A stretch of 64,000 bases of DNA, taken from contig NZ_LT671417.1 of the NCBI RefSeq assembly GCF_900128445.1, positions 2,119,201 to 2,183,200 on the forward strand, read 5' to 3'. The translations under genes were made by a program, and so were the position numbers. Under the pieces are notes generated by a model that did not search any database, was not told the DNA's origin, and worked only from the letters and a program-made list of their open reading frames with translations. Numbering within the stretch: position 1 is the first letter of the stretch; every line of letters begins with the position of its first letter. Positions 1-64,000 of the stretch are shown piece by piece. The stretch is from Thermophilibacter provencensis. GTDB lineage: Bacteria; Actinomycetota; Coriobacteriia; Coriobacteriales; Atopobiaceae.

Positions 1-1065
1 CCGGTCGCCCCACTCCGGGCCCCCGTCGTCGCGCTTGGGTGATGCCGAGTAGGTCCTGTAGAGCAGGTCGATGTCGTCGTCCGTTGGCATGGAGGCGAGG
101 ATTCCGCGCGCGTCCCTCGGGCTCTCTGTGTGCAGGTAGCACCACCAGAAGACCGCCTTCACGCGCCGCATGGTCGACATGCCGCGATGGTTCCTGAGCA
201 TGTCCCGGAGCTGCGCGTTGACCCCTCCCTCGATCGCGTTGTTGGTGCGCGGCAGCGGCCCCTCCGCCGTCAGTGCGGGGTCCAGGTAGGTGAAGAGGGT
301 CCCCCGCGAGACGAGCCGCGAGAGCGAGGAGCGGGCCTTCCTGAGCCTCTCGTGGGTGAACTGGCGCCTCCCGTCGACGTACGAGACGTCCTCGAGGAAG
401 TCGGCCCAGAACTCGCACCACTGCAGGTAGCGCTCAACCCACCAGTCGGCCTGGCGGAGCGTCTCGAGGTGCATCAGCTCGAGCGCGAGCGCGTAGAGCT
501 CCCTGCCCGCCTGGAGCCTCGGGCGCGAGGTGGTGTAGCGCCTCACCTGGCAGAACGCGTGGAAGAGGCACCTCTGCACGCGCGTCCTCGGCCACGCGCG
601 GCGCCTGGCCCTCTCGAAGCCCGTCCCGCCGTCGCACACCACCACGTCCGGGGCCGGGATCGGCGCCATCAGGGCCTCCCACGCCCTCGAGGTCTCCGAC
701 TGCGCCATGTACCACGACACGACGAAGCTCCCGTCGTGCGCGATCAGGACCACGAGGTCGCGGGCGAGCCATATCCCGTCGACGAAGAGCACCCTGCGGA
801 CCTCCCCGGTCGGCTCGGGCATGGGCCACACCCGCCAGAACCCGGCGGTCCTCCTCCTGAACGTGCGCCCCTGGCCGGGCATCGAGAGCTGGGTGTCCTT
901 CGAGGTCAGCCACGCCAGGAACTCACCGAGCCTCGCGGCCGTGTCGTCGTAGGAGAGCGTCGTGGAGGCGCCGCAGGAGCCACACCTCCACCTCTGCGCG
1001 CCTGCGCTCGTCTTCCCGTTCCTCTTCATCGCCGCCCCGCAGGAGGGGCACCTGACCGCCTTCAT
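1..1065 (-). CDS. IS1249-type (IS256 superfamily) transposase, 3' end outside window
   Basis: The frame is open from an ATG at 1065 to the left edge (355 codons, no stop), so the C-terminus lies outside. The protein starts MKAVRCPSCG and has a second CxxC about 20 residues later (RWRCGSCGAS), a zinc ribbon typical of IS1249-type transposases. A DDE-type catalytic core is visible: Asp in FVDGIWL, Asp in VVCDGGTGF, and Glu in NNAIEGGVNAQLR towards the C-terminus. It would catalyse cut-and-paste or copy-out movement of its own element. No frameshift or internal stop is seen, so it may be active. Family assignment is by recognition of the N-terminal pattern and DDE context; the right-hand element boundary is not certain. 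Confidence 0.85.
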   Translation of the reverse strand, partial: MKAVRCPSCGAAMKRNGKTSAGAQRWRCGSCGASTTLSYDDTAARLGEFLAWLTSKDTQLSMPGQGRTFRRRTAGFWRVWPMPEPTGEVRRVLFVDGIWLARDLVVLIAHDGSFVVSWYMAQSETSRAWEALMAPIPAPDVVVCDGGTGFERARRRAWPRTRVQRCLFHAFCQVRRYTTSRPRLQAGRELYALALELMHLETLRQADWWVERYLQWCEFWADFLEDVSYVDGRRQFTHERLRKARSSLSRLVSRGTLFTYLDPALTAEGPLPRTNNAIEGGVNAQLRDMLRNHRGMSTMRRVKAVFWWCYLHTESPRDARGILASMPTDDDIDLLYRTYSASPKRDDGGPEWGDR

Positions 1066-1109
1066 CCGCGAACCTCGATTCCGCCGGGTTTAACGGTCGG
1101 ATTTTCCGT

Positions 1110-1244
1110 CATCGACCTGCGGAAACGAGTTGCGAACGGACACACTTTCTGTCCGAGTGGTTAAATTCGCCACATGGATTTAAGGCCGAGAAAAAGGGGC
1201 ATCGACCTGCGTCGATGCCCCTGAAACGGACACACATTTTGTCC
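1110..1244. repeat. Two 45-bp direct repeats upstream of the transposase
   Basis: Positions 1110-1154 and 1200-1244 both begin CATCGACCTGCG and end in a hairpin-like GGACACAC-TT-TGTCC motif, with identical 28-bp spacing between the two parts. The copies lie 90 bp apart. One of them may be the terminal inverted repeat of the insertion sequence and the other a transposase-binding subterminal repeat. The opposite end of the element is outside the window, so this cannot be tested here. Confidence 0.5.
1191..1221 (-). terminator. Rho-independent terminator (leftward)
   Basis: A perfect 11-bp stem GGGGCATCGAC / GTCGATGCCCC with a 4-nt loop (1196-1221) is followed on the minus strand by five T residues (1191-1195). 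It would stop leftward transcription before it enters the insertion sequence. Confidence 0.7.
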
Positions 1245-1253
1245 TATATCCCG

Positions 1254-1298
1254 TGCCGGGGGCGTTTGTCACGTTTATCATGACAAACGCCCTCGGCA
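1254..1298. repeat. Palindrome of the TGACAAA repeat family
   Basis: The arms TGCCGGGGGCGTTTGTCA and TGACAAACGCCCTCGGCA form a long hairpin around a 9-nt loop (one mismatch). The TGACAAA end matches the repeat family also seen at 4629, 30361, 40540 and 45009. Confidence 0.55.
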
Positions 1299-1334
1299 CC
1301 TTTGTCACGTTTGTCAGTACCCTTGCCTCTGGCA

Positions 1335-1367
1335 CAAAACAGGGGCGGCGCCCCATTGCGCCGCCCC
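1335..1367 (-). terminator. Terminator-like hairpin (leftward)
   Basis: A perfect 10-bp stem GGGGCGGCGC / GCGCCGCCCC (1342-1367), with TGTTTTG following on the minus strand. It probably ends the leftward transcript of the LuxR-type gene. The rest of 1066-1660 holds no recognisable gene. Confidence 0.55.
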
Positions 1368-1660
1368 GCCTCATTACGTATTAGGGTGGAATCACCTGTC
1401 TCAGGAGTTAGTGGGCTGACAAGGCAATTCAATGTCTGGACCCGCTCCTGGCGCTTCTTTCAACGGCCTAAATCCGATGCTAATGTCGGAGAATGTCGGC
1501 GAGTGCGCTCGCCCAAAGTCTAACGGGCCTCGGTCGCGCGGAGGGCGGGTCCAAACCCTGCTATCTCTTCTGTGTTCACTGGACTCGCCTCCTCTGACGG
1601 TCGCTTTGTGGGTAGCGACAATGTTCTTTGTTACTGCTCTTGTTCCCTCCAGGCGGCACC

Positions 1661-3022
1661 TTACTCAGTCGTGACAGAGTCATCCGCGGACGGTCGTGTT
1701 TTTCCGGCGGACGGCACGCGCCCCACGTCCCGGGCGAGAAGGTCGGTGAGCTCGCGGCTGCTGTGCACCCCCAGAAGCTCGTAGCCCTGCGCTCGATAGG
1801 CGTTCACGGTGCCGCGCGCCACGTGCAGGGACTCGCAGATCTCCGGCGTGGTTCGACCGAGGGCAATCTCCGTGAGCACGTGGGCCTGGAGCTCCCCCGC
1901 CCCGCGGCCGCGAAGGTAGAGCGCGCAGCGTTCCTCGTCGAGTGACGTGGTCACGCGCTCGCGCGGCCAGAGGAGGTAGGGCGCGAGCGCCGCCACCGCA
2001 CAGGCGTTGCCGAGGACGCCAAGCGCATTGAGGCTGATAAACCCGCCGGGCACCTGAACCTCGAGCCCGTACCATCCGCCTCCGGCAAGCAGCCCAAAGA
2101 GGGCAAGCGCGAGCAGCACGAGGCAAAGCCGGGAGGTGGTCCAGCGCAGGCGCACCCGCATCCCGCGCAGGCGCGCGTAGACAAGGAGCGCGGCCCAGGG
2201 CACGGCCAGGAGGGCAGGAACGAGGATGAGCCCGAGCGCCTGGTCCCACGTGCTGCCGCTCGTCAGCGTCACACGCGAGAGCAGGCGCAGGGAGAGGCCG
2301 ACGCAGAGCGCCATCGCCATGAGCGCGGGCGCGCCGGGCGAGGTCACGTCAAAGGCCGCGGGCACGGCGCCCGCGCCCCGCACGACCGGTCGCAGCTCGT
2401 CGAGCGAGGACACGCCGAGCTTCTCGCACGCGCGCGAGCGATACGTCATGACGGTGGACGCGCTCAGCCCCAGCGCGGCGGCCACCTGCGCGACGGAGCT
2501 TCCCGTGGCGAGCGCCTCCGCAATCGCACGCTCGCGCTCGCTGAGCGCCTCGGCCCCGTCGAGCCCATCGAGCGGTGAGGTCGAGGTCGTGGAGGACGTC
2601 GCGGCGCGAAGCGACCACACGGGAAGCGCCGCGCCCCAGAGGGCCCACGACCCCCAGCGCAGGATGCGCTCGGCCCAGCCGAGGGCGCGCACGAGACCGC
2701 CCGCCCCCACGGGTAACCACAGGTAGTACGCCGCCGCAACCAACGCGTAGGCGAGAAGAACCGCAAGCCCGGCGCCCGTCAGAGCGCGTCGCCGGCACTC
2801 GAGGCGATCACGGAGCGCCCACGCAACGGCCGCCGTCACCGCAGAGAGCGGAATCGCCGACGTCCAGAGAAAGTAGCTCAGCGGCAGCCCGTAGCCCTCC
2901 CAGCCGGAGGATAGCTGCACGTTGTACCTATACGCCTGATAGGCCGCCGGCAGCAGCAGGAGCGCCAGACCCCATGCCGCCCACAGCACCGTCCGCGCCA
3001 CCGTCCGTGACCGCTCGCCCAT
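1661..3022 (-). CDS. Membrane-anchored transcriptional regulator with two LuxR-type HTH domains
   Basis: 453 aa from the ATG at 3022, which has AAAGGGG 6-7 nt upstream; an in-frame upstream ATG at 3133 lacks a good ribosome site. There are hydrophobic helices at about 11-30, 50-70, 83-103 and 122-138, then a LuxR/GerE-type HTH at about 160-212 (LSERERAIAEAL...STVMTYRSRACEKLGV). A second membrane block at about 225-375 is followed by a second, C-terminal LuxR-type HTH (ALGRTTPEICESL...GTVNAYRAQGYELLGV). The unit [membrane block + HTH] is thus present twice. Coriobacteriia carry many membrane LuxR proteins with one C-terminal HTH. A paralogue with the same double layout is at 25766-27787. Signal and target genes are unknown. 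Confidence 0.85.
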   Translation of the reverse strand: MGERSRTVARTVLWAAWGLALLLLPAAYQAYRYNVQLSSGWEGYGLPLSYFLWTSAIPLSAVTAAVAWALRDRLECRRRALTGAGLAVLLAYALVAAAYYLWLPVGAGGLVRALGWAERILRWGSWALWGAALPVWSLRAATSSTTSTSPLDGLDGAEALSERERAIAEALATGSSVAQVAAALGLSASTVMTYRSRACEKLGVSSLDELRPVVRGAGAVPAAFDVTSPGAPALMAMALCVGLSLRLLSRVTLTSGSTWDQALGLILVPALLAVPWAALLVYARLRGMRVRLRWTTSRLCLVLLALALFGLLAGGGWYGLEVQVPGGFISLNALGVLGNACAVAALAPYLLWPRERVTTSLDEERCALYLRGRGAGELQAHVLTEIALGRTTPEICESLHVARGTVNAYRAQGYELLGVHSSRELTDLLARDVGRVPSAGKTRPSADDSVTTE

Positions 3023-3058
3023 GGGAACCCCTTTCCGTCCCTCTCGCCTGACTACCAA

Positions 3059-3088
3059 ATCGTATGCCCCAAGCAGGTCGGATGTCAT
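3059..3088 (-). promoter_or_regulatory. Candidate promoter of the LuxR-type gene
   Basis: On the minus strand, ATGACA (3083-3088) and TACGAT (3059-3064) are separated by 18 nt, a fair sigma-70-type match about 40 nt upstream of the start at 3022. By eye only. Confidence 0.35.
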
Positions 3089-3131
3089 GTCGTAAAGGTT
3101 ATGCGAGTGGCGTGACACGGCCTCGCCGGCC

Positions 3132-3166
3132 AAAAAAAAGCGCCCCGGGCGAGAAACCCGGGGCGC
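3132..3166 (-). terminator. Terminator of the infC-rpmI-rplT operon
   Basis: A perfect 10-bp stem GCGCCCCGGG / CCCGGGGCGC with a 7-nt loop is followed on the minus strand by eight T residues (3132-3139), 32 nt beyond the rplT stop. This is a strong intrinsic terminator. Confidence 0.9.
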
Positions 3167-3197
3167 GCGATGCGAGGGGACGGTCCCCTTGCCTCAT

Positions 3198-3563
3198 CTA
3201 CTCCGCGTCAGCGAGGGCCTTCTTGGCGACCTCGGCGATGTCGGCGAAGGTCTGCTCGTCACTGTAGGCGATCTCGGCGAGGACCTTGCGGTCGAGCTCG
3301 ACGCCGGCGAGCTTGAGGCCGTGCATCAGCTTGCTGTAGGACAGGCCGTTGATGCGGGCGGCGGCGTTGATGCGCTGAATCCACAGGGCGCGGAACTCGC
3401 GCTTCTTGTTGCGACGGTCGCGGTAGGCGTACTGGCCGGAGTGCTGGGCCTGCTCCTTCATGCCGCGGAAGGTGCGGGAGCGGACTCCGTAGTAGCCCTT
3501 GGTGCGCTCGACGAGCGTCTGACGCTTCTTACGGCCGGCGACGGCGCGCTTGACTCGTGCCAT
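3198..3563 (-). CDS. rplT: 50S ribosomal protein L20
   Basis: 121 aa, the full family length, starting MARVKRAV and containing [11 protein letters not shown] and the conserved [14 protein letters not shown] block. L20 binds 23S rRNA early in 50S assembly and, in bacteria where it has been studied, represses its own operon by binding the mRNA leader. It is the last gene of infC-rpmI-rplT, 46 bp after rpmI, and is followed by a strong terminator at 3132-3166. The start ATG at 3563 has AAGGAG (TCACCAAGGAGTTGATC) upstream. Confidence 0.98.
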
Positions 3564-3609
3564 ATCTGATCAACTCCTTGGTGAGACTGAATCGAGGACG
3601 CTCGCGCGC

Positions 3610-3807
3610 CTAGTTGGAACCCATGCGCTGGGAGACGGTCTTGACGTCCGCGGGGGAGATGACGGTCTCCTGGCGGAAGCCACGAATGCGCTTGGGCGAC
3701 TTCTTGGTCAGGATGTGGCTCTTGAACGCCTTGGCGCGCATGATCTTGCCAGAGCCGGTGCGGCGGAAGCGCTTGGCCGTACCCTTGTGCGTCTTCATCT
3801 TGGGCAT
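3610..3807 (-). CDS. rpmI: 50S ribosomal protein L35
   Basis: 65 aa from the ATG at 3807 ([20 protein letters not shown]), the standard L35 N-terminus and length. An upstream in-frame ATG at 3846 would add 13 residues not found in L35 and overlaps infC, so it is rejected. The start codon is only 1 nt past the infC stop, with AGGAGAA inside the infC end serving as ribosome site, so the two genes are probably translationally coupled. Small basic protein of the large subunit. Confidence 0.98.
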
Positions 3808-3808
3808 G

Positions 3809-4381
3809 CTAGTTCTCCTTCTCCGTGGTGACATCGCCGTCCCCATCAGCCTTCTTCTCGAAGGCGCCCTTGATCGGGACGATCGTCATGTGCATGTTGC
3901 GACCCTCCATGAGAGGCTTCTGCTCGACCGTGGCCACGTCCTTGAGGTCCTCGGCGAGACGATCGAGCACCATGCGACCCTGCTCGGGGTGGGCCATCTC
4001 ACGACCGCGGAACATGATCGTGATCTTGACGCGGGCGCCCTTCTTGAGGAAGCGGATGACGTGACCCTTCTTGGTCTCGTAGTCGCCCACGTCGATCTTG
4101 GGGCGGAACTTCATCTCCTTGACCTCGACCCGTGCCTGGTTCTTGCGGGCGGCCTTGGCCTTGCGGTCCTGCTCGTACTTGAACTTGCGGTAGTCGAGCA
4201 TCTTGCAGACCGGGGGCTCCGCGTTCGGCGCGATCTCGACGAGGTCGAGACCCTGGTCGCGCGCAATGCGCAGAGCGTCGCGCACGCCGAACAGACCAAG
4301 CTGCGAGCCGTCGATGCCAATCAGGCGGCACGTGCGGGAAGTGATCTCCTCATTGATGCGAGGACCGTCGTTCCTGGCTAT
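3809..4381 (-). CDS. infC: Translation initiation factor IF-3, apparent AUA start
   Basis: 190 aa when started at the ATA codon at 4381. IF-3 binds the 30S subunit and rejects non-canonical start codons. The N-terminal domain ([17 protein letters not shown]) and C-terminal domain ([28 protein letters not shown]) are both complete. The conserved N-terminus begins well before the first in-frame ATG (4285), and an in-frame TGA lies just two codons before the ATA (TGA-ACG-ATA). AGGAAGGTG lies about 9 nt upstream. Enteric and other infC genes use the rare AUU (sometimes AUC or AUA) start so that IF-3 represses itself; AUA here fits that logic, with ACG the only alternative. First gene of the infC-rpmI-rplT operon. 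Confidence 0.93.
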
Positions 4382-4420
4382 CGTTCACACCTTCCTCTCG
4401 TTGCGGCTCTCGCCGCATAG

Positions 4421-4453
4421 AAAAAACTCCCGACGCCATGCAGCATCCGGGAG
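4421..4453 (-). promoter_or_regulatory. Attenuator in the infC operon leader
   Basis: In the transcript between the promoter at 4568-4596 and infC, CTCCCG (4448-4453) and CGGGAG (4427-4432) form a stem followed by six T residues (4421-4426). This is a complete intrinsic terminator 40 nt before the gene. Two further hairpins lie upstream (TGTCTG-CAGACA near 4493-4506 and GGGAC-GTCCC near 4533-4547). The arrangement fits an IF3/L20 leader with premature termination; the exact L20 site was not recognised. Confidence 0.7.
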
Positions 4454-4567
4454 ACGACACACGCCCCCGAGGGGGACGAGAAAGCTACGTTGTCTGACCA
4501 GACAGCTGCCCGCAGGCGCCGTGTAGGTGGGGACCGAAGTCCCGCTTCGCAAAAAGCACACTAGGGA

Positions 4568-4596
4568 AGAATAGCACGCGAGCGATTCGGAGGCAA
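4568..4596 (-). promoter_or_regulatory. Promoter of infC-rpmI-rplT
   Basis: On the minus strand, TTGCCT (4591-4596), a 17-nt spacer and TATTCT (4568-4573) preceded by TGC, an extended -10. Gives a leader of about 180 nt before infC. Confidence 0.65.
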
Positions 4597-4628
4597 TGGG
4601 TTTTTCTCGCCAGACAACCTCCACAACC

Positions 4629-4685
4629 TGACAATGGTGACAGGGCCATCTGTCATGATGACAAACGACCCTGTCACCTTTGTCA
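4629..4685. repeat. REP-like palindrome, TGACAAAGGTGACAGGG family
   Basis: TGACAATGGTGACAGGG (4629-4645) pairs with CCCTGTCACCTTTGTCA (4669-4685), with one mismatch. It sits 4 nt past the ferritin stop and probably also serves as its terminator. Related copies are at 1254, 30361, 40540 and 45009. Confidence 0.7.
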
Positions 4686-4688
4686 TGA

Positions 4689-5207
4689 CTAGAGCTTGAG
4701 GGAGGCAGACTGCACGTAGGTGCGGGCCTGGTACTCGCGGTCGAGGTCGTAGAGGCCCTTCGGGTCGCAGCCAAAGAGCTTCATGTTGGTGATCATGTCG
4801 CGGGCGTTGGTCTCCTCCTCGCCCTGCTCCTCCACGAACCAGTCGAGGAACTTCATCGTGCGGACGTCGTGCTCGGCGTGCGCGACCTCGTAGCAGTGGT
4901 GGATGAGGCTCGTGACGTACTCCTCGTGCTCGAGGCCAGCCTCGAGGGGGGCGAGGTCGTCGTCGAACGCCTTGTCAGGCTTGGCTATGGCCTCCATCGT
5001 GGGCTTGAAGTCGTTGTCCAGCAGGTAGCGGCGGATGGCCAGCGCGTGGTCCATCTCCTCCTTGGCCTGGATCTCATACCAGTTGGCGAAGCCCTTGAGA
5101 CCGCGGTCGTCGTAGTAGTCGGCGAAGGTGAGGTAGAGATAGCTGGAGTAGAGCTCCTTGTTGATCTGCTCGTTCAGGACGGCGGTGACCTCGTTGGAAA
5201 GCGCCAT
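4689..5207 (-). CDS. Non-haem ferritin (FtnA type)
   Basis: 172 aa from the ATG at 5207, which has AGAGGAA 6-7 nt upstream; the longer start at 5237 adds residues absent in ferritins. It stores iron by oxidising Fe(II) and mineralising it inside a 24-subunit shell. Ferroxidase ligands are visible: Glu in NEQINKELYSSYLYL, the E-x-x-H pair in EEMDHA, and the Glu/Gln residues in FVEEQGEEE. The C-terminus is of ordinary length. Monocistronic, leftward, with its promoter in the AT-rich gap shared with tRNA-Leu. Confidence 0.95.
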   Translation of the reverse strand: MALSNEVTAVLNEQINKELYSSYLYLTFADYYDDRGLKGFANWYEIQAKEEMDHALAIRRYLLDNDFKPTMEAIAKPDKAFDDDLAPLEAGLEHEEYVTSLIHHCYEVAHAEHDVRTMKFLDWFVEEQGEEETNARDMITNMKLFGCDPKGLYDLDREYQARTYVQSASLKL

Positions 5208-5262
5208 GGGAGTTCCTCTCTCTTGTGGGATGTTCAACTACGCTAACTATATACCCCACTGG

Positions 5263-5289
5263 CGACAAAAACGCGCCGTCTGCTATAGT
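5263..5289 (+). promoter_or_regulatory. Candidate promoter of tRNA-Leu
   Basis: A GCGACA-like -35, a 16-nt spacer and TATAGT ending about 30 nt before the tRNA. A copy of the dispersed motif (GTTCTTCTC, 5288-5296) lies over the likely transcription start. Confidence 0.4.
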
Positions 5290-5317
5290 TCTTCTCGCGC
5301 ACACCACGCGCCCTCAG

Positions 5318-5399
5318 GCCCGAGTGGCGGAATTGGCAGACGCGACGGTCTCAAAAACCGTTGGGGAAACTCGTGCGGGTTCGAGCCCCGCCTCGGGCA
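5318..5399 (+). tRNA. tRNA-Leu (CAA)
   Basis: The acceptor GCCCGAG (5318-5324) pairs with CTCGGGC (5392-5398), with discriminator A at 5399; CCA is not encoded (the DNA reads CCT). The D-arm is GTGGCGGAATTGGCAGAC. The anticodon stem-loop ACGGT-CTCAAAA-ACCGT has a CAA anticodon. There is a long class-II variable arm (TGGGGAAACTCGTG), and the T-arm contains GGTTCGAGCC. All features match a leucine tRNA reading UUG. Confidence 0.96.
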
Positions 5400-5573
5400 C
5401 CTTCCTTGCCCATCCCTTGCGTTGACGCCTTCCGCCCAAGCGCGGGCACCCCTCGGGCATGGGCTCCTCCCGCATGGTCCGAACCGCGCCGCCCTCTTTG
5501 GCGGGCACTTTGTTCGAGCCGTCGCCGCTCACCCGGAGATGGGGCAAGGGGAGAGTCGGGGGCACGAGGCCCC

Positions 5574-6209
5574 TTACAGCAGGAACGGGTTCTGCGCGAG
5601 CTCGCGCGCCATCGTCGTGGCGGGGCCGTGGCCGCAGAGCAGCGTGGTCGCGGGCGGGATCTCCAGCGCCATCCGGTGCAACGACGCCATGATCTGCCCC
5701 TCGTCGCCGCCCGCAAGGTCCGTTCGGCCATGGCTTCCCGGGAAGAGCGTGTCGCCTACGAAGGCCACGCCCTCGGCCGTGCCGCCGCCCACGAGCACCA
5801 CGCCGCCCGGCGTGTGGCCCGGCGTCTCCATGACGGTGAACGTGGCGGTCCCCACGCGCAGGACGACGCCCTCGGCGAGAAGGACGTCCGGCGCCGGCGC
5901 GTTCTCGTCGTAGCTCCTGCCGACCTCGCTCATCTCCCCGGCGTGGGCCGCAAGCCCGGCATCCGCCGCATGGATGGCGAAGGGGGCGCCCGTCGCGCGG
6001 ACGAGCGCCGCCACGCCGCCGACGTGGTCGCCGTGACCATGCGTGGCCGCCACGCAGGCCACGTGGACGTCAGCCAGGTGCCCTGCGACCTGGGCTCCGG
6101 AGCCGCCGGGGTCCACCACGAGGCACTCCCCCGCGCTCACGTACGCGTAGCAGTTGGTCTGCAGCGGCGTCACCACGAACTGCCGCAGCTCATCGTTCTT
6201 CTCGGCCAT
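5574..6209 (-). CDS. MBL-fold hydrolase, glyoxalase II-like
   Basis: 211 aa metallo-beta-lactamase-fold protein of the small YcbL/GloB-like group. Metal ligands are seen: THGHGDHVGG (HxHxDH), His in TPGHTPGG, Asp in FVGDTLFPGS, and a C-terminal His in LLCGHGPAT. The family hydrolyses thioesters such as S-lactoylglutathione or related thiols; the actual substrate is unknown. It lies downstream of rel in the same direction, separated by a REP hairpin at 6234-6264. Its start codon region encodes MAEKND through a copy of the dispersed motif (6195-6203). Confidence 0.88.
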   Translation of the reverse strand: MAEKNDELRQFVVTPLQTNCYAYVSAGECLVVDPGGSGAQVAGHLADVHVACVAATHGHGDHVGGVAALVRATGAPFAIHAADAGLAAHAGEMSEVGRSYDENAPAPDVLLAEGVVLRVGTATFTVMETPGHTPGGVVLVGGGTAEGVAFVGDTLFPGSHGRTDLAGGDEGQIMASLHRMALEIPPATTLLCGHGPATTMARELAQNPFLL

Positions 6210-6233
6210 CAGCCCTCCTCCCGGCGCGGAAAG

Positions 6234-6264
6234 GCGTGCAAAAGTGCCTGTCCCCTTTGCACGC
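6234..6264. repeat. REP-like palindrome, GTGCAAAGGTGCCTGTCCC family
   Basis: GCGTGCAAA and TTTGCACGC flank AGTGCCTGTCCCC. The repeat abuts the rel stop codon (6264-6266). Other copies are at 36484-36553 and, inside a coding start, 56609-56639. Confidence 0.7.
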
Positions 6265-8627
6265 TACTTCACGCGCTGCTTCATCTGGTTGGCGCCCTCG
6301 CCGGGCATTATGCGGCGGGCGTCGTAGACCGAGGGCACGCGGCTCACGGCGGCCAGCAGCACGTCGAGCAGGCTCGCGTCGGATATGGCCACGAGGAAGC
6401 GCAGGCGAGCCACGCCCTGCGCCGTGGTCTGCGTGGCGGCGGAGAGGATGTTGGCCCCGGCGTCCCCGATGGCGACGGTGATGTCCTTCAGCAGCCCCAT
6501 GCGGTCGGTTGCCTCCACGACTATCTCCACGCGGAACTCGGTGGCGCCCGAGGTGTCCCAGGCGACCTCGATCATCCGCTCGGGGTTGCGCCTGAGATCA
6601 GCCACGTTGGGGCAGTTCGCGCGATGGACGGAGACGCCGCGGCCGCGCGTGATGAAGCCCACGATCTCGTCTCCCGCCACGGGGTTGCAGCAGTGGGCGA
6701 GGTGCACGAGGAGGTCGGCGTCGCCCTTGACCACCACGCCGCAGTTGCTCTTGCGGCGCTTGCCGCGCGTGGCCTGCGTGAGCGCATAGGACTTCATGAC
6801 CGGCGCGCCCGAGGACATGGCCCGCTCGTGGGCGGCGTGGCGCTCCGCCTCGGCGGCGGCAGCGGCCAGCTGCTCGGGCGAGCCCTCCTCGAGGATCTCC
6901 TCGATGCGGTTGGCCGCCTGCTTGACCGAGACCTTGCCGGTGTGGACGCAGGCGAAGAGGTCCTCCGGGCTCCTCAGCTCGAAGTGCTCGCAGACGCGCT
7001 CGATGGCCTTGACCGTGCGGCGCGTGGAGATGCCGTATCCGCGCTTGCGCAACTCGTGGGCGAGCTCAGTCCTGCCCTGCTCGGCGTCGTCGTTCTTGGT
7101 CTGGGTGGAGAAGTACTTGCGGATCTTGGCGCGGCTCGACGGCATGGCCACGAGCTGCATCCAGTCGCGCGACGGCTTGGCGTTCTTGTTGGTGAGGATC
7201 TCCACGCGGTCGCCCATGTTGAGCTTGTAGGAGAGCGGCACCACCGAGCCGTTGACCTTGGCGCCCACGCAGTGGTTGCCCACCTCGGTGTGGACGGCGT
7301 AGGCGAAGTCGAGCGGCGTGGCGTCACGCCTCAGGCTCATGACCTCGCCCTTGGGCGTGAAGACGAAGATCTCGTGCTCGAAAAGGTCCACGCGCAGGTT
7401 GTCGAGGAACTCGTGCGGGTCGTCGATGTCGTCCTCGGCGGCCCAGTCGAGGGTCTTGCGGATCCAGTTGATCGTGGAGTCTATGGCGCGGTCCTCAGCG
7501 CTCATGCGGCCGCGCGAGTTGCCCTCCTTCTTGTAGAGCCAGTGGGCGGCGATGCCGTACTCGGAGGCCTCGTGCATCTCCACGGTGCGGATCTGGATCT
7601 CTATGGGCTTTCCGTCGGGGCCCACGACCGTGGTGTGCAGGCTCTGGTAGAGGTTCGCCTTGGGCGTGGCGATGTAGTCCTTGAAGCGGCCGGGCATCGG
7701 GTTCCACAGGGAGTGCACCGCGCCGAGCGCCGAGTAGCAGTCCCCCACCGTCTGGGTGATCACGCGCAGGGCGATGAGGTCGTAGATGTCGGAGAACTCG
7801 CGGCCCTTGCGGGTCATCTTCTGGTAGATGCTCCAGAGGTGCTTCGGCCGTCCCGTGATCTGGTAGTTCCTGAGGCCGGCCGCCTTGAGCTCGTCGTCGA
7901 GCGTCTTGATGGCGGCCTCGGTGTCGTCCTCGCGCTGCGCGCGGCTGTCCTGGACCATGCGGGCCACGCGCTGGTACTCCTCCGGCTCGAGCCAGAAGAA
8001 CGCCAGGTCCTCGAGCTCCCACTTCACCGACGAGATGCCGAGCCGGTCGGCGAGCGGGGCGTAGACGTCCATGGTCTCGCGCGCCTTGAACTGGCGGCGG
8101 TCGGGCGGCAGGGCCGCGAGCGTGCGCATGTTGTGCAGGCGGTCGGCGAGCTTGATGATGACCACGCGGATGTCGCGGCTCATGGCGAGGAACATCTTGC
8201 GGAGGTTCCAGGCCTGCTTCTCGTCCATCGAGGAGACCTGGATGGAGGTGAGCTTGGTCACGCCGTCCACGAGGTCGGCGACGGTCGCCCCGAAGAGCTC
8301 GGCGAGCTCGTCCTTGGTCGCGGGGGTGTCCTCGACCGTGTCGTGGAGAAGCGCCGCGCAGATGGTGTCCTCGTCCATGCGCAGGTCGTGCGCCAGGATG
8401 AGCGCCACCTCGACGGGGTGGTTGATGTAGGGCTCGCCGGAGCGGCGGCGCTGGTCGCGGTGGTACTCGGCGGCGAAGCGATAGGCCCGCTCGACCTTCT
8501 CGCTCCCCTCCTCGTCGAGATACGCCGCGCACGCCGCCTGGAGCAGCCGATAGTTCGCCGCGTCGGGAACCCCCCTCTTGGGGTCTCGCGCCGCCGTGGG
8601 GGCGGCCGTGTACTCGTTGGCGCTCAT
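6264..8627 (-). CDS. rel: Bifunctional (p)ppGpp synthetase/hydrolase
   Basis: 787 aa, normal length for a Rel/SpoT long RSH protein, from the ATG at 8627 (GGAGGGGAG upstream). The hydrolase HD domain has YINHPVEVA and LLHDTVEDT. The synthetase domain has KDYIATPKANLYQSLHTTV. TGS is at FTPKGEVMSLRRDATPLDFAYAVH, followed by a Cys-rich/zinc-finger region (LAHCCNPVAGDEIVGFITRGRG) and a C-terminal ACT domain. Both catalytic halves look intact, so it should make and degrade the stringent-response alarmone. It follows recJ by 17 bp in a leftward run secD-like - recJ - rel. Confidence 0.96.
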   Translation of the reverse strand: MSANEYTAAPTAARDPKRGVPDAANYRLLQAACAAYLDEEGSEKVERAYRFAAEYHRDQRRRSGEPYINHPVEVALILAHDLRMDEDTICAALLHDTVEDTPATKDELAELFGATVADLVDGVTKLTSIQVSSMDEKQAWNLRKMFLAMSRDIRVVIIKLADRLHNMRTLAALPPDRRQFKARETMDVYAPLADRLGISSVKWELEDLAFFWLEPEEYQRVARMVQDSRAQREDDTEAAIKTLDDELKAAGLRNYQITGRPKHLWSIYQKMTRKGREFSDIYDLIALRVITQTVGDCYSALGAVHSLWNPMPGRFKDYIATPKANLYQSLHTTVVGPDGKPIEIQIRTVEMHEASEYGIAAHWLYKKEGNSRGRMSAEDRAIDSTINWIRKTLDWAAEDDIDDPHEFLDNLRVDLFEHEIFVFTPKGEVMSLRRDATPLDFAYAVHTEVGNHCVGAKVNGSVVPLSYKLNMGDRVEILTNKNAKPSRDWMQLVAMPSSRAKIRKYFSTQTKNDDAEQGRTELAHELRKRGYGISTRRTVKAIERVCEHFELRSPEDLFACVHTGKVSVKQAANRIEEILEEGSPEQLAAAAAEAERHAAHERAMSSGAPVMKSYALTQATRGKRRKSNCGVVVKGDADLLVHLAHCCNPVAGDEIVGFITRGRGVSVHRANCPNVADLRRNPERMIEVAWDTSGATEFRVEIVVEATDRMGLLKDITVAIGDAGANILSAATQTTAQGVARLRFLVAISDASLLDVLLAAVSRVPSVYDARRIMPGEGANQMKQRVK

Positions 8628-8644
8628 GGCTCCCCTCCTTCCCC

Positions 8645-11600
8645 TCACACGATGATACCGAAGTCGGGCGTGATGGGCCGGCTCACGCGGGCGAGAAGCT
8701 CGTCCGGGGTCGCCTCGAGCGCCCAGGCGCAGAACTCGGAGAAGGCCCGCTGGGCGCGCAGCCCCTCCGCGTAGCACGCGGACTGGGAGAGCTCCATGCG
8801 CTCCGGCGAGGCGGCCATGGAGACCCGGCGGGCGTCGCCCCATCCCGCGACGGAGGCGAAGCCGAGCTCCGAGAATACCGCGAGCCCGGAGGCGACCTCA
8901 GGGGCGTCGAGCGCGACGCGCGGCTCGAGCGCGCGCGCCTCGCGGGCGATGCCCTCGTCGTCGAGGGAGATGGGGCCGCCGGAGCGATAGAGCGACGAGA
9001 GGGCGCGATAGAGCGCCACGAGCTGCGGGCGCGCCGGCGCGGCCGCGGAGAGGATGCGCTCGCCGGCGTAGACGTCACGCGAGCCAAAGAGCACGTGCAC
9101 CGTGGCGGGCGCGCCGTCCCGCCCGGCCCGGCCGCTCATCTGGTTGAACTCGACCTCGCCGAGCGGCAGGCCGAAGAGCACCACGTGGCGGACGCCCGGG
9201 AGGTTGACCCCCTCGCCGAAGGCGCTCGTGGAGACGATGCACGCCAGCTCGTCGGACCTAAACGCGCGCTCGACGCGGCCGCGGGCGTCGCGAGAGAGCC
9301 CGGCATGGTAGAAGGCCACGCGATGGGCGAGCTCGGGCACGCGGTGGCGCAGGGCGCGCACGAGCGACACCGCCTGGTCGCGCGTGCTCGCGTAGACGAT
9401 GGTCTTCTCGCCGAGCGCCACGATCGAGGCGAGGGCTGCGTCACGGTCCCTGATCTCGCGGCAGTCGTCGATCGCGAGGTTGGGCCGAGACGCGCCGTCG
9501 ACCACCACGTCGCCGCGGCCGATGGAGAGCAGCTCGCAGATGCGCGCCGCGACGCCCGGCGCCGCCGTTGCCGTCACGGCGAGCGCCGCGGGCCGGCCGA
9601 GCTCCGCGAGCACCGCGGGCAGCTCGAGGTAGGCGTCACGGTCGCCGGGCCTGGCGAGCCCGGCGTGGTGTGCCTCGTCCACGACGACGAAGCCGACGCG
9701 ACGCGACTCGGCGAAGGACGCGCGGTGGATGGCGAGAAACTCGGGCGTGGTCAGCACGACGTCGACGGAGCCCGACGCGAGCCCGGCGAGCACGCGGGCG
9801 CGCTCGGGCGCGGGCGTCTCGCCGGTGAGCACCTCCGCCGAGACGCCGTCAGCCGCAAGGCCCTCGCGCAGGTGGAAGGCCTGGTCGGCGACGAGCGCGC
9901 GAAGCGGGTAGACGAAGACGCTCGCCCTGTCGCGCGAGATGGCCTCGCGCGCGGCGTGGAGCTGGAACACGAGCGACTTGCCCCGCCCCGTCGCCATGAC
10001 GGCGAGGCAGGAGCGACCGGCGGCGAGCCGGTCGAGCGCGGCGCGCTGAGCGGGGAGCAGCGGCGCGTCGCCGATGAGCGAGCGGCGCAGGGCATCCGTG
10101 AGGCCGTCGTAGGGGAGGCGCGCGAGCTCCGCGCGACGGCCCTCCGCGGGCGTCACGGCGTCGTCGCCCGGCACCGGGGGCGCCTCGAGCTCGCCGTCGG
10201 GGACCACGGGCCGCAAGGGGGCGTCGGGCAGGCGGTACAGGATGTCCCTCACCATGAGCTTGGGCTTGGTCCTGCCCTGCCAGGTCTCGTTGACCGCCTC
10301 GTAGACGAGGTCGACGACGCCCTCCCAGGAGCTGGCGCGCTCGGCGTCGGGCGCGCGGAACATGATCGCGGGGACGCAGCTCGCGCCGTCGGTGGCCACG
10401 AAGCGCACGTGCGCGCCGTCGGCCCCGACGCGGGCGCGGTTCCTCATGCTCACGCCAACGGAGGCGAGCAGCGGCTTCTTGTTGCCCTGGCCGAAGGGCT
10501 GGAGGAGCTCGAGCGAGGCGATGCTCTCGACGGAGAGCTCCCCGAGCCGCACGATGGCCGTGACCTCGCCCGTGTCCTCGAACTGCTCGTCGGGGAGCTC
10601 CTCGAGCGCGCGGCACAGACGCTCGCGGAACTCGTCGACGCGGGCCGCCTCGCAGGTCACGCCCACCGCGCCGGCATGCCCCCCGAAGCGCACGAGCACG
10701 TCCGAGCACTGCTCTACGGCATGGAAGAGGTCCACGGAGCCCACGGAGCGCCCCGACCCCCGCGCGACGCCGTCCGTCACGGAGAAGACGATGGCGGGGA
10801 CGTGATAGCGGTTGACGAGGCGCGAAGCCACGATGCCCTTGACGCCCTCGTGCCAGCCCTCCCCCGCCACGACGACGGCCCGGCCGCCGCGATAGGTGCG
10901 CTCCGCCTCGGCGAAGGCCTCCTCGGAGAGGGCGGACTCGGTCTCCTTCCGCTCGGCGTTAATCGCCTCGAGCCTCCCGGCCAGGATCGTCGCCTCGGAG
11001 ACGTCGTCGGTGAGGAGCAGCTCGAGCGCCACGTCGGTGGAGCCCATGCGCCCCGCCGCGTTGAGGCGCGGGATGACGGAGAACGGCAGGCCGTCCGCCG
11101 AGACCTGCGCGAGGTCGACCCCCGCCGTGGCCGCGAGGGCCACGAGGCCGGGGCGCGTGGCCTCCCGCATGCGCGAGATCCCCTCCGCCACGAGCGCGCG
11201 GTTCTCGCCCGCGAGCGGCATCATGTCCGAGAGGGTGCCGAGCGCGGCGACGTCGATGAAGTCGAGCCAGAGGTCGGGCGCCCCGCGCCTCCGGCCGAGC
11301 TCGCAGACGAGCTTGAGGGCAACGCCGGCGCCCGCGAGGTCGCGAGAGGGGCAGCCCTCGTCGAGCTTGGGGTCGGTGACGGGAACGCCCTCGGGGACGA
11401 GGTCGGCGGGCTCGTGGTGGTCGGTTACCACAACGTCGACCCCCTCGCCCACGAGCCAGGAGACCTCGCGGGCGGCGGCGATTCCGTTGTCGACGGTCAC
11501 CACGAGGTCCGGGCTGCATGCCGCGCGGACCCGGGCGAGCGCCTCGCGAGAGAGGCCGTACCCCTCGCCGAAGCGATGCGGGATGAAGGGGTGGACGTCG

Positions 11601-11935
11601 GCCCCGAGACGCCGGAGCGCGAGCGTGAGCAGGCAGGTCGAGCTCATGCCGTCGACGTCGAAGTCCCCGAAGACGGCGATCGCCTCGTGTGCGTCGAGCG
11701 CGCGCTCGACCCGCGAGACCGCGGCGTCCATCCCCGGGATGAGCAGCGGGTCCGCCCAGTCGCGCTCGAGCGAGGGCGTAAGGAACGCGCGCGCCTCGGC
11801 GACGTCGGTCACGCCGCGAGCCGCGAGGACGCGCGCCACGAGCGCGCTGACGCCAAGGCCGTCCGCGAGCGCGCGCTCGGCGGCCGGGTCATGGGCGAGC
11901 ACCGCCCATCGGCGGCTGTTCGCGAGGCCGGACAT
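8645..11935 (-). CDS. recJ: RecJ exonuclease fused to a RecQ-like SF2 helicase
   Basis: 1096 aa, about twice the usual RecJ. Residues about 1-575 are RecJ: GDFDVDGMSS (motif I), TDHHEP (DHH), FGGHAGAVG (DHHA1), then the OB-like domain ending near MVRDILYRL. Residues about 600-1096 form a superfamily-2 helicase: Walker A MATGRGKS, DEAH box VVDEAHH, motif III TATAA, motif VI QMSGRAGRDG. RecJ degrades 5'-ended single strands in RecFOR repair, and RecQ normally unwinds for it; here both would sit on one chain. It starts directly next to the secD-like stop (zero spacing) and runs on to rel. The frame is continuous with no sign of sequencing error. Confidence 0.93.
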   Translation of the reverse strand: MSGLANSRRWAVLAHDPAAERALADGLGVSALVARVLAARGVTDVAEARAFLTPSLERDWADPLLIPGMDAAVSRVERALDAHEAIAVFGDFDVDGMSSTCLLTLALRRLGADVHPFIPHRFGEGYGLSREALARVRAACSPDLVVTVDNGIAAAREVSWLVGEGVDVVVTDHHEPADLVPEGVPVTDPKLDEGCPSRDLAGAGVALKLVCELGRRRGAPDLWLDFIDVAALGTLSDMMPLAGENRALVAEGISRMREATRPGLVALAATAGVDLAQVSADGLPFSVIPRLNAAGRMGSTDVALELLLTDDVSEATILAGRLEAINAERKETESALSEEAFAEAERTYRGGRAVVVAGEGWHEGVKGIVASRLVNRYHVPAIVFSVTDGVARGSGRSVGSVDLFHAVEQCSDVLVRFGGHAGAVGVTCEAARVDEFRERLCRALEELPDEQFEDTGEVTAIVRLGELSVESIASLELLQPFGQGNKKPLLASVGVSMRNRARVGADGAHVRFVATDGASCVPAIMFRAPDAERASSWEGVVDLVYEAVNETWQGRTKPKLMVRDILYRLPDAPLRPVVPDGELEAPPVPGDDAVTPAEGRRAELARLPYDGLTDALRRSLIGDAPLLPAQRAALDRLAAGRSCLAVMATGRGKSLVFQLHAAREAISRDRASVFVYPLRALVADQAFHLREGLAADGVSAEVLTGETPAPERARVLAGLASGSVDVVLTTPEFLAIHRASFAESRRVGFVVVDEAHHAGLARPGDRDAYLELPAVLAELGRPAALAVTATAAPGVAARICELLSIGRGDVVVDGASRPNLAIDDCREIRDRDAALASIVALGEKTIVYASTRDQAVSLVRALRHRVPELAHRVAFYHAGLSRDARGRVERAFRSDELACIVSTSAFGEGVNLPGVRHVVLFGLPLGEVEFNQMSGRAGRDGAPATVHVLFGSRDVYAGERILSAAAPARPQLVALYRALSSLYRSGGPISLDDEGIAREARALEPRVALDAPEVASGLAVFSELGFASVAGWGDARRVSMAASPERMELSQSACYAEGLRAQRAFSEFCAWALEATPDELLARVSRPITPDFGIIV

Positions 11936-13351
11936 CTAGCGGTCGCCCTCGTCGCGCGGCGCCACGCCCCACGCGTCGGGGTTTGCGCGCATGGCGCGGG
12001 AGAAGGCCCTCGTGAGCGGCAGGCAGACCAGCAGCAGCGTGAGGGCGCCGGCGACGGCCGCGACGGGCCAGACGAGGCCCGCGGGGTTGGAGGCGAGCCC
12101 GCCCTCGGAGACGAGGAGGAAGAGCGCCAGGCCGCCCGCGACGAACGCCACCGCGATGACGGCGAGCTCCCGCGCGTGGCGGCGCAGCGCGACGCTGCCG
12201 GCGTCGCGCGGGTCGGTGCCGCCGCGCACGCACGAGCGGACGCGCCAGAGGACGCGGAGGAGCTCGAGGAAGGTCGCGCACACGACGATGGCTGCCACGA
12301 CGTAGGCCGCGCCGGTGGGCACGAAGAGCCCGGCGCGAGAGAGCGCGGCGAGGCCGCCCACCTCGAGCACGGCGACGCTGACCAGGCCGGCGTACGCGAC
12401 GAGGCCGAGCAGGCGCATGGTCGCGAGCAGCGCCACGAGCGCCGCGAGCGCCGCGACGCCCGCGACGACGAGCGCCCGGAGGAGGCCCGTCCCGGAGACG
12501 GCGGGGGCAAGCGGCGCGGCGGTGCCCTCGCCGAGCTCGACCGGCAGCACGCCGGTCCTGACCGCGGCCTGCATGCCCGCGGCGTCCGTGAGCGAGAGGC
12601 CCGCGGAGACGGTGACCACGCCGTCGGTGATGGGGTCGCTCACCCCGGGGGCCGCGACCACGGTGCCGTCAAAGACGACCGCGACCTGCCCGCCCACGGG
12701 GGCGAGCTCGGACGTCACCTCGGCGAAGGCCTCGGCTCCCTCGGAGGTGAAGGCGATCTGTATGCCGTAGAGGTCGGAGGATGCGGAGAGCCTCACCGGG
12801 TCGATGGAGGCGATCGAGGAGTTATCGAGAAACGCCTCGTAGCTACCCTCGGCGAGGACGACGCCGGACGCGCCCGCCTGCACCCGCGCCAGCGCGTCGG
12901 CGTCCGAGATGGCATCGAGGCGGACGAGCTCGACCCTACCCGGCCTCGTGGCGACCGCGACGGCGTCGGCGGCGTCCTGACCGGCGGGGACCTCGACGGT
13001 CACCCCCTCCCCCGAGCTGACGCGCGCGCCGCGCACGCCGAGCGCGGAGAGCCGAGACCTGACGGCGGCGGCGGTCGCCGCGGAGTCCGCGGCGCCGTCA
13101 GCGAGCGCGTATGAATATGAGGTCCCCCCGGCGAAGTCGACGCCCCAGCCGAGGACCTCGGCCGGGGGCAGGGCGAGAAGGACGGAGGCGACGAGCAGGG
13201 CGAGGGCGGCGAGGAGCGCGGCTATCTGGGACCGCGCGTCGGAGGGGACCCCGCGGCCCGCCCGCCCGGCCCGGCCCCTCGGCGCGGGCCCCGCCGTCGC
13301 TCCCCAGCGCCTGACGCCCGTGGCGCCCTTCCCGTTCTTCTCGTCTCTCAT
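11936..13351 (-). CDS. SecD-like translocase subunit, degenerate membrane part
   Basis: 471 aa. It has an N-terminal membrane helix (about 43-62) followed by the SecD/SecF signature WGVDFAGGTSYSY, a periplasmic P1-like domain (YGIQIAFTSEGAEAFAEVTSE; VVFDGTVVAAPGVSDPI), then five hydrophobic helices. SecD works with SecF and the proton gradient to pull secreted proteins out of SecYEG. The canonical helix motif containing VDANV and an ERIRE tail, which carries the coupling Asp, reads VCATFLELLRVLWRVRS here and lacks it. No secF lies within the window. Possibly a diverged or repurposed SecD. First gene of a leftward run with recJ and rel. Confidence 0.75.
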   Translation of the reverse strand: MRDEKNGKGATGVRRWGATAGPAPRGRAGRAGRGVPSDARSQIAALLAALALLVASVLLALPPAEVLGWGVDFAGGTSYSYALADGAADSAATAAAVRSRLSALGVRGARVSSGEGVTVEVPAGQDAADAVAVATRPGRVELVRLDAISDADALARVQAGASGVVLAEGSYEAFLDNSSIASIDPVRLSASSDLYGIQIAFTSEGAEAFAEVTSELAPVGGQVAVVFDGTVVAAPGVSDPITDGVVTVSAGLSLTDAAGMQAAVRTGVLPVELGEGTAAPLAPAVSGTGLLRALVVAGVAALAALVALLATMRLLGLVAYAGLVSVAVLEVGGLAALSRAGLFVPTGAAYVVAAIVVCATFLELLRVLWRVRSCVRGGTDPRDAGSVALRRHARELAVIAVAFVAGGLALFLLVSEGGLASNPAGLVWPVAAVAGALTLLLVCLPLTRAFSRAMRANPDAWGVAPRDEGDR

Positions 13352-13465
13352 GGCATGCCTCTTCGGTTGGGTGGCGCTTCAGCGCCCTGTCAATCCGAAC
13401 AATCATACCGCAACGAGCGGGGGGTCCCGAAGGCCGGACGCTCGGGCGGGGGCCCTTCCCCGCGC

Positions 13466-14605
13466 CTACCAGTCCTGCGCCGCCGCGGACGCCATCCAGT
13501 CCTCGACGAAGGCGGCATAGGTCCCCGCCATGATGGCCTCGCGCGCGCGGCGCATGAGGTCGAGCAGGTAGTAGACGTTGTGCTGGGAGATGAGGATCGA
13601 GCCGAGCATCTCCTTCTGGCGCACGAGGTGGTGCAGGTAGGCGCGCGAGAAGCCCCCCGTGCAGGTGGGGCAGGAGCACGCCGGGTCGAGCGGGCCGTGG
13701 TCGTGGGTGAAGCGGGCGTGTCGGAAGTTCAGGCGACCCTCGCTCGAGAACGCTGAGCCGGTGCGTGCCGTGCGCGTGGGCAGCACGCAGTCGAACATGT
13801 CCACGCCGCAGGCGACGCCGCGCACGAGGGTGGTGGGGTTGCCGACGCCCATGAGGTAGCGAGGCTTGTTGCGCGGCATGTGCTCGGAGACGAGCGGGGC
13901 CAGGGACTCGAACATCGTCTCGTGGTCCTCCCCCACCGAGTAGCCGCCGATGCCGTAGCCGGGGAAGTCGCCGATCTCCTCAAGGTGGCGCAGGGAGCGG
14001 AGGCGCAGGTCGAGGTGCATGCCCCCCTGGACGATGCCAAAGAGGGCCTGATCGGGGCGAGCGTGCGCCGCGTAGCAGCGCTCCGCCCACAGGCTTGAGA
14101 GCTCGACGGAGCGCTCCACCTTGGAGCGCGGCGCGGGATAGCCAACGCACTGGTCGAGCTGCATCACGATGTCGGCGCCGAGCTTCTGGGCGATCGCCAT
14201 GTTCTCCTCGGGCGACCACTCGACCCAGCGCCCGTCGTAGTCCACGGCGCGGAAGCGCACCCCGTCGCGCGAGAGCCTGAAGAACTCCTCGTGGGAGAAG
14301 ACCTGGAATCCGCCCGAGTCGGTGAGGATCGGACGGTCCCAGCACATGAAGTCGTGGAGGCCCCCCATCTCGGCGACGAGGTCGGCGCCCGGGCGCATGG
14401 AGAGGTGATAGGTGTTGGCGAGCAGGATCTTGGTGCCCAGCTGCTCGAGCGTGGACGGGAGCAGCCCCTTCACCGTGGCCTTGGTCCCCACCGGCATGAA
14501 GATCGGCGTGGGGACGTCGCCGTGGGGGGTGTGCAGGACGCCCGCGCGCGCGTGCGTCCCCGGGTCCTCGGCGAGGACTTCGTACTTGAACAGGCTCGTA
14601 TCCAC
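13466..14605 (-). CDS. tgt: tRNA-guanine transglycosylase
   Basis: 379 aa from a GTG at 14605 (GGAGGAAGCC upstream), the usual Tgt length. It swaps guanine-34 of GUN anticodons for preQ1 in queuosine synthesis. Visible features: substrate pocket LTDSGGFQVFS (nucleophile/base Asp), GIVQGG, GYSVGE, the second Asp in VDMFDCVLPTR, and the zinc site CSCPTC...H. queA and queH follow upstream at 16654 and 19213, so three queuosine genes lie within 6.4 kb. Between tgt and ptsH lies a 103-bp structured element (14628-14730) shared with queA. Confidence 0.97.
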   Translation of the reverse strand: MDTSLFKYEVLAEDPGTHARAGVLHTPHGDVPTPIFMPVGTKATVKGLLPSTLEQLGTKILLANTYHLSMRPGADLVAEMGGLHDFMCWDRPILTDSGGFQVFSHEEFFRLSRDGVRFRAVDYDGRWVEWSPEENMAIAQKLGADIVMQLDQCVGYPAPRSKVERSVELSSLWAERCYAAHARPDQALFGIVQGGMHLDLRLRSLRHLEEIGDFPGYGIGGYSVGEDHETMFESLAPLVSEHMPRNKPRYLMGVGNPTTLVRGVACGVDMFDCVLPTRTARTGSAFSSEGRLNFRHARFTHDHGPLDPACSCPTCTGGFSRAYLHHLVRQKEMLGSILISQHNVYYLLDLMRRAREAIMAGTYAAFVEDWMASAAAQDW

Positions 14606-14627
14606 GGCTTCCTCCGCTCGCGTGGGG

Positions 14628-14730
14628 AGGTCGCCGAGAAGAACCGTGTGACCCGACGCTCGGACAGCTTCGCCGCAAAGAGCGCGGCTGCAGAACTCGC
14701 GGCGGGTCACACGGTTCTTCTCGGCGACCT
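14628..14730 (-). promoter_or_regulatory. Structured element upstream of tgt (shared with queA)
   Basis: A perfect 28-bp stem (14628-14655 with 14703-14730) closes a 47-nt core. The core has an inner hairpin, GCCGC (14672-14676) and GCGGC (14684-14688), with a 7-nt loop. Conserved with the element upstream of queA are GACAGCTTCG and CTGCAGAACTCGCGG, on the plus strand. The outer and inner stems differ in sequence between the two copies but still pair. The ends of the stem carry an inverted pair of the GAGAAGAAC motif. It starts 23 nt before the tgt start. Proposed as a cis-acting RNA; no known riboswitch class was recognised. Confidence 0.5.
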
Positions 14731-14762
14731 CGCGGTCGCAACTTGGCGTGCCCATCCTACAC

Positions 14763-14793
14763 AAAAGGACCCGGCGTCGCAGTGACGCCGGGT
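14763..14793 (-). terminator. Terminator of ptsH
   Basis: A perfect 10-bp stem ACCCGGCGTC / GACGCCGGGT (14769-14793) followed on the minus strand by CCTTTTG, 40 nt past the ptsH stop. Confidence 0.85.
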
Positions 14794-14832
14794 CGAACCA
14801 TCGAGAAAAGGTGATGGGGTGTCGCCGATCGA

Positions 14833-15105
14833 CTACTCGCCGAAGCCGGAGTCGATGAGGGCGATCAGGGCGTCCAGGGCCTCCTGCTCGTCGGCGCCGT
14901 CGCAGGCGACCTCGACCTTGGTGCCGGTGCCGAGGCCGGCGGCCAGGATCATCATGATGGACTTGGCGTTGACAGGAGCGGAGTCCTTGTCGACGTTCTT
15001 GATGGTGACGTTGCACTGGTACTTCTTGGCCTCGGTCACGAAGACGGACGCGGGACGGGCGTGAAGGCCGGTGGCGTTGATGATGCTCGTCTGCTTAGAA
15101 ACCAT
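14833..15105 (-). CDS. ptsH: Phosphocarrier protein HPr
   Basis: 90 aa from the ATG at 15105. HPr passes phosphate from Enzyme I to sugar-specific Enzyme II proteins. The active His15 is in TGLHARPAS, and the regulatory serine region KSIMMILAAG (Ser49 here) is present, so HPr kinase-type control is possible. Single-gene transcript ending at 14763-14793; Enzyme I is not in the window. Upstream alternatives (15222) would add a non-homologous 39-residue extension and are rejected. Confidence 0.97.
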   Translation of the reverse strand: MVSKQTSIINATGLHARPASVFVTEAKKYQCNVTIKNVDKDSAPVNAKSIMMILAAGLGTGTKVEVACDGADEQEALDALIALIDSGFGE

Positions 15106-15352
15106 GTTGCGGACTCCCTTTCCAAATACTCCAGAACAATCGGGGACGTCTGCATCCCCTCTGAGAAACACATAGCACATCCTAGCAAACAAGAGACGCG
15201 TTGACGCCAAACTTCTGGCCAAGGGTGCAATCTCTGGGGATAAGCGGAATCAGGGCGGGCGGCGGGCGGTCGTGCGAGACAATGTCGATGGCGGCATCGC
15301 CGTCGCACGAGACAGCGCGCCGCGAGCGCTCGCGGCTGAGAGGAGCGGACCC

Positions 15353-16636
15353 ATGGCACACGAACCCGAGGAGCGGAAGAACGCCAAGGAGACGGACGCG
15401 CCGGCCGACGCGCCGACGACCGGCCTTGCCGCCTCCCCCGAGGCTGACGCCGCCGAGGGGCACGGCTCGCCGAAGGCGCTCGACGCCGCGCTCGGGGCGG
15501 CGCGGGACGCCGCGGGGACGGCCGCCACGGCCTTCATGAACGGGCTGTCCGCCGTCAAGGACGTCCGCGAGGCCGCGCGGCGGCACGGGTCCGCACGCGC
15601 GCGGCTCCGCGAGCTGCGCGAGACGCTCGAGGCCGACGAGGCGGAGCTCGCCCACCGCGAGGAGGTGGAGGCCCGCTACGAGGACATCCTCCGCGAGCAG
15701 GGCGCCATCGTGTCGGAGGCCAACGAGGCGCTCGTGGCCGAGCAGGGCAAGGTCGAGCGGCTCGAGGAGGAGGCGAAGGCCCTCGAGGACCGGCTCGCGC
15801 GCACGAGGCGTGACCACGAGCAGGAGCTGCGGCCCTACAAGCGGCTCGCGGACTCGGCCCGGGAGCGCCACGACGAGGCGAGCCGCGTCGTGGCCGAGGC
15901 CAAGCGCGCCGTGAAGACCGCGGAGGGGCAGCTGAAGAGCGCGACCGACCGCAGGGAGCAGGGCATCGCCGCGGCAAACCGCGCGGTGGACAGCTCCCAG
16001 GCACGACTGCGCAAGGTGCAGGAGGAGCTCAGGCGCGCGCAGGAGGCCGACCCCTCCTCCAATGCCGTGACCCAGCTCAAGAACGAGATCGTGACCGAGC
16101 TCGCCCACGTGGAGGCCGCCCGCTCCGACGTCGACGCCACCACGCACGACGCCCAGGAGGCGGTCGACGCGGCGAGCACGCACCTCTGGACCCAGAAGCA
16201 GTCCCTCGAGAGCGCCCAGCGCGAGGCGGACGACGCCCGCAGGGAGTACGAGGAGAAGAAGGGCGAGTACGACGGGCTCCAGGCCAAGGCCAGGGCCGAG
16301 GAGAAGGCGCTCGAGGAGCAGATCTCCGCCGCGCGCGAAGGCGCGGAGGAGGCCAAGGCCGCCTACGACGAGGCCGCCGAGCGGCACGACGGAGCGCAGG
16401 CGCTCATCGACGAGGCGGAGGAGATCCACGCGACGCCCGAGGTGACCGCCGAGCTCCGCGAGAGCATCGAGGGGCTCCGCGCCCAGATCTCCGACCAGGA
16501 GACCGTCGTCGAGGGGCTCTCGGAGGCCGAGCGCGGCCTCCGGGCGCGCACGCGCCGCGAGCGCGTCGCGTTCGGCGCCGTCATCATCGCCGTCGCGCTG
16601 GTCCTTGTCCTGATCGTCGTCCTTATCGTTCTGTAG
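15353..16636 (+). CDS. Coiled-coil protein with one C-terminal membrane anchor
   Basis: 427 aa from the ATG at 15353 (GAGAGGAGCGGAC upstream). After a low-complexity acidic N-terminus (about 1-50), residues 75-390 are almost continuous heptad-like coiled coil, rich in Glu, Ala, Arg and Lys. A C-terminal basic patch (RARTRRERVAF) and one hydrophobic helix (about 404-427, rich in Val, Leu and Ile) follow, giving a tail-anchored layout with the coil in the cytoplasm. No enzymatic motif is seen and no family is recognised. It could organise the cell envelope or cytoskeleton, but that is a guess. It lies convergent with queA (18 bp gap). Confidence 0.7.
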   Translation: MAHEPEERKNAKETDAPADAPTTGLAASPEADAAEGHGSPKALDAALGAARDAAGTAATAFMNGLSAVKDVREAARRHGSARARLRELRETLEADEAELAHREEVEARYEDILREQGAIVSEANEALVAEQGKVERLEEEAKALEDRLARTRRDHEQELRPYKRLADSARERHDEASRVVAEAKRAVKTAEGQLKSATDRREQGIAAANRAVDSSQARLRKVQEELRRAQEADPSSNAVTQLKNEIVTELAHVEAARSDVDATTHDAQEAVDAASTHLWTQKQSLESAQREADDARREYEEKKGEYDGLQAKARAEEKALEEQISAAREGAEEAKAAYDEAAERHDGAQALIDEAEEIHATPEVTAELRESIEGLRAQISDQETVVEGLSEAERGLRARTRRERVAFGAVIIAVALVLVLIVVLIVL

Positions 16637-16653
16637 CGAGGCCCCGGGGCGCC

Positions 16654-17820
16654 CTACTCGATCAGCATCGCGTCGCCGAAGGAGAGGAAGCGGTAGCGCT
16701 CATCGATGGCGGCGTTGTAGGCGGCCATGATCTGGTCGCGCGTGGCGAAGGCCGAGACGAGCATCATGAGCGTGGAGCGCGGCACGTGGAAGTTCGTGAT
16801 CATGGCGTCCACCACATGGAAGTGCGAGCCCGGCATGAGGTAGAGGTTGGTGGTGGCGTTCTCGCGCGCGACGATGTCGCCGACGCCGGCAGCCCCCTCG
16901 AAGCGACGCGCCGCCACGGGCGGCTCGCTCGGCGCGGCGCCCGGCTCCCAGGCGCTCTCCAGCGAGCGCACGGACGTGGTCCCAACCGCGATCACGCGAT
17001 GGCCCGCCGCCTTGGCGGCATGCACGGCGTCGACGACCTCCTGGGGCACGTGGTAGCGCTCGGTGTGCATCACGTGCTGGGTTGGGTCATCCTCCGTGAC
17101 CAGGCGGAAGGTGTCGATGCCCACCTCGAGCTCGACCGTCGCCCAGCCCACGCCCTTCTCGCGAATCCGCTCGATGAGCTCGGGCGTGAAGTGGAGGCCG
17201 GCCGTCGGCGCCGCGGCGGAGTGCTCCTCGCTCATGGCGTAGACGGTCTGGTACTTCTCGGGGTCGCCCTCGTACTGGGTGATGTAGGGAGGAAGCGGCA
17301 CGTGTCCGGCAGCGTGGATCGCCTCGTCCAGGGTGCGCGGCGTGCCGTCGTCCTTCTCGCCCGCCGGCGAGAAGCGCACGAGGCGGCCGCCCTTGCTGCC
17401 CTCGACGAAGTCGACGATCTCCCCCGTGAGCACGACCGGCGCGGACTCCGGGGCGTGCAGGCCGCCGGCGCGGTACTCGATCACGATGCCCGGCTGGCGG
17501 AGGCGCTTGCCGGGGTTGACCAGGCACTCCCAGACGCCGCCGAGCGGGTCCACGTCCTCGCGGCGCTTGAGCAACAGCGTCTCGCAGACGCCGCCCGTGC
17601 CGCGCTTGCGGCCCACGAGGCGCGCCGGCATGACGCGCGTGCGGTTGGCCACGAGCAGGTCACCGGGCTCGAGGTAGTCGACGATGTCCGTGAAGCGACG
17701 GTGCTCGACGGAGCCGTCCTCGCGGTGCAGCACGAGCAGGCGGCAGGAGTCGCGCGGCTCGGCCGGGGCCTGGGCGATGAGCTCGTCGGGGAGCGGGTAG
17801 TCGAAGTCATCGGTGCGCAT
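16654..17820 (-). CDS. queA: S-adenosylmethionine:tRNA ribosyltransferase-isomerase
   Basis: 388 aa from the ATG at 17820 (AAGGAGGAA upstream). QueA transfers the ribosyl group of SAM to preQ1-tRNA, giving epoxyqueuosine. Recognised by FDYPLPDELIAQAPAEPRDSCRLL at the N-terminus, VANRTRVMPARL, HVPLPPYI, SAAAPTAGLHFT, and TNFHVPRSTLMMLVSAF near the end. Its leader carries the same structured element as tgt (17865-17949). Together with tgt and queH it covers the late queuosine steps. Confidence 0.97.
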   Translation of the reverse strand: MRTDDFDYPLPDELIAQAPAEPRDSCRLLVLHREDGSVEHRRFTDIVDYLEPGDLLVANRTRVMPARLVGRKRGTGGVCETLLLKRREDVDPLGGVWECLVNPGKRLRQPGIVIEYRAGGLHAPESAPVVLTGEIVDFVEGSKGGRLVRFSPAGEKDDGTPRTLDEAIHAAGHVPLPPYITQYEGDPEKYQTVYAMSEEHSAAAPTAGLHFTPELIERIREKGVGWATVELEVGIDTFRLVTEDDPTQHVMHTERYHVPQEVVDAVHAAKAAGHRVIAVGTTSVRSLESAWEPGAAPSEPPVAARRFEGAAGVGDIVARENATTNLYLMPGSHFHVVDAMITNFHVPRSTLMMLVSAFATRDQIMAAYNAAIDERYRFLSFGDAMLIE

Positions 17821-17864
17821 GGGTTCCTCCTTGGTCCAGCGCACTACGATAGCACGCGCGGGCC

Positions 17865-17949
17865 GCCCGGCGTGAGGGTACGGCGCTCAGACAGCTTCGC
17901 GCGCACAGAACGCGCGCTGCAGAACTCGCGGCGGACCCTCACGCCGGGC
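17865..17949 (-). promoter_or_regulatory. Structured element upstream of queA (shared with tgt)
   Basis: A perfect 15-bp outer stem (17865-17879 with 17935-17949) encloses a 55-nt core. The core contains an inner hairpin GCGCGC (17899-17904) / GCGCGC (17912-17917) with a 7-nt loop, and the same flanking conserved blocks as the tgt copy: GACAGCTTCG and CTGCAGAACTCGCGG. Outer stem sequences are unrelated to those of the tgt copy yet pair perfectly. It lies 44 nt before the queA start. The rest of 17821-18109 shows nothing recognisable. Confidence 0.5.
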
Positions 17950-18109
17950 GCCGTGCCCGCCGCCGCAATCCCAGGCGGACTGGACGGGGCGCTCTCAATG
18001 TGGGGGGCACTCCCGGAGGGCACTCGATGCGCCCGAGGCATCTACCTGCAAATTTGAAGAGCGCACGCGCGAGTGCTCCCAGCGAGTGCGGCCCGCATGG
18101 GAAACGCCG

Positions 18110-19084
18110 CTAGTGCCAGAGGCCCTTGCGGTTGAAGATCCAGGCGGCAACGAGGCAGCCGACCACGGCGATCAGAAGCGGGAACGCCCAGTTGTCGAGC
18201 AGCGCGACGCCCTCGAAGGGCAGCTCCACGTTCATGCCGTAGAAGCCGAAGATGATGTTGGGGATGGCCATGACGATCGTGATGACCGAGAGCACCTTCA
18301 TCACGATGTTGAGGTTGTTCGAGATGATGCTCGCGAAGGCGTCCATCGTGCCGGAGAGGGTGCCGGAGTAGATGTTGGCCATCTCGATGGCCTGGTGCAC
18401 CTCAACGAGCACGTCCTCGAGAAGGTCCTGGTCGTCCTCGTAGAGCGGGATGATGCGACCCTGGGCGATCTTGTTGAGCGTCACCTCGTCCGACTTGAGC
18501 GACGTCGAGAAGTACACGAGCGACTTCTCGAGGTTGAGCATCTGGATGAGCTCCTCATTTCGCACCGAGGCGTGCAGGCGCGCCTCGGTGCTGGAGGAAA
18601 GGCGGTCGATGCGGCGCAGGTAGACGAGGTAGAGCTGCGAGATGTGCAGCAGCATCTGCAGCAGGAAGCGCGTGCGGTAGCGCGTGTCAACGTTGCGGAC
18701 GCGGCCGCTCTTGAGGTCGTCCACGACCTCGTTCTCCAGAATGGAGATGGTGGCGAACATGCCCTTCTCGGGAAGGAAGATCATCGTGAGGGGCATGGTG
18801 TCGTACGTGAGCGGGAGTGAGGTGCGCACCGTGGTGCCGTCCTCGTCCACGACCGGGTAGTCCACGATGACGAAGATCTGGCGCGCGTCCTCGTCGTAGT
18901 CGATGCGCGAGGTCTCCTCCTCGTCGAGGGCGGAGCGCACGAACTCCGGCAGGACGCCGATCTCGTGCTCAAGCCACGCAAGCTCCTCCTCCGACGGAGC
19001 CACGGCGTTGATCCAGCACCCCGGACACGGGGCCTCCACTCTCGTAATGGTTCCGTTTGCGCCGGTCATCAGGCACTCGATCAT
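18110..19084 (-). CDS. CorA-type magnesium/divalent cation transporter
   Basis: 324 aa from the ATG at 19084. A cytoplasmic domain of about 260 residues is followed by two C-terminal membrane helices. The first ends in the family signature YGMN (FGFYGMNVEL), which forms the pore entrance; the second ends in a basic tail (FNRKGLWH). CorA proteins are homopentameric Mg2+ (also Co2+, Ni2+) channels. The longer open frame upstream has no homology-like content. It stands alone between queA and queH, in the same direction as both. Confidence 0.93.
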   Translation of the reverse strand: MIECLMTGANGTITRVEAPCPGCWINAVAPSEEELAWLEHEIGVLPEFVRSALDEEETSRIDYDEDARQIFVIVDYPVVDEDGTTVRTSLPLTYDTMPLTMIFLPEKGMFATISILENEVVDDLKSGRVRNVDTRYRTRFLLQMLLHISQLYLVYLRRIDRLSSSTEARLHASVRNEELIQMLNLEKSLVYFSTSLKSDEVTLNKIAQGRIIPLYEDDQDLLEDVLVEVHQAIEMANIYSGTLSGTMDAFASIISNNLNIVMKVLSVITIVMAIPNIIFGFYGMNVELPFEGVALLDNWAFPLLIAVVGCLVAAWIFNRKGLWH

Positions 19085-19212
19085 TTTTCCACCGTCCTTC
19101 TCGCGAGTCGGGTCCAAAATGCCCTCCCACGTTAGCCCAAAAGGCTCAGCGGGACGAGAAGGAACGGTCGACCTTGTTAAATCCTTACACGGAGGGCGGA
19201 TCCCACCGGCAA

Positions 19213-19803
19213 TCAGGCCCGCCGAGCGGCCTTGGCGCGCTTGCGGGCGTCGCGCGCCTCGTGGCGCTCGATGGCGGCCTCGGCGGCGGAGAAGCGGCAG
19301 CCGCAGTAGTTCTGGCGGTACATACCCAGCTCGCGGGACTCGCGCGTGGCCTCGGGGTAGTGCGGGCGGAAGTCGCGCCAGACGGGCGTGAGGCCGTAGC
19401 GGGGCGCCAGCGTGGCGAGGATCTCCCCGCAGGCCTCGAAGAGCTGGTAGGGGGAGACCACGAGCGTCGTGGACACGTACTCGAAGCCCCGATCGCGCGC
19501 GACGCGGCAGGCCTCGGCAAGGCGCAGCGCGTAGCAGGCCCGACAGCGCCGCGCGCGGTCGAAGCCCGCCGGAGTCGCGGCGGCCTCCCACGCGCCGCGG
19601 TCGTCGCCGGCGACGATCACGCCCACGTGCGCCACCCCGTCAGCCCAGGTGCGAAGCGTGTCCAGCCGGCGCTGCCACTCGGAGACGGGCTGGATGTTGG
19701 GGTTGGTCCAGCAGATAGTGGGCTCGAAGCCTTCCGCGCGCAGCAGCCTCACCGGCTCGAGCGAGCACGGCCCGCAGCAGGCGTGGAGCAGAAGCGGCGT
19801 CAT
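19213..19803 (-). CDS. queH: Epoxyqueuosine reductase QueH
   Basis: 196 aa. It reduces epoxyqueuosine to queuosine in tRNA and is the cobalamin-independent, non-orthologous replacement of QueG. Family motifs: HACCGPCSLEPV at the N-terminus, the CRACY pair (RRCRACYALRL), STTLVVSPYQ, and YRQNYCGCRFS near the end, together giving the Cys set for the iron-sulfur cluster and metal site. It completes the set tgt-queA-queH. Unlike those two it has no copy of the structured leader element upstream. Confidence 0.95.
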   Translation of the reverse strand: MTPLLLHACCGPCSLEPVRLLRAEGFEPTICWTNPNIQPVSEWQRRLDTLRTWADGVAHVGVIVAGDDRGAWEAAATPAGFDRARRCRACYALRLAEACRVARDRGFEYVSTTLVVSPYQLFEACGEILATLAPRYGLTPVWRDFRPHYPEATRESRELGMYRQNYCGCRFSAAEAAIERHEARDARKRAKAARRA

Positions 19804-20039
19804 GTCGGTACCCCCATCCCGTCAAGAGGGCCATCCGGGTCGGCCCGGGGCGTCTTTTCGCCGCCTGAGGCCGCGAAATCTCGTCCTCGGCCGCGCGGCT
19901 TCGTTTGCAGTGTACTTTTTAGACGACCCCATGAGTATACCTGCGAAACTGGCGCGTAAATCCCCAGCTAGATAAATGTTATCATTTTAGTAGTACTTAC
20001 GACGCCCTCAAATAAATGCACCACAAACGAGGCGGACGG

Positions 20040-20588
20040 TCAGCGACTCCCGTCTCGCGGGCAAAAGAGCAGGTCGATCCCCGTCTCCGTGTCGCGAACG
20101 TGCGTGCATCGCGGCTCGCGCAGCGAGGCGGCGGCCATGATGAGGTCCCCGGCGCACCCGGAGAGATGGATCCCCGCCAGCAGGACCGCCAGCACAGGGC
20201 TGCCCGCCACGAGCGAGGCCGCGAGGACGCAGCCGGTCACGAGCAGCGCCGGCGCCACCAGCACGGCAACCATCCTCCCGCGGGTGGCAACCACGCCGTC
20301 GGTCCGCGTGTAGAGGAACGCGCCCTGAACGCCGAACGAGACGCGGCAGCCCGGGCAGAGCAGCTTGAAGCACGCGGCGTGAACGAGCTCGTGGACGGGG
20401 AGCGGAACGAGGCAGCCGGCCGCAAGGCCCAGCCACCACCAGGGCCAGGTGACCTCGCCGAGGCCGCAGATCAGCGCCACGAGCACGGCGGCGACGGCGG
20501 TCGTGCCCATGAGGGCGAGCGAGAGGGCCATGATGCGCGCCTGGAGGGCCTCGTCGCCCAGGACGTCTATGACGGCTATCTTTTGCAT
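20040..20588 (-). CDS. DUF3267 putative zinc metalloprotease, membrane protein
   Basis: 182 aa from the ATG at 20588 (an ATG 18 nt upstream is possible). There are membrane helices at about 20-45, 49-65 and 105-130. An HExxH zinc motif lies in VPLPVHELVHAACFKL, followed by GCRVSFGVQGAFLYTRTDG, the usual DUF3267 layout. Such proteins resemble site-2 proteases, but no substrate is known. Divergent from metG, with a gap of only 69 bp, so promoters overlap. The 235-bp gap before queH is AT-richer and holds no gene. Confidence 0.75.
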   Translation of the reverse strand: MQKIAVIDVLGDEALQARIMALSLALMGTTAVAAVLVALICGLGEVTWPWWWLGLAAGCLVPLPVHELVHAACFKLLCPGCRVSFGVQGAFLYTRTDGVVATRGRMVAVLVAPALLVTGCVLAASLVAGSPVLAVLLAGIHLSGCAGDLIMAAASLREPRCTHVRDTETGIDLLFCPRDGSR

Positions 20589-20657
20589 GTGGCCATGGTA
20601 CCCCATGCGAAGAAGTGCCAAAATGAGAAGGCTGCACCCAGACACGAAGGAGCACCC

Positions 20658-22685
20658 ATGCCCGAGACCTCCTCTCGCCCGAGCTTCCCCCGCCGCGCGG
20701 TCATCACCGGCGGCATGCCCTACGGCAACAAGAATCTGCACTTCGGTCACATCGGCGGCGTCTTTGTCCCCGCCGACTTCTTCGCGCGGTTCCTCCGCGA
20801 CCGCATCGGCGCGGAGAACGTGATCTTTGTCTCCGGCACGGACTGCTACGGCTCCCCCATCGCCGAGGGCTACCGCAAGAAGGTCGAGAACGAGGGCTAC
20901 GCCGGCACCATCGAGGACTACGTCCGCGTGAACCACGACGCCCAGAAGGCCGCGCTCGACGCCTACGGCATCTCGCTCGACCTCTTCGCCGGCTCCGGGC
21001 TCGAGCCCGCGCGCGACGTCCACGCCCGCCTCACCGACGAGCTCATCCGCCGCCTCCACGAGCGCGGCTACCTGCACCGCCGCACCACGCGCCAGTTCTT
21101 TGACGTGGAGGCCGGCACCTTCCTCAACGGCCGCCAAGTCCAGGGCCGCTGCCCCGTGCGCGGCTGCAAGTCCGAGAAGGCCTACGCCGACGAGTGCGAC
21201 CTCGGCCACCAGTTCGACCCCGAGGAGCTGATCGCCCCCGTCTCTCAGCTCACCGGCACCACGCCAGAGCTCCGCCCGGTGGACAACTGGTACTTCGACC
21301 TGCCTGCCTTCCGCGAGGAGCTCGAGCGCCTCATGGACGAGTGGGACGTCGACCCGCAGGTGCGCGCCGTGGTCACCAAGACCGTGCGCGAGAGCCTCGT
21401 CGACCCCGTGATCTACGTCCAGACCAAGTTCCGCGAGGCCTACGACGCCGTCGCCGCGGAGCTTCCCGAGCACACGCTCGCGGAGGCCGAGAAGGGCCAG
21501 CAGTCCTTCTCGCTCACCTTCTCCGGCTGGGAGGCGCGCGACGAGGCGCGCGAGAAGCTCGACGCCGCGGGCGTGCGCTTCCGAACGGGCAAGTGTCTGC
21601 TGCCGCTGCGCATCACCGGCAACATCGAGTGGGGCGTGCCCGCGCCGGACCTCGAAGGCAGCTCCGGGCTCACCGTGTGGGTGTGGCCCGAGAGCCTGTG
21701 GGCGCCCATCTCCTTCACGCAGACGGCGCTCGGCCTCGCCGAGGACGGCCGCTACTCCAGCCGCGACTGGCGCGACTGGTGGTGCTCCGAGGACGCGCGC
21801 GTCTACCAGTTCATCGGGCAGGACAACATCTACTTCTACTGCGTGGCGCAGCCCGCGCTCTGGGAGGCGCTGGGCTGGGGTCTCACGCAGGACGTCCCCG
21901 TGGCCAACTACCACATCCTGTTCATGAACAAGAAGGCCTCGAGCTCCGGCAAGATCACCCCTCCCATGGCGGCCGAGCTGCTGGAGCACTACACCCCCGA
22001 GCAGCTGCGCGCGCACTGGCTCTCCCTCGGGCTGGACCAGAAGGCCGTCTCCTTCAACCCCAAGGCCTTCGACACCTCCGTCAGCCACAAGGACAAGGCG
22101 ACCGGCGAGGACGTGCTCGTGCGCGACGACCCGCGCGTGGTTGACCCCGCCCTCAAGGAGAGCGCCTTCCTGACCAACATCTTCAACCGTCTGGCGCGCA
22201 GCTGCTTCTACGGCGCCGCCAACGTGTGCGACGCGCACCTGCCCGCGGCGACGCCGTCCGCCGAGGCCGCCGAGGCCGCCCGCGAGGCGACGCTGGAGTT
22301 CGAGCGCCGCGCCTACGAGTTCGACGCCCATGGTGCGCTGGCGGTGGCCGAGGAGTTCTGCCGCGCCGCGAACAAGCGCTGGGACGAGGCCTCCAAGGCC
22401 GCGCGCGGCGACGACGCCGCCTACGAGGCTGCGCTCGCCGATGCCTTCGTCGCCCTGCGCACGACGGCGCTGCTCATGCACGCGTGCGTGCCCGCGGGCT
22501 GCGAGAGGATCTGCGGGCACATGGGCTTCTCTCCCGAGCTGTTCTTCTCCTGGGAGCACGCGTTCGAGGGGCCCTCGGAGCTGGCCGCCGCGCTCGGCGA
22601 GACGCCCGCGGAGCATGCCATCGTACCCCTGCCCCCGCGCTTTGACTTCTTCGAGAAGCACCCCTCGCAGGTCAAGGGCAGGTAG
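20658..22685 (+). CDS. metG: Methionyl-tRNA synthetase with atypical KMSKS loop
   Basis: 675 aa from the ATG at 20658 (CGAAGGAGC upstream). Class I synthetase that charges tRNA-Met. The HIGH motif appears as HFGHIGG (NKNLHFGHIGGVF). A zinc-knuckle-like insert (RCPVRGCKSEKAYADECDLGH) and the VPVANYHILFMN strand are present. In place of KMSKS the sequence reads KKASSSGK, so the catalytic loop is altered: the second Lys of KMSKS is missing. The anticodon-binding helical domain follows and there is no C-terminal tRNA-binding domain. The substitution may be normal for this lineage. Followed by three hairpins (22721-22892). Confidence 0.88.
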   Translation: MPETSSRPSFPRRAVITGGMPYGNKNLHFGHIGGVFVPADFFARFLRDRIGAENVIFVSGTDCYGSPIAEGYRKKVENEGYAGTIEDYVRVNHDAQKAALDAYGISLDLFAGSGLEPARDVHARLTDELIRRLHERGYLHRRTTRQFFDVEAGTFLNGRQVQGRCPVRGCKSEKAYADECDLGHQFDPEELIAPVSQLTGTTPELRPVDNWYFDLPAFREELERLMDEWDVDPQVRAVVTKTVRESLVDPVIYVQTKFREAYDAVAAELPEHTLAEAEKGQQSFSLTFSGWEARDEAREKLDAAGVRFRTGKCLLPLRITGNIEWGVPAPDLEGSSGLTVWVWPESLWAPISFTQTALGLAEDGRYSSRDWRDWWCSEDARVYQFIGQDNIYFYCVAQPALWEALGWGLTQDVPVANYHILFMNKKASSSGKITPPMAAELLEHYTPEQLRAHWLSLGLDQKAVSFNPKAFDTSVSHKDKATGEDVLVRDDPRVVDPALKESAFLTNIFNRLARSCFYGAANVCDAHLPAATPSAEAAEAAREATLEFERRAYEFDAHGALAVAEEFCRAANKRWDEASKAARGDDAAYEAALADAFVALRTTALLMHACVPAGCERICGHMGFSPELFFSWEHAFEGPSELAAALGETPAEHAIVPLPPRFDFFEKHPSQVKGR

Positions 22686-22686
22686 C

Positions 22687-22695
22687 GAGAAGGAC
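22687..22695 (+). repeat. Representative copy of the dispersed GAGAAGRAC motif
   Basis: One of 37 exact matches to GAGAAG[G/A]AC on either strand in this window; all positions are listed in the findings. This one is intergenic, directly after the metG stop. Confidence 0.8.
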
Positions 22696-22720
22696 GTCAC
22701 CGCACCGCACCGCCAGAAAC

Positions 22721-22770
22721 CGTCGCGACGCCCCCGCAGAGCGAAGTTGCGGGGGCGTCGCGACGTTTTT
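22721..22770 (+). terminator. Terminator of metG
   Basis: A perfect 17-bp stem (22721-22737 with 22749-22765) followed by five T residues. Confidence 0.88.
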
Positions 22771-22782
22771 CCCACCACTTCT

Positions 22783-22892
22783 GTCGCAATACCCCCGCAG
22801 CGCAGCTCTGCGGGGGCGTCGCGACGTCTGGCGCGGCCTGGGTGTCGCGAGTCCCCGGCACCCAGGCCAAGCGGAGGGCTCGCGACGTTTTT
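22783..22892 (+). repeat. Two further related hairpins after metG
   Basis: GTCGCAATACCCCCGCAG / CTGCGGGGGCGTCGCGAC (about 22783-22825) is a second, mismatched copy of the metG terminator palindrome. A third, GTCGCGAG (22844-22851) / CTCGCGAC (22879-22886) followed by GTTTTT, encloses a CCTGGGTG-CACCCAGG sub-hairpin. All three share GTCGCGAC ends and so look like a small local repeat family. Confidence 0.65.
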
Positions 22893-22964
22893 CGTCGGGC
22901 CGCGGCCAGACGGAAGCAGCCCCCGGTCTATCATGGTCAGAGACCAACGTGAGAAGGAGCCCCC

Positions 22965-24455
22965 ATGCCCGTCGAGTTTCCGCCCGTGCACGTCCCGCGC
23001 CCGTACGCGCTTCCCGCCACCGCGCTCGCGGCGCGCGTCGAGGTCCCGACGGAGGACGGCGCCGCCATCGTTGCCTGGACGTACGCACCTGAGGGCGTGG
23101 TAGACGCGCCGGGCACGCCCTTCGGCATAGACCTCTCCGCGCCGCCCGTGCTGATGCTCCACGGCAACGGGGAGGAGCACGGCATCTTTGGCCCCGTGAT
23201 CGACGCCGTGTGCGCCTCCGGCCGCGCGGTCATCGCCCTGGACTCCCGCGCGCAGGGCCAGAGCACGCGCGGAACGGCCCCGCTCTCCTACGAGCTCATG
23301 GCCGCCGACGCTATCGAGGCGTGCGCCCGCCTCGGCGTGCCCGAGGTCCACGTGCTCGGCTTCTCCGACGGCGGCATCCTGGGGCTCCTCCTCGCACGGG
23401 ACTGGGGCGCGCACGTGCTCTCCGTGACCGCGCTCGGCGCCAACCTCACCCCGGCCGGGCTACCGAAGGAGGACACCGACTGGATGGCGTACGCGGCCGC
23501 GGAGAACCGCCGCTGGGCGGCCGAAGGCGAGGAGGGCGCGACCCTCGAGGACGGCACGCCCGTGCCCTCCCCCGCCGAGTCCGCGCAGATCGCGGAGCTC
23601 CTGCAGCTCATGGTGGAGAACCCTCAGATAGACGCGGCGTCGCTCGCCTCCGTGAGCTGCCCTGTCACCGTGATGGTCGGTGAGTTCGACGAGATCCTCC
23701 CCGAGGAGACCGACCGCATCGTGGCGGCCATCGCCGGCGCCCGCAAGGTCGTGGAGCCCGGGATCGACCACAACCTGCCCAAGATGGCTCCCGCCGCCGT
23801 CGCGCGCGAGCTTCTGGCCACGGTCCAGAAGAACGATGTGCGGCACCCCCGCCGCGCCATCGAGCTGCCCGATGGCCTCGCCATCTGCCGCATCCCCGTC
23901 TCGGGCCGCTGGGCCGAGAAGCTTGACGGACTCTACCGCCGCGTGGACGCCGAGCCCGGGACCTCAGGCTGGGTGCAGGACGTGTGGCCGCCCGTCGGGA
24001 TGGCGGCAGAGCTCCTGGCGACAGGCGCCTACTGGGGCGCCTTCGACGCCGCGGACGTGCGCGACGGCAGGCCGACGGACGACGCTGTCCTTCTCGGCGC
24101 GGTGGCCGTGGACCACGATGCGGACATGGGTGACGGCAGCGCCCCCGGGCACGGCTCCGGCCTCGGCGGCCCCTCATGGGCGAGGCGGGCCGAGAAGGAC
24201 GTGGCGTGCTGGCACCTCCTCGCGGCAGACCCCGCCGCCCGCGGCCGTCACGTGGCCGACGCCCTTCTCGCCGCCGGCGTGCGCGGCGCGCGGGAGATCG
24301 GCGCCCGCACGGTGCGCCTCAACACGAGCGTGGCCAACGTGCCCGCAAACGCGCTCTACGCCAGCCGCGGGTTCATGCGGCACCGCCCGCTCTGGCTCCC
24401 CTACCCGGGGCTGCCCCTGCCCGGATGGACCAGCCTCTGGGAGCTGGAGCTGTAG
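22965..24455 (+). CDS. Alpha/beta hydrolase fused to a GNAT acetyltransferase-like domain
   Basis: 496 aa from the ATG at 22965 (GAGAAGGAG upstream). Residues about 60-290 are an alpha/beta hydrolase: oxyanion region LMLHGNGEEHG, nucleophile elbow GFSDGG (Ser), acid Asp in GEFDEI, His in GIDHNLP. Residues about 300-496 resemble a GNAT N-acetyltransferase: the WARRAEKDVACWHLLAADPAARGRHVADALL acetyl-CoA loop region and TVRLNTSVANVPANALYASRGF. Substrates are unknown. A single frame spans both halves, so this is a genuine fusion. It is followed by the 122-bp repeat at 24499. Confidence 0.85.
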   Translation: MPVEFPPVHVPRPYALPATALAARVEVPTEDGAAIVAWTYAPEGVVDAPGTPFGIDLSAPPVLMLHGNGEEHGIFGPVIDAVCASGRAVIALDSRAQGQSTRGTAPLSYELMAADAIEACARLGVPEVHVLGFSDGGILGLLLARDWGAHVLSVTALGANLTPAGLPKEDTDWMAYAAAENRRWAAEGEEGATLEDGTPVPSPAESAQIAELLQLMVENPQIDAASLASVSCPVTVMVGEFDEILPEETDRIVAAIAGARKVVEPGIDHNLPKMAPAAVARELLATVQKNDVRHPRRAIELPDGLAICRIPVSGRWAEKLDGLYRRVDAEPGTSGWVQDVWPPVGMAAELLATGAYWGAFDAADVRDGRPTDDAVLLGAVAVDHDADMGDGSAPGHGSGLGGPSWARRAEKDVACWHLLAADPAARGRHVADALLAAGVRGAREIGARTVRLNTSVANVPANALYASRGFMRHRPLWLPYPGLPLPGWTSLWELEL

Positions 24456-24498
24456 CGCGTCCGGGGGGCCCCGCCTCTCGCGGCCCCGGCGCCTCCAT

Positions 24499-24620
24499 AT
24501 CAAATCTGGCCGCGGATTTCTGGCACTTTGGGACCCGTTTTGAGCCCGGAAAGTGCCGGAAATCCGCGGCCAGATTTGATATTCGCTCCCCAGCGGGAGC
24601 GCGTGGCGAGAAGGACGCGC
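24499..24620. repeat. Left copy of a 122-bp direct repeat flanking a low-GC island
   Basis: It contains a long palindrome (24497-24582, arms about 33 bp, starting ATCAAATCTGGCCGCGG) followed by CTCCCCAGCGGGAGCGCGTGGCGAGAAGGACGCGC in two parts. It is nearly identical over its full length to 28832-28953 in the same orientation (a handful of mismatches). As a hairpin between two convergent genes it can also terminate transcription. Confidence 0.85.
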
Positions 24621-24627
24621 AGCGCGC

Positions 24628-25191
24628 CTATGAGTTCACCAGCGTCTCCCACGCCAGATCAAACGCTGACTGACCCCGCACGAGCATGTCGTGACCCCAG
24701 TCAACGTTGCGCCAACGATCGCCGCTCTTAAGTTCGATCCACATGCCATCTCGATAGGAAGGCATCTCGAGGGAGTCGGTAAGGTACGCTTCGCGTAGGT
24801 CGACCGCGCCGTCATCGCCATCCCATTCAAAGATGACGACCCACCATGTGTCGCCGTCCTTCTCACCCACCTCGACCGACGCTGCACGGTCAAAGTAGCC
24901 GAACATCGTCGTCAGCTCTTCCGATTTCGACGCATCGAAGAGGTCGCACGTCATCGTCTCCATGATGCTCTCGTCGGCCTCTATCGGCTGCTCGTGCTCT
25001 TCGTCATCTTTCGGCACTTCAGCCTCGTCGGATACTGTCGGCTCCTCTGAGCTCACGTTGTCTTCAGCAATTGGCTCGTTTGCGCTGTCGTCCGTGGGCT
25101 GCGTTCCTGCCCCGCCGGAAGCGCAGCCCGCCAGCGCAAGGGACACGGCAAAGATGCCGCAGACAATACTCAGTTTCAAACGCATGGTCAT
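24628..25191 (-). CDS. Secreted lipoprotein of unknown function
   Basis: 187 aa. A short basic start (MTMRLKLS), hydrophobic segment and lipobox LALAGC mark a lipoprotein signal peptide. An acidic, disordered linker (about residues 30-75, rich in Asp, Glu, Pro and Ser) is followed by a compact domain with several Trp (WWVVIFEWDGDDGAVDLREAYL; WRNVDWGHD). No known domain was recognised. It lies 19 bp after the Tat-signal protein at 25210 in the same direction, so the two are probably one transcript. Codon use and GC are lower than in surrounding genes. Confidence 0.75.
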   Translation of the reverse strand: MTMRLKLSIVCGIFAVSLALAGCASGGAGTQPTDDSANEPIAEDNVSSEEPTVSDEAEVPKDDEEHEQPIEADESIMETMTCDLFDASKSEELTTMFGYFDRAASVEVGEKDGDTWWVVIFEWDGDDGAVDLREAYLTDSLEMPSYRDGMWIELKSGDRWRNVDWGHDMLVRGQSAFDLAWETLVNS

Positions 25192-25209
25192 TGCTCTTCG
25201 CCTTCCCAC

Positions 25210-25677
25210 TTACCAGCTAAACATCGCAACATTAGTGCAGACAATCATTTTTCCCGAGGTACTCGTAAACCTGAAGCTATAGCTGCCCGGCCCTACACCA
25301 GTCCATTCCGCTCGCACAAAGCCACTGGCATTAAGCGTCGCAGAACCCCTAGATCGCGAGCCTTGATAGAGTGTCACGACAAAAGAGACTCCCGAGGCAG
25401 AAGACACTGTTGCGTTGAGTTCAATACCTATATTATTTCCATCAAAATAGTAGTTACCTGTCTCAAAGATGCTTTCAAACTGAAAGGAAGATGCATACCA
25501 AGATCTTTCCGCAGAAATCTCGGATGACATCTCATATGAAACTGTTGGAACGACCTCTTCCATTGCCTGTGCAAGCGCCCTCTGGGGATGTGCAAGAACT
25601 CCAAGCGCCGTCAGCCCGATTGACGCCAAAAAGCTCCGTCGAGACAGTGCAGCGCCCATTGTCAACCTCACTCCCAT
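25210..25677 (-). CDS. Tat-signal secreted protein, unknown function
   Basis: 155 aa from the ATG at 25677; an ATG at 25659 with GAGG seven bases upstream is an equally good start. The signal peptide contains the twin-arginine motif SRRSFLASIG followed by a hydrophobic run ending near ALAQA. The mature part is beta-rich, with Ser/Gly/Thr/aromatic alternation (FVVTLYQGSRSRGSATLNASG; GSYSFRFTSTSGK), like a small jelly-roll or Ig-like domain. No Cys pairs or catalytic motif. Similar in size and export route to the protein at 28104, and on either side of the island's regulator. Confidence 0.7.
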   Translation of the reverse strand: MGVRLTMGAALSRRSFLASIGLTALGVLAHPQRALAQAMEEVVPTVSYEMSSEISAERSWYASSFQFESIFETGNYYFDGNNIGIELNATVSSASGVSFVVTLYQGSRSRGSATLNASGFVRAEWTGVGPGSYSFRFTSTSGKMIVCTNVAMFSW

Positions 25678-25765
25678 TGCCAGACCTTCATTTATGGGGA
25701 CATTAGGATAGGACACGCACCCCGTCTGTCATTTCTAGCGTTGCATCCATGCAGCAAGGTGCCAT

Positions 25766-27787
25766 TTATCTCCATTTCTTCAAATCGGAAAGGGTGTCGA
25801 GACCCAAAACTTTACACGCGCGCGATCGATAAGCTCTTACTGTACCAGGGGCCAAATAGAGCGTGGAAGCAATTTCATCACTTGTCTTGCCCTCCAAAGT
25901 CAGCACAACAACTTTGGCCTGCAGCTCGCTCAACCCTTTGGACAGAAGAAAGGCTTCCTGGACATGGCCGTCACAAATCCTGCCCTCATCTCCATCCTTA
26001 TAATGAAAAACTCGAACTCCCACCAACACCAATAGAACAGCTATAAATATCCGGGGAGTCAGCCAACATAGCTCCGTGAAGCGTTCCGTAAGTAATACAT
26101 CCAGTGAGTACACACTCCTCTCAAGTGTAAAAAGATGTAATCCCACCCCAACAAGCGCAACATGATAAGGACGCCTCAAGAACAGCTCATCTACCCCCTT
26201 TAGAAAAAGCCTCGGCACCGACTTCAAGCCTCCGAGATCCCGACAAGAGCCACCGCAAAACGCACCGAGCGCAACAATCGCGCATATCATTCCCAGCATG
26301 GCCCAGCCACGCCACACCATCCAATCGAAAAGCAAGATAGGAATCTCGAACCCGGAAAAGGGCCAGAGCCATGCCATGGACACCACCCAGCCAGCCGCCA
26401 AGAAGCCCAATGCCGTAAAAACCACTCGCAGCATCTCGTCCTTATCGCGTGGCGTGCCGTCTGTAGCATCGAAACACAATCCCTCCCGCTGAACCCACGT
26501 CCAACGAGCAATGCCGCCCACCAAGAATATACTGCCCACAAGATAGGGGGCAATCTCTCCTACCTCCATTCCGTAAGGCGGAAAACTGAGCGACACATAA
26601 TTCGGCGGTATATATGCCAGCAGAACAATTATGATGAGGTAGGCTACGATGCGAGCCCGCTTCGACAGACATATCTCCTGCCCATCAACCTCAGGAGACG
26701 CCACCTCGTCATCAACTGGTTTTTTGTTGCAACAGGACGCCCGCGCCACCAGTTCGATGAGCTCTCTCTTCTTTGATACGCCGAGCTTTCCGTATGCACG
26801 GTGACGATACGTCCCCACCGTAGATGCCGACAAATCATGTTTCTCGGCAATCTGCTGCAATGTCAGGCCATTAAGTGTATCTTCAACCACCTCTTGCTCA
26901 CGGCTGGTAAGGCGATCTGCGCCTGAAAAACCCGTTAACGCAATCCGCGCGCGCTCTCGATTTAAGCTATGTCCTCTTGTGCCCGTAGCGGAGCGTGGCA
27001 GGACTGCTGACGCACACCAGAGCAGCGCGCATCCTACTCCAGTCAAAACTAAATACCCCCCTACAAGTAGAAATTCGACAGGAGGGAAGACCCCGGAAAA
27101 CGTCACGAGGAAGGGGTTGGCCACCTCTGCCGCAGCTCTGAAGACAACAACACCCGTAAAAAGGGCGACCAAATCCATGAGACGAATACCGATCTTTGCC
27201 ATTCGGGCACACGTTGCACAAAGCAAAATCCCAGATGCCAAGCACATCAGAACTCCCCAAGAATCGGGTGCGTATGCGGAGAACAGGTCTGGGACAGAAA
27301 TAGCAATTCCAGTCAACATAGCTACGCAAGGCCAGAGTGCGGCTCCCAAAAATAATGCTGGAATGCGAACGGCGGGAATATTCTCCCTGACTGGGTTTTT
27401 CCACAACGTAACCAAAGCCCATCCCGTAAGAGCAAACGACTCGCTCGGCGTACGAAGCATCCCCCTGAAATTGAAGCATGTCACGCGCATCTGCCCAGGG
27501 AGCTGCATGCCAAAATGGAGGTAGACGAAATCGGCCAAAATCAGCGCTGCCCACGCAAGGGTCGCCGCTACGCCAAGCGCAACCGCCAAGCGCCGAGGCC
27601 ATGCTTTCTGAGAAAGGGAGTAATGGCCTTCGCCAGTGGCAGCAACCAGTAAGAGCGCCACCAGAACCAGACAGACTGAAGTCACGTTCGAGGGCCCCGG
27701 AATAACGGGACCGAACCAACTTGTCTCGAAGAACCCGGGCATGGCACCTAAAATAAACGTCCAAATCATCCAAAGCAAGTCGCCCAT
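25766..27787 (-). CDS. Large membrane-anchored regulator with two LuxR-type HTH domains
   Basis: 673 aa from the ATG at 27787 (GGGAGAGCC upstream). About eight hydrophobic helices occupy residues 1-260. A LuxR/GerE HTH lies at about 290-345 (LTSREQEVVEDTL...STVGTYRHRAYGKLGV). Further membrane helices lie at about 370-600, and a second HTH at about 612-668 (LSELQAKVVVLTLEGKTSDEIAST...GTVRAYRSRACKVLGL). It has the same doubled [membrane + HTH] plan as 1661-3022, with little sequence identity outside the HTHs. Its GC content is clearly lower than the rest of the window. It probably controls the flanking Tat-secreted proteins and lipoprotein; this is inferred from proximity only. Confidence 0.85.
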   Translation of the reverse strand: MGDLLWMIWTFILGAMPGFFETSWFGPVIPGPSNVTSVCLVLVALLLVAATGEGHYSLSQKAWPRRLAVALGVAATLAWAALILADFVYLHFGMQLPGQMRVTCFNFRGMLRTPSESFALTGWALVTLWKNPVRENIPAVRIPALFLGAALWPCVAMLTGIAISVPDLFSAYAPDSWGVLMCLASGILLCATCARMAKIGIRLMDLVALFTGVVVFRAAAEVANPFLVTFSGVFPPVEFLLVGGYLVLTGVGCALLWCASAVLPRSATGTRGHSLNRERARIALTGFSGADRLTSREQEVVEDTLNGLTLQQIAEKHDLSASTVGTYRHRAYGKLGVSKKRELIELVARASCCNKKPVDDEVASPEVDGQEICLSKRARIVAYLIIIVLLAYIPPNYVSLSFPPYGMEVGEIAPYLVGSIFLVGGIARWTWVQREGLCFDATDGTPRDKDEMLRVVFTALGFLAAGWVVSMAWLWPFSGFEIPILLFDWMVWRGWAMLGMICAIVALGAFCGGSCRDLGGLKSVPRLFLKGVDELFLRRPYHVALVGVGLHLFTLERSVYSLDVLLTERFTELCWLTPRIFIAVLLVLVGVRVFHYKDGDEGRICDGHVQEAFLLSKGLSELQAKVVVLTLEGKTSDEIASTLYLAPGTVRAYRSRACKVLGLDTLSDLKKWR

Positions 27788-27998
27788 GGCTCTCCCATCC
27801 TCCAGCAGAGCATCAATTAGCGAAAAGATATATCATGAGTTCATGGTAAGGGGCATCTCCAAGTTATTTATCCGTTCTTTTTTGATAGCTTCATCCAAGA
27901 GTCACGCCTACCAAATCATACAAAGTTGACTCCGCACATTAGCTTCACGCACCCCTTGCCTAGTTGAAATCCATGGCTACGTTACTAAATCATTTGCA

Positions 27999-28028
27999 GA
28001 GGAGCCTGCGCGACTGAACAGGCTCCTC
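27999..28028. terminator. Bidirectional hairpin between island genes
   Basis: A perfect 10-bp stem GAGGAGCCTG / CAGGCTCCTC, 75 bp past the stop of the protein at 28104. There is no strong T-run. The rest of 27788-28103 shows no gene; it is AT-rich and may hold the promoter of the regulator at 25766. Confidence 0.55.
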
Positions 28029-28103
28029 CGCAAGTTTCATCTCTATCAAAGCGCACCATAGAAAGGTCTAGTTATGGGTCATTCCGATGAGCTCTTTCAA
28101 GGC

Positions 28104-28607
28104 TTACTCTGTGCGAGAAATGCTCTCAGCGGGAATTGTCACCGTCCTATAGGCGATGAGTTCCGGCCAATCAGTCCATCCTGAGTAGGTGACCCTTATG
28201 GCACTCGAAGGTATTCCGATGCAAATGGCGGCGGTCGACATCACGCTTCCGACTGTCAGATTATTTCCGCCCCCGTAGCGTGCCCCGTCAGTACTTCCGT
28301 ATGGCGTTGTAAGGCTTGCGCTTCCACCATAATCGTAATTGCTGCTCTTATATACAGTCGTTCTGACCCAAAGCCAGTAGGACCCATCATACAGCCCCCG
28401 TCGCAGTTCAGTCAGACAATGCGAACTTGATATAGACGACAAGGTCCGAGACCCCGCCATGGAGACAGAGTGAGGGTCGATGGACCTCCCCGGTGTCGCC
28501 GCGTACTGCTCATCAGCCAACGCAACGGAAGGGGTTGATATGAGAAGCATTCCCGCTCCCAGTGCCGCCCCTATGAAAGCCCTTCTTGTGATGCATTCGT
28601 TGCTCAT
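28104..28607 (-). CDS. Tat-signal secreted protein, unknown function
   Basis: 167 aa from the ATG at 28607 (AAAGGAAG upstream). The twin-arginine signal is ITRRAFIGAALGAGMLL, with a likely signal-peptidase site after SVALA. The mature part has a single Cys pair candidate (SSHCLTELRRGLY; STAAICIGI), aromatic-rich strands and a GGSASLTTPYGSTDGARYGGG turn region. It looks like a small beta-rich secreted domain, but no family was recognised. It lies upstream of the double-HTH regulator in the same direction. Confidence 0.7.
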   Translation of the reverse strand: MSNECITRRAFIGAALGAGMLLISTPSVALADEQYAATPGRSIDPHSVSMAGSRTLSSISSSHCLTELRRGLYDGSYWLWVRTTVYKSSNYDYGGSASLTTPYGSTDGARYGGGNNLTVGSVMSTAAICIGIPSSAIRVTYSGWTDWPELIAYRTVTIPAESISRTE

Positions 28608-28831
28608 GTCATACTTCCTTTCATCAATCACCTTGCGATCGGGTTCAAATACCTCCTTTCACTTTCATGTAAGAGACTGAATATCGCTTAAAGCTCATGC
28701 TATTCATCCTCATCCGTTAAGAAGCTTGTCAGTCACTCTTCTGCAGCAACAGTGTTGCAGCGTGTCGCGTTTTACAAAGGAACGTAATACCTCACACCTC
28801 TTCTTATAAGTTTCTTTGACATTCCCACAGC

Positions 28832-28953
28832 ATCAAATCTGGCCGCGGATTTCTGGCACTTTGGGGCCCGTTTTGAGCCCGGAAAGTGCCGGAAATCCGC
28901 GGCCAGATTTGATATCCCCTCCCCAGCGGGAGCGCGTGGCGAGAAGGACGCGC
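28832..28953. repeat. Right copy of the 122-bp direct repeat
   Basis: Same orientation as 24499-24620 and almost identical, ending exactly at the stop codon of the histidine kinase (28954). The two copies bound the 4.2-kb lower-GC island. 28608-28831 otherwise holds no gene. Confidence 0.85.
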
Positions 28954-30345
28954 CTACTGCCTGGGGAACGTCACCGTGATCGTGGTGCCCTTTCCGACCG
29001 TGCTGTCGAGCCGGATGTCCGCACCGTGGTAGGTGGCGGCGTGCTTGACGATGGCCAGGCCCAGGCCCGTTCCGCCCATGTCGCGGCTCCGCCCCTTGTC
29101 CACGCGGTAGAAGCGCTCGAAAACCTTGTCCTGCGCCTCGGGCGGGATGCCGATCCCGGTGTCGCTCACGCGCAGGCAGGGGCGGCCACCCTGCGGCAGC
29201 ACCCACACGAAGACGCGCCCGCCCGGGTGGTTGTAGCGGATGGCGTTCTCGATGAGGTTGCTCACGAGCTCGTCGAGCAGGCGCGCGTTGCCCATGATGG
29301 GCGTGGAGACGCCGGAGAGCGAGATCGTGACCTCGTACTTGCGCTGCGCCCTGCCCCGCAGGCGCTCGACCGCGTCGGACGCGACGGAGAGGAGGTCCAC
29401 GCGCTCCGCAGCCCCGAAGACCTCGCGGTCGCCCGAGCGCTCCGACTCGTCGAGACGGGAGAGCGTGAGGATGTCGCTCACGAGCACGGACAGGCGATGG
29501 GCGTCCTTGTAGATCCGCCCGGCGAACCCCTGGACGTCCTCGGGCCGGGCGATGCCGTCGCGAATGAGCTCGGCCGCGCCCTGGACGGAGGCGATGGGCG
29601 TCTTGAGCTCGTGCGTCACGTTGGCGGTGAAGTCGCGCCGCATGTCGGCGGCGTCCTGGATGGCGTTCATGCGCTGCACCAGCTCCTTGTGCTGCTCGTT
29701 GAGGCGGCTCACGAGCGGGTCGAGCTCCTCGTAGGGCGCAACGCCGTCGCCGGACGCCGGGTCGATCTCAAGGATCGGCCGCACGAAGCGCCGGGAGAGC
29801 CGGCGGGAGACCACCCAGCTCGCCCCCACGAGCAGGACGGCCAGGCCGCAGAGCATCGCCAGGTCCTGGAAGAGGAAGGCGACGACCCCCGCGCGGTCGA
29901 CGGACAGGCGGACCACCTCGCCCGACTCGAGCCGCACGGCCTCGTAGAGGCTCATGTACCCGACGGTGTCGCTCGATCGCTCGGAGGAGCCCGTGCCCTC
30001 GGCGAGCGCGGCGGCCACCTCGGGACGGTCGGCATGGTTGGGCAGCTCGACCGCGTCCGCCCCCGAGTCGTAGGTGACGGTGCCGTCGGGGCTGACGAGG
30101 GTCACGCGGATGTCGCCCATGTCCAGCTCGCCGAGGACGGTCGCGTCGTCCTCGGCGAGGTCAAGCAGCGAGGCGATGGTGCGGCACTCGCTCGCGAGCT
30201 GCTCGTGCTCGTCGGAGAGGAAGGCGGACTGGTAGATGAGGGAGGCCGCCGCGGTAACCGCGACGGCCACGAGGGCGCACGCCACGACGAGCGCCACGAA
30301 CATGCGATGCGAGAGCGATCCTTTTGCACCGGGCTCCCGAGTCAC
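28954..30345 (-). CDS. Membrane histidine kinase, PhoR-like
   Basis: 463 aa from a GTG at 30345 (GAGGAGGGG upstream). Membrane helix at about 15-37, an extracytoplasmic sensor of about 120 residues, a second helix at about 158-180, then the kinase core. The core has the H-box THELKTPIAS (phospho-His near 243), N-box NLIENAIRYN, G1 DTGIGIP, F-box-like FERFYRV and G2 GTGLGLAIV. It phosphorylates the response regulator 51 bp upstream of it. Position directly after pstSCAB-phoU makes it the likely phosphate sensor PhoR, signalling through the Pst complex and PhoU. Confidence 0.92.
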   Translation of the reverse strand: MTREPGAKGSLSHRMFVALVVACALVAVAVTAAASLIYQSAFLSDEHEQLASECRTIASLLDLAEDDATVLGELDMGDIRVTLVSPDGTVTYDSGADAVELPNHADRPEVAAALAEGTGSSERSSDTVGYMSLYEAVRLESGEVVRLSVDRAGVVAFLFQDLAMLCGLAVLLVGASWVVSRRLSRRFVRPILEIDPASGDGVAPYEELDPLVSRLNEQHKELVQRMNAIQDAADMRRDFTANVTHELKTPIASVQGAAELIRDGIARPEDVQGFAGRIYKDAHRLSVLVSDILTLSRLDESERSGDREVFGAAERVDLLSVASDAVERLRGRAQRKYEVTISLSGVSTPIMGNARLLDELVSNLIENAIRYNHPGGRVFVWVLPQGGRPCLRVSDTGIGIPPEAQDKVFERFYRVDKGRSRDMGGTGLGLAIVKHAATYHGADIRLDSTVGKGTTITVTFPRQ

Positions 30346-30360
30346 GGCACCCCTCCTCAG

Positions 30361-30391
30361 ATCATGACAAACGACCCGGACACCTTTGTCA
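30361..30391. repeat. Partial TGACAAA-family repeat
   Basis: ATGACAAACGACC...CACCTTTGTCA between the response regulator stop and the kinase start is a partial, imperfect member of the TGACAAAGGTGACAGGG palindrome family. Confidence 0.45.
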
Positions 30392-30396
30392 GGCTA

Positions 30397-31077
30397 TCAC
30401 CCGCGGGCGCGGTATCCCACGCCGCGGACGGTCTCGATGAGGTCGGACGAGTCGCCGAGCTTGGCGCGGATCTGCTGCACGTGGACGTCCACGGTGCGCG
30501 ACCCCCCGTCGAAGTCCCAGCCCCAGACGCGCTGGAGGAGCGTCTCGCGGGAGAACACCACGCCGGGAGAGTGCATGAGGAACTCAAGCAGGTCGAACTC
30601 GCGCATGGTGAGCTGGACCTCCTGGCCGCCGACCGCCACCTCGCGACGGTCGGGCCAGAGGGTGACGTCGCCAATCGAGAGCGCGGCGGGCTCCTCCCGC
30701 ACCGCCTGCTCGCGGGCTGCACGACGCAGGAGGGCGCGCGTGCGGCTCACCATCTCCATCATGCCGAAGGGCTTGGAGAGGTAGTCGTCCGCGCCGGAGT
30801 CGAGCGCCCTCACGGCATCGAGCTCGGTGTCCTTGGCGGTGAGCATCATGACCGGAACATGGGAGAGGCCGGGGGTCCGGCGCAGGCGCGCCAGGATCTG
30901 GAGGCCGTCGGTGTCCGGCAGCATGATGTCGAGAAGGACGGCGTCGGGCGTGCGCTCGGCGCAGGCGCGGCGGAACTCGGCGTCATCGGCGCACCCGCGC
31001 GCCTCGATGCCGCCCTGGCCCAGCGCATAGACCGTGAGCTCACGGATGTTCTTGTCGTCCTCGACGTAGTAGACCAC
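30397..31077 (-). CDS. Response regulator, PhoB/OmpR family
   Basis: 226 aa from a GTG at 31077. Receiver domain: acidic pair VEDD at residues 5-8, phospho-Asp50 in LLDIMLPD, Thr in MLTAKD, Lys in LSKPF. C-terminal winged helix of the OmpR/PhoB type: LTMREFDLLEFLMHSPGVVFSRETLL, TVDVHVQQIRAKL, VRGVGYRA. It lies between phoU and the kinase in the same direction, 38 bp after phoU, so it is the likely PhoB-type regulator of the pst operon through the repeats at 36375-36474. Confidence 0.93.
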   Translation of the reverse strand: MVYYVEDDKNIRELTVYALGQGGIEARGCADDAEFRRACAERTPDAVLLDIMLPDTDGLQILARLRRTPGLSHVPVMMLTAKDTELDAVRALDSGADDYLSKPFGMMEMVSRTRALLRRAAREQAVREEPAALSIGDVTLWPDRREVAVGGQEVQLTMREFDLLEFLMHSPGVVFSRETLLQRVWGWDFDGGSRTVDVHVQQIRAKLGDSSDLIETVRGVGYRARG

Positions 31078-31115
31078 GCTGCACGCCTTTCCCTTCGCGT
31101 CCTCGACTCTCGATT

Positions 31116-31811
31116 CTACTGCTCCGCGGGAGTCTGCTGCTGGCTCGCCTTCTCGGCGACGGTGTGCTCCCCCGTCACGCGGAAGACCGCCCAGGCGGCG
31201 ATGCGCTTGGCGAGGTCGCCCATCCGCTCGAAGTACTTTGCCACCATGAGCAGCTCGGGCAGGTACTGGGCGGACGACTTGCCGTCGCGGATGAGGCCCA
31301 CGAGCTTCTCCTCCGCCTCGGCATAGAGGTCGTTCACGGCCGTGTCGGCCTCCATGACCTGCTGGGCCTTCTCCACGTCGGAGGTGCAGAAGGCGTCGAC
31401 GGCCTTGTCCACCATGTTGGCCGCGTAGGCGGAGAGCGTCGTGAACTCCTTCTCGAGCTTCTTCGTGGCCTTGGCGGGGATGTCCTCGGCCAGAAAGACC
31501 GCGTCGCGCGTCATGGAGTCAATGTGAGAGAGGTCGCTCACCATGCGGAAGGACCCCGAGACGAAGCGCAGGTCGACGCCGATGAGCGGCTGCTGGAGCA
31601 GCATGATGTCGAGGCAGGTGTTCTCGATCGCGGAGCGCAGGCGGTCCTCCGCCTTGCGGCCCTCCATGACGCCCTCCGCGGCGCCCTTGTCCCCCGTCAC
31701 GGCGAGGCCGGCGGCGCGTACGTCCGCTACGGTCTTCTCGCTGAAGCGGCGGATGAGGACCTCGACCTCGTTGAGCTGGTCGGTGAACTTGGTGCGAGTG
31801 CTGATGACCAT
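31116..31811 (-). CDS. phoU: Phosphate uptake regulator PhoU
   Basis: 231 aa with two repeated three-helix PhoU domains (FTDQLNEVEVLIRRFSEKTV; second half VEKAQQVMEADTAVNDLY). The metal-binding E/D-x-x-x-D patterns are typical. It links the Pst transporter to the kinase and shuts off the Pho response when phosphate is plentiful. Its start overlaps the pstB stop by one base (TAATG), so it is translationally coupled. The C-terminus has a short Gln-rich tail (SQQQTPAEQ). Confidence 0.94.
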   Translation of the reverse strand: MVISTRTKFTDQLNEVEVLIRRFSEKTVADVRAAGLAVTGDKGAAEGVMEGRKAEDRLRSAIENTCLDIMLLQQPLIGVDLRFVSGSFRMVSDLSHIDSMTRDAVFLAEDIPAKATKKLEKEFTTLSAYAANMVDKAVDAFCTSDVEKAQQVMEADTAVNDLYAEAEEKLVGLIRDGKSSAQYLPELLMVAKYFERMGDLAKRIAAWAVFRVTGEHTVAEKASQQQTPAEQ

Positions 31812-32605
31812 TAGCTGAACCTCCCTGAGAGATACTCTTGCGTGCGCTGCTCCCTGGGGTTGCCGAAGAGCTCGCGCGTGGGGCCCTCCTCGATGAGCTC
31901 GCCCAGATAGAAGAAGGCGGTCTTGTCGGCCACGCGTGCGGCCTGCTGCATGTTGTGGGTGACGACGACCACGGTGTGATCGGTGGCGAGCTCGCTCATG
32001 AGCTGCTCGACCATGCTCGTGGAGATGGGGTCGAGGGCGGAGGTGGGCTCGTCCATGAGCAGGATGTCCGGGTCGGTGGCGAGCGCGCGGGCGATGCAGA
32101 GGCGCTGCTGCTGGCCGCCGGAGAGGCCGAGGCCGCTCTTGTTGAGATCGTCCTTGACCTCGTCCCAGAGGGCGGCGCGCGTGAGGCAGCGCTCGCAGAT
32201 CTCGTCGCCCTCGGACTTGGAGATGCGGCGCTGGCGCTTAGGCCCGTAGAGGATGTTCTCGCGGATGCTCATGGGGAACGGGTTGGGGTGCTGGAAGACC
32301 ATGCCCACGTAGACGCGCAGGGCGTTGGAGTCCATCTGGAAGATGTCCCGGCCGCCGAACTCGATCGTGCCCTCGGTGCGCACGGACTCGACGAAGTCGC
32401 ACATGCGGTTGAAGGTGCGCAGCAGCGTGGACTTGCCGCAGCCGGAGGGCCCGATGAAGGCCGTGGCGCGGTTCTTGGGAATCTCGAGACTGACGCCCTT
32501 GAGCGCCTGGAAGTCGCCGTACCAGAGGTTGAAGTCTCGGATGCTGATGGCCGTCTCCACGCCCTCGATGCCGCGCTGGGCGTTCTGGGTGTTATCTGTG
32601 TCCAT
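31811..32605 (-). CDS. pstB: Phosphate ABC transporter ATP-binding protein, copy 1
   Basis: 264 aa from the ATG at 32605 (GGGAGGCATC upstream). Walker A GPSGCGKST, Q-loop VFQHPNPFPMS, signature LSGGQQQR, Walker B ILLMDEPTSALD, H-loop VTHNMQQA. It powers phosphate import by PstCA. It is the second of two adjacent pstB genes; the pair shares motifs throughout but differs clearly in sequence. 11 bp separates it from copy 2. Confidence 0.95.
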   Translation of the reverse strand: MDTDNTQNAQRGIEGVETAISIRDFNLWYGDFQALKGVSLEIPKNRATAFIGPSGCGKSTLLRTFNRMCDFVESVRTEGTIEFGGRDIFQMDSNALRVYVGMVFQHPNPFPMSIRENILYGPKRQRRISKSEGDEICERCLTRAALWDEVKDDLNKSGLGLSGGQQQRLCIARALATDPDILLMDEPTSALDPISTSMVEQLMSELATDHTVVVVTHNMQQAARVADKTAFFYLGELIEEGPTRELFGNPREQRTQEYLSGRFS

Positions 32606-32616
32606 GATGCCTCCCA

Positions 32617-33423
32617 TCAGCCGAAGCGGCCCGTAAGGTAGTCGACCAGGCGCTGGTCGTGCGGATCGGAGAAGATCTGCTGCGTGGTGCCCGTCTCCAC
32701 CATGTCCCCCACGTAGAAGAAGGCGGTGCGGTCGGAGACGCGCGTGGCCTGCTCCATGTTGTGCGTGACGATGATCTCGCAGATGCCCGTGGAGGCGATG
32801 TCGCGGATGGTCTCCTCTATGGAGAAGGTGGAGATCGGGTCGAGCGCCGAGCAGGGCTCGTCGAAGAGAACGACGTCGGGCTTCATCGCGAGCGTGCGGG
32901 CGATGCACAGGCGCTGCTGCTGGCCGCCGGAGAGGGCGTGGGCCGACTGCTTGAGCTTGTCCTTGACCTCGTCCCAGAGCGCGGCCTGCCTGAGGGACGT
33001 CTCCACGAGCTCGTCCTCCTCGGCCTTGGTCCTCACGCGGCCGTGCTTCTTTGGCGCGAAGAGGATGTTCTCGCGGATGGACTTGCGGAAGGGCGTGGGC
33101 TGCTGGAAGACCATGCCGATGGACTTGCGCAGCTCGAAGAGGTTCTCCTTGGGCGTGTTGATGTCATGCCCGTGATAGAGGATCTCGCCGCCGATCGAGC
33201 ACTTGGGGATCTCGCGGTTCATGAGGTTGAGGCAGCGCAGGAACGTGGACTTGCCGCAGCCCGAGGGCCCGATGAGCGCCGTGACCTGGCCGGCCTCGAA
33301 GGTGAGCGAGGTCTTGTGCAGGGCCTCGTGCGTGAGGTCGTAGGTGACGGTCACGTCCTTGGTGCGCAGCAGCGGCCCGTTCTTCTCGCCTGCCGGAGCT
33401 GCCGGGGTGATGATGTCGGTCAT
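32617..33423 (-). CDS. pstB: Phosphate ABC transporter ATP-binding protein, copy 2
   Basis: 268 aa from the ATG at 33423, overlapping the pstA stop by 4 bp (ATGA). Walker A GPSGCGKST, Q-loop VFQQPTPFRKS, signature LSGGQQQR, Walker B VVLFDEPCSALD, H-loop VTHNMEQA. The N-terminus contains GEKNGP, encoded by a copy of the dispersed motif. Two PstB proteins with one PstC/PstA pair suggest either a mixed ATPase dimer or condition-specific subunits; Bacillus also has tandem pstB genes. Confidence 0.95.
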   Translation of the reverse strand: MTDIITPAAPAGEKNGPLLRTKDVTVTYDLTHEALHKTSLTFEAGQVTALIGPSGCGKSTFLRCLNLMNREIPKCSIGGEILYHGHDINTPKENLFELRKSIGMVFQQPTPFRKSIRENILFAPKKHGRVRTKAEEDELVETSLRQAALWDEVKDKLKQSAHALSGGQQQRLCIARTLAMKPDVVLFDEPCSALDPISTFSIEETIRDIASTGICEIIVTHNMEQATRVSDRTAFFYVGDMVETGTTQQIFSDPHDQRLVDYLTGRFG

Positions 33424-34346
33424 TCTGCGGTCAGCCTCCTCGAGAGGAGCTTGCCGAGCAGGCGGGCAAGCAGGTTGAACAGGAGCACGCAGGCGAGCAG
33501 GATGGTCGCCGTGCCCCAGACGATCTCCGTGGAACCGGCCGTGGGCTCGGAGGTGAGTCGCCAGATGTAGACGGCGAGCGAGCAGGCCGGGCGGAAGATG
33601 TTGAAGGGGTTGGTGGGGCTCAGGAAGTTGAGCGAGCCGAAGTTCAGGCGCGCGGGGGCGGACCCGGCGGTGAAGATCAGGGCCGCCGCCTCGCCGAAGA
33701 CGCGGCCGGCGGAGAGCACGATGCCGGTCACGATCGCGGGCATGGCCGCGGGGAGAAGGACGTTGATCGTGGTCTCCCAGCGGGTGAGGCCCATGGCGAG
33801 GGCCGCGTCGCGCTGGCTGCGCGGGACGTCCTCGAGCGCCTGCTGTATGGTGCGCACCAGGATGGGGATGTTGAACATCGTGAGGGCGCAGGCGCCGGCG
33901 AGGATCGAGATGCCCCAGCCGAGGGTCACCACGAAGAAGAGGGACCCGAACATGCCGACCACGATCGAGGGCAGCGAGGAAAGCGTCTCGATGGCGGTCT
34001 TGGCGGCGGAGGTGACCCAGTTGTCGGGCGCGTACTCGACGAGGAAGATGGCCGCGCCGAGCGAGATGGGCACCGAGATGACGAGGGTCACGATCAGCAT
34101 GTAGAAGGAGTCCCACAGCTGGTAGAGGATGCCGGGAGCCACGTCGTCGTTGTACGGGTTGGTGAGGAAGCCCGGGGTGAGCGCGCGACCGGCGCCGCGG
34201 GCGAGGATGTAGACGATGATGGCCACGACGAGCAGCATGACCAGGCCCACGATGACGGTGAGGATGCCGGTCGCGACCTTGTCCTGGGAGTTGATGCGCT
34301 TGACGTGGGCGTCCAGGGAGAGCGCGCGGCTGTTCTCGCTAGCCAT
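33420..34346 (-). CDS. pstA: Phosphate ABC transporter permease PstA
   Basis: 308 aa with six predicted membrane helices. The binding-protein-dependent transport EAA loop is seen as EDVPRSQRDAALAMGLTRWETTINVLLPAA. It forms the channel with PstC. It overlaps pstC upstream by 8 bp and pstB downstream by 4 bp, so the block is tightly coupled. Confidence 0.95.
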   Translation of the reverse strand: MASENSRALSLDAHVKRINSQDKVATGILTVIVGLVMLLVVAIIVYILARGAGRALTPGFLTNPYNDDVAPGILYQLWDSFYMLIVTLVISVPISLGAAIFLVEYAPDNWVTSAAKTAIETLSSLPSIVVGMFGSLFFVVTLGWGISILAGACALTMFNIPILVRTIQQALEDVPRSQRDAALAMGLTRWETTINVLLPAAMPAIVTGIVLSAGRVFGEAAALIFTAGSAPARLNFGSLNFLSPTNPFNIFRPACSLAVYIWRLTSEPTAGSTEIVWGTATILLACVLLFNLLARLLGKLLSRRLTAE

Positions 34347-35238
34347 TGGCCTTGGCCCCCTTCCTGCCGATGAGGTGGATGATCAGGATGAAGACGAGCG
34401 ACATGGCGAGGAGGATCAGGCCGAGCGACCAGAGGGCGTGATAGTAGACCGAGCCCGAGGTCGCGTTGGAGAGGCCCGCCGTGAGCGCCGCCGTGAGCGT
34501 GGACGCCGGGTCGAGCAGGCCCATGGGCATGGAGCGCTCGACGCCGCCGATGACCATCTGGACGGCGAGCGTCTCGCCGAAGGCGCGCGTCATGCCGAGG
34601 ATGACCGCGGTCATGAGGGAGGGCATGGCGCTCTTGAGCACGACGTGCCAGGTGGTCTGCCAGCGGGTGCAGCCGAGCGCGTAGGAGCCCTCGCGGTACT
34701 GGTTGGGCACGGCGCGCAGGGCGTCCATCGAGAGCGTGGTGATGGTCGGGAGGATCATGATGGCCAGCACGAGCGAGCCGGACAGGATGCCCGCCCCGGT
34801 GGGCGCGGCGTCGCCGAAGATGGCCTTCACGAGCGAGTTGATCACGTAGAGGCCGAGGACGCCGTAGACGACCGACGGGATGCCCACGAGCAGCTCGATG
34901 AAGGGCTGGAAGACGCGGCGGCCGAAGGACGGGGCGACCTCCACGACGAAGATCGCTGAGCCGATGGCCACGGGGAGCGCGAAGGCGGTGGAGAGCAGCG
35001 TGACGGCGAAGGAGCCCACGATCATGGGGAGCGCCCCGTAGCGCTCCTGCTCGGGGATCCAGTTCTGCCCGAAGAAGAAGTCGATCGGGTTGATGCCGTC
35101 AACGAAGAACGTGGTGAGGCCCTGCTGCGCCACCATGAAGATGAGCGTGACCACGACGAGCGCCACGAGCGCGACGCAGAAGCCCGTGATTCCCAGGCCA
35201 ATGTTCTCGAGCCTCCGCTTGGGCATGAGGTTTGCCAT
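34339..35238 (-). CDS. pstC: Phosphate ABC transporter permease PstC
   Basis: 299 aa, six helices, with the EAA loop RAVPNQYREGSYALGCTRWQTTWHVVLKSA and the typical SAIFVVEVAP and GIPSVVYGVLGLYV blocks. GGAGCC lies upstream of the ATG at 35238. A GC-rich hairpin (35263-35291) separates it from pstS. Confidence 0.95.
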   Translation of the reverse strand: MANLMPKRRLENIGLGITGFCVALVALVVVTLIFMVAQQGLTTFFVDGINPIDFFFGQNWIPEQERYGALPMIVGSFAVTLLSTAFALPVAIGSAIFVVEVAPSFGRRVFQPFIELLVGIPSVVYGVLGLYVINSLVKAIFGDAAPTGAGILSGSLVLAIMILPTITTLSMDALRAVPNQYREGSYALGCTRWQTTWHVVLKSAMPSLMTAVILGMTRAFGETLAVQMVIGGVERSMPMGLLDPASTLTAALTAGLSNATSGSVYYHALWSLGLILLAMSLVFILIIHLIGRKGAKANG

Positions 35239-35262
35239 GGAGGAGCCTTTCTCGTCAAGGAA

Positions 35263-35291
35263 GCGGCGGCGCCCCGGAAGGACGCCGCCGC
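35263..35291 (-). terminator. Intercistronic hairpin between pstS and pstC
   Basis: A perfect 9-bp stem GCGGCGGCG / CGCCGCCGC with an 11-nt loop and no T-run. It is typical of a partial terminator or mRNA stabiliser that lets pstS be expressed above the membrane genes. Confidence 0.6.
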
Positions 35292-35309
35292 AGGGAGGGT
35301 GGGTCAGGG

Positions 35310-36251
35310 CTAGGCAGCGGTGATGTTGCCCTCAGCGTCCTTCTTGACCTGCATGTCGGCCATGGGGATGAAGCCCTCCTCCACGACGGTGGAGGCGAAG
35401 TCGTCGGACATGATGAACTCGATGAAGGCCTGGGTCACGGCAGCCGTGGACTCGTCCTCGTCCTCGCGGGTGTACATGTGCTCGTACGCCCAGATGGTGA
35501 AGTCGCCGGACTCGACGTTGGCCTGCGTGGGCTCCACGCCGCCCACCGTGAGGGCCTTGATGCCGTCGCCCTCCATGTAGTTGAACGCGACGTAGGAGAT
35601 GGAGCCCTCGGTGGCGGCAACCTGCTCGACGACGGTGCCCGAGGAGTCGACCTCGGCGACCGGGCGGAAGCTGTCCGGCGCGGTCTCGCCGCCGAGGACC
35701 GCCGCCTCGAAGGTGGCGCGGGTGCCCGAGCCGGCCTCGCGCTGGATGACCTGGATGGTGCCGTCGCTGCCGCCGACCTCGGACCAGTTGGTGATCTGGC
35801 CGAGGAAGATGCCCTTGAGCTGGTCGAGCGTGAGGTCGTCGACGTCGACGCCGGCGTTCACGATCGGGCCCATGCCCACGATGCAGACCTGGTTGTCGAC
35901 GAGGCCCTCGCACTGGTCGGCCTCGAGCTTCTCCTCGGCGTAGACGTCGGAGCGGCCGATCTGGACGGAGCCCTCGGCGATCTGGGAGAGGCCCTGGCCG
36001 GAGCCGCCGGCCGCGATGGCGATGGAGACGTCGGGGTTGGCATCCATGAAGGCGTCGGCGGCCTTCTCCACGAGCGGCTGGAACGAGGTGGCGCCGGAGC
36101 AGGAGATGGAGCCGGAGAGCGTGGAGGCGGCGTCGCCGGTGGAGTCGGCGGCGGTGTCGCCGGTGCCACCGCAGCCCACGAGACCGAGGCCGGCCACGGC
36201 AGCGACGACGCCGGAGAGGCCGAGGAACTGACGACGAGAGATATCAGACAT
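35310..36251 (-). CDS. pstS: Phosphate-binding lipoprotein PstS
   Basis: 313 aa from the ATG at 36251 (AAGGAGAACC upstream). The signal peptide has both a twin-arginine motif (SRRQFLGLSG) and a lipobox (LGLVGC), so it is probably a Tat-exported lipoprotein. Phosphate-site residues are recognisable: SGATSFQPL, GGSGQGLSQI, GRSD, and the QREAGSGTRATFE block. First gene of pstSCABB-phoU and target of the candidate Pho box upstream. Confidence 0.95.
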   Translation of the reverse strand: MSDISRRQFLGLSGVVAAVAGLGLVGCGGTGDTAADSTGDAASTLSGSISCSGATSFQPLVEKAADAFMDANPDVSIAIAAGGSGQGLSQIAEGSVQIGRSDVYAEEKLEADQCEGLVDNQVCIVGMGPIVNAGVDVDDLTLDQLKGIFLGQITNWSEVGGSDGTIQVIQREAGSGTRATFEAAVLGGETAPDSFRPVAEVDSSGTVVEQVAATEGSISYVAFNYMEGDGIKALTVGGVEPTQANVESGDFTIWAYEHMYTREDEDESTAAVTQAFIEFIMSDDFASTVVEEGFIPMADMQVKKDAEGNITAA

Positions 36252-36374
36252 GGTTCTCCTTCCCAAGGATGTAGGCCTGGGGTCCCCGACCCCCGGCCGT
36301 GTCAAGTGCATCCTAGGGCGGCGCGTTCCGCCCGCCGCCCTGATCGGTCATCTCTTACGGGCGGCTGACGGCGG

Positions 36375-36474
36375 CTTACATTTGACTTACAAACGCTGGC
36401 ACGTTTGTAAACTCGCGCCGAGGCAAGCTTACAATTGCCGCCGAGCTGGGGTTTTTCCTTGGATGGGCCTTACA
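36375..36474 (-). promoter_or_regulatory. Candidate Pho box: CTTACA repeats upstream of pstS
   Basis: CTTACATTTG (36375) and CTTACAAACG (36386) are direct repeats spaced exactly 11 bp, followed by an inverted TTTGTAA (about 36404-36410) and single copies at 36428 (CTTACAATTG) and 36469 (CTTACATTTG). Tandem 11-bp spaced repeats are the usual pattern of PhoB/PhoP-type sites. Assignment to the regulator at 30397 is inference. Confidence 0.5.
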
Positions 36475-36483
36475 TTTGGCGAC

Positions 36484-36553
36484 GGGCGTGCAAAAGGGAC
36501 AGGCACCTTTGCACGGTTAGCTGTGCAAAGGTGCCTGTCCCTTTTGCACGCCC
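36484..36553. repeat. Perfect 31-bp-arm palindrome, GTGCAAAGGTGCCTGTCCC family
   Basis: Arms 36484-36514 and 36523-36553 are perfectly complementary around the loop GGTTAGCT. It lies between the divergent pst and ABC-exporter promoters. Family members are at 6234-6264 and 56609-56639. Confidence 0.85.
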
Positions 36554-36585
36554 CCCTCCGCACGCCTGCCCCTCTGCGCGGTTTG

Positions 36586-36644
36586 AAGGTACCGTGCGAA
36601 TATTCTCACGGTACCTTGAAATGTTCTGTGGCGCGTCGCACAAT
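36586..36644 (+). promoter_or_regulatory. Promoter and MarR-type operator of the first ABC exporter
   Basis: AAGGTACCGTG (36586-36596) and CACGGTACCTT (36607-36617) form an 11-bp-arm palindrome. The right half runs into a -35 TTGAAA (36616-36621), followed by a 17-nt spacer and CACAAT (36639-36644). The same GGTACC-16-GGTACCTTGA arrangement lies before the marR gene (40654-40681). Confidence 0.7.
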
Positions 36645-36669
36645 TGCTCTCTGTGTCGAAAGGAGTCAT

Positions 36670-38514
36670 ATGAAGAAAAAGAAGGAAGGGCAGGGGCTCA
36701 CCGGCCGCGAGGTCATAGGCACCCTCAAGGGGAGCATCCGCGAGTTCAAGGGAGCCTCGATCGCCACGCCGATCATCGTCTCCGGCGAGGTCGTGATGGA
36801 GGTCGCCATCCCCTTCGTGACCGCCCAGCTCATCAACTCAATCCAGGCGGGGGCCACCCTGGGGGAGATGCTCCCCTACGCGGGCGTCCTCGTGGCGATG
36901 GCGCTCGCGTCCCTCTGCTTTGGCATCGGCGCCGGCGTCACCTGCAGCCAGGCGAGCTGCGGCCTGGCCATGAACCTGCGCCACGACGTCTTTGCCGCGG
37001 TGCAGCGCTTCAGCTTCGCCAACATCGACCAGTTCTCGTCGAGCTCGCTCGTGACGCGCCTCACCACGGACATCACCAACGTGCAGCTCGCCTACATGAT
37101 GATTATCCGCACGGCCATCCGCTGCCCGCTCCTTCTGATCGCAGGCATCGTCATGGCGTTCATCATGGCCGGCCCGCTGGCGCTCGTCTTCGTGATCATC
37201 GTGCCCATCCTGGGCTTTGGCCTCTACAAGGTCGTGCGCACCGTGCACCCGATCTTCCGCTCGGTCTTCCACAAGTACGACGCCCTCAACGAGTCCATCG
37301 AGGAGAACGTCACCGGCATGCGCGACGTCAAGAGCTACGTGCGCCAGGACTATGAGAAGGAGAAGTTCGGGCGCGCCGCCCAGGACGTCTGCGCCGACTT
37401 CACCCGCGCCGAGAAGATCCTCGCGCTCAACACGCCGATGATGAACTTCGCCGTGTACACCGTCTTCGCCGTGACGCTGCAGTTCGGCAGCTACCTCATC
37501 ATCTCGAGCCAGGGCACGCTGCTGAACGTCGGCCAGCTCTCGGCGCTCACCACCTACGGCTTCATGATCCTCATGGCGCTCATGATGGTCTCGATGGTCT
37601 TCGCCATGATCACGATGGCGCAGGAGAGCGCCGAGCGCATCTGCGAGGTGCTGCGCACCGAGCCCACGATCAAGAACCCCGCCCACCCCGAGACCGAGAT
37701 GCGCGACGGCTCCATCGACTTCGACAACGTGACCTTCAAGTACTCTGAGAAGGCCGAGCACCGCGCCCTCGCGGAGATCGACCTGCACATCAAGAGCGGC
37801 GAGACCATCGGCGTCATGGGCGGAACCGGATCTGCCAAGACGTCGCTCGTGAACCTCATCAGCCGCCTCTACGACGTCACCGAGGGCTCCGTGAAGGTGG
37901 GCGGCGTGGACGTACGCGACTACGACCTCGAGTTCCTGCGCAACAACGTGGCCGTGGTCCTGCAGAAGAACGTGCTCTTCTCGGGCACCATCAAGGAGAA
38001 CCTGCGCTGGGGCAACCCGGACGCCACCTACGACGAGCTCGTCGAGGTCTGCAGGCTCGCCCAGGCAGACGAGTTCATCCAGCAGCTGCCCAAGAAGTAC
38101 GACTACTACATCGAGCAGGGCGGCACCAACGTCTCCGGCGGCCAGAAGCAGCGCCTGTGCATCGCGCGCGCCCTGCTGAAGCACCCCAAGGTGCTGATCC
38201 TGGACGACTCCACCTCCGCCGTCGACACCAAGACCGACGCGCTCATCCGCGAGGGCCTCAAGTCCTACCTCCCCGAGGCCACCAAGATCATCATCGCCCA
38301 GCGCGTGAGCTCGGTGCAGGACGCCGACCGCATCCTCGTGCTCGACAACGGCCACGTGGCCGGCCTCGGCACGCACGAGGAGCTGCTCGAGAGCTGCCCG
38401 TTCTACCGCGACACCTACCTCGCGCAGAACCGCACGAGCCAGGAGGCCGAGAAGGACGACGATGCCGCCGCGGACGTCGCGCCCACGAAGGGAGGTGAGG
38501 CGGATGGCCGCTAA
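36670..38514 (+). CDS. ABC exporter, degenerate-site half (subunit A1)
   Basis: 614 aa from the ATG at 36670 (AAAGGAG upstream). Six membrane helices (about 30-320), then an ATPase domain. Walker A is GGTGSAKTS (Ala for the usual Gly), the signature is NVSGGQKQR, Walker B reads ILDDSTSAVD (Asp in place of catalytic Glu), and the switch residue is Gln (IIIAQRVSS) instead of His. These are hallmarks of the non-catalytic partner in heterodimeric multidrug exporters. The gene overlaps the next by 11 bp. Paralogue of 41215-43065. Substrate unknown; the MarR control suggests toxic compounds. Confidence 0.92.
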   Translation: MKKKKEGQGLTGREVIGTLKGSIREFKGASIATPIIVSGEVVMEVAIPFVTAQLINSIQAGATLGEMLPYAGVLVAMALASLCFGIGAGVTCSQASCGLAMNLRHDVFAAVQRFSFANIDQFSSSSLVTRLTTDITNVQLAYMMIIRTAIRCPLLLIAGIVMAFIMAGPLALVFVIIVPILGFGLYKVVRTVHPIFRSVFHKYDALNESIEENVTGMRDVKSYVRQDYEKEKFGRAAQDVCADFTRAEKILALNTPMMNFAVYTVFAVTLQFGSYLIISSQGTLLNVGQLSALTTYGFMILMALMMVSMVFAMITMAQESAERICEVLRTEPTIKNPAHPETEMRDGSIDFDNVTFKYSEKAEHRALAEIDLHIKSGETIGVMGGTGSAKTSLVNLISRLYDVTEGSVKVGGVDVRDYDLEFLRNNVAVVLQKNVLFSGTIKENLRWGNPDATYDELVEVCRLAQADEFIQQLPKKYDYYIEQGGTNVSGGQKQRLCIARALLKHPKVLILDDSTSAVDTKTDALIREGLKSYLPEATKIIIAQRVSSVQDADRILVLDNGHVAGLGTHEELLESCPFYRDTYLAQNRTSQEAEKDDDAAADVAPTKGGEADGR

Positions 38515-40528
38515 CAACAACTCCGCCGAGAACATCCTCAAGAACGTGACCGGCTCCAACCAGCCCACCGAGCCCGAGCGCGAGCCGGAGCGCCAGAACG
38601 TCGCCGGCCGCCAGGTCGCCCGACCGCAGAGGCGCGGGGGCCGCGGCAGGACGCTCGGCCGCCTCATCAAGATGCTCTTCTCGTTCTATCCCAGGATGCT
38701 CCCGCTCGTGATCCTGTGCATCGTGGTTTCGGCCGTGCTCTCGGCCCTGCCCGCCACGTTCATGCAGCGCACGCTCGAGATCGTAACCGCCCACTGGGAG
38801 GGCGGCGACTGGGAGGCCGTCGCCGGCCAGATCGGCTCGCTCGTGCTCACGCTCGTGGGCATCTACGTGGTGTCGCTCGTGCTCAGCTTCACCTGGACCC
38901 GCGCGATGGCCATCATCACGCAGGGCTCGCTCGAGAAGTTCCGCGAGCGGCTCTTCGGCCACATGCAGGACCTGCCGATCAGCTACTTCGACGAGCACCA
39001 GCGCGGCGACATCATGAGCCACTACACCAACGACATCGACGCCCTGCGCCAGATGATCGGCCAGTCGCTGCCCAACATCACGCTCACCTTCGTCACCCTC
39101 ATCTCGGTCTTCTCGGTGATGATCTACTACAGCGTGTGGATGGCCGCGGTCATCGTGGCGGGCGTCCTGTTCATGAGCTACATGACCAAGGTGCTGGGCT
39201 CTCGCTCCGCGCGCAACTTCGTGGCGCAGCAGAAGGAGATCGGCGTCGTGGAGGGCCACGTCGAGGAGGTCATGAACGGCCAGCGCGTGGTCAAGGTCTT
39301 CTGCCACGAGGACGCCGCGCAGGACGACTTCGACGTGCTCAACCGCAGGCTCTTCGAGGCGAGCCGCGCCGCCAACATGTACACCAACACGCTCGGCCCC
39401 ATCCTCATGAACCTCGGCAACCTGATCTATGTCATCGTGGCGCTCGTGGGCGGCGTGTTCATCGAGACCGGCGTGCCCAACCTCTCCATCTCGGGCCTGC
39501 CCTTCTCGATTGCCGTCACGGTGCCGTTCCTCAACATGACCAAGCAGTTCGCCGGCCAGATCGGCCAAATCTCCCAGCAGATCAACTCCGTGGTCATGGG
39601 CCTCGCGGGCGCCGAGCGCATCTTCGAGCTCATGGACGAGCCCGTGGAGCAGGACCAGGGCTACGTGGAGCTCGTGGCCTGCACCATCGACCGCGAGGGC
39701 AACGTCACCGAGTGCGACCGCCGCTCCGAGAACTGGGCCGGCCAGTGGGCGTGGAGGCACCCGCACGGCGACGGCTCGCTCACCTACACCCCGCTCGCGG
39801 GCGACGTGCGCCTCTTCGACGTCGACTTCGCCTACCGCAAGGGCCACACCGTCCTGCACGACGTGAGCGTGTGGGCGAAGCCCGGCCAGAAGGTCGCCTT
39901 CGTCGGCGCCACGGGCGCGGGCAAGACCACGATCACGAACCTCATCAACCGCTTCTACGACATCGAGGACGGCAAGATCCGCTACGACGGGATCAACATC
40001 AACAAGATCAAGAAGAGCGACCTGCGCCGCTCCCTGGGCGTGGTGCTCCAGGACGTGAACCTCTTCACGGGCAGCGTCATGGACAACATCCGATTTGGCC
40101 GGCTCGACGCCACCGACGAGGAGTGCATGGCGGCGGCGCGCCTCGTGGGCGCCGACGGCTTCATCAAGCGCCTGCCGGACGGCTACAACACGATGCTCAC
40201 GGACAACGGCTCCAACCTGTCCCAGGGCCAGAGGCAGCTCCTCTCCATCGCCCGCTGCGCCGTGGCGGACCCGCCGGTGATGATCCTCGACGAGGCCACG
40301 TCCTCCATCGACACGCACACCGAGGCCATCGTCCAGCGCGGCATGGACGCGCTCATGACCGGGCGCACCACGTTCGTCATCGCGCACCGCCTCTCGACGG
40401 TGCAGAACTCCGACGCGATCATCGTCCTGGACCACGGCCGCATCATCGAGCGCGGCAGCCATGACGAGCTCATCGCCAAGAAGGGCACCTACTACCAGCT
40501 CTACACCGGGGCCTTCGAGCTCGAGTAG
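38504..40528 (+). CDS. ABC exporter, catalytic half (subunit B1)
   Basis: 674 aa from the ATG at 38504 (GGGAGGTGAGG upstream). A 50-residue polar N-terminus, six helices, then an inserted segment of about 50 residues between membrane and ATPase parts (QDQGYVELVACTIDREG...WAWRHPHGDGSLTYTPLAG), then the ATPase: Walker A GATGAGKTT, signature NLSQGQRQ, Walker B MILDEATSSID, H-loop VIAHRLS, all consensus. It pairs with A1. The last 200 residues are almost identical to B2 (43058-44986), much closer than their membrane parts, suggesting gene conversion or strong constraint. Confidence 0.92.
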   Translation: MAANNNSAENILKNVTGSNQPTEPEREPERQNVAGRQVARPQRRGGRGRTLGRLIKMLFSFYPRMLPLVILCIVVSAVLSALPATFMQRTLEIVTAHWEGGDWEAVAGQIGSLVLTLVGIYVVSLVLSFTWTRAMAIITQGSLEKFRERLFGHMQDLPISYFDEHQRGDIMSHYTNDIDALRQMIGQSLPNITLTFVTLISVFSVMIYYSVWMAAVIVAGVLFMSYMTKVLGSRSARNFVAQQKEIGVVEGHVEEVMNGQRVVKVFCHEDAAQDDFDVLNRRLFEASRAANMYTNTLGPILMNLGNLIYVIVALVGGVFIETGVPNLSISGLPFSIAVTVPFLNMTKQFAGQIGQISQQINSVVMGLAGAERIFELMDEPVEQDQGYVELVACTIDREGNVTECDRRSENWAGQWAWRHPHGDGSLTYTPLAGDVRLFDVDFAYRKGHTVLHDVSVWAKPGQKVAFVGATGAGKTTITNLINRFYDIEDGKIRYDGININKIKKSDLRRSLGVVLQDVNLFTGSVMDNIRFGRLDATDEECMAAARLVGADGFIKRLPDGYNTMLTDNGSNLSQGQRQLLSIARCAVADPPVMILDEATSSIDTHTEAIVQRGMDALMTGRTTFVIAHRLSTVQNSDAIIVLDHGRIIERGSHDELIAKKGTYYQLYTGAFELE

Positions 40529-40539
40529 CGCGGGTCCTC

Positions 40540-40620
40540 GACAAAGGTTGACAAAGGTGACAGGGTCATCTGTCAGGTTTTTCCTGACAGATGACCCTGT
40601 CACCTTTGTCAACCTTTGTC
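40540..40620. repeat. Perfect 38-bp-arm palindrome, TGACAAAGGTGACAGGG family
   Basis: Arms 40540-40577 and 40583-40620 are perfectly complementary around TTTTT. It lies 11 bp after the first exporter operon, so it can serve as terminator. It shares most of its sequence with the 40-bp-arm palindrome at 45009-45093, where the loop is AAAAA. Confidence 0.9.
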
Positions 40621-40653
40621 ATGACCTCTCGGCGACGCTGCGTCGCATTGCTC

Positions 40654-40710
40654 GGTACCGCGAGGTTTTTCGCATGGTACCTTGACTTCACCGCGCGAGG
40701 GTCTCAGAGT
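40654..40710 (+). promoter_or_regulatory. Promoter and operator of the marR-exporter 2 operon
   Basis: GGTACC at 40654-40659 and 40676-40681 (22-bp periodicity as at 36588 and 36610), followed by TTGACT (40682-40687), a 17-nt spacer and a weak CAGAGT. The operator abuts the -35, fitting autorepression by the MarR protein. Confidence 0.65.
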
Positions 40711-40753
40711 GTGGTTTGGAACGTTTTCAGATTCGGGAAGGAAGGAGGCTGCC

Positions 40754-41218
40754 GTGCGTGAGAAGGGGGACGGCACGCGGCCGGAGAGCGAGGCGCTGCG
40801 CATCATGCGCAACCTCGGGTTCTTTGGCTACTACCTCCACGTGCACTGGGGCGGCAGGAACGGGAAGCAGCACATCCTCGTGGAGCTTCTCGCCCACGAG
40901 GGAAGGATGACGCAGCGCGACCTCCAGGAGGCGTCGTGCATCACGTCCGCCTCGCTCTCCGAGGTCATCGCCAAGCTCGAGGCCGAGGGCCTCGTCGAGC
41001 GCGAGCGATCGGAGACCGACCGCCGCCAGCTCACGGTGACGCTCACCAAGCCGGGGACGGAGCGGGCGCGCGAGGTGCTGCGCACGCGCGAGGAGTTCGA
41101 GAGGCTCGCCTTCGACTGCCTCTCCCCCGAGGAGACCACGCAGCTCGCCAGCACGCTCGACCGCGTGGCCGCCCGCTGGATGGAGATCGAGGCCGAGAAG
41201 AGGGGTGATGACCGATGA
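40754..41218 (+). CDS. MarR-family transcriptional regulator
   Basis: 154 aa from a GTG at 40754 (GGAGGCTGCC upstream); an ATG at 40682 lies inside the promoter and is rejected. Winged helix core: HILVELLAHEGRMTQRDLQEASCITSASLSEVIAKLEAEGLVER followed by the wing RSETDRRQLTVTLTKPG. MarR proteins usually repress exporters and release DNA on ligand binding. It overlaps the exporter gene A2 by 4 bp (ATGA), so it is co-translated. It probably binds both GGTACC operators and so controls both exporters. Confidence 0.92.
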   Translation: MREKGDGTRPESEALRIMRNLGFFGYYLHVHWGGRNGKQHILVELLAHEGRMTQRDLQEASCITSASLSEVIAKLEAEGLVERERSETDRRQLTVTLTKPGTERAREVLRTREEFERLAFDCLSPEETTQLASTLDRVAARWMEIEAEKRGDDR

Positions 41219-43065
41219 GCCTGCTGCCGAAGAAGCCCGTCATGGACCAGGAGTTCGTCAAGACCGCCGCGCACGTGAACTACGCGACGGTGGGCCGCAA
41301 GCTCACCGAGAGCGTGCGCGAGTACAAGACCGCGGCCGTCGTCACCCCGCTGCTCGTCCTCGGGGAGGTCGTCTTCGAGGTCATGATCCCGCTCTACACG
41401 GCCGACCTCATCGACGCCATCAAGTCCGGCGCCAACCTGAGCCAGATCCTCTCCACGGGGGGCGTGCTCGCGCTCATGGCGCTCGTCTCGCTCGCCTTTG
41501 GCGCCGCGGCCGGCCTCACGTGCGCGAAGGCCTCGACCGGCTTCGCGAAGAACCTCCGCAAGGACATGTTCTATAACATCCAGACCTTCTCGTTCGCCGT
41601 GATCGACCGCTTCTCCAGCTCGTCGCTCGTGACGCGCATCACCACGGACGTCATGAACGTCCAGATGGCCTACATGATGCTCATCCGCACCGCCATCCGC
41701 TCGCCGTTCATGCTCGTGCTCGCGTTCATCGCGGCCTACAGCATGGCCGGGTGGCTCGCCCTCGTCTTCGTGGTCATCATCCCGGTGCTGGCGGTCGCCC
41801 TGTTCGCCGTGATCCGCAAGGTCGTGCCCGTGTTCCGGCGCATCTTCCGCAAGTACGACGCCCTGAACGAGCGCGCCGAGGAGAACCTCGCCGGCATCCG
41901 CGTGGTCAAGTCCTACGTCCGCGAGGACTACGAGAAGGAGAAGTACGACCGCGCCGCGACCGAGGTCCAGAACGACTTCACCTACGCGGAGCGCATCCTC
42001 GCCCTCAACGCGCCGATCATGAACTTCTGCATCTACACGGTCATGGTCTTCGTGATCTACGCCGGCTCCTTCGCCATCGTCTCCACGCGCGGCGAGCTGC
42101 TCGACGTGGGGCAGTTCTCCTCGCTCATCACCTACGGCTTCATGATGCTCATGCAGCTCATGATGCTCTCGATGATCTTCGCCCAGGTCGTCATGAGCGA
42201 GGAGAACGCGCGCCGCATCTACGAGGTCCTCGACGCGAAGACCACGATCGACCAGCCGGCAGACCCCGTGACCGAGGTCGCCGACGGCTCAATCGACTTC
42301 GACGGCGTCGGGTTCTCCTATCGCGGGGACAGGGACCACGAGGCGCTCCGAGGCATCGACCTTCACATCAGGAGCGGCGAGGTCATCGGCGTCATCGGGT
42401 CGACGGGCTCCGCCAAGTCGACCCTCGTCCAGCTCATCCCGCGCCTCTATGACGTCACGGAGGGGTCCGTCCGCGTGGGCGGGCGAGACGTGCGCGACTA
42501 CGACCTCGAGACGCTGCGTGACGCCGTCGCCATGGTGCTCCAGAAGAACGTGCTCTTCTCGGGCACCATCGCCGAGAACCTGCGCTGGGGCAACGAGCAC
42601 GCCACCGACGAGGAGGTGCTCGAGGCGGCGCGCCTCGCCCAGGCGGACGAGTTCGTCCAGACCTTCCCCAACAAGTACGACACGTACATCGAGCAGGGCG
42701 GCACCAACGTCTCGGGCGGCCAGAAGCAGCGCCTCTGCATCGCGCGCGCACTCCTCAAGCGCCCCAAGATCCTCATCCTCGACGACTCGACCTCGGCCGT
42801 CGACACCAAGACCGACCGCCTCATCCGCGAGGGCTTCAGGAACTACCTGCCCGAGACCACCAAGGTCATCATCGCCCAGCGCACCTCGAGCGTCGAGGAC
42901 GCCGACCGCATCGTGGTCATGGACTCGGGCACCATCAACGACATCGGGACCCACGAGGAGCTCCTGCGCCGAAACGCCATCTACCGCGAGGTCTACCTCT
43001 CGCAGAACAAGCAGAGCCACGACGAGCGCGAGCTCGGCGAGCTGGAGGTGAGCGCCGATGAGTAG
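41215..43065 (+). CDS. ABC exporter, degenerate-site half (subunit A2)
   Basis: 616 aa. Six membrane helices and an ATPase with the same deviations as A1: Walker A GSTGSAKST, signature NVSGGQKQR, Walker B LILDDSTSAVD, switch Gln in VIIAQRTSS. It overlaps marR by 4 bp and B2 by 8 bp. A1 and A2 are clear paralogues from an operon duplication. Confidence 0.92.
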   Translation: MSLLPKKPVMDQEFVKTAAHVNYATVGRKLTESVREYKTAAVVTPLLVLGEVVFEVMIPLYTADLIDAIKSGANLSQILSTGGVLALMALVSLAFGAAAGLTCAKASTGFAKNLRKDMFYNIQTFSFAVIDRFSSSSLVTRITTDVMNVQMAYMMLIRTAIRSPFMLVLAFIAAYSMAGWLALVFVVIIPVLAVALFAVIRKVVPVFRRIFRKYDALNERAEENLAGIRVVKSYVREDYEKEKYDRAATEVQNDFTYAERILALNAPIMNFCIYTVMVFVIYAGSFAIVSTRGELLDVGQFSSLITYGFMMLMQLMMLSMIFAQVVMSEENARRIYEVLDAKTTIDQPADPVTEVADGSIDFDGVGFSYRGDRDHEALRGIDLHIRSGEVIGVIGSTGSAKSTLVQLIPRLYDVTEGSVRVGGRDVRDYDLETLRDAVAMVLQKNVLFSGTIAENLRWGNEHATDEEVLEAARLAQADEFVQTFPNKYDTYIEQGGTNVSGGQKQRLCIARALLKRPKILILDDSTSAVDTKTDRLIREGFRNYLPETTKVIIAQRTSSVEDADRIVVMDSGTINDIGTHEELLRRNAIYREVYLSQNKQSHDERELGELEVSADE

Positions 43066-44986
43066 GAACATGCACCGCGGGCGGGCGCCCAAGTCGATGG
43101 GCAGGACCGCCCTCAGGGTCCTCAAGATGCTGCGCGGCTTCTACCCGATCATGCTGCCGGCCGTCGCGTGCTGCATCCTCATCCAGTGCGTCGTCCAGGC
43201 GATGCCGAACGTCTTCATGGAGCGCGCGCTCACCGTCGTTGGGCAGACCTGGGAGTCCGGCGACTGGGCCGCGGCGCAGCCGCAGATCTTCGCCAACGCA
43301 GCGATCCTCGCCGCGCTCTACTTTGCGAGCCTCATCTGCAACGCCGTGTGGCAGCAGTGCATGGCCATCATCACCCAGGGGTCGCTCAAGAAGTTCCGCT
43401 GCCTCATGTTCGACCACATGCAGGACCTGCCGATCAGGTACTTCGACACGCACCAGCACGGTGACGTGATGAGCTACTACACCAACGACATCGACGCCAT
43501 GCGCCAGATGATCGCCCAGTCGCTCCCCCAGCTCTTCCTCACGATGCTCATGCTCTGCTCGGTCGGCTGCATCATGCTCTGGTACAGCCTGCCGCTCACG
43601 CTCGTCGTGGTGGGCGGCGCGGCCATCATGGCGCTCCTCGGCAAGACGCTCGCGAGCCGCTCGGCAAAGAACTTCCTGCGCACGCAGCGCGCCGTGGCGG
43701 CCGTGGAGGGCCTCGTCGAGGAGGTCATGAACGGCGAGAAGGTCGTCAAGGTGTTCTCCCACGAGCGCCAGATCGAGCGCGCCTTCGACGAGCTCAACGA
43801 CGAGTACCAGGACGCCGCCTGCACGGCCAACTCCTACGCCAACACGCTCATGCCCATCCTCATGAACGCCGGCAACCTGCTCTACGTGATCGTCGCCGTG
43901 GCCATCGGCGTCTTCCTGGTGCTCGGCATCCCCAACCCCGCCATCTCGGGGCTGCCGCTCACCATCGCCGTGGGCGTGCCGTTCCTCAACATGACCAAGC
44001 AGTTCGCCAACCAGATCGGCCAGATATCCAACCAGGTGAACTCCGTGGTCATGGGCCTCGCGGGCGCCGAGCGCATCTTCGAGCTCATCGACGAGGAGCC
44101 CGAGCAGGACGAGGGCTACGTCGAGCTCGTGGCCTGCACCATCGACCAGGACGGTACCGTGCGCGAGTGCCAGCGCCGCGACGGGCACTGGGCCGGCCAG
44201 TGGGCGTGGAAGCACCCGCACCAGGCCGACGGCACCGTCACCTACACACCGCTCGCGGGCGACGTGCGCCTCTTCGGCGTCGACTTTGCCTACGAGCCGG
44301 GCCACACGGTCCTGCACGACGTCTCGCTCTACGCCAAGCCCGGCCAGAAGGTCGCCTTCGTCGGCGCCACGGGCGCGGGCAAGACCACGATCACCAACCT
44401 CCTCAACCGCTTCTACGACATCGAGGACGGCAAGATCCGCTACGACGGGATCAACATCAACAAGATCAAGAAGCCGGACCTCAGGCGCTCGCTCGGCGTG
44501 GTGCTCCAGGACGTGAACCTCTTCACGGGCACCGTCATGGACAACATCCGCTACGGCCGGCTCGACGCCACCGACGAGGAATGCATCGCCGCCGCGCGCC
44601 TGGCCGGGGCCGACGACTTCGTCAAGCGCCTGCCGGACGGCTACGAGACCATGCTCACGGACAACGGCACCAACCTCTCGCAGGGCCAGCGACAGCTCCT
44701 CTCCATCGCGCGCGCCGCGGTCGCGGACCCGCCGGTCATGGTGCTCGACGAGGCCACGTCCTCCATCGACACGCGCACCGAGGCCATCGTCCAGCGCGGC
44801 ATGGACGCGCTCATGACCGGGCGCACCACGTTCGTCATCGCGCACCGCCTCTCCACCGTGCGCAACTCCGACGTCATCATCGTGCTCGACCATGGCCGCA
44901 TCATCGAGCGCGGCACGCATGACGAGCTCATCGCCAAGAAGGGCACGTACTACCAGCTGTATACGGGCGCCTTCGAGCTCGAATAG
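43058..44986 (+). CDS. ABC exporter, catalytic half (subunit B2)
   Basis: 642 aa. Six helices, the same inserted segment before the ATPase (DEGYVELVACTIDQDG...WAWKHPHQADGTVTYTPLAG), and consensus ATPase motifs: GATGAGKTT, NLSQGQRQ, MVLDEATSSID, IAHRLS. It ends with the same YYQLYTGAFELE as B1. Ends 22 bp before the 40-bp-arm palindrome at 45009. Confidence 0.92.
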   Translation: MSRNMHRGRAPKSMGRTALRVLKMLRGFYPIMLPAVACCILIQCVVQAMPNVFMERALTVVGQTWESGDWAAAQPQIFANAAILAALYFASLICNAVWQQCMAIITQGSLKKFRCLMFDHMQDLPIRYFDTHQHGDVMSYYTNDIDAMRQMIAQSLPQLFLTMLMLCSVGCIMLWYSLPLTLVVVGGAAIMALLGKTLASRSAKNFLRTQRAVAAVEGLVEEVMNGEKVVKVFSHERQIERAFDELNDEYQDAACTANSYANTLMPILMNAGNLLYVIVAVAIGVFLVLGIPNPAISGLPLTIAVGVPFLNMTKQFANQIGQISNQVNSVVMGLAGAERIFELIDEEPEQDEGYVELVACTIDQDGTVRECQRRDGHWAGQWAWKHPHQADGTVTYTPLAGDVRLFGVDFAYEPGHTVLHDVSLYAKPGQKVAFVGATGAGKTTITNLLNRFYDIEDGKIRYDGININKIKKPDLRRSLGVVLQDVNLFTGTVMDNIRYGRLDATDEECIAAARLAGADDFVKRLPDGYETMLTDNGTNLSQGQRQLLSIARAAVADPPVMVLDEATSSIDTRTEAIVQRGMDALMTGRTTFVIAHRLSTVRNSDVIIVLDHGRIIERGTHDELIAKKGTYYQLYTGAFELE

Positions 44987-45008
44987 CGAGAAGGACCCCG
45001 AGCGGGGC

Positions 45009-45093
45009 GACAGGGGTCATGACAAAGGTGACAGGGCCATCTGTCAGGAAAAACCTGACAGATGGCCCTGTCACCTTTGTCATGACCCCTGTC
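45009..45093. repeat. Perfect 40-bp-arm palindrome, TGACAAAGGTGACAGGG family
   Basis: Arms 45009-45048 and 45054-45093 are perfectly complementary around AAAAA. It follows the second exporter operon. A copy of GAGAAGGAC (44988-44996) lies between the stop codon and the palindrome. Confidence 0.9.
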
Positions 45094-45140
45094 GACCTTT
45101 TTCAGGCGCCCACGGCGCAAAACTCGCAGGTTCTTCTCGC

Positions 45141-45171
45141 TTGACGCCGACGTTGCGTCGCCGTCTACCCT
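45141..45171 (+). promoter_or_regulatory. MerR-type promoter with 19-bp spacer and dyad
   Basis: TTGACG (45141-45146) and TACCCT (45166-45171) are separated by 19 bp, too long for normal sigma-70 use but typical of MerR-activated promoters. A dyad GACGCCGACG-TTG-CGTCGCCGTC fills the spacer. It precedes the merR gene, so autoactivation is likely. Confidence 0.7.
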
Positions 45172-45195
45172 GAGGTCACAGGAAAGGAGACCCTC

Positions 45196-45588
45196 ATGAA
45201 CGCACAAGGCTACACCGTCGGCGAGCTCGCGGACCTCGCCGGGGTCACGGTATTCACCCTGCGCCACTACGACCAGCTCGGCCTGCTCCACCCGTCGCGC
45301 GACGCGCACAGCAGGTATCGCCACTACGGTCCCAAGGACGTCGACCGCCTGCAGGAGATCTTGCTGTTCCGCCGCATGGGCGCGCCGCTCTCTGACATCG
45401 CGCCCCTGCTCAAGGGCAACCGCGCGGCCCGGCGTGCGGCGCTCGCCCAGCAGCTTGAGGCGCTTCGCGCGGAGCACGAGGAGACCGACCGCCTCATCGC
45501 CACCGTCGAGCGCTCGATCGAGGCCCTCGACGGCAAGGCGAAGATGACGGACGAGGAGAAGTTCGAGGGCCTGCGCCACACGGCCTAG
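45196..45588 (+). CDS. MerR-family regulator, short TipA-like form
   Basis: 130 aa from the ATG at 45196 (AAAGGAGACC upstream). MerR HTH: YTVGELADLAGVTVFTLRHYDQLGLL, then RYRHYGPKDVDRLQEILLFRRMGAPLSDI and a long dimer helix. It ends KMTDEEKFEGLRHTA, which is how the linker into the TipAS drug-binding domain begins in TipAL-type regulators, but the frame stops there. It may therefore be a truncated TipAL or a naturally short TipAN form without ligand domain. The promoter at 45141 matches a MerR operator. Confidence 0.85.
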   Translation: MNAQGYTVGELADLAGVTVFTLRHYDQLGLLHPSRDAHSRYRHYGPKDVDRLQEILLFRRMGAPLSDIAPLLKGNRAARRAALAQQLEALRAEHEETDRLIATVERSIEALDGKAKMTDEEKFEGLRHTA

Positions 45589-45616
45589 CCCCTCCTGCCG
45601 CGCGCGGCGCGGCGCC

Positions 45617-46453
45617 TCACAGCTCCGCCCGGCTCCCCACATGCAGGTAGCGCACCCGCCCGCCGAGCTCGTCTCGCAGGATGGCGAAGGCGTCGGTTCC
45701 GGTGCAGTGGAACGTGAGGTAGCTCGCCCCGCGCGCGGCGAGCTCCGCTGCGAGCGCGCGCGTGAGGGCCTCGTCCTCGACGGTGCCGCCGCTCGGGTCC
45801 ATGAGGTGGAAGCCCGCGACAACCGCGTTGAGCGGCGCTCCGGCGATTGCCTCCGCCTCGTCCATGAGGTTCAGGATGCCCCCGTGCGAGCAGCCCGACA
45901 CCAGGGTGCGACGCCCCTCCTCCTCGACGAGCAGGCTCTGCTCGTGCAAGAACCGGTCGGGCTCGAGCGCGCCCCCGCGACGCTCCAGGAGGCGACCGTT
46001 TGAGCGCGCGACGGGACGGGCCCGCCGCGTCGTGGTGAACAGCGTGAGCCCGCCGCCCAGGGCGTGGCGCTCCCCCACCATGCGAACGCGCGGGTCCGCC
46101 GCGAGGGCCGGGTCGAGGCCGATGGCGTGATGGCGCTCCGGCGTCCCCGACGCATGCTCCTCGAAGGCCCGCTCGCGCGCGTAGACCGGGATCTCGCGCC
46201 CCGCAGCCGAGCACATCCCGAGAAACGCGGCGAGCCCGCCGCCGTGGTCATAGTGGCCGTGGCTCACCACGGCGAGGTCCGCCTCTCCAACGTCCACGCC
46301 GAGCGCGCGGGCGTTGGAGAGAAACCCGTCGTCCGGCCCCATGTCAAAGAGGACGCGCCGGCCGTCCGCGAGCTCGAGCCAGAGCGAGAGCCCGTGGCGC
46401 GCCAGCAGGCGGCTCGAGGGCGTCGAGTTCTCCATCAGCACCGTCACGCGCAT
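45617..46453 (-). CDS. MBL-fold hydrolase, DHPP-synthase-like
   Basis: 278 aa. Metallo-beta-lactamase fold with SHGHYDHGGG (metal site), SGCSHGGILNLMDEA and VVAGFHLMDPSGG, the pattern of the group annotated as 7,8-dihydropterin-6-yl-methyl-4-(beta-D-ribofuranosyl)aminobenzene 5'-phosphate synthase. That name comes from an archaeal pathway, so the role here is unknown. Convergent with merR (28 bp gap). Confidence 0.85.
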   Translation of the reverse strand: MRVTVLMENSTPSSRLLARHGLSLWLELADGRRVLFDMGPDDGFLSNARALGVDVGEADLAVVSHGHYDHGGGLAAFLGMCSAAGREIPVYARERAFEEHASGTPERHHAIGLDPALAADPRVRMVGERHALGGGLTLFTTTRRARPVARSNGRLLERRGGALEPDRFLHEQSLLVEEEGRRTLVSGCSHGGILNLMDEAEAIAGAPLNAVVAGFHLMDPSGGTVEDEALTRALAAELAARGASYLTFHCTGTDAFAILRDELGGRVRYLHVGSRAEL

Positions 46454-46597
46454 CGCATGCCTCCGCTCGTCCCAGCCTCCCCATCTCGCATCATACGCCT
46501 GCGGGCTTCTCCCGTGCGCTCGCCGAGGCAGAGGCCCCCTCGGCGCCGAGGGGGTATAACCACCTCAACAGTACGCAACGTCACGAGGGAGGTAACC

Positions 46598-47074
46598 ATG
46601 TACTTCAAGAACATCCTGGTCCCCTATGACGAGTCCGAACACGCCAAGAGCGCCCTTCACATCGCGCTCGGGCTGGCGGGGCCCTACCCGGAGGCGCGGG
46701 TGAGCGTGCTGACCGTCATCGCCTCGGCCGCGCTGCCCAACCCCACGCTGCTCGGGGACGGGGGGATCGGCACGCCCTATGCCATCGCGGACCCGGCAAC
46801 CTATGAGCGGCTCATGGACTCCGTCGTCAAGAACGCCCGCGCGGACGCGCAGGAGATCGTCGACCAGTCGCTCGACGGCGCCGAGTGCAAGGTCGTGGCA
46901 GACGCTGTCATCTCGAACTCCCCGGTCGAGGGCATCGCCGAGTACGTGAAGAGCCACGACATCGACCTCGTGGTCATGGGGCGGCGCGGCCTCGGCGCCC
47001 TGCGCGGCATGATCGGCAGCGTGAGCTTCGGCGTGCTTCGCTCCGTCGACGTGCCGGTCCTCACCGTGAAGTAG
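46598..47074 (+). CDS. Universal stress protein, UspA family
   Basis: 158 aa from the ATG at 46598 (GGGAGGTAACC upstream). N-terminal strand MYFKNILVPYDESEHAKSAL, and the ATP-binding motif GRRGLGALRGMIGSVS (G-2x-G-9x-G-S) near the end, so it should bind ATP like MJ0577. Role in stress survival is general knowledge of the family; the condition is not known. Followed by a 155-bp repeat module shared with the end of the DUF488 gene. Confidence 0.93.
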   Translation: MYFKNILVPYDESEHAKSALHIALGLAGPYPEARVSVLTVIASAALPNPTLLGDGGIGTPYAIADPATYERLMDSVVKNARADAQEIVDQSLDGAECKVVADAVISNSPVEGIAEYVKSHDIDLVVMGRRGLGALRGMIGSVSFGVLRSVDVPVLTVK

Positions 47075-47230
47075 CGTGACGGGGGCGAAGGCGCCGTCGC
47101 CGCCCCGCCCCGTCACATGCGCCCAGACAGAGCCAGCCGACGTTCTTCTCCCCTTCCGGGGCTCAAAACGTCGGCTGGCTCTGTCTGGGCGAGATGGGAA
47201 CGTCAGCCCCGGCGCCCACCCGGGCCGGCG
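47075..47230. repeat. 155-bp intergenic repeat module with 25-bp-arm palindrome, copy 1
   Basis: Perfect arms 47120-47144 and 47167-47191 (AGACAGAGCCAGCCGACGTT core) around a loop containing the GTTCTTCTC motif and a CCCC-GGGG mini-hairpin. Flanks are shared with 49997-50152: CGTGACGGGGGCGA before, and ACGTCAGCCCCGGCGCCC after. The right flank encodes the last residues of the Crp/Fnr protein. Confidence 0.85.
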
Positions 47231-47880
47231 AGAAGCTCGAAGTGGCTCCTGCGGGTCACGATGAGCCCGTCGCGCTGCATGCGCGAGAGCTCGGCGGACA
47301 GGGCGCTTCGGTCCACCCCGAGGTAGTTCGCGAGCTCCTGGCGGGAGAACGGGATGACGAAGGAGCGCGACCCGCGCTCGACCGCCTGCTCGGAGAGATA
47401 GGAGAGGACGCGCTCCCTGATGGTGCGCGGGGCGATGTGCATCATGCGCCGCGAGAGCGCGACGTTCTTCTCGGCGGAGACGCGCAGGAGGTTGCCGATG
47501 ACGCGGTGGTGTCGGGAGCAGGCGCGCTCGCAGGTGGCGAGCAGGGAGGAGGTCCGCAGCAAGAGGACCGTCGCGTCCTCGGCGGCCACGATGTCCACCA
47601 GGGTCTCGCCGCCCGGGATCGCCGAGTACGCCTCGGCGAAGATCTGCCCGGGGCCGAGATGCGCGAAGATGGCCCGCTCCCCCCAGTAGTAGTTCGCCTC
47701 GACGTTCACGCCGCCCTCGAGCACGACCCCCAGGCGCGTGACCACGTCCCCCGCGCGATAGACGCGCTCCCCTCGCCCCAGCCTCAGCTCGCGCGCGTCC
47801 AGACAGGGGAGCATCCCCTCTATGTCCCCGGGGTCCACGCCCTCGAAGAGCGCGGAGTGTGAAAGCGCGATGTAGTCCAT
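47203..47880 (-). CDS. Crp/Fnr-family regulator, divergent from hcp
   Basis: 225 aa. A cyclic-nucleotide-binding-like beta barrel (about 15-120: GERVYRAGDVVTRLGVVLEGGVNVE; FAEAYSAIPGGETLVDIVAAED) and a C-terminal winged helix (FSRQELANYLGVDRSALSAELSRMQRDGLI). No Fnr-type N-terminal Cys cluster is seen, so it is not a classical oxygen sensor. By analogy with HcpR-type regulators it may sense nitric oxide or reactive nitrogen. It is divergent from hcp with a palindrome at 47895-47912 between. Its C-terminal AGPGGRRG is encoded by an intergenic repeat. Confidence 0.9.
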   Translation of the reverse strand: MDYIALSHSALFEGVDPGDIEGMLPCLDARELRLGRGERVYRAGDVVTRLGVVLEGGVNVEANYYWGERAIFAHLGPGQIFAEAYSAIPGGETLVDIVAAEDATVLLLRTSSLLATCERACSRHHRVIGNLLRVSAEKNVALSRRMMHIAPRTIRERVLSYLSEQAVERGSRSFVIPFSRQELANYLGVDRSALSAELSRMQRDGLIVTRRSHFELLAGPGGRRG

Positions 47881-47894
47881 GGGAGCCTCCCTCT

Positions 47895-47912
47895 ATGTTG
47901 TAGAAACAACAT
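47895..47912. promoter_or_regulatory. Crp/Fnr-type operator between regulator and hcp
   Basis: Perfect palindrome ATGTTGT-AGAA-ACAACAT, 14 bp from the regulator start and about 80 bp from hcp. Binding by the adjacent Crp/Fnr protein is inferred. Confidence 0.7.
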
Positions 47913-47992
47913 ACGCCTTCCCCCGCGAGCGGTAAACCTTGTCAGGAAGAGGCCGTCCGCCGGATGGCCGCCCCGAGGGCAAGGAGGCCCAG

Positions 47993-49558
47993 ATGGCTAC
48001 GACAGGAAACGAGATGTTCTGCTTCCAGTGCGAGCAGACCGCGGGCTGCAGCGGGTGCACCGGGAGGGCGGGCGTGTGCGGCAAGCCCGCCGACGTCGCC
48101 CGCCTGCAGGACGAGCTCACGGGGGCGCTCGTGGGCCTCGCGCGCGCCGTGAGCGAGGAGGGCGCCCCCGCCGGGGTCGCGAGGCTCGTCCTCGAGGGGC
48201 TCTTCACCACCGTCACCAACGTGAGCTTCAACGCCCAGACGGTGCGCGAGCTCACGGCGCGGGTGCGCGGCGCGCGCGAGGCCCTCTCCCCCGCCCGCGA
48301 CGCGAGGGAATACGACCTCGACCTCATCTGGAACGACCCCGACGAGGACGTGCGCTCGCTCAAGTCGCTCGTGCTCTTTGGCCTCCGCGGCATGGCCGCC
48401 TATGCCTACCACGCCATGGTGCTCGGGTACACGAGCGACGAGCTCGACCGCTTCTTCCTCAGGGCGCTGCGCTCGCTCGGCGAGCGGCTCGGCCAGGACG
48501 AGCTGCTGCCCCTCGTGCTCGAGGTCGGCGAGAAGAACTACGCGTGCATGGAGCTCCTCGACCGCGCCAACACACAGACGTACGGCGTCCCCGAGCCCAC
48601 CGAGGTCTCGATGCGCATCGAGCGCGGGCCCTTCATCGTGGTCTCCGGACACGACCTCTTTGACCTGCACGCCCTCCTGGAGCAGACCGCGGGCACCGGG
48701 GTCTCCGTCTACACCCACGGCGAAATGCTCCCCGCCCACGGCTACCCCGAGCTCAGGAAGTACCCCCACCTCAAGGGCAACTTCGGCACCGCGTGGCAGA
48801 ACCAGCAGCGGGAGTTCGACGGCATCCTGGGCGCCGTCCTCTTCACCACCAACTGCCTCATGCCGCCCCGCCCGAGCTACGCCGACCGCGTCTTCACCAC
48901 CGAGGTGGTCTCCTACCCCGGGCTCGTGCACGTCGGTGACGACAAGGACTTCTCGCCGGTCATCGAGCGGGCGCTCGAGCTCGGCGGGTATCCCGAGGAC
49001 GTGCAGATGACCGGCATCAACGGCGGCACCACGCTCACCACGGGCTTCGGGCACGGCGCGGTGCTCTCCGTGGCGGACAAGGTGGTCGACGCGGTGAAGT
49101 CCGGCCAGATCAGCCGCTTCTACCTCGTGGGCGGATGCGACGGCGCCAAGCCGGGGCGCAACTACTACACCGAGCTCGTGGAGCGGACCCCCGCCGACAG
49201 CGTGGTGCTTACGCTCGCCTGCGGCAAGTACCGCTTCAACGACCTCGACCTCGGCACGGTCGCCGGGCTGCCGCGCCTCATGGACATGGGGCAGTGCAAC
49301 GACGCCTTCAGCGCCGTGACCGTGGCCTTGGCGCTGGCCGACGCCTTCGGGTGCGACGTCAACGAGCTGCCGCTCACCATCATCCTCTCCTGGTACGAGC
49401 AGAAGGCTGTGTGCGTCCTTCTCACCCTGCTCTACCTGGGCATCAGAAACATCAAGCTCGGGCCCACGCTGCCCGCCTTCGTCTCTCCCAACGTGCTCGC
49501 CTACCTGGTCGAGCACTTCGGGGTCTCCCCGATCTCCACGCCGGAGGAGGACCTCTAG
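47993..49558 (+). CDS. hcp: Hydroxylamine reductase / hybrid cluster protein
   Basis: 521 aa from the ATG at 47993 (AAGGAGGCCC upstream). N-terminal cysteines MFCFQCEQTAGCSGCTGRAGVCG bind the [4Fe-4S] cluster in the class I spacing. Hybrid 4Fe-2O-2S cluster ligands are recognisable in TTNCLMPP, LACGKYRFN, MGQCNDA and SWYEQKAV. Hcp reduces hydroxylamine and acts as an NO reductase or protein S-nitrosylase in anaerobes. Divergent from the Crp/Fnr gene; no hcr reductase follows. Confidence 0.96.
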   Translation: MATTGNEMFCFQCEQTAGCSGCTGRAGVCGKPADVARLQDELTGALVGLARAVSEEGAPAGVARLVLEGLFTTVTNVSFNAQTVRELTARVRGAREALSPARDAREYDLDLIWNDPDEDVRSLKSLVLFGLRGMAAYAYHAMVLGYTSDELDRFFLRALRSLGERLGQDELLPLVLEVGEKNYACMELLDRANTQTYGVPEPTEVSMRIERGPFIVVSGHDLFDLHALLEQTAGTGVSVYTHGEMLPAHGYPELRKYPHLKGNFGTAWQNQQREFDGILGAVLFTTNCLMPPRPSYADRVFTTEVVSYPGLVHVGDDKDFSPVIERALELGGYPEDVQMTGINGGTTLTTGFGHGAVLSVADKVVDAVKSGQISRFYLVGGCDGAKPGRNYYTELVERTPADSVVLTLACGKYRFNDLDLGTVAGLPRLMDMGQCNDAFSAVTVALALADAFGCDVNELPLTIILSWYEQKAVCVLLTLLYLGIRNIKLGPTLPAFVSPNVLAYLVEHFGVSPISTPEEDL

Positions 49559-49561
49559 CCC

Positions 49562-49600
49562 CGTGCGGGGGCGGGGCACCCGCCGCTCCGCCCCCGCACG
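49562..49600 (+). terminator. Hairpin after hcp
   Basis: A 13-bp GC-only stem (49562-49574 with 49588-49600) directly after the hcp stop, without T-run. Confidence 0.6.
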
Positions 49601-49630
49601 AATTGACCGATCGAGAGAGGGGGACAGGGC

Positions 49631-49999
49631 ATGTTCGAGCTGAGGTGCAGGCGCGTCTATGACGGCCCGGAGGCGGGCGACGGGGCGCGCGTGCTCGTTG
49701 ACCGGCTCTGGCCGCGCGGGCTGCGCCGCGAGGCGGCGGCGCTCGACGCATGGGAGAAGGGCGTCGCCCCCTCGACGGAGCTCCGCAGGTGGTTCGGGCA
49801 CGACCCGAGCCGCTTCGAGGAGTTCTCCGCGCGCTACCGCACCGAGCTCGACGCGAGCGAGGCCGCGGCCGAGTTCTCCGAAAGGTGCCGCGCCCTGCTC
49901 GCGCGCGGGCCGGTCACGCTGCTTTACGCGGCGCGCGACGAGCGCTGCAACCACGCCCTCGTGCTCGCCGGCTGGCTGCGCGAGCGTCTCATGGCGTGA
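49631..49999 (+). CDS. DUF488 family protein
   Basis: 122 aa from the ATG at 49631 (GAGAGGGGG upstream). Typical DUF488 blocks: RRVYDGPEAGDGARVLVDRLWPRGL, APSTELRRWFGHDPSRFEEFSARYRTEL, and VTLLYAARDERCNHALVLAGWL. The family is widespread and often near stress genes; no biochemical role is established. The stop overlaps the start of the repeat module at 49997. Confidence 0.88.
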   Translation: MFELRCRRVYDGPEAGDGARVLVDRLWPRGLRREAAALDAWEKGVAPSTELRRWFGHDPSRFEEFSARYRTELDASEAAAEFSERCRALLARGPVTLLYAARDERCNHALVLAGWLRERLMA

Positions 50000-50152
50000 C
50001 GGGGGCGACCTCGCCGTCCCCGCGCCCTCCCTGTCGCATTCGCCCAGACAGAGCCAGCCGACGTTCTTCTCCCCTCCCGGGGCGTAATACGTCGGCTGGC
50101 TCTGTCTGGGCGAAATGGGGACGTCAGCCCCGGCGCCCGCCCGGGCCGGCTG
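49997..50152. repeat. 155-bp intergenic repeat module, copy 2
   Basis: Perfect 24-bp arms 50041-50064 and 50089-50112, with flanks homologous to 47075-47230 over the full length. It again contains GTTCTTCTC (50063-50071) at the stem-loop border. It lies between a rightward and a leftward gene, as copy 1 does. Confidence 0.85.
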
Positions 50153-50165
50153 AGCGGAGGGGCCG

Positions 50166-50765
50166 TCACACGCCGGCCTCGAGGAGGGCGCCGGCGCGGC
50201 GCGTCACCTCCTCGAGCGGCACGCTGCGGTCCGACAGCAGCCACCAGCGGTACAGCGAGAGCAGGCCGCCGACGCCGAATGCGAGCAGCATCTCCAGCTC
50301 CGTGTCCGAGAGCTCGCCGCGCACGAGGCCGCGCGCGGCGATCTGGCGGGCGAGCGGGCGGGCGAGGTGGTCGAAGAGCAGCTCGGTCGGCACGTGCTCG
50401 CAGTAGCGCTGCCGGAGCACGGCGTTCTTTCCCAGGTGCACCGAGAGCGCGTCGAAGAAGGCGGACAGCGGTCGGACGTCCTCGCCCGCCCCCACGCGAC
50501 CGCGCATCGTCTCCTCCACCTCGTCGAGCAGCTCCGACACCGCCTCCTCGACGATGGCGTCGAGGATCCCGTCGACGCCGCCGAAGTGCTGGTAGACGGT
50601 CTTCCTGTCGACGTCCGCCTCGCGCGCCACGGCGCTCACGGAGATCTGCTCGAAGGGCGTCGTCATGATCAGCCGGTCGAAGGCGCCCATCATGGCGCGG
50701 CGGCTCCGGCGCACGCGCCGGTCCACGGCCCGACCGTTCTTCTCGCCCTGTGCGCAATCCCCCAT
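50166..50765 (-). CDS. TetR-family regulator
   Basis: 199 aa. N-terminal HTH: AFDRLIMTTPFEQISVSAVAREADVDRKTVYQHFGGVDGILDAI, followed by an all-helical ligand domain with no recognisable subgroup. The first residues (AQGEKNGR) come from the dispersed motif. Divergent from the radical SAM gene, with inverted repeats in the 150-bp gap; it probably represses that gene and itself. Confidence 0.9.
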   Translation of the reverse strand: MGDCAQGEKNGRAVDRRVRRSRRAMMGAFDRLIMTTPFEQISVSAVAREADVDRKTVYQHFGGVDGILDAIVEEAVSELLDEVEETMRGRVGAGEDVRPLSAFFDALSVHLGKNAVLRQRYCEHVPTELLFDHLARPLARQIAARGLVRGELSDTELEMLLAFGVGGLLSLYRWWLLSDRSVPLEEVTRRAGALLEAGV

Positions 50766-50777
50766 TGTCCGCCCCTC

Positions 50778-50841
50778 TGTGGAATAGTGGCCAACTCGCT
50801 CCCCTTCATGGAAGAGACATACCTAGTATTCCACAGTTGTG
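50778..50841. promoter_or_regulatory. Candidate TetR operators
   Basis: TGTGGAATA (50778-50786) and TATTCCACA (50827-50835) are inverted 9-mers, and CCACAGTTGTGG (50831-50842) is a perfect 12-bp dyad overlapping the second. They lie in the divergent gap. Function inferred. Confidence 0.45.
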
Positions 50842-50916
50842 GATTTATTCCTAGATGGGTATAAACAGCACCGTTCGGTTCCAGAAACCATAGGGATCGC
50901 GTCGGAAGGACCAAGG

Positions 50917-52359
50917 ATGTCGCTTACCCAGACGGCGGAGCGCGCGGCGCTCTACAAGCTCATCGACTACGTGGACGAGGACCCGGAGGCCCGCATCCCC
51001 AAGATCATGGACACGATCGACCGCTACACGCCCAAGGACGTCTTCCCCACGCAGCGTGCGGCGTTCAGGAACGCCATCGACGGGCGCAGCAACTGGTACG
51101 AGCTCATCCTCAAGGCGTTCCGGCTCAACCCCGAGGTGCGGACGCGCCTGCTCAAGGCCCTCATCGTGGACGCCAACATCCTCGCCTGGCCCGTCCAGGA
51201 GAAGGCGCGCGAGAAGTACCGGTGCAACATCCCGTGGGCGATCCTCCTGGACCCCACGAGCGCCTGCAACCTGCGCTGCACCGGCTGCTGGGCGGCAGAG
51301 TACGGCCACGCGCTCAACCTCTCCTACGAGGACATCTGCTCGATCATCGACCAGGGCCGCGAGCTGGGCTGCCACATCTACATCTACACGGGCGGCGAGC
51401 CGCTCGTGCGCAAGGACGACCTCATCCGCATCTGCGAGAGGTACCCCGACTGCGCCTTCCTCTGCTTCACCAACGCCACCCTCATCGACGAGGCCTTCTG
51501 CCAGGACATGATCCGCGTGGCCAACTTCGTGCCCGCCATCTCCGCCGAGGGCAACGAGCACACCACCGACGCGCGCCGCGGCGACGGCACCTACGTCAAG
51601 ATCGAGCGCGCGATGGATCTCCTGCGCGAGCACGAGCTGCCCTTCGGCATCTCGGCGTGCTGGACGCGCGCCAACGCAGACGCCATCGCCACCGAGGAGA
51701 ACATGGACTGGATGATCGGGAAGGGCGCGCTCTTCTGCTGGTACTTCCACTTCATGCCCGTGGGGCGCTCCTCCACGCCCGAGCTCATCCCCACGCCCGA
51801 GCAGCGCGAGCGGATGTACCGCTTCGTGCGCGAGATGCGCGACAAGAAGCCGCTCTTCACGATGGACTTCCAGAACGACGGCGAGTTCGTGGGCGGCTGC
51901 ATCGCCGGCGGGCGCCGCTACCTGCACATCAACGCCGCGGGCGACGTGGAGCCATGCGTCTTCATCCACTACGCCAACGCCAACATCCACGACGTGAGCC
52001 TGCTGGACGCGCTGCGCTCCCCGCTCTTCATGAAGTACTACGAGGGCCAGCCGTTCAACACCAACCACCTGCGCCCCTGCCCCATGCTCGAGAACCCCGA
52101 CGACCTGCCGCTCATGGTGGCCGAGACGGGCGCCCGCTCGACGGACCTCGTGGAGCAGGAGACGCCCGAGCAGCTGCGCGAGAAGACCGAGGCCGCGGCG
52201 GCGGCCTGGGCGCCGGTGGCCGATCGGCTCTGGGCCGACGAGGGCGACCCCATGCACGAGACGCGGCAGCGGTGGAACGAGGGGCAGGCCGCGACAGACG
52301 TCTCGCGCCTCGGGCGCCTCGGGCGGGACCTCACCCGGCAGCCGGAGCCCAAGCTGTAG
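50917..52359 (+). CDS. Radical SAM protein with SPASM-like C-terminus
   Basis: 480 aa from the ATG at 50917. The [4Fe-4S] motif is CNLRCTGC (CxxxCxxC) in LDPTSACNLRCTGCWAAEYG; the SAM-binding GGEP is in YIYTGGEPLVRKDD. Later Cys in FVGGCIAGGRRYLHINAAGDVEPCVF and LRPCPML suggest an auxiliary cluster as in SPASM proteins. A 100-residue helical N-terminal extension precedes the radical SAM core. No peptide substrate gene is adjacent. Under probable control of the divergent TetR. Confidence 0.88.
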   Translation: MSLTQTAERAALYKLIDYVDEDPEARIPKIMDTIDRYTPKDVFPTQRAAFRNAIDGRSNWYELILKAFRLNPEVRTRLLKALIVDANILAWPVQEKAREKYRCNIPWAILLDPTSACNLRCTGCWAAEYGHALNLSYEDICSIIDQGRELGCHIYIYTGGEPLVRKDDLIRICERYPDCAFLCFTNATLIDEAFCQDMIRVANFVPAISAEGNEHTTDARRGDGTYVKIERAMDLLREHELPFGISACWTRANADAIATEENMDWMIGKGALFCWYFHFMPVGRSSTPELIPTPEQRERMYRFVREMRDKKPLFTMDFQNDGEFVGGCIAGGRRYLHINAAGDVEPCVFIHYANANIHDVSLLDALRSPLFMKYYEGQPFNTNHLRPCPMLENPDDLPLMVAETGARSTDLVEQETPEQLREKTEAAAAAWAPVADRLWADEGDPMHETRQRWNEGQAATDVSRLGRLGRDLTRQPEPKL

Positions 52360-52424
52360 CCCCCCATGGCGGGGGCGGGGCGGGGGCGTCATCCCCTCCC
52401 CGCCCCTCGGCCCCTCTCCCCCGC

Positions 52425-52527
52425 GTGCCTTGGCGCCCGGGCCCCCGCGGGCGGGGGCGGCCTGGGCGCCGGGCTCCGCCACGAAACTTTGCGCCTTGAG
52501 GAGGCGCCGGGGGTCCTCCGCGGTGCG
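52425..52527 (-). pseudogene. Degenerate duplicate of the peroxiredoxin gene 3' end
   Basis: 52425-52527 aligns with 52549-52651, the last third of the adjacent peroxiredoxin gene, at roughly three quarters identity. Both begin GTGCCTTGGCGCC and share ACGAA-ACTTTG and GTCCTCCGCG-like blocks. It is a tandem partial duplication with no open function. The rest of 52360-52537 is GC-rich and shows nothing else. Confidence 0.65.
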
Positions 52528-52537
52528 CCCTCGTCCC

Positions 52538-53077
52538 CTATCGCCCGAGTGCCTTGGCGCCGGGACGCCAGCGGGCGGGGCAGACCTGGTCGCCGTGCTC
52601 CGCAACGAACTTTGCCGCCTGGAGGAGCCGCAGGAGCTCCTCCGCGTTGCGGCCGATGCCGCTCGCGGTGACCTCGTAGACCTGGATCCTGCCCTCGGGG
52701 TCCACGATGAAGGCGCCGCGCTCGGCGATGCCGGCAGGCTCGTTGAGGACCTCGAAGTCGCGCGCGAGCACGTGCGCCGGGTCGGCGAGCATGGGATAGG
52801 TCACCCTGCCCACGAGCTCGGACCCCTCGTGCCACGCCTTGTGGACGTAGTGGGTGTCGCAGCTGACGGAGTAGAGCTCGCAGCCCTCCGCCCTGAAGGC
52901 CTCGTAGCTCTCCTCGAGGTCCACGAGCTCGGTCGGGCACAGGAGCGAGAAGTCGGCCGGGTAGAAGAGGAACAGGCTCCACCTTCCCAGCACGTCCGCC
53001 TTGGTCACGGTGCGGAACTCGCCGTTCTGGTACGCCTTGACGCTGAAGTCTGAGATCTCCTTGCTGATGAGGGACAT
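52538..53077 (-). CDS. Peroxiredoxin, AhpC/typical 2-Cys
   Basis: 179 aa. Peroxidatic Cys in PADFSLLCPTELVDLEE, a slight variant of the usual FTFVCPTE; resolving Cys in GDQVCPARWRPG; and supporting residues such as TYPMLADP and ERGAFIVDPEG. It reduces hydrogen peroxide and organic peroxides. No ahpF is adjacent, so an external thioredoxin-type reductant is needed. Start ATG at 53077 with AAAGGAGC upstream. Confidence 0.95.
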   Translation of the reverse strand: MSLISKEISDFSVKAYQNGEFRTVTKADVLGRWSLFLFYPADFSLLCPTELVDLEESYEAFRAEGCELYSVSCDTHYVHKAWHEGSELVGRVTYPMLADPAHVLARDFEVLNEPAGIAERGAFIVDPEGRIQVYEVTASGIGRNAEELLRLLQAAKFVAEHGDQVCPARWRPGAKALGR

Positions 53078-53194
53078 GGTCGGCTCCTTTGCCGGTAGCG
53101 GTGGGTCCCCTCCCCTGAGGGGGTCGGTGATTTGTTACCCATTTACTAGCATTTGTAGTCACGACCGAGACGCCGCAGAGCGGGCCGGGGCGGC

Positions 53195-54100
53195 CTACGC
53201 CTCCCCCGCGCGCGGCGTCACGAGCCAGGCGCCGAGCACCATGAGCGCAAGGGCGAGGAGAAACGCAGGCCCCGGCACGGTCTGGAACAGCGCAAGCGAG
53301 AGCGCCGCGCCGATGAACGGGTTCACCGCGTAGTAGGCGCTCGTGCGCGCGGCGCCCAAGCCGCGCTGCGCGTACACGTAGAAGAAGATCGAGAGCCCGT
53401 AGGCGACGAAGCCCAGCGCGAGGGCCGCGGCCGCGTCCGGCAGCGCGGGCAGCGCGTCACCGGCGAGAAGCGCCACGGCCAGGGCCCCCGCGCCCGACCC
53501 CAGCCCCTTTACGACGACCACCTGCGCCGGGTCCCTCTCGGAGAGGCGGCTCGTGCAGTTGTTCTCCACGCCCCAGCACAGGCATGCGCCGATCACCATC
53601 AGAGAGCCCGCCGAGAAGCTCAGCGCGCCCCCGCCCTCCAGGCTGAGCAGCGCGCACGACAGCGTGATGACCGCGATGCCCGCCCACGTGCGCGGCGCCA
53701 CCCGCTCGCCGAAGGCGAGAAGGGCGATCACGGCCGTCGCCACGATCTCGAAGTTGTTGAGGAGCGCCACGTTCTCCGGGGCCGCATGCGAGAGGCCCGC
53801 CATGAGCAGGATCGGCGCAGCCACGTCCAGCAGCACCATCGCCACGACGTACGGGGCGTCGGCGCTCTCGAGGGGCCTCTCGTCAGACGTGCCGCGACGC
53901 ACTGCCGCCCGCAGGCCCGCGAGCGCCGCCATGCCCACGCCCGCGCCCAGGTAGAGCAGGGCCGCCATCATGTTGGGCGCCACGTCGGAGAGAAGGACCT
54001 TGGAGCACGGCGTGGAGAGCGCGTAGAGGCATGCCGCCAGGAAGGCCGCCGCGACGAAGCGCGCCGGGCGCGCACGCTTCGAGCCGCCCCTCTCCCCCAC
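53195..54100 (-). CDS. EamA/DMT-family transporter
   Basis: 301 aa from a GTG at 54100, with ten hydrophobic helices in two EamA repeats (first ending near ALLSLEGG, second beginning FSAGSLMVIGACLCWGVENNCTSRLSERDP). Drug/metabolite transporter superfamily; the substrate cannot be predicted. The start follows a small frame (54103-54243) by 2 bp. Confidence 0.88.
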   Translation of the reverse strand: MGERGGSKRARPARFVAAAFLAACLYALSTPCSKVLLSDVAPNMMAALLYLGAGVGMAALAGLRAAVRRGTSDERPLESADAPYVVAMVLLDVAAPILLMAGLSHAAPENVALLNNFEIVATAVIALLAFGERVAPRTWAGIAVITLSCALLSLEGGGALSFSAGSLMVIGACLCWGVENNCTSRLSERDPAQVVVVKGLGSGAGALAVALLAGDALPALPDAAAALALGFVAYGLSIFFYVYAQRGLGAARTSAYYAVNPFIGAALSLALFQTVPGPAFLLALALMVLGAWLVTPRAGEA

Positions 54101-54102
54101 GG

Positions 54103-54243
54103 CTACTCACGCTCCATGGGCGCGCCCAGGCGCGTCAGGCGGCGCGCCGACCTGCCCTCAGCGCTGTCCCGCACAGAGGCCGCGGGCGCGGCGGCCCTGG
54201 ACCCGCAGCCCGATCCGCGCGGCACGGCCTTCTCGACGCGCAT
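54103..54243 (-). CDS. Possible small protein ahead of the EamA gene
   Basis: 46 aa from the ATG at 54243, preceded by GAGGGAGGGTGCC, a good ribosome site, and ending 2 bp before the transporter start. The sequence is basic, Arg/Ala/Ser-rich (MRVEKAVPRGSGCGSRAAAP) with no recognised domain. It could be a leader frame for translational coupling. High GC makes chance frames common, so this is tentative. Confidence 0.3.
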   Translation of the reverse strand: MRVEKAVPRGSGCGSRAAAPAASVRDSAEGRSARRLTRLGAPMERE

Positions 54244-54411
54244 GGCACCCTCCCTCGCTATCCCCTCGTGACAAGTGTACTGGTTATGGGACTCCCCCAT
54301 GCGTGGCGACGGCATCCGGCCCACGGCCCCGCGCGCCGCGCGGCGCCAGCGACGGCGTCCGGCGAAGGGCGTATCATGGGTGAGTTGACCTCACCGCGAA
54401 CGGAGACCCGC

Positions 54412-55569
54412 ATGGCAGCCCGCTCCATCTCGCGCAGGGGCGCGGTTGGACTCGCGCTTCTCGCCTCCGCGTCGCTCGCCCTCCCCGGATGCTCGCCGAC
54501 GGGCGAGAAGGACGACGGCGACCGCGGCCTCGCCGCGCTCGGCGAGCCGACGCCCGTGGCCCTCTCTCACGCCACGCAGTTCTCGCTTGACGCCTACGAG
54601 AGCGGCTACCGGCTCGCCACGCTCGCCAGCGGGGAGCGCCTCCTCATCGTGCCCGAGGGCGCCACGGTGCCAGAGCGCCTCCCCGAGGACATCGCCGTGA
54701 TTCGCCGGCCGCTCGAGAACGTCTATCTGGCCTCCACCGGCATGATCTGCCTCGTGGACGCCATCGGCGCGCTCGATGCGATCGGCGTGTCGTCCGTCCG
54801 CGCCGAGGACTCCCCCGTCCCGGCGTTCGCGGAGCGCCTGGAGAGCGGCGAGATCTCCTACGGCGGCATCTATCGCGCCCCCGACTACGAGCTCATCGCC
54901 GCCACGGGCTGCCCGCTGGCCATCGAGAACACCAACATCGACCACGTGCCCGAGGTGCGCGCCAAGCTCGAGGAGCTGGGCGTGGCCGTCCTCATGGAGC
55001 AGTCCAGCCGTGAGGGGGACATGCTCGGCCGGCTGGAGTGGGTCAAGCTCATGGGCGCCCTCTTCGACCGCGAGGACGAGGCCGCGGAGGTCTTCGACGA
55101 CGTGGCGAGGCGCGTGGAGGAGGCCGCCGCGGAGGGCCCCGCGGGCAGGACCGTGACCTTCTTCTACGTGAACGAGGACGGGGCCGCCGTGACGCGGCGC
55201 TCCGGCGACTACTTCTGCCAGATGATCGAGGCGGCGGGCGGCGCGTACGTGAGCTTTTCCGAGGAGGGCGCGACCGAATCCTCCCCCACCACCGTCACCG
55301 TCGAGATGGAGCGCTTCTACGAGGGCGCGCGAGACGCCGACGTCATCGTCTACAACGGGACGATCGACGGCGGCGTGACCAGCCTCGAGGCGCTCGTCGA
55401 AAAGAACGCGCTGCTCGCGGACTTCCGCGCCGTGCGAAACGGGGACGTCTGGACCTGCGACTCCAACCTCTATCAGCAGATCACCAGCATGGCGGACATC
55501 ATCTCCGACCTGCGCTCCGCCATCGCCGGCTCGGGGGAGCCCACCACCTTCGTCTGGAGGCTCGAGTAG
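54412..55569 (+). CDS. Metal-chelate ABC transporter substrate-binding lipoprotein
   Basis: 385 aa from the ATG at 54412 (CGGAGACC upstream). Lipoprotein signal ISRRGAVGLALLASASLALPGC. The mature part has a FecB/BtuF-type bi-lobal fold (VALSHATQFSLDAYESGYRLATLASGERLL; YLASTGMICLVDAIGALDAIGVSSV; WTCDSNLYQQITSMADIISDLRSAI), expected for siderophore, haem or cobalamin binding. The GEKDDG just after the lipid anchor is a copy of the dispersed motif. First gene of a three-gene importer. Confidence 0.88.
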   Translation: MAARSISRRGAVGLALLASASLALPGCSPTGEKDDGDRGLAALGEPTPVALSHATQFSLDAYESGYRLATLASGERLLIVPEGATVPERLPEDIAVIRRPLENVYLASTGMICLVDAIGALDAIGVSSVRAEDSPVPAFAERLESGEISYGGIYRAPDYELIAATGCPLAIENTNIDHVPEVRAKLEELGVAVLMEQSSREGDMLGRLEWVKLMGALFDREDEAAEVFDDVARRVEEAAAEGPAGRTVTFFYVNEDGAAVTRRSGDYFCQMIEAAGGAYVSFSEEGATESSPTTVTVEMERFYEGARDADVIVYNGTIDGGVTSLEALVEKNALLADFRAVRNGDVWTCDSNLYQQITSMADIISDLRSAIAGSGEPTTFVWRLE

Positions 55570-55570
55570 C

Positions 55571-56608
55571 GTGGGTGACGCGAAGGTCAGCGGCGGCGGA
55601 CGGGGGCGGCGGGCGACGGCCTACGACCTCATCGTCCTTCTCGGCCTTCTGGCGCTCTTCGCGGCCAACCTATGCCTGGGGAGCGTGGGGACGTCGCCCG
55701 CGGAGGTGCTGGGCATCCTTCTGTCCGGGCCCGGCGACACCTCCACTGCGGCCCAGGTCATCTGGCAGATCCGCCTGCCGCGCGTCATCGAGGCGGCGCT
55801 TCTGGGAGGGGCGCTCTCGCTCTCTGGCTTCCTGCTGCAGACGTTCTTCAACAACCCCATCGCCGACCCCTTCGTGCTGGGGGTGTCCTCTGGCGCCAAG
55901 CTCGTGGTGGCCGTCGTGATGATCGTGGTGCTCGGCGCCGGCCAGCCCATGAGCCCGGCGGCATCCGTGGGCGCGGCGTTTCTCGGCTCGCTCCTCACGA
56001 TGGGCTTCGTCCTCCTCATCTCGCGCCGCGTGCGCTCCCAGGGCATGCTCATCGTGGCGGGCGTGATGGTGGGCTACATCTGCTCCGCCGCCACGAACTT
56101 CCTTGTGGCGTTTGCCGACGACCAGGCGATCGTGAACCTGGACAACTGGTCGCGCGGGAGCTTCTCGGGCGCCACGTGGCCCGACGCGGGCATCATCGCC
56201 GCGGCGGTGGTCGCCATGGCGGCCGCGGTGTTCGCGCTCTCCAAGCCGCTCGGCGCCTACCAGCTCGGCGAGCCCTACGCGCAGAGCGTGGGAGTCAACG
56301 TGCTCGGCCTGCGCATGCTCATCGTGCTCGTTTCGAGCCTGCTCTCGGCGTGCGTGGCGGCCTTCGCGGGGCCGGTCTCGTTCGTGGGCATCGCCGCGCC
56401 GCACCTCGCGCGGCGCGGCGTGGGCTCGTCTCGGCCACTCCTCGTGACGCCCGCGTGCTTCCTCACGGGAGCGGCCTTCTGCTGCGGGTGCGACCTCGTC
56501 GCGCGCACGCTCTTCTCGCCGGTCGAGCTCTCCGTGAGCGCCGTCACCGCGGTCTTTGGGGCGCCCGTCGTGATTGCCCTCATGCTTCGCGGGAGGGCGG
56601 GCCGATGA
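55571..56608 (+). CDS. FecCD-family ABC permease
   Basis: 345 aa from a GTG at 55571, 1 bp after the previous stop. About ten helices; family blocks IRLPRVIEAALLGGALSLSGFLLQTFFNNPIADPFVLGVSSGA and GPVSFVGIAAPHLARRGVG (coupling loop to the ATPase). It forms the homodimeric channel of the importer. It overlaps the ATPase gene by 4 bp. Confidence 0.94.
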   Translation: MGDAKVSGGGRGRRATAYDLIVLLGLLALFAANLCLGSVGTSPAEVLGILLSGPGDTSTAAQVIWQIRLPRVIEAALLGGALSLSGFLLQTFFNNPIADPFVLGVSSGAKLVVAVVMIVVLGAGQPMSPAASVGAAFLGSLLTMGFVLLISRRVRSQGMLIVAGVMVGYICSAATNFLVAFADDQAIVNLDNWSRGSFSGATWPDAGIIAAAVVAMAAAVFALSKPLGAYQLGEPYAQSVGVNVLGLRMLIVLVSSLLSACVAAFAGPVSFVGIAAPHLARRGVGSSRPLLVTPACFLTGAAFCCGCDLVARTLFSPVELSVSAVTAVFGAPVVIALMLRGRAGR

Positions 56609-57759
56609 CGTGCAAAGGTGCCTGTCCCCCTTCCACGCCTTCCACGCTTGCGCTTGAGCTGCGGGGGCTGGACGTGGGGCACGGGCGAAGGGCGCTCGTG
56701 CGGGACATCTGCCTCGCCGTGCGACCCGGGCAGGTGGTGGCGCTGATCGGACCCAACGGCTCGGGCAAGACCACGATCCTGCGCACCGTCGCCGGGCAGC
56801 TGAGGAGGCTGGGCGGCGTCGTGGAGCTCTTCGGCCGCCCCCTCGACGGCGTCCCCGCGGCCGATCGTGCCCGCAGCATGTCCGTCATGCTCACCGGGCG
56901 CCCGCGAACGGAGCTTCTCACCTGCCGCGACGTCGTGGAGGCGGGCCGCTACCCGTTCACCGGGAGCCTCGGGGTCCTCGGCGAGGGGGACCGGGAGGCC
57001 GTCGTCTCGGCGATGGCCGCAACCGATGTGCTCGGGCTCGCGGAACGCGACTTTGCCCACGTGAGCGACGGCCAGCGGCAGCGCGTCCTTCTCGCCCGGG
57101 CGCTCTGCCAGGAGCCTCGCGTGCTGCTGCTCGACGAGCCCACCTCGTATCTGGACGTGCGCTCCCAGCTTGAGGTTCTGCAGCTCCTGCGCCGGGAGGC
57201 GCGAGGGCGCGGCATCGCCGTCGTGGCGTCGCTGCACGAGGTCGACCTCGCCCAGAAGGCCGCCGACCACGTGATCTGCGTCAAGGGCGGCCGCGTGGCG
57301 TTTCAGGGCGCGCCCGACGAGGTCTTCACGGCAGAGCGGGTCGCCGAGCTCTACGACCTCGCGCCGGGCGCCTATGACCCGACGTTCGGCAGCGTCGAGC
57401 TCGCGCGGCCAGAGGGGGAGCCCGAGGTCTTCGTCATCGCGGGGGGCGGCACGGGGGCGACGTGCTTCCGGCGCCTCGCGCGCGAGGGCACGCCGTTCGC
57501 CGCGGGGGTGCTGCACGAGCACGACGTCGACGGCCTGCTCGCACGGAGCCTCGCCGCGCGAGCCGTCTTCGAGCGGGACTTCGAGCCCGTGAGCAAGCGC
57601 GCCGTTTCCGAGGCGCGCGAGGCCCTTCTCGCCTGTCGCGAGGTCATCTGCTGCGTGAGCGAGTTCGGCACGATGAACGCCCGCAACGCCGAGCTTCTCG
57701 ACGCCGCCCGCTCGGTCGGCCTCTGCAAATTGGGGACAGTCCCCGATTCGCAGATATGA
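56605..57759 (+). CDS. Metal-chelate ABC transporter ATPase with repeat-derived ends
   Basis: 384 aa. ATPase domain (about 15-250): Walker A GPNGSGKTT, Q-loop MLTGRPRTELL, signature HVSDGQRQR, Walker B VLLLDEPTSYLD, H-loop VASLHEVDL. An extra C-terminal domain (about 270-384; VFVIAGGGTGATCFRRLAREGTPFAAGVLHEHD...VICCVSEFGTMNARNAELLDAA) is found in some such importers and may bind nucleotide. The first codons (MTCKGACPP) are a repeat of the GTGCAAAGGTGCCTG family and the last (CKLGTVPDSQI) are part of a CAAATTGGGGACAGTCCCC repeat, including the stop. Confidence 0.9.
   Translation: MTCKGACPPSTPSTLALELRGLDVGHGRRALVRDICLAVRPGQVVALIGPNGSGKTTILRTVAGQLRRLGGVVELFGRPLDGVPAADRARSMSVMLTGRPRTELLTCRDVVEAGRYPFTGSLGVLGEGDREAVVSAMAATDVLGLAERDFAHVSDGQRQRVLLARALCQEPRVLLLDEPTSYLDVRSQLEVLQLLRREARGRGIAVVASLHEVDLAQKAADHVICVKGGRVAFQGAPDEVFTAERVAELYDLAPGAYDPTFGSVELARPEGEPEVFVIAGGGTGATCFRRLAREGTPFAAGVLHEHDVDGLLARSLAARAVFERDFEPVSKRAVSEAREALLACREVICCVSEFGTMNARNAELLDAARSVGLCKLGTVPDSQI
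56609..56639. repeat. GTGCAAAGGTGCCTGTCCC repeat inside the ATPase start
   Basis: CGTGCAAAGGTGCCTGTCCC followed by CCTTCCACG, an imperfect palindrome, occupies codons 2-12 of the ATPase gene. Confidence 0.7.
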
Positions 57760-57805
57760 TTTATATCAAATATATGTGTTAATTGGGGACTGTCCCCGAT
57801 TCGAA
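57722..57805. repeat. BIME-like pair of GGGGACAGTCCCC repeats, copy 1
   Basis: CTGCAAATTGGGGACAGTCCCC-GATTCGCAG, an AT-rich spacer (ATATGATTTATATCAAATATATGTGTT), then AATTGGGGACTGTCCCCGATTCGAA. Same architecture as 58611-58693. It contains the stop codons of both convergent neighbours (57757-57759 and 57779-57781). Confidence 0.88.
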
Positions 57806-58588
57806 GAAGGAGTCCACAAGGGCCTGGTTCTGGGCGAGGAGGGCCCCGAGGGCGCTGCGCGCCTCGTCGGAGAGCCCCCTCGTAGGGAACTCGCGCGCCA
57901 TCGCCACGTTGACGCGGGCGTCGCAGATGTCCCCGAGCTCGTCCTGCACGAGCTTCATGCGCGCTCCCTCGGCGACGGCGTCATGCCCCAGCAGGTCGCC
58001 GAAGCTCTCCCCGACGTAGCGCACGCGCTTGGCGCGCTTGCGCAGCGTGTGCACGGCGTCGGCGTCCGCGCGGTCGACGCGCGCGTAGCGCTCGTCAACG
58101 CTGCGGACCAGCTCGTCGAACGCCGCGCGCACGTCCCCCCGCGTCACGCCCGCCTCGCGAGCGCGCCGCCGCCAGGGCAGCTTCTCCATCGCCTTCCTCA
58201 CGCGTCGCAGGGCGCGGCGCGCGTGGCGCCCGCGCATGACGTCGACGACGTGGTTGCGCTCGAGCTCGCGCAGCTCGCCGATCTTCTCGTCGAGCTCGCC
58301 GTAGGGGACGTCGAGCGCGCGGACCTGCCTCAGCAGCACGTCGTACTCGCGAAGGCGCGAGGTCTCTATCACCACGGAGCGCAGGTCGTCCTGGAGCAGC
58401 CGGTACCGGCGACGCCTGAGGAACGGCGAGGAGAACGCGAGCAGGCTGCGCAGGGTGCGGATGGAGATGCGCAGGCGGTGGATGGTCTCGACGTCGTCCG
58501 GGTCGGCGAGAAACGCCTCAAGCCGGCGCTCCACCGTCCGCTCGCCCTCGCGCAGCACGCGTGCGAGCTCCTTGCGCACGTCCCCCAT
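57779..58588 (-). CDS. CHAD-domain protein
   Basis: 269 aa. A conserved-histidine alpha-helical domain: repeated helical halves with VETIHRLRISIRTLRSLLAF and AVHTLRKRAKRVRYVGESFG carrying the conserved His and Arg/Lys residues. CHAD domains bind inorganic polyphosphate. No CYTH phosphatase domain is attached and none lies nearby. The last residues FESGTVPN are encoded by the repeat at 57722-57805. Confidence 0.88.
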   Translation of the reverse strand: MGDVRKELARVLREGERTVERRLEAFLADPDDVETIHRLRISIRTLRSLLAFSSPFLRRRRYRLLQDDLRSVVIETSRLREYDVLLRQVRALDVPYGELDEKIGELRELERNHVVDVMRGRHARRALRRVRKAMEKLPWRRRAREAGVTRGDVRAAFDELVRSVDERYARVDRADADAVHTLRKRAKRVRYVGESFGDLLGHDAVAEGARMKLVQDELGDICDARVNVAMAREFPTRGLSDEARSALGALLAQNQALVDSFFESGTVPN

Positions 58589-58610
58589 CGCCCGTCTCCC
58601 ATCCGTCCGT

Positions 58611-58693
58611 CTGCAAATTGGGGACAGTCCCCAATTTGCAGATATATTTTATATCAATCAGTTGTGTCAATTGGGGACTGTCCCCAATTGACA
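58611..58693. repeat. BIME-like pair of GGGGACAGTCCCC repeats, copy 2
   Basis: A 31-bp palindrome (58611-58641), spacer ATATATTTTATATCAATCAGTTG in two parts, then a 29-bp palindrome TGTCAATTGGGGAC/GTCCCCAATTGACA (58665-58693). It supplies the C-terminal codons and stop of the lipase. Confidence 0.88.
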
Positions 58694-59997
58694 GACTGCA
58701 TGTAGGCGATGTAGACGCTCGGGTAGTGGCCGTAGAGCACCTGCACGGGGTTCACGTCGGCGAGGAGGTCGTGCGCGAGGGAGAAGACCCCGCCCGCGCT
58801 CGCGAGGTCGTCGGCCGTGGGAATCTCGCGCGCGAGGTCCTCCACCAGCCTGTCCACGCGCTCGCGGTCCTCGGGAACGTAGGGGCACCCCACGCCGGTG
58901 TTAGCCTCGAAGATCTTGCACATAGCCTCGTACTTCTCGCCAAAGCCCTCGTCGCCGTGGCCGGGAAGCCAGAGGTCGTGCCCGTAGCGTTCGTAGCCCC
59001 AGGAGGCGAGCGGCAGGCGCGGTACCAGGTCGCTCGGGTTCATGACGTTGAAGACGTTGTCGTAGAGGGCGTCGCGCGCGTTGTCGAAGGTCGTGACCTC
59101 GGGCGTGGCGAAGGTGTAGCAGTAGATGCCCTCAAGCGGCGCCAGCACGCGCAGGCCCTGCGACATCTCGTCGGCGTACGCGGCGGCGATGTTGGCCACG
59201 GCGGCTCCGCGCGAGTGCCCGGTGAACAGCAGGCAGATGTCGTCCGTGCCGTCGAGGCCCGCCTCCTCGGTGACGCGCTCGGCGAGCACGTCCACGATCT
59301 CGCGCGCGGCCTGGGCAAAGCCCTCGTGCGTGATCTCGTCCATGTCGTAGGCGGCCGCGTCGCCCATGTTGAGGTCGCTCAGCCACTCGGAGCCGTAGCT
59401 CCCGCGGATGGACACGAGGAAAAGGGTCTTCTCGGCGGCGCCCTCGCCCGTCACGCGCTTGGCGGCAACCGAGTAGGCAACGACGTCATCCGTGCCGGTG
59501 ATGAGGTCTACGACCTCGTCGAAGATCTCGCTGCGGTATTGATACGACGCCGTGGAGATCTCCTCGAAGCCCAGCGCCGCGAGCGCAGCCTCCATGTGGG
59601 CCGGCGAGTCCGAGCCCGCCTGGTAGTACGCCGACTCGGAGTTGGCCACGGTAGAGAGCACCGAGCACGTGGTGGCAAGATCGTGGTTGTAGACGGTGGG
59701 ATCCCGGAAGAACCAGTCGTCGTCCCAGGCCACCTCCGTGGAGATGGTCTCCGAGCCCGTGGCCATGCTCGTGAAGTCGATGCGCGTCGAGAAGGACCCC
59801 GTGCGCCCGGACGAGCCCTCCAGCGCCGCGAACTCGCTCGGGGCCTGGACCACGCCCAGGCCCGCCTCCCTCTGCGCGAGGCGCCGCTGCACCGCCAGCC
59901 CGAGCGCGACGACGGCGACGGCCAGGGCCGCCAGCAGGGCAAGAAGGACGCGCCGCCCCCAGCGCGGCCTCGCCGGGGCCTCACCCGGCGCCATCAT
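58654..59997 (-). CDS. Membrane-anchored or secreted lipase_3-like hydrolase
   Basis: 447 aa. N-terminal signal anchor (RRVLLALLAALAVAVVALGLA). Alpha/beta hydrolase with nucleophile elbow FTGHSRGAAVANI and LVSIRGSYGSEW upstream; His candidate in GYERYGHDLWLPGHGD. The group resembles lipase_3/DUF2974 proteins; substrate unknown, location outside the membrane. It overlaps the CmpB gene by 4 bp (ATGA), so it is co-translated. The final VNWGQSPIDTTD is encoded by a BIME repeat, replacing the native end. Confidence 0.82.
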   Translation of the reverse strand: MMAPGEAPARPRWGRRVLLALLAALAVAVVALGLAVQRRLAQREAGLGVVQAPSEFAALEGSSGRTGSFSTRIDFTSMATGSETISTEVAWDDDWFFRDPTVYNHDLATTCSVLSTVANSESAYYQAGSDSPAHMEAALAALGFEEISTASYQYRSEIFDEVVDLITGTDDVVAYSVAAKRVTGEGAAEKTLFLVSIRGSYGSEWLSDLNMGDAAAYDMDEITHEGFAQAAREIVDVLAERVTEEAGLDGTDDICLLFTGHSRGAAVANIAAAYADEMSQGLRVLAPLEGIYCYTFATPEVTTFDNARDALYDNVFNVMNPSDLVPRLPLASWGYERYGHDLWLPGHGDEGFGEKYEAMCKIFEANTGVGCPYVPEDRERVDRLVEDLAREIPTADDLASAGGVFSLAHDLLADVNPVQVLYGHYPSVYIAYMQSVNWGQSPIDTTD

Positions 59998-61307
59998 GCC
60001 TCCGGGGCCGCCGAGACGTCAGCCACGGCGCGCGCCGCCCCGTCCACGCGCGCGGAGTCGTCCGGCGTGATGGTCATGGACTCGAAGCGGTGCGCCATGT
60101 AGTCGTTATCGTAGTTCTCGGCATAGAACCGCTCGACGGGCGTGGTCTGCGGGATGCCCGAGAGGCGCTCGAACCAGCAGTCCAGCGCCTCGAGCGTCAT
60201 GACGCCGTTCACGAGCATGAGGACGGCGCAGAGCGTGGTGAAGGAGTAGCGGACCTTCCACGGGATGAGGTTGATGAGCCTGAGCATCCACGGAAGGCAG
60301 AGCTTGATCCACATAAGGCCGAGGGCGCCCCACATGCACATGAAGAGGGTCGAGGTGCGCCCGCCAAAGACGGCCGCGATGGGGTCGGGGAAGGCCCCGA
60401 AGATCGTGGAGCCGGAGTAGTCCCAGGCCACCGCGCCGAAGCCGAACTCCATGAAGAGCGAGGTCGCCGCCTCGAAGAGGCCGCCGATCACGGCGGAGAC
60501 GGCGAAGATGACCACCGGGTTGGCCTTGTAGAAGCGGTTGAGCGCCGCCGTCATGAGCACGGCGCCAAAGCCGTAGATGGGCGAGAACGGGCCAAAGAGC
60601 AGGCCGGCGCGGTCCTGGATCTCTCCGGGCACCACGATGACGAAGTGATACACGGTCTCGATGACGAGGCCGAGGAAGCAGCAGATCACGAAGACCCAGA
60701 ACAGGTTGAAGAAGTTGAGCTCGATGTAGCCCTTGCCCTCGACGTCGCGGCCGAGCATGCCCTCCTCGGCAGCCTCGCGCTCCACCATGTCGCGCACGTG
60801 GCGCTCGAGCGCGCGCTCCTTCTTGAGCGACGGATCAACTGTGACGGAGACCGCGATCAGCAGGAAGAGCTGAATGGCGTCGGGGATGAGCGAGAGGTCG
60901 ATGCCCTGCAGCATGATCTTGAGCAGGACCTGGACGACCGACGTGCCGATGAGCACGTGCGACCAGCGCGCCGCGTTGCGGCGCCGGCTCTTGCGCAGCG
61001 AGCGCCCAAAGACGACGAGCGCCGCGCCGTTGCCAATGGTGACGAGGTAGCTGATGGCGAGAAGGACCACGGGCAGCGTGGGGTCGGTGCCCACGATGAT
61101 CAGGGACGGGTCGGTCTGGAGCGCCCACGTCATGAGGGCGGCGAACACGATGACAGAAAACAGGGTGAACACGCCGAGGACCGTGCAGAGGGCCCCGTAG
61201 AGCCGCATCGCGAGCGGGATCTTCGCGGCCGCGGCGTCGCCCTCCGAGGCGGGGGCGCCCGCGCGCATGTCGGCGTCGATGGTTTCTGGCTGCGCCTTTG
61301 GGGTCAT
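59994..61307 (-). CDS. CmpB-type putative ABC transporter permease
   Basis: 437 aa, about nine hydrophobic helices. The N-terminal half (30-150) has four helices; the C-terminal half carries the CmpB family blocks FCLGLVIETVYHF-like (CCFLGLVIETVYHFVIV) and GLLFGPFSPIYGFGAVLM, WDYSG. The family name implies transport, but no ATPase is adjacent. It is translationally coupled to the lipase downstream. Confidence 0.82.
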   Translation of the reverse strand: MTPKAQPETIDADMRAGAPASEGDAAAAKIPLAMRLYGALCTVLGVFTLFSVIVFAALMTWALQTDPSLIIVGTDPTLPVVLLAISYLVTIGNGAALVVFGRSLRKSRRRNAARWSHVLIGTSVVQVLLKIMLQGIDLSLIPDAIQLFLLIAVSVTVDPSLKKERALERHVRDMVEREAAEEGMLGRDVEGKGYIELNFFNLFWVFVICCFLGLVIETVYHFVIVVPGEIQDRAGLLFGPFSPIYGFGAVLMTAALNRFYKANPVVIFAVSAVIGGLFEAATSLFMEFGFGAVAWDYSGSTIFGAFPDPIAAVFGGRTSTLFMCMWGALGLMWIKLCLPWMLRLINLIPWKVRYSFTTLCAVLMLVNGVMTLEALDCWFERLSGIPQTTPVERFYAENYDNDYMAHRFESMTITPDDSARVDGAARAVADVSAAPEA

Positions 61308-61531
61308 GTGAGCTCCTCGAGGCCCGGTCCAACCGAAGGGTAAGCAAGCGTTCCCACGATAACCGAGAGGCCCTCTCGCCCCGATGGGAAGGGCCCCGCC
61401 GCCCCATACTCAAGGAATCGTTGAATCGCCCCGTTCTTCTCGCCCCGATTGACCGGGCGGAGGCCGCCTGCGTATACTTCCCGGTTTGATGTGCAGCCAG
61501 CCCCACGATACGGCACCACGGAGGGAAGCCC

Positions 61532-61939
61532 ATGACCAAAGAATGCAGCATCGTGAAGGGAATCAGCATCTTCCTTTCCCTTATCGGCATCGCCTCGATC
61601 GCGATGGCGGCGATCGCCTACTTCCTCGGCCCCACCGTCGACCTGGGCATCGAGGACCAGGGGGCGATGGTCCTCGCGGCCGCCGTCGTCCTGCTGTTCA
61701 TCGGGGCGCTCGAGCTTGTCACGGGCGTCATGGGCATCCGCCTCTCCAAGGACCCCGCGCGCCTCAAGCCCTTCGTCGTCTCCGCGACCATCCTCACGCT
61801 CGTGAACCTCTTCGAGGTCTTCATGAAGATCGGCTCCGACGAGGACGGCCCGATCTGGGTCAACCTGCTCTACGCCGCGCTCGCCTTCACGGCGATCGTC
61901 TATGCCTCGCGCGCCATGAAGGGTGCCGACGCCCAGTAG
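61532..61939 (+). CDS. Small four-helix membrane protein
   Basis: 135 aa from the ATG at 61532 (CGGAGGGAAGCCC upstream). Four hydrophobic helices (about 8-32, 44-70, 80-98, 107-127) with short loops and no charged catalytic motif. No function recognised. The 224-bp gap upstream holds one copy of the dispersed motif (61433-61441) and nothing else recognisable. Confidence 0.75.
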   Translation: MTKECSIVKGISIFLSLIGIASIAMAAIAYFLGPTVDLGIEDQGAMVLAAAVVLLFIGALELVTGVMGIRLSKDPARLKPFVVSATILTLVNLFEVFMKIGSDEDGPIWVNLLYAALAFTAIVYASRAMKGADAQ

Positions 61940-62101
61940 CGCCCCTTGGCCTCGCCCGCCCCAGGAATCCGGGACGGGACGTCGGCTATAGTCTCTGTAT
62001 GGCCGAGACCAGACGGTCCTTCTCCGGCCGCCGCCACCCCCGACATGGCGGCGGCCGCACTCTTTGCCGGAACATATCTCCTTGCCGGGACATGGGGGCG
62101 C

Positions 62102-63037
62102 ATGAACGTCAGACAGCTCAGATTCTTCTGCCTCGCCGCCCGCGACGGCACCTTCTCCGCCGCGGCGAGGGAGGAGGGCGTCACAGTCCAGGCGGTCTCC
62201 AAGTCCATCCACGAGCTCGAGGAGGAGCTGGGCGGGGCGCTGTTCGCCAGGGCCGGCAAGGGGATGGCCCTCACGCCCCTTGGCGAGAAGATCCTCGAGC
62301 CGGCGCGCGCCGCGGTCATGAGCTTCGAGTCCGTGGAACGCGCCGCGGGCGCCGGGCGCGCGGCCGAAAGAAGGGACGGCCTGGAGCTCGCCCTCGTCTC
62401 TCCGCCCTTCTCCAAGCATGAGTTCATCTGCGGCGTCATCTCTCGGCTCGCGACGCATGCCCTCGGGGTCAAGACCCGCCTCTCGGTCTCGGTGGGGGCC
62501 AAGGCGCTCGCGGGCCTTCGGGCGGGAACGGTGGACGCCCTGTTCACCATCGGCCGGCTCAGGGCGCCGCAGTGCGAATGCACGCAGATCGGGTCGGTCT
62601 CGCCGGGCGTCTTTCTGGGGAGGGGCCACCCGCTGCGCGGGAAGGGGACGCTCTCCTTTGCGGACCTGGAGCCGTACCCCGTCCTCTGGTCAGACGAGGT
62701 CGACGGGTTCAACGAGACGGTCCTCGTCACCTGCCAGAGGGCCGGACTGAGCTCACCCGTGGTCCCCATCGAGACGAGCGAGGAGGTCGTCGACTTCCTC
62801 GAGAGCCGCAACGGGTTCATCATGGGCGTGAACCTCAAGGCGCTCAGCATCAGGCCCTTCGCCATGATGCACGGCCTCGACCCGGCGGACGCCCCCTCGG
62901 TCCCCGTCTGTATTGTCACGCTCGAGGGATCGTGCCGCCCGGAGGTGGAGCGCCTGAGGCAGTTCGTCTGCAACGAATTCTCCCTCCTGGCGCGCACGCT
63001 GGGGACGGCCTCCGGCCCGCAGAAAGACCTATCATAA
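62102..63037 (+). CDS. LysR-family transcriptional regulator
   Basis: 311 aa from the ATG at 62102. N-terminal HTH: MNVRQLRFFCLAARDGTFSAAAREEGVTVQAVSKSIHELEEELGGALFAR, then a linker and an effector domain of the periplasmic-binding fold (from about 90). Upstream of an SDR gene in the same direction (58 bp), so it could control it or be part of a small operon. Inducer unknown. Confidence 0.9.
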   Translation: MNVRQLRFFCLAARDGTFSAAAREEGVTVQAVSKSIHELEEELGGALFARAGKGMALTPLGEKILEPARAAVMSFESVERAAGAGRAAERRDGLELALVSPPFSKHEFICGVISRLATHALGVKTRLSVSVGAKALAGLRAGTVDALFTIGRLRAPQCECTQIGSVSPGVFLGRGHPLRGKGTLSFADLEPYPVLWSDEVDGFNETVLVTCQRAGLSSPVVPIETSEEVVDFLESRNGFIMGVNLKALSIRPFAMMHGLDPADAPSVPVCIVTLEGSCRPEVERLRQFVCNEFSLLARTLGTASGPQKDLS

Positions 63038-63095
63038 AGCCGGACAGGCGGGGGACCGTTCCCAGCGCGCGCCGCCGCGCGGAAGGAGGCCGACC

Positions 63096-63878
63096 ATGAC
63101 CAGCATCGCGATCGTCACCGGAGCTTCGTCCGGCCTTGGCGCCGAGCTCGTGCGCCTGCTCGTCGAGGGCGCCTTCGGGCCGCTCGACGAGGTCTGGGCC
63201 GTCTCGCGCCATGCCGCGCGCACGTCCCCGCGCGTGCGCCCGTTCGCGCTCGACCTCACGGAGCCGGCGTCGTTCGACGCGCTCGAGGCGGCGCTCGCCG
63301 AGACGCCCGGCGCCCGCGTGGCGCTTCTCGTCAACAACGCCGGCTTCGGGACGTTCGGCGACTTCGCGGACATGCCCGCGGCCGACAACGCGGACATGGC
63401 GCGCCTGCTCATGCTCGCGCCCGTGGAGCTCACATACCGCGCGCTGCCGTACATGGCGGCGGGCTCGCGCGTCCTCAACGTGGCCAGCGTGGCCGCCTTC
63501 ATGCCGCAGCCGGGCCTCGCCACGTACTCGGCGGCCAAGCGGTTCGTCCTGGACTTCTCGCGCGCGCTCGACGCGGAGCTCGGGGACGTGGGCATCCACG
63601 TGACGGCGCTCTGCCCCAAGTTCATGCGCACGGGGTTTCTCGACCACGCGGGGGCGGGCGACGTCGCCGCGCGCATGGCGGGCCTCACCGGCTTCGAGGA
63701 CGTGGCGCGCGTGGCGGAGCGCGCCCTCGCGGCCGCCCGCGCCGGGCGGGCGCTCTGTATCCCCTCCCCCGACATGCGCGCGTTCTACGTCGCCGCCAAG
63801 CTGCTCCCCTACCCGCTGCTCCTGCGCGCCGAGCGCGCCCTCATGGGCCTCGGGGCCGCGCACGGGGAAAGGGGCTGA
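63096..63878 (+). CDS. Short-chain dehydrogenase/reductase
   Basis: 260 aa from the ATG at 63096 (GAAGGAGG upstream). Nucleotide-binding TGASSGLG, NNAGFG, catalytic Ser in NVASVAAF and the YSAAK Tyr/Lys pair. Resembles the DltE/oxidoreductase-like SDR group. Substrate unknown. Followed at 4 bp by a Gfo/Idh/MocA oxidoreductase, suggesting an operon. Confidence 0.92.
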   Translation: MTSIAIVTGASSGLGAELVRLLVEGAFGPLDEVWAVSRHAARTSPRVRPFALDLTEPASFDALEAALAETPGARVALLVNNAGFGTFGDFADMPAADNADMARLLMLAPVELTYRALPYMAAGSRVLNVASVAAFMPQPGLATYSAAKRFVLDFSRALDAELGDVGIHVTALCPKFMRTGFLDHAGAGDVAARMAGLTGFEDVARVAERALAAARAGRALCIPSPDMRAFYVAAKLLPYPLLLRAERALMGLGAAHGERG

Positions 63879-63882
63879 CGCC

Positions 63883-64000
63883 ATGGGCGAGAAGGACCTG
63901 GGCGGGGGCGCCGCCACGAGGGACCGCGGCGCGGCGGGCGCCCGCGCGGTGCGCTGGGGGATCGTCGGCGCGGGCAGGATAGCCCACCGGTTCGCGCGCA
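63883..64000 (+). CDS. Gfo/Idh/MocA-type oxidoreductase, N-terminus only
   Basis: 39 codons before the window ends. ATG at 63883 with GGAAAGGGG upstream. A Gly/Ala/Arg-rich leader (MGEKDLGGGAATRD) is followed by the Rossmann start VRWGIVGAGRIAHRF, typical of this NAD(P)-dependent family. The second to fifth codons contain a dispersed-motif copy. Confidence 0.8.
   Translation, partial: MGEKDLGGGAATRDRGAAGARAVRWGIVGAGRIAHRFAR

Follow-up and report, generated by a model that had tools for sequence, protein, structure and literature searches.

Recombination-mediated presence/absence loci of bacterial genomes have conserved flanks, a variable content, and a direct repeat at the empty site. REP elements are dispersed hairpins associated with Y1 (RAYT) transposases, and lantibiotic and bacteriocin operons combine a LanFEG-type ABC transporter with the immunity lipoprotein LanI. 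As for regulators, PMC9734109 describes LuxR regulators of Coriobacteriia with 10 to 12 transmembrane (TM) segments, including DadR, HcdR, and CadR, and reports that the 12-TM LuxR membrane proteins of E. lenta switch on adjacent genes on substrate.

The low-GC block described here is a cassette of the presence/absence type, and it lies at a convergent, variable junction of an Olsenella-like (Atopobiaceae) genome. It shares with recombination-mediated presence/absence loci the conserved flanks, the variable content, and the direct repeat left at the empty site, and differs from them in its repeat, which is a dispersed hairpin joined to the resident flank. We give about even chances to the explanation as a whole, namely, that an operon for secreted and possibly antagonistic proteins, switched by a ligand, was gained recently by homologous recombination.

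Organization and composition of the cassette

The original prediction placed four genes of lower GC between near-identical direct repeats of 122 bp, and we recovered this layout at exactly those coordinates, with four minus-strand open reading frames between the copies. Positions are those of the window, i.e., the whole stretch of 64,000 nucleotides that was analysed.

22965..24455, plus strand: alpha/beta hydrolase fused to a GNAT acetyltransferase, resident flank (profile match)
24499..24620, no strand: left copy of the 122-bp unit, with a hairpin at about 24497-24582 and a 38-bp tail at 24583-24620; three differences from the right copy
24628..25209, minus strand: lipoprotein gene, 193 aa from GTG, lipobox LAGC by eye
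25210..25716, minus strand: Tat1, a secreted protein with a jelly-roll fold (168 aa counted from GTG; probable start near 25659)
25766..27787, minus strand: membrane regulator, 673 aa, with two LuxR HTH domains and 11 hydrophobic segments
28104..28631, minus strand: Tat2, another small secreted protein (175 aa counted from GTG; probable start near 28607)
28832..28953, no strand: right copy of the 122-bp unit, ending at the kinase stop codon
28954..30345, minus strand: sensor histidine kinase (HisKA, HATPase_c), resident flank (profile match)

The predicted difference in composition holds as well. GC is 0.532 between the flanking genes versus 0.724 in the flanks, and GC3 is 0.706 for the lipoprotein, 0.462 for Tat1, 0.553 for the regulator, and 0.568 for Tat2, versus an ordinary 0.928 to 0.953 in the four flanking genes measured. 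A promoter and terminator scan gave no clear excess.

Low GC and flanking direct repeats are also what an integrase-borne genomic island or a prophage remnant with the 122-bp copies as attachment sites would have, and the block at the same junction in a relative (G020) includes a 923-aa gene with endolysin-like PHROG matches. However, we regard this origin as very improbable: the profile search gave no recombinase match for any protein of the cassette; for Tat1, a search of 72,556 plasmid and 50,697 phage records gave no match, and of 20 pattern matches in viral contigs none was confirmed; and the only RNA that Rfam found in the window at the gathering threshold is a tRNA at 5318-5399. Repeats of 122 bp can also mislead short-read assembly, but a block misplaced at the repeat is barely credible in a genome of three contigs and 99.47% completeness whose module genes reappear at the same junction in other assemblies.

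Membrane regulator

The 673-aa protein is, as predicted, a double-HTH membrane regulator. PF00196 matches two stretches of it, and together with the hydrophobic segments of a Kyte-Doolittle scan the layout is six hydrophobic segments, a LuxR HTH (292-346, the best PF00196 stretch), five hydrophobic segments, and a second HTH at about 618-670, which PF08281 matches at 619-659. Compared by sequence with solved structures, it resembles HTH domains of response regulators only. The double-HTH layout is at home in this genome, as four of its seven open frames with LuxR HTH matches carry two. One of these four, a second double-HTH LuxR-type regulator of 490 aa, lies in the window at 1661-3133 (minus strand), where we noted no low-GC surroundings.

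Our regulator is a variant of the 10-12-TM LuxR class of PMC9734109. Both are membrane proteins of Coriobacteriia with a C-terminal LuxR-type HTH and a gene beside the putative targets, but the members described there have an uninterrupted N-terminal block of 10 to 12 TM segments and one HTH, whereas the 6 + 5 segments of the window protein are split by an internal HTH. Their neighbours code for catechol dehydroxylases or other enzymes, and those of the window regulator code for secreted proteins. In this way the membrane LuxR class of Coriobacteriia is extended from enzymes to secreted proteins and to a double-HTH architecture.

Secreted proteins and possible function

By eye, Tat1 and Tat2 carry the twin-arginine motifs SRRSFL and TRRAFI. 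The NCBIfam Tat model gives an E value of 0.76 for the first, below its cut-off, and no match for the second, so the predicted Tat signals stand on the motifs and not on the model; with this basis, export by the Tat pathway is likely. The predicted lengths of 155 to 167 aa correspond to downstream start codons, while the full open reading frames code for 168 and 175 aa. That the module is undescribed stands for Tat1, which matches no Pfam, NCBIfam, PADLOC, or PHROG family above the cut-off, and not for the regulator, whose class is already in the literature (PMC9734109). Tat2 and the lipoprotein have no Pfam or NCBIfam match above the cut-off either, and so none of the three matches at that level a known bacteriocin or lantibiotic precursor or immunity family of these two collections.

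The structural model of Tat1 is a confident jelly roll, with a pLDDT of 89 to 98 per block from residue 61 on and a pTM of 0.61. By sequence, nothing among the solved structures came below an E value of 0.15, and we dropped the fold search as a guide to function, with many unrelated jelly rolls within about 1 Z unit of each other (best 10.5). The Tat2 model (pLDDT of 69, no match with an E value of 0.001 or less) was set aside.

From this arrangement, we can propose that the LuxR-type membrane protein responds to a ligand by switching on the adjacent genes, by which the cassette would place a lipoprotein and two small proteins rich in beta structure on the cell surface or outside it. The product would probably be envelope-acting or antagonistic, with the lipoprotein as a partner or an immunity factor. 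The relatives that carry ABC genes hint weakly at antagonism as the likeliest purpose of the operon. Small secreted proteins together with a lipoprotein are a feature shared with lantibiotic and bacteriocin operons, and the ATPases of two relatives (loci L106 and L112) have as their best NCBIfam model the lantibiotic-protection ATPase TIGR03740, although at 135 and 128 bits they are far below its cut-off of 309.75. The window cassette differs from such operons in that ABC genes are absent from it and no known precursor family is matched.

The 122-bp unit and a dispersed hairpin family

The two copies of the unit are identical at 119 of 122 bases. Each consists of an 84-nt hairpin (33-bp arms, 20-nt loop) followed by a 38-bp tail, which is the 3' flank of the resident kinase and in the right copy runs to the kinase stop codon. 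When the same genome was searched with the unit, these two were the only full copies; the other matches were a diverged hairpin (C3:2623822) and a 25-nt stretch of the tail, so the pair is not a chance occurrence. A search of 31 genomes of the genus scored at most 28 candidates per genome, so that the following counts are lower bounds: some part of the unit matches in at least 11 of the 31 genomes and the hairpin in at least five, with at least 13 places in G014 (one of them split by an IS), five in G012, four in G029, three in the window genome (G000), and one in G015. The stem is conserved across the family; among 28 pairs in an alignment of 13 copies, 3 have changed on both sides, and the covariation term is small (-0.45).

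These features bear on the suggestion that the repeats are the ends of a mobile element, which we do not uphold, as they consist of a dispersed hairpin plus 38 bp of kinase 3' flank. A composite transposition, with the hairpin as a mobile element of the REP or MITE kind and the genes carried as one unit between two of its copies, has in its favour a dispersed hairpin with a conserved stem and the presence of Y1-type transposase genes in 28 of the 31 genomes. Still, we find it quite improbable, as the repeat takes in the 38-bp kinase flank and not the hairpin alone, the hairpin occurs at none of the 17 Y1-transposase loci of G000, G014, G029, and G012, and we noticed by eye no target duplication around the copies. 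The likeness to REP elements thus lies in a dispersed multicopy hairpin with a conserved stem and a variable loop, in a genus where Y1 transposases exist; the differences are its size of about 84 nt, its absence from those 17 loci, and its inclusion in a 122-bp direct repeat around genes.

We also considered the hairpin as the terminal repeat of an IS and ruled it out, since the two half-hairpins found 1.5 kb apart in G014 are one hairpin split by an IS. This IS lies inside the hairpin loop (L102, 8280-9820), and its protein has rve and HTH_21 domains. Two other repeats of the window deserve a mention. The 9-mer GGCGAGAAG occurs 30 times in the whole window (17 plus, 13 minus; e.g., 17361/17366, 24605, and 28938) versus about 2.4 expected under a second-order model, often beside hairpins, and some copies may be coding. 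At 22721-22888, 3' of a methionyl-tRNA-synthetase-like gene, there are three 45-nt units at a 61-bp spacing, each an inverted repeat.

The kinase junction across relatives

The kinase was sought in the 31 genomes of the genus, the window genome included; 30 have an orthologue (G009 does not), and the 3' side could be read at 30 loci. The hydrolase-GNAT gene is at the junction in 29 of them, and in G023 the contig ends after 4.1 kb, before the hydrolase gene is reached. Twelve loci (G014, G029, G022, G008, G012, G003, G007, G028, G004, G019, G026, and G027) have a short gap of 18 to 394 bp between the two genes, while 17, with the window among them, hold 1.2 to 10 kb, which makes the junction a variable site. 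Other occupants, mostly with a GC near that of their own flanks, include a LuxR-type gene in G010 and, in several genomes, a gene pair that, judged by eye, looks like an ECF sigma factor with its partner.

The junction of G020 holds all four module genes (identities of 63% for Tat1, 52% for Tat2, 54% for the regulator, and 45% for the lipoprotein); GC is low in three, while the lipoprotein (0.65) comes closer to normal. G025 has three module genes plus ABC genes, and across G020 and G025 the module genes are for the most part of low GC. G002 and G018 have the lipoprotein alone, and G015 has a fragment of it. Besides the window, then, the complete set at this place is confined to G020 and is not a genus-wide feature of normal GC. 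The 122-bp repeat is absent from the modules of G020 and G025, and there are no comparable direct repeats around them, so the repeat is not needed for the presence of the module here, contrary to the idea of an insertion by means of the repeats. Similarly, G020 differs from G002 by a 6.3-kb Tat2-Tat1-regulator-lysozyme-like block without the hairpin, where G002 has 224 bp, so the repeat is not a general vehicle.

The module genes that G020 and G025 have at this place, and the lone lipoprotein in G002 and G018, speak for another history, in which an old resident module was lost in G014 and G029 when flanking hairpin units recombined and left one unit in each. We consider such a loss the chief alternative and a serious possibility, although its chances are well short of even.

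Recurrence of the module in the order

Among 395 genomes of the order, 14 have Tat1 relatives, at 16 places in total. Fourteen of these places have a LuxR-type gene immediately 5' of Tat1 on the same strand, so the proposed pairing of the regulator with a Tat protein does recur; of the other two, the LuxR-type gene is divergent in L113, and one Tat1 is at a contig edge. A scan of genome contigs with two short patterns, which is not a census, gave ten loci in Olsenella, Atopobiaceae, Coriobacteriaceae, and Collinsella ihumii. At many Tat1 loci, another small secreted protein, dissimilar to the first, comes next, and ABC-transporter genes are added at at least five (L105, L106, L107, L110, and L112; the ATPases of L105, L106, and L112 were tested by profile and the rest read by eye). 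Tat1 has a lower GC than its surroundings at all ten loci measured. Relatives of Tat2 are found less often, in 5 of 395 genomes at an E value of 0.001 or less, and the only one of full length is in G020.

A tree was built from 15 of the 16 Tat1 proteins, all but the one at a contig edge; several long branches make it unsure outside the clades reported here. The proteins of the kinase junction form one clade (97/97), as those of an old resident module would. Within it, window and G020 proteins group together and G025 is farther (99/97), and the regulator agrees (54% identity to the window in G020 versus 34% in G025), while the kinase is reversed (79% versus 83%). This order, contrary to that of the flanking proteins, fits lateral exchange and counts against loss. 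The window lipoprotein is nearest to that of G025, as expected for inheritance in place, which counts against a recent gain.

Lipoprotein relatives occur at five other junctions, and in L209, L211, and L214 (G014, G029, and G001), one adjoins, by eye, a double-HTH LuxR-type gene. The Tat1 tree also joins in one clade (98/93) the proteins beside a gene read by eye as thrS, a second junction for this kind of module, in L098 (G002) and L099 (G029).

Empty site and relative timing

An empty site with one repeat copy, looked for in a close relative as originally proposed, is present in G014, the nearest relative found, where the same junction has exactly one unit and none of the four genes. In the two nearest relatives (G014 and G029), the order is hydrolase-GNAT, hairpin, tail, and kinase, and since each of the three species has the tail next to the kinase, the added copy is the left one. 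The single unit of G014 shares its left edge with the window left copy, and at 122 of 122 bases it agrees with the right copy; the single unit of G029 is 78% alike. Either window copy differs from the G029 unit in 27 of 124 columns (22%) and the two from each other at only 3 of 122 bases (2.5%), so, barring gene conversion, the duplication looks younger than the G029 split. The clock argument is weakened, however, by the perfect match of the right copy to the G014 unit in spite of 13.8% divergence at kinase fourfold sites (18.1% for G029), by which the unit must be constrained, exchanged, or gene-converted. In a scan of 18.3 aligned kb, with a window length chosen after the data were seen, the minimum of G000-G014 divergence is directly beside the right copy (4 differences in 570 bp, rank 1 of 1,489 overlapping windows), which suggests a recent exchange there.

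We can therefore weigh gain against loss at this site. Loss requires two independent events, and the copies, far more alike than either is to the G029 unit, also speak against it; in addition, both copies have the 38-bp tail, which separate hairpin insertions explain only with gene conversion. Against a recent gain, no donor and no circular form were seen. We favour gain in this lineage over double loss, although not decisively. The block would have entered recently, through either single-crossover integration of DNA with one unit or an allelic exchange in which a relative was the partner, and it could be lost again if the two 122-bp copies recombined. Ordinary homologous recombination suffices as the mechanism. 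The locus offers a testable case in which gut Actinomycetota may exchange operons for surface proteins at one fixed position, with no mobile-element enzyme involved.

A second hairpin-bounded junction

Of the 30 genomes that have the peptidase, 20 were read at a second junction, to which we gave by eye the names S10 peptidase and RlmL. In G014 (L102, 7195-8262) and G012 (L010, 469-1500), a 355-aa gene lies there between two hairpins. The gene is absent from G029, which has one hairpin, and from G000, which has no full hairpin but just a match of 20 nt; G018, G021, and G005 have the gene but no hairpins (in G005 with internal stop codons), and gene and hairpins are both absent in ten other genomes, in a tally that leaves out G022, G009, and G002. 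The pattern partly parallels the kinase junction and fits an order of gene first and hairpins later, which, if followed by deletion, supports the loss of an old module too.

A wider and rather unlikely reading of both junctions is that long dispersed hairpins are portable homology islands in Atopobiaceae, with small hairpin-bounded cassettes swapped between species by ordinary recombination. The cassettes would carry a regulator with secreted proteins or a defence-like gene, and this system, again rather unlikely, would be integron-like without a dedicated recombinase. The 355-aa protein has a weak similarity to AbiEi (PADLOC, E value of 0.001) and no Pfam match, and paralogues of its gene are found in 29 of the 31 genomes of the genus.
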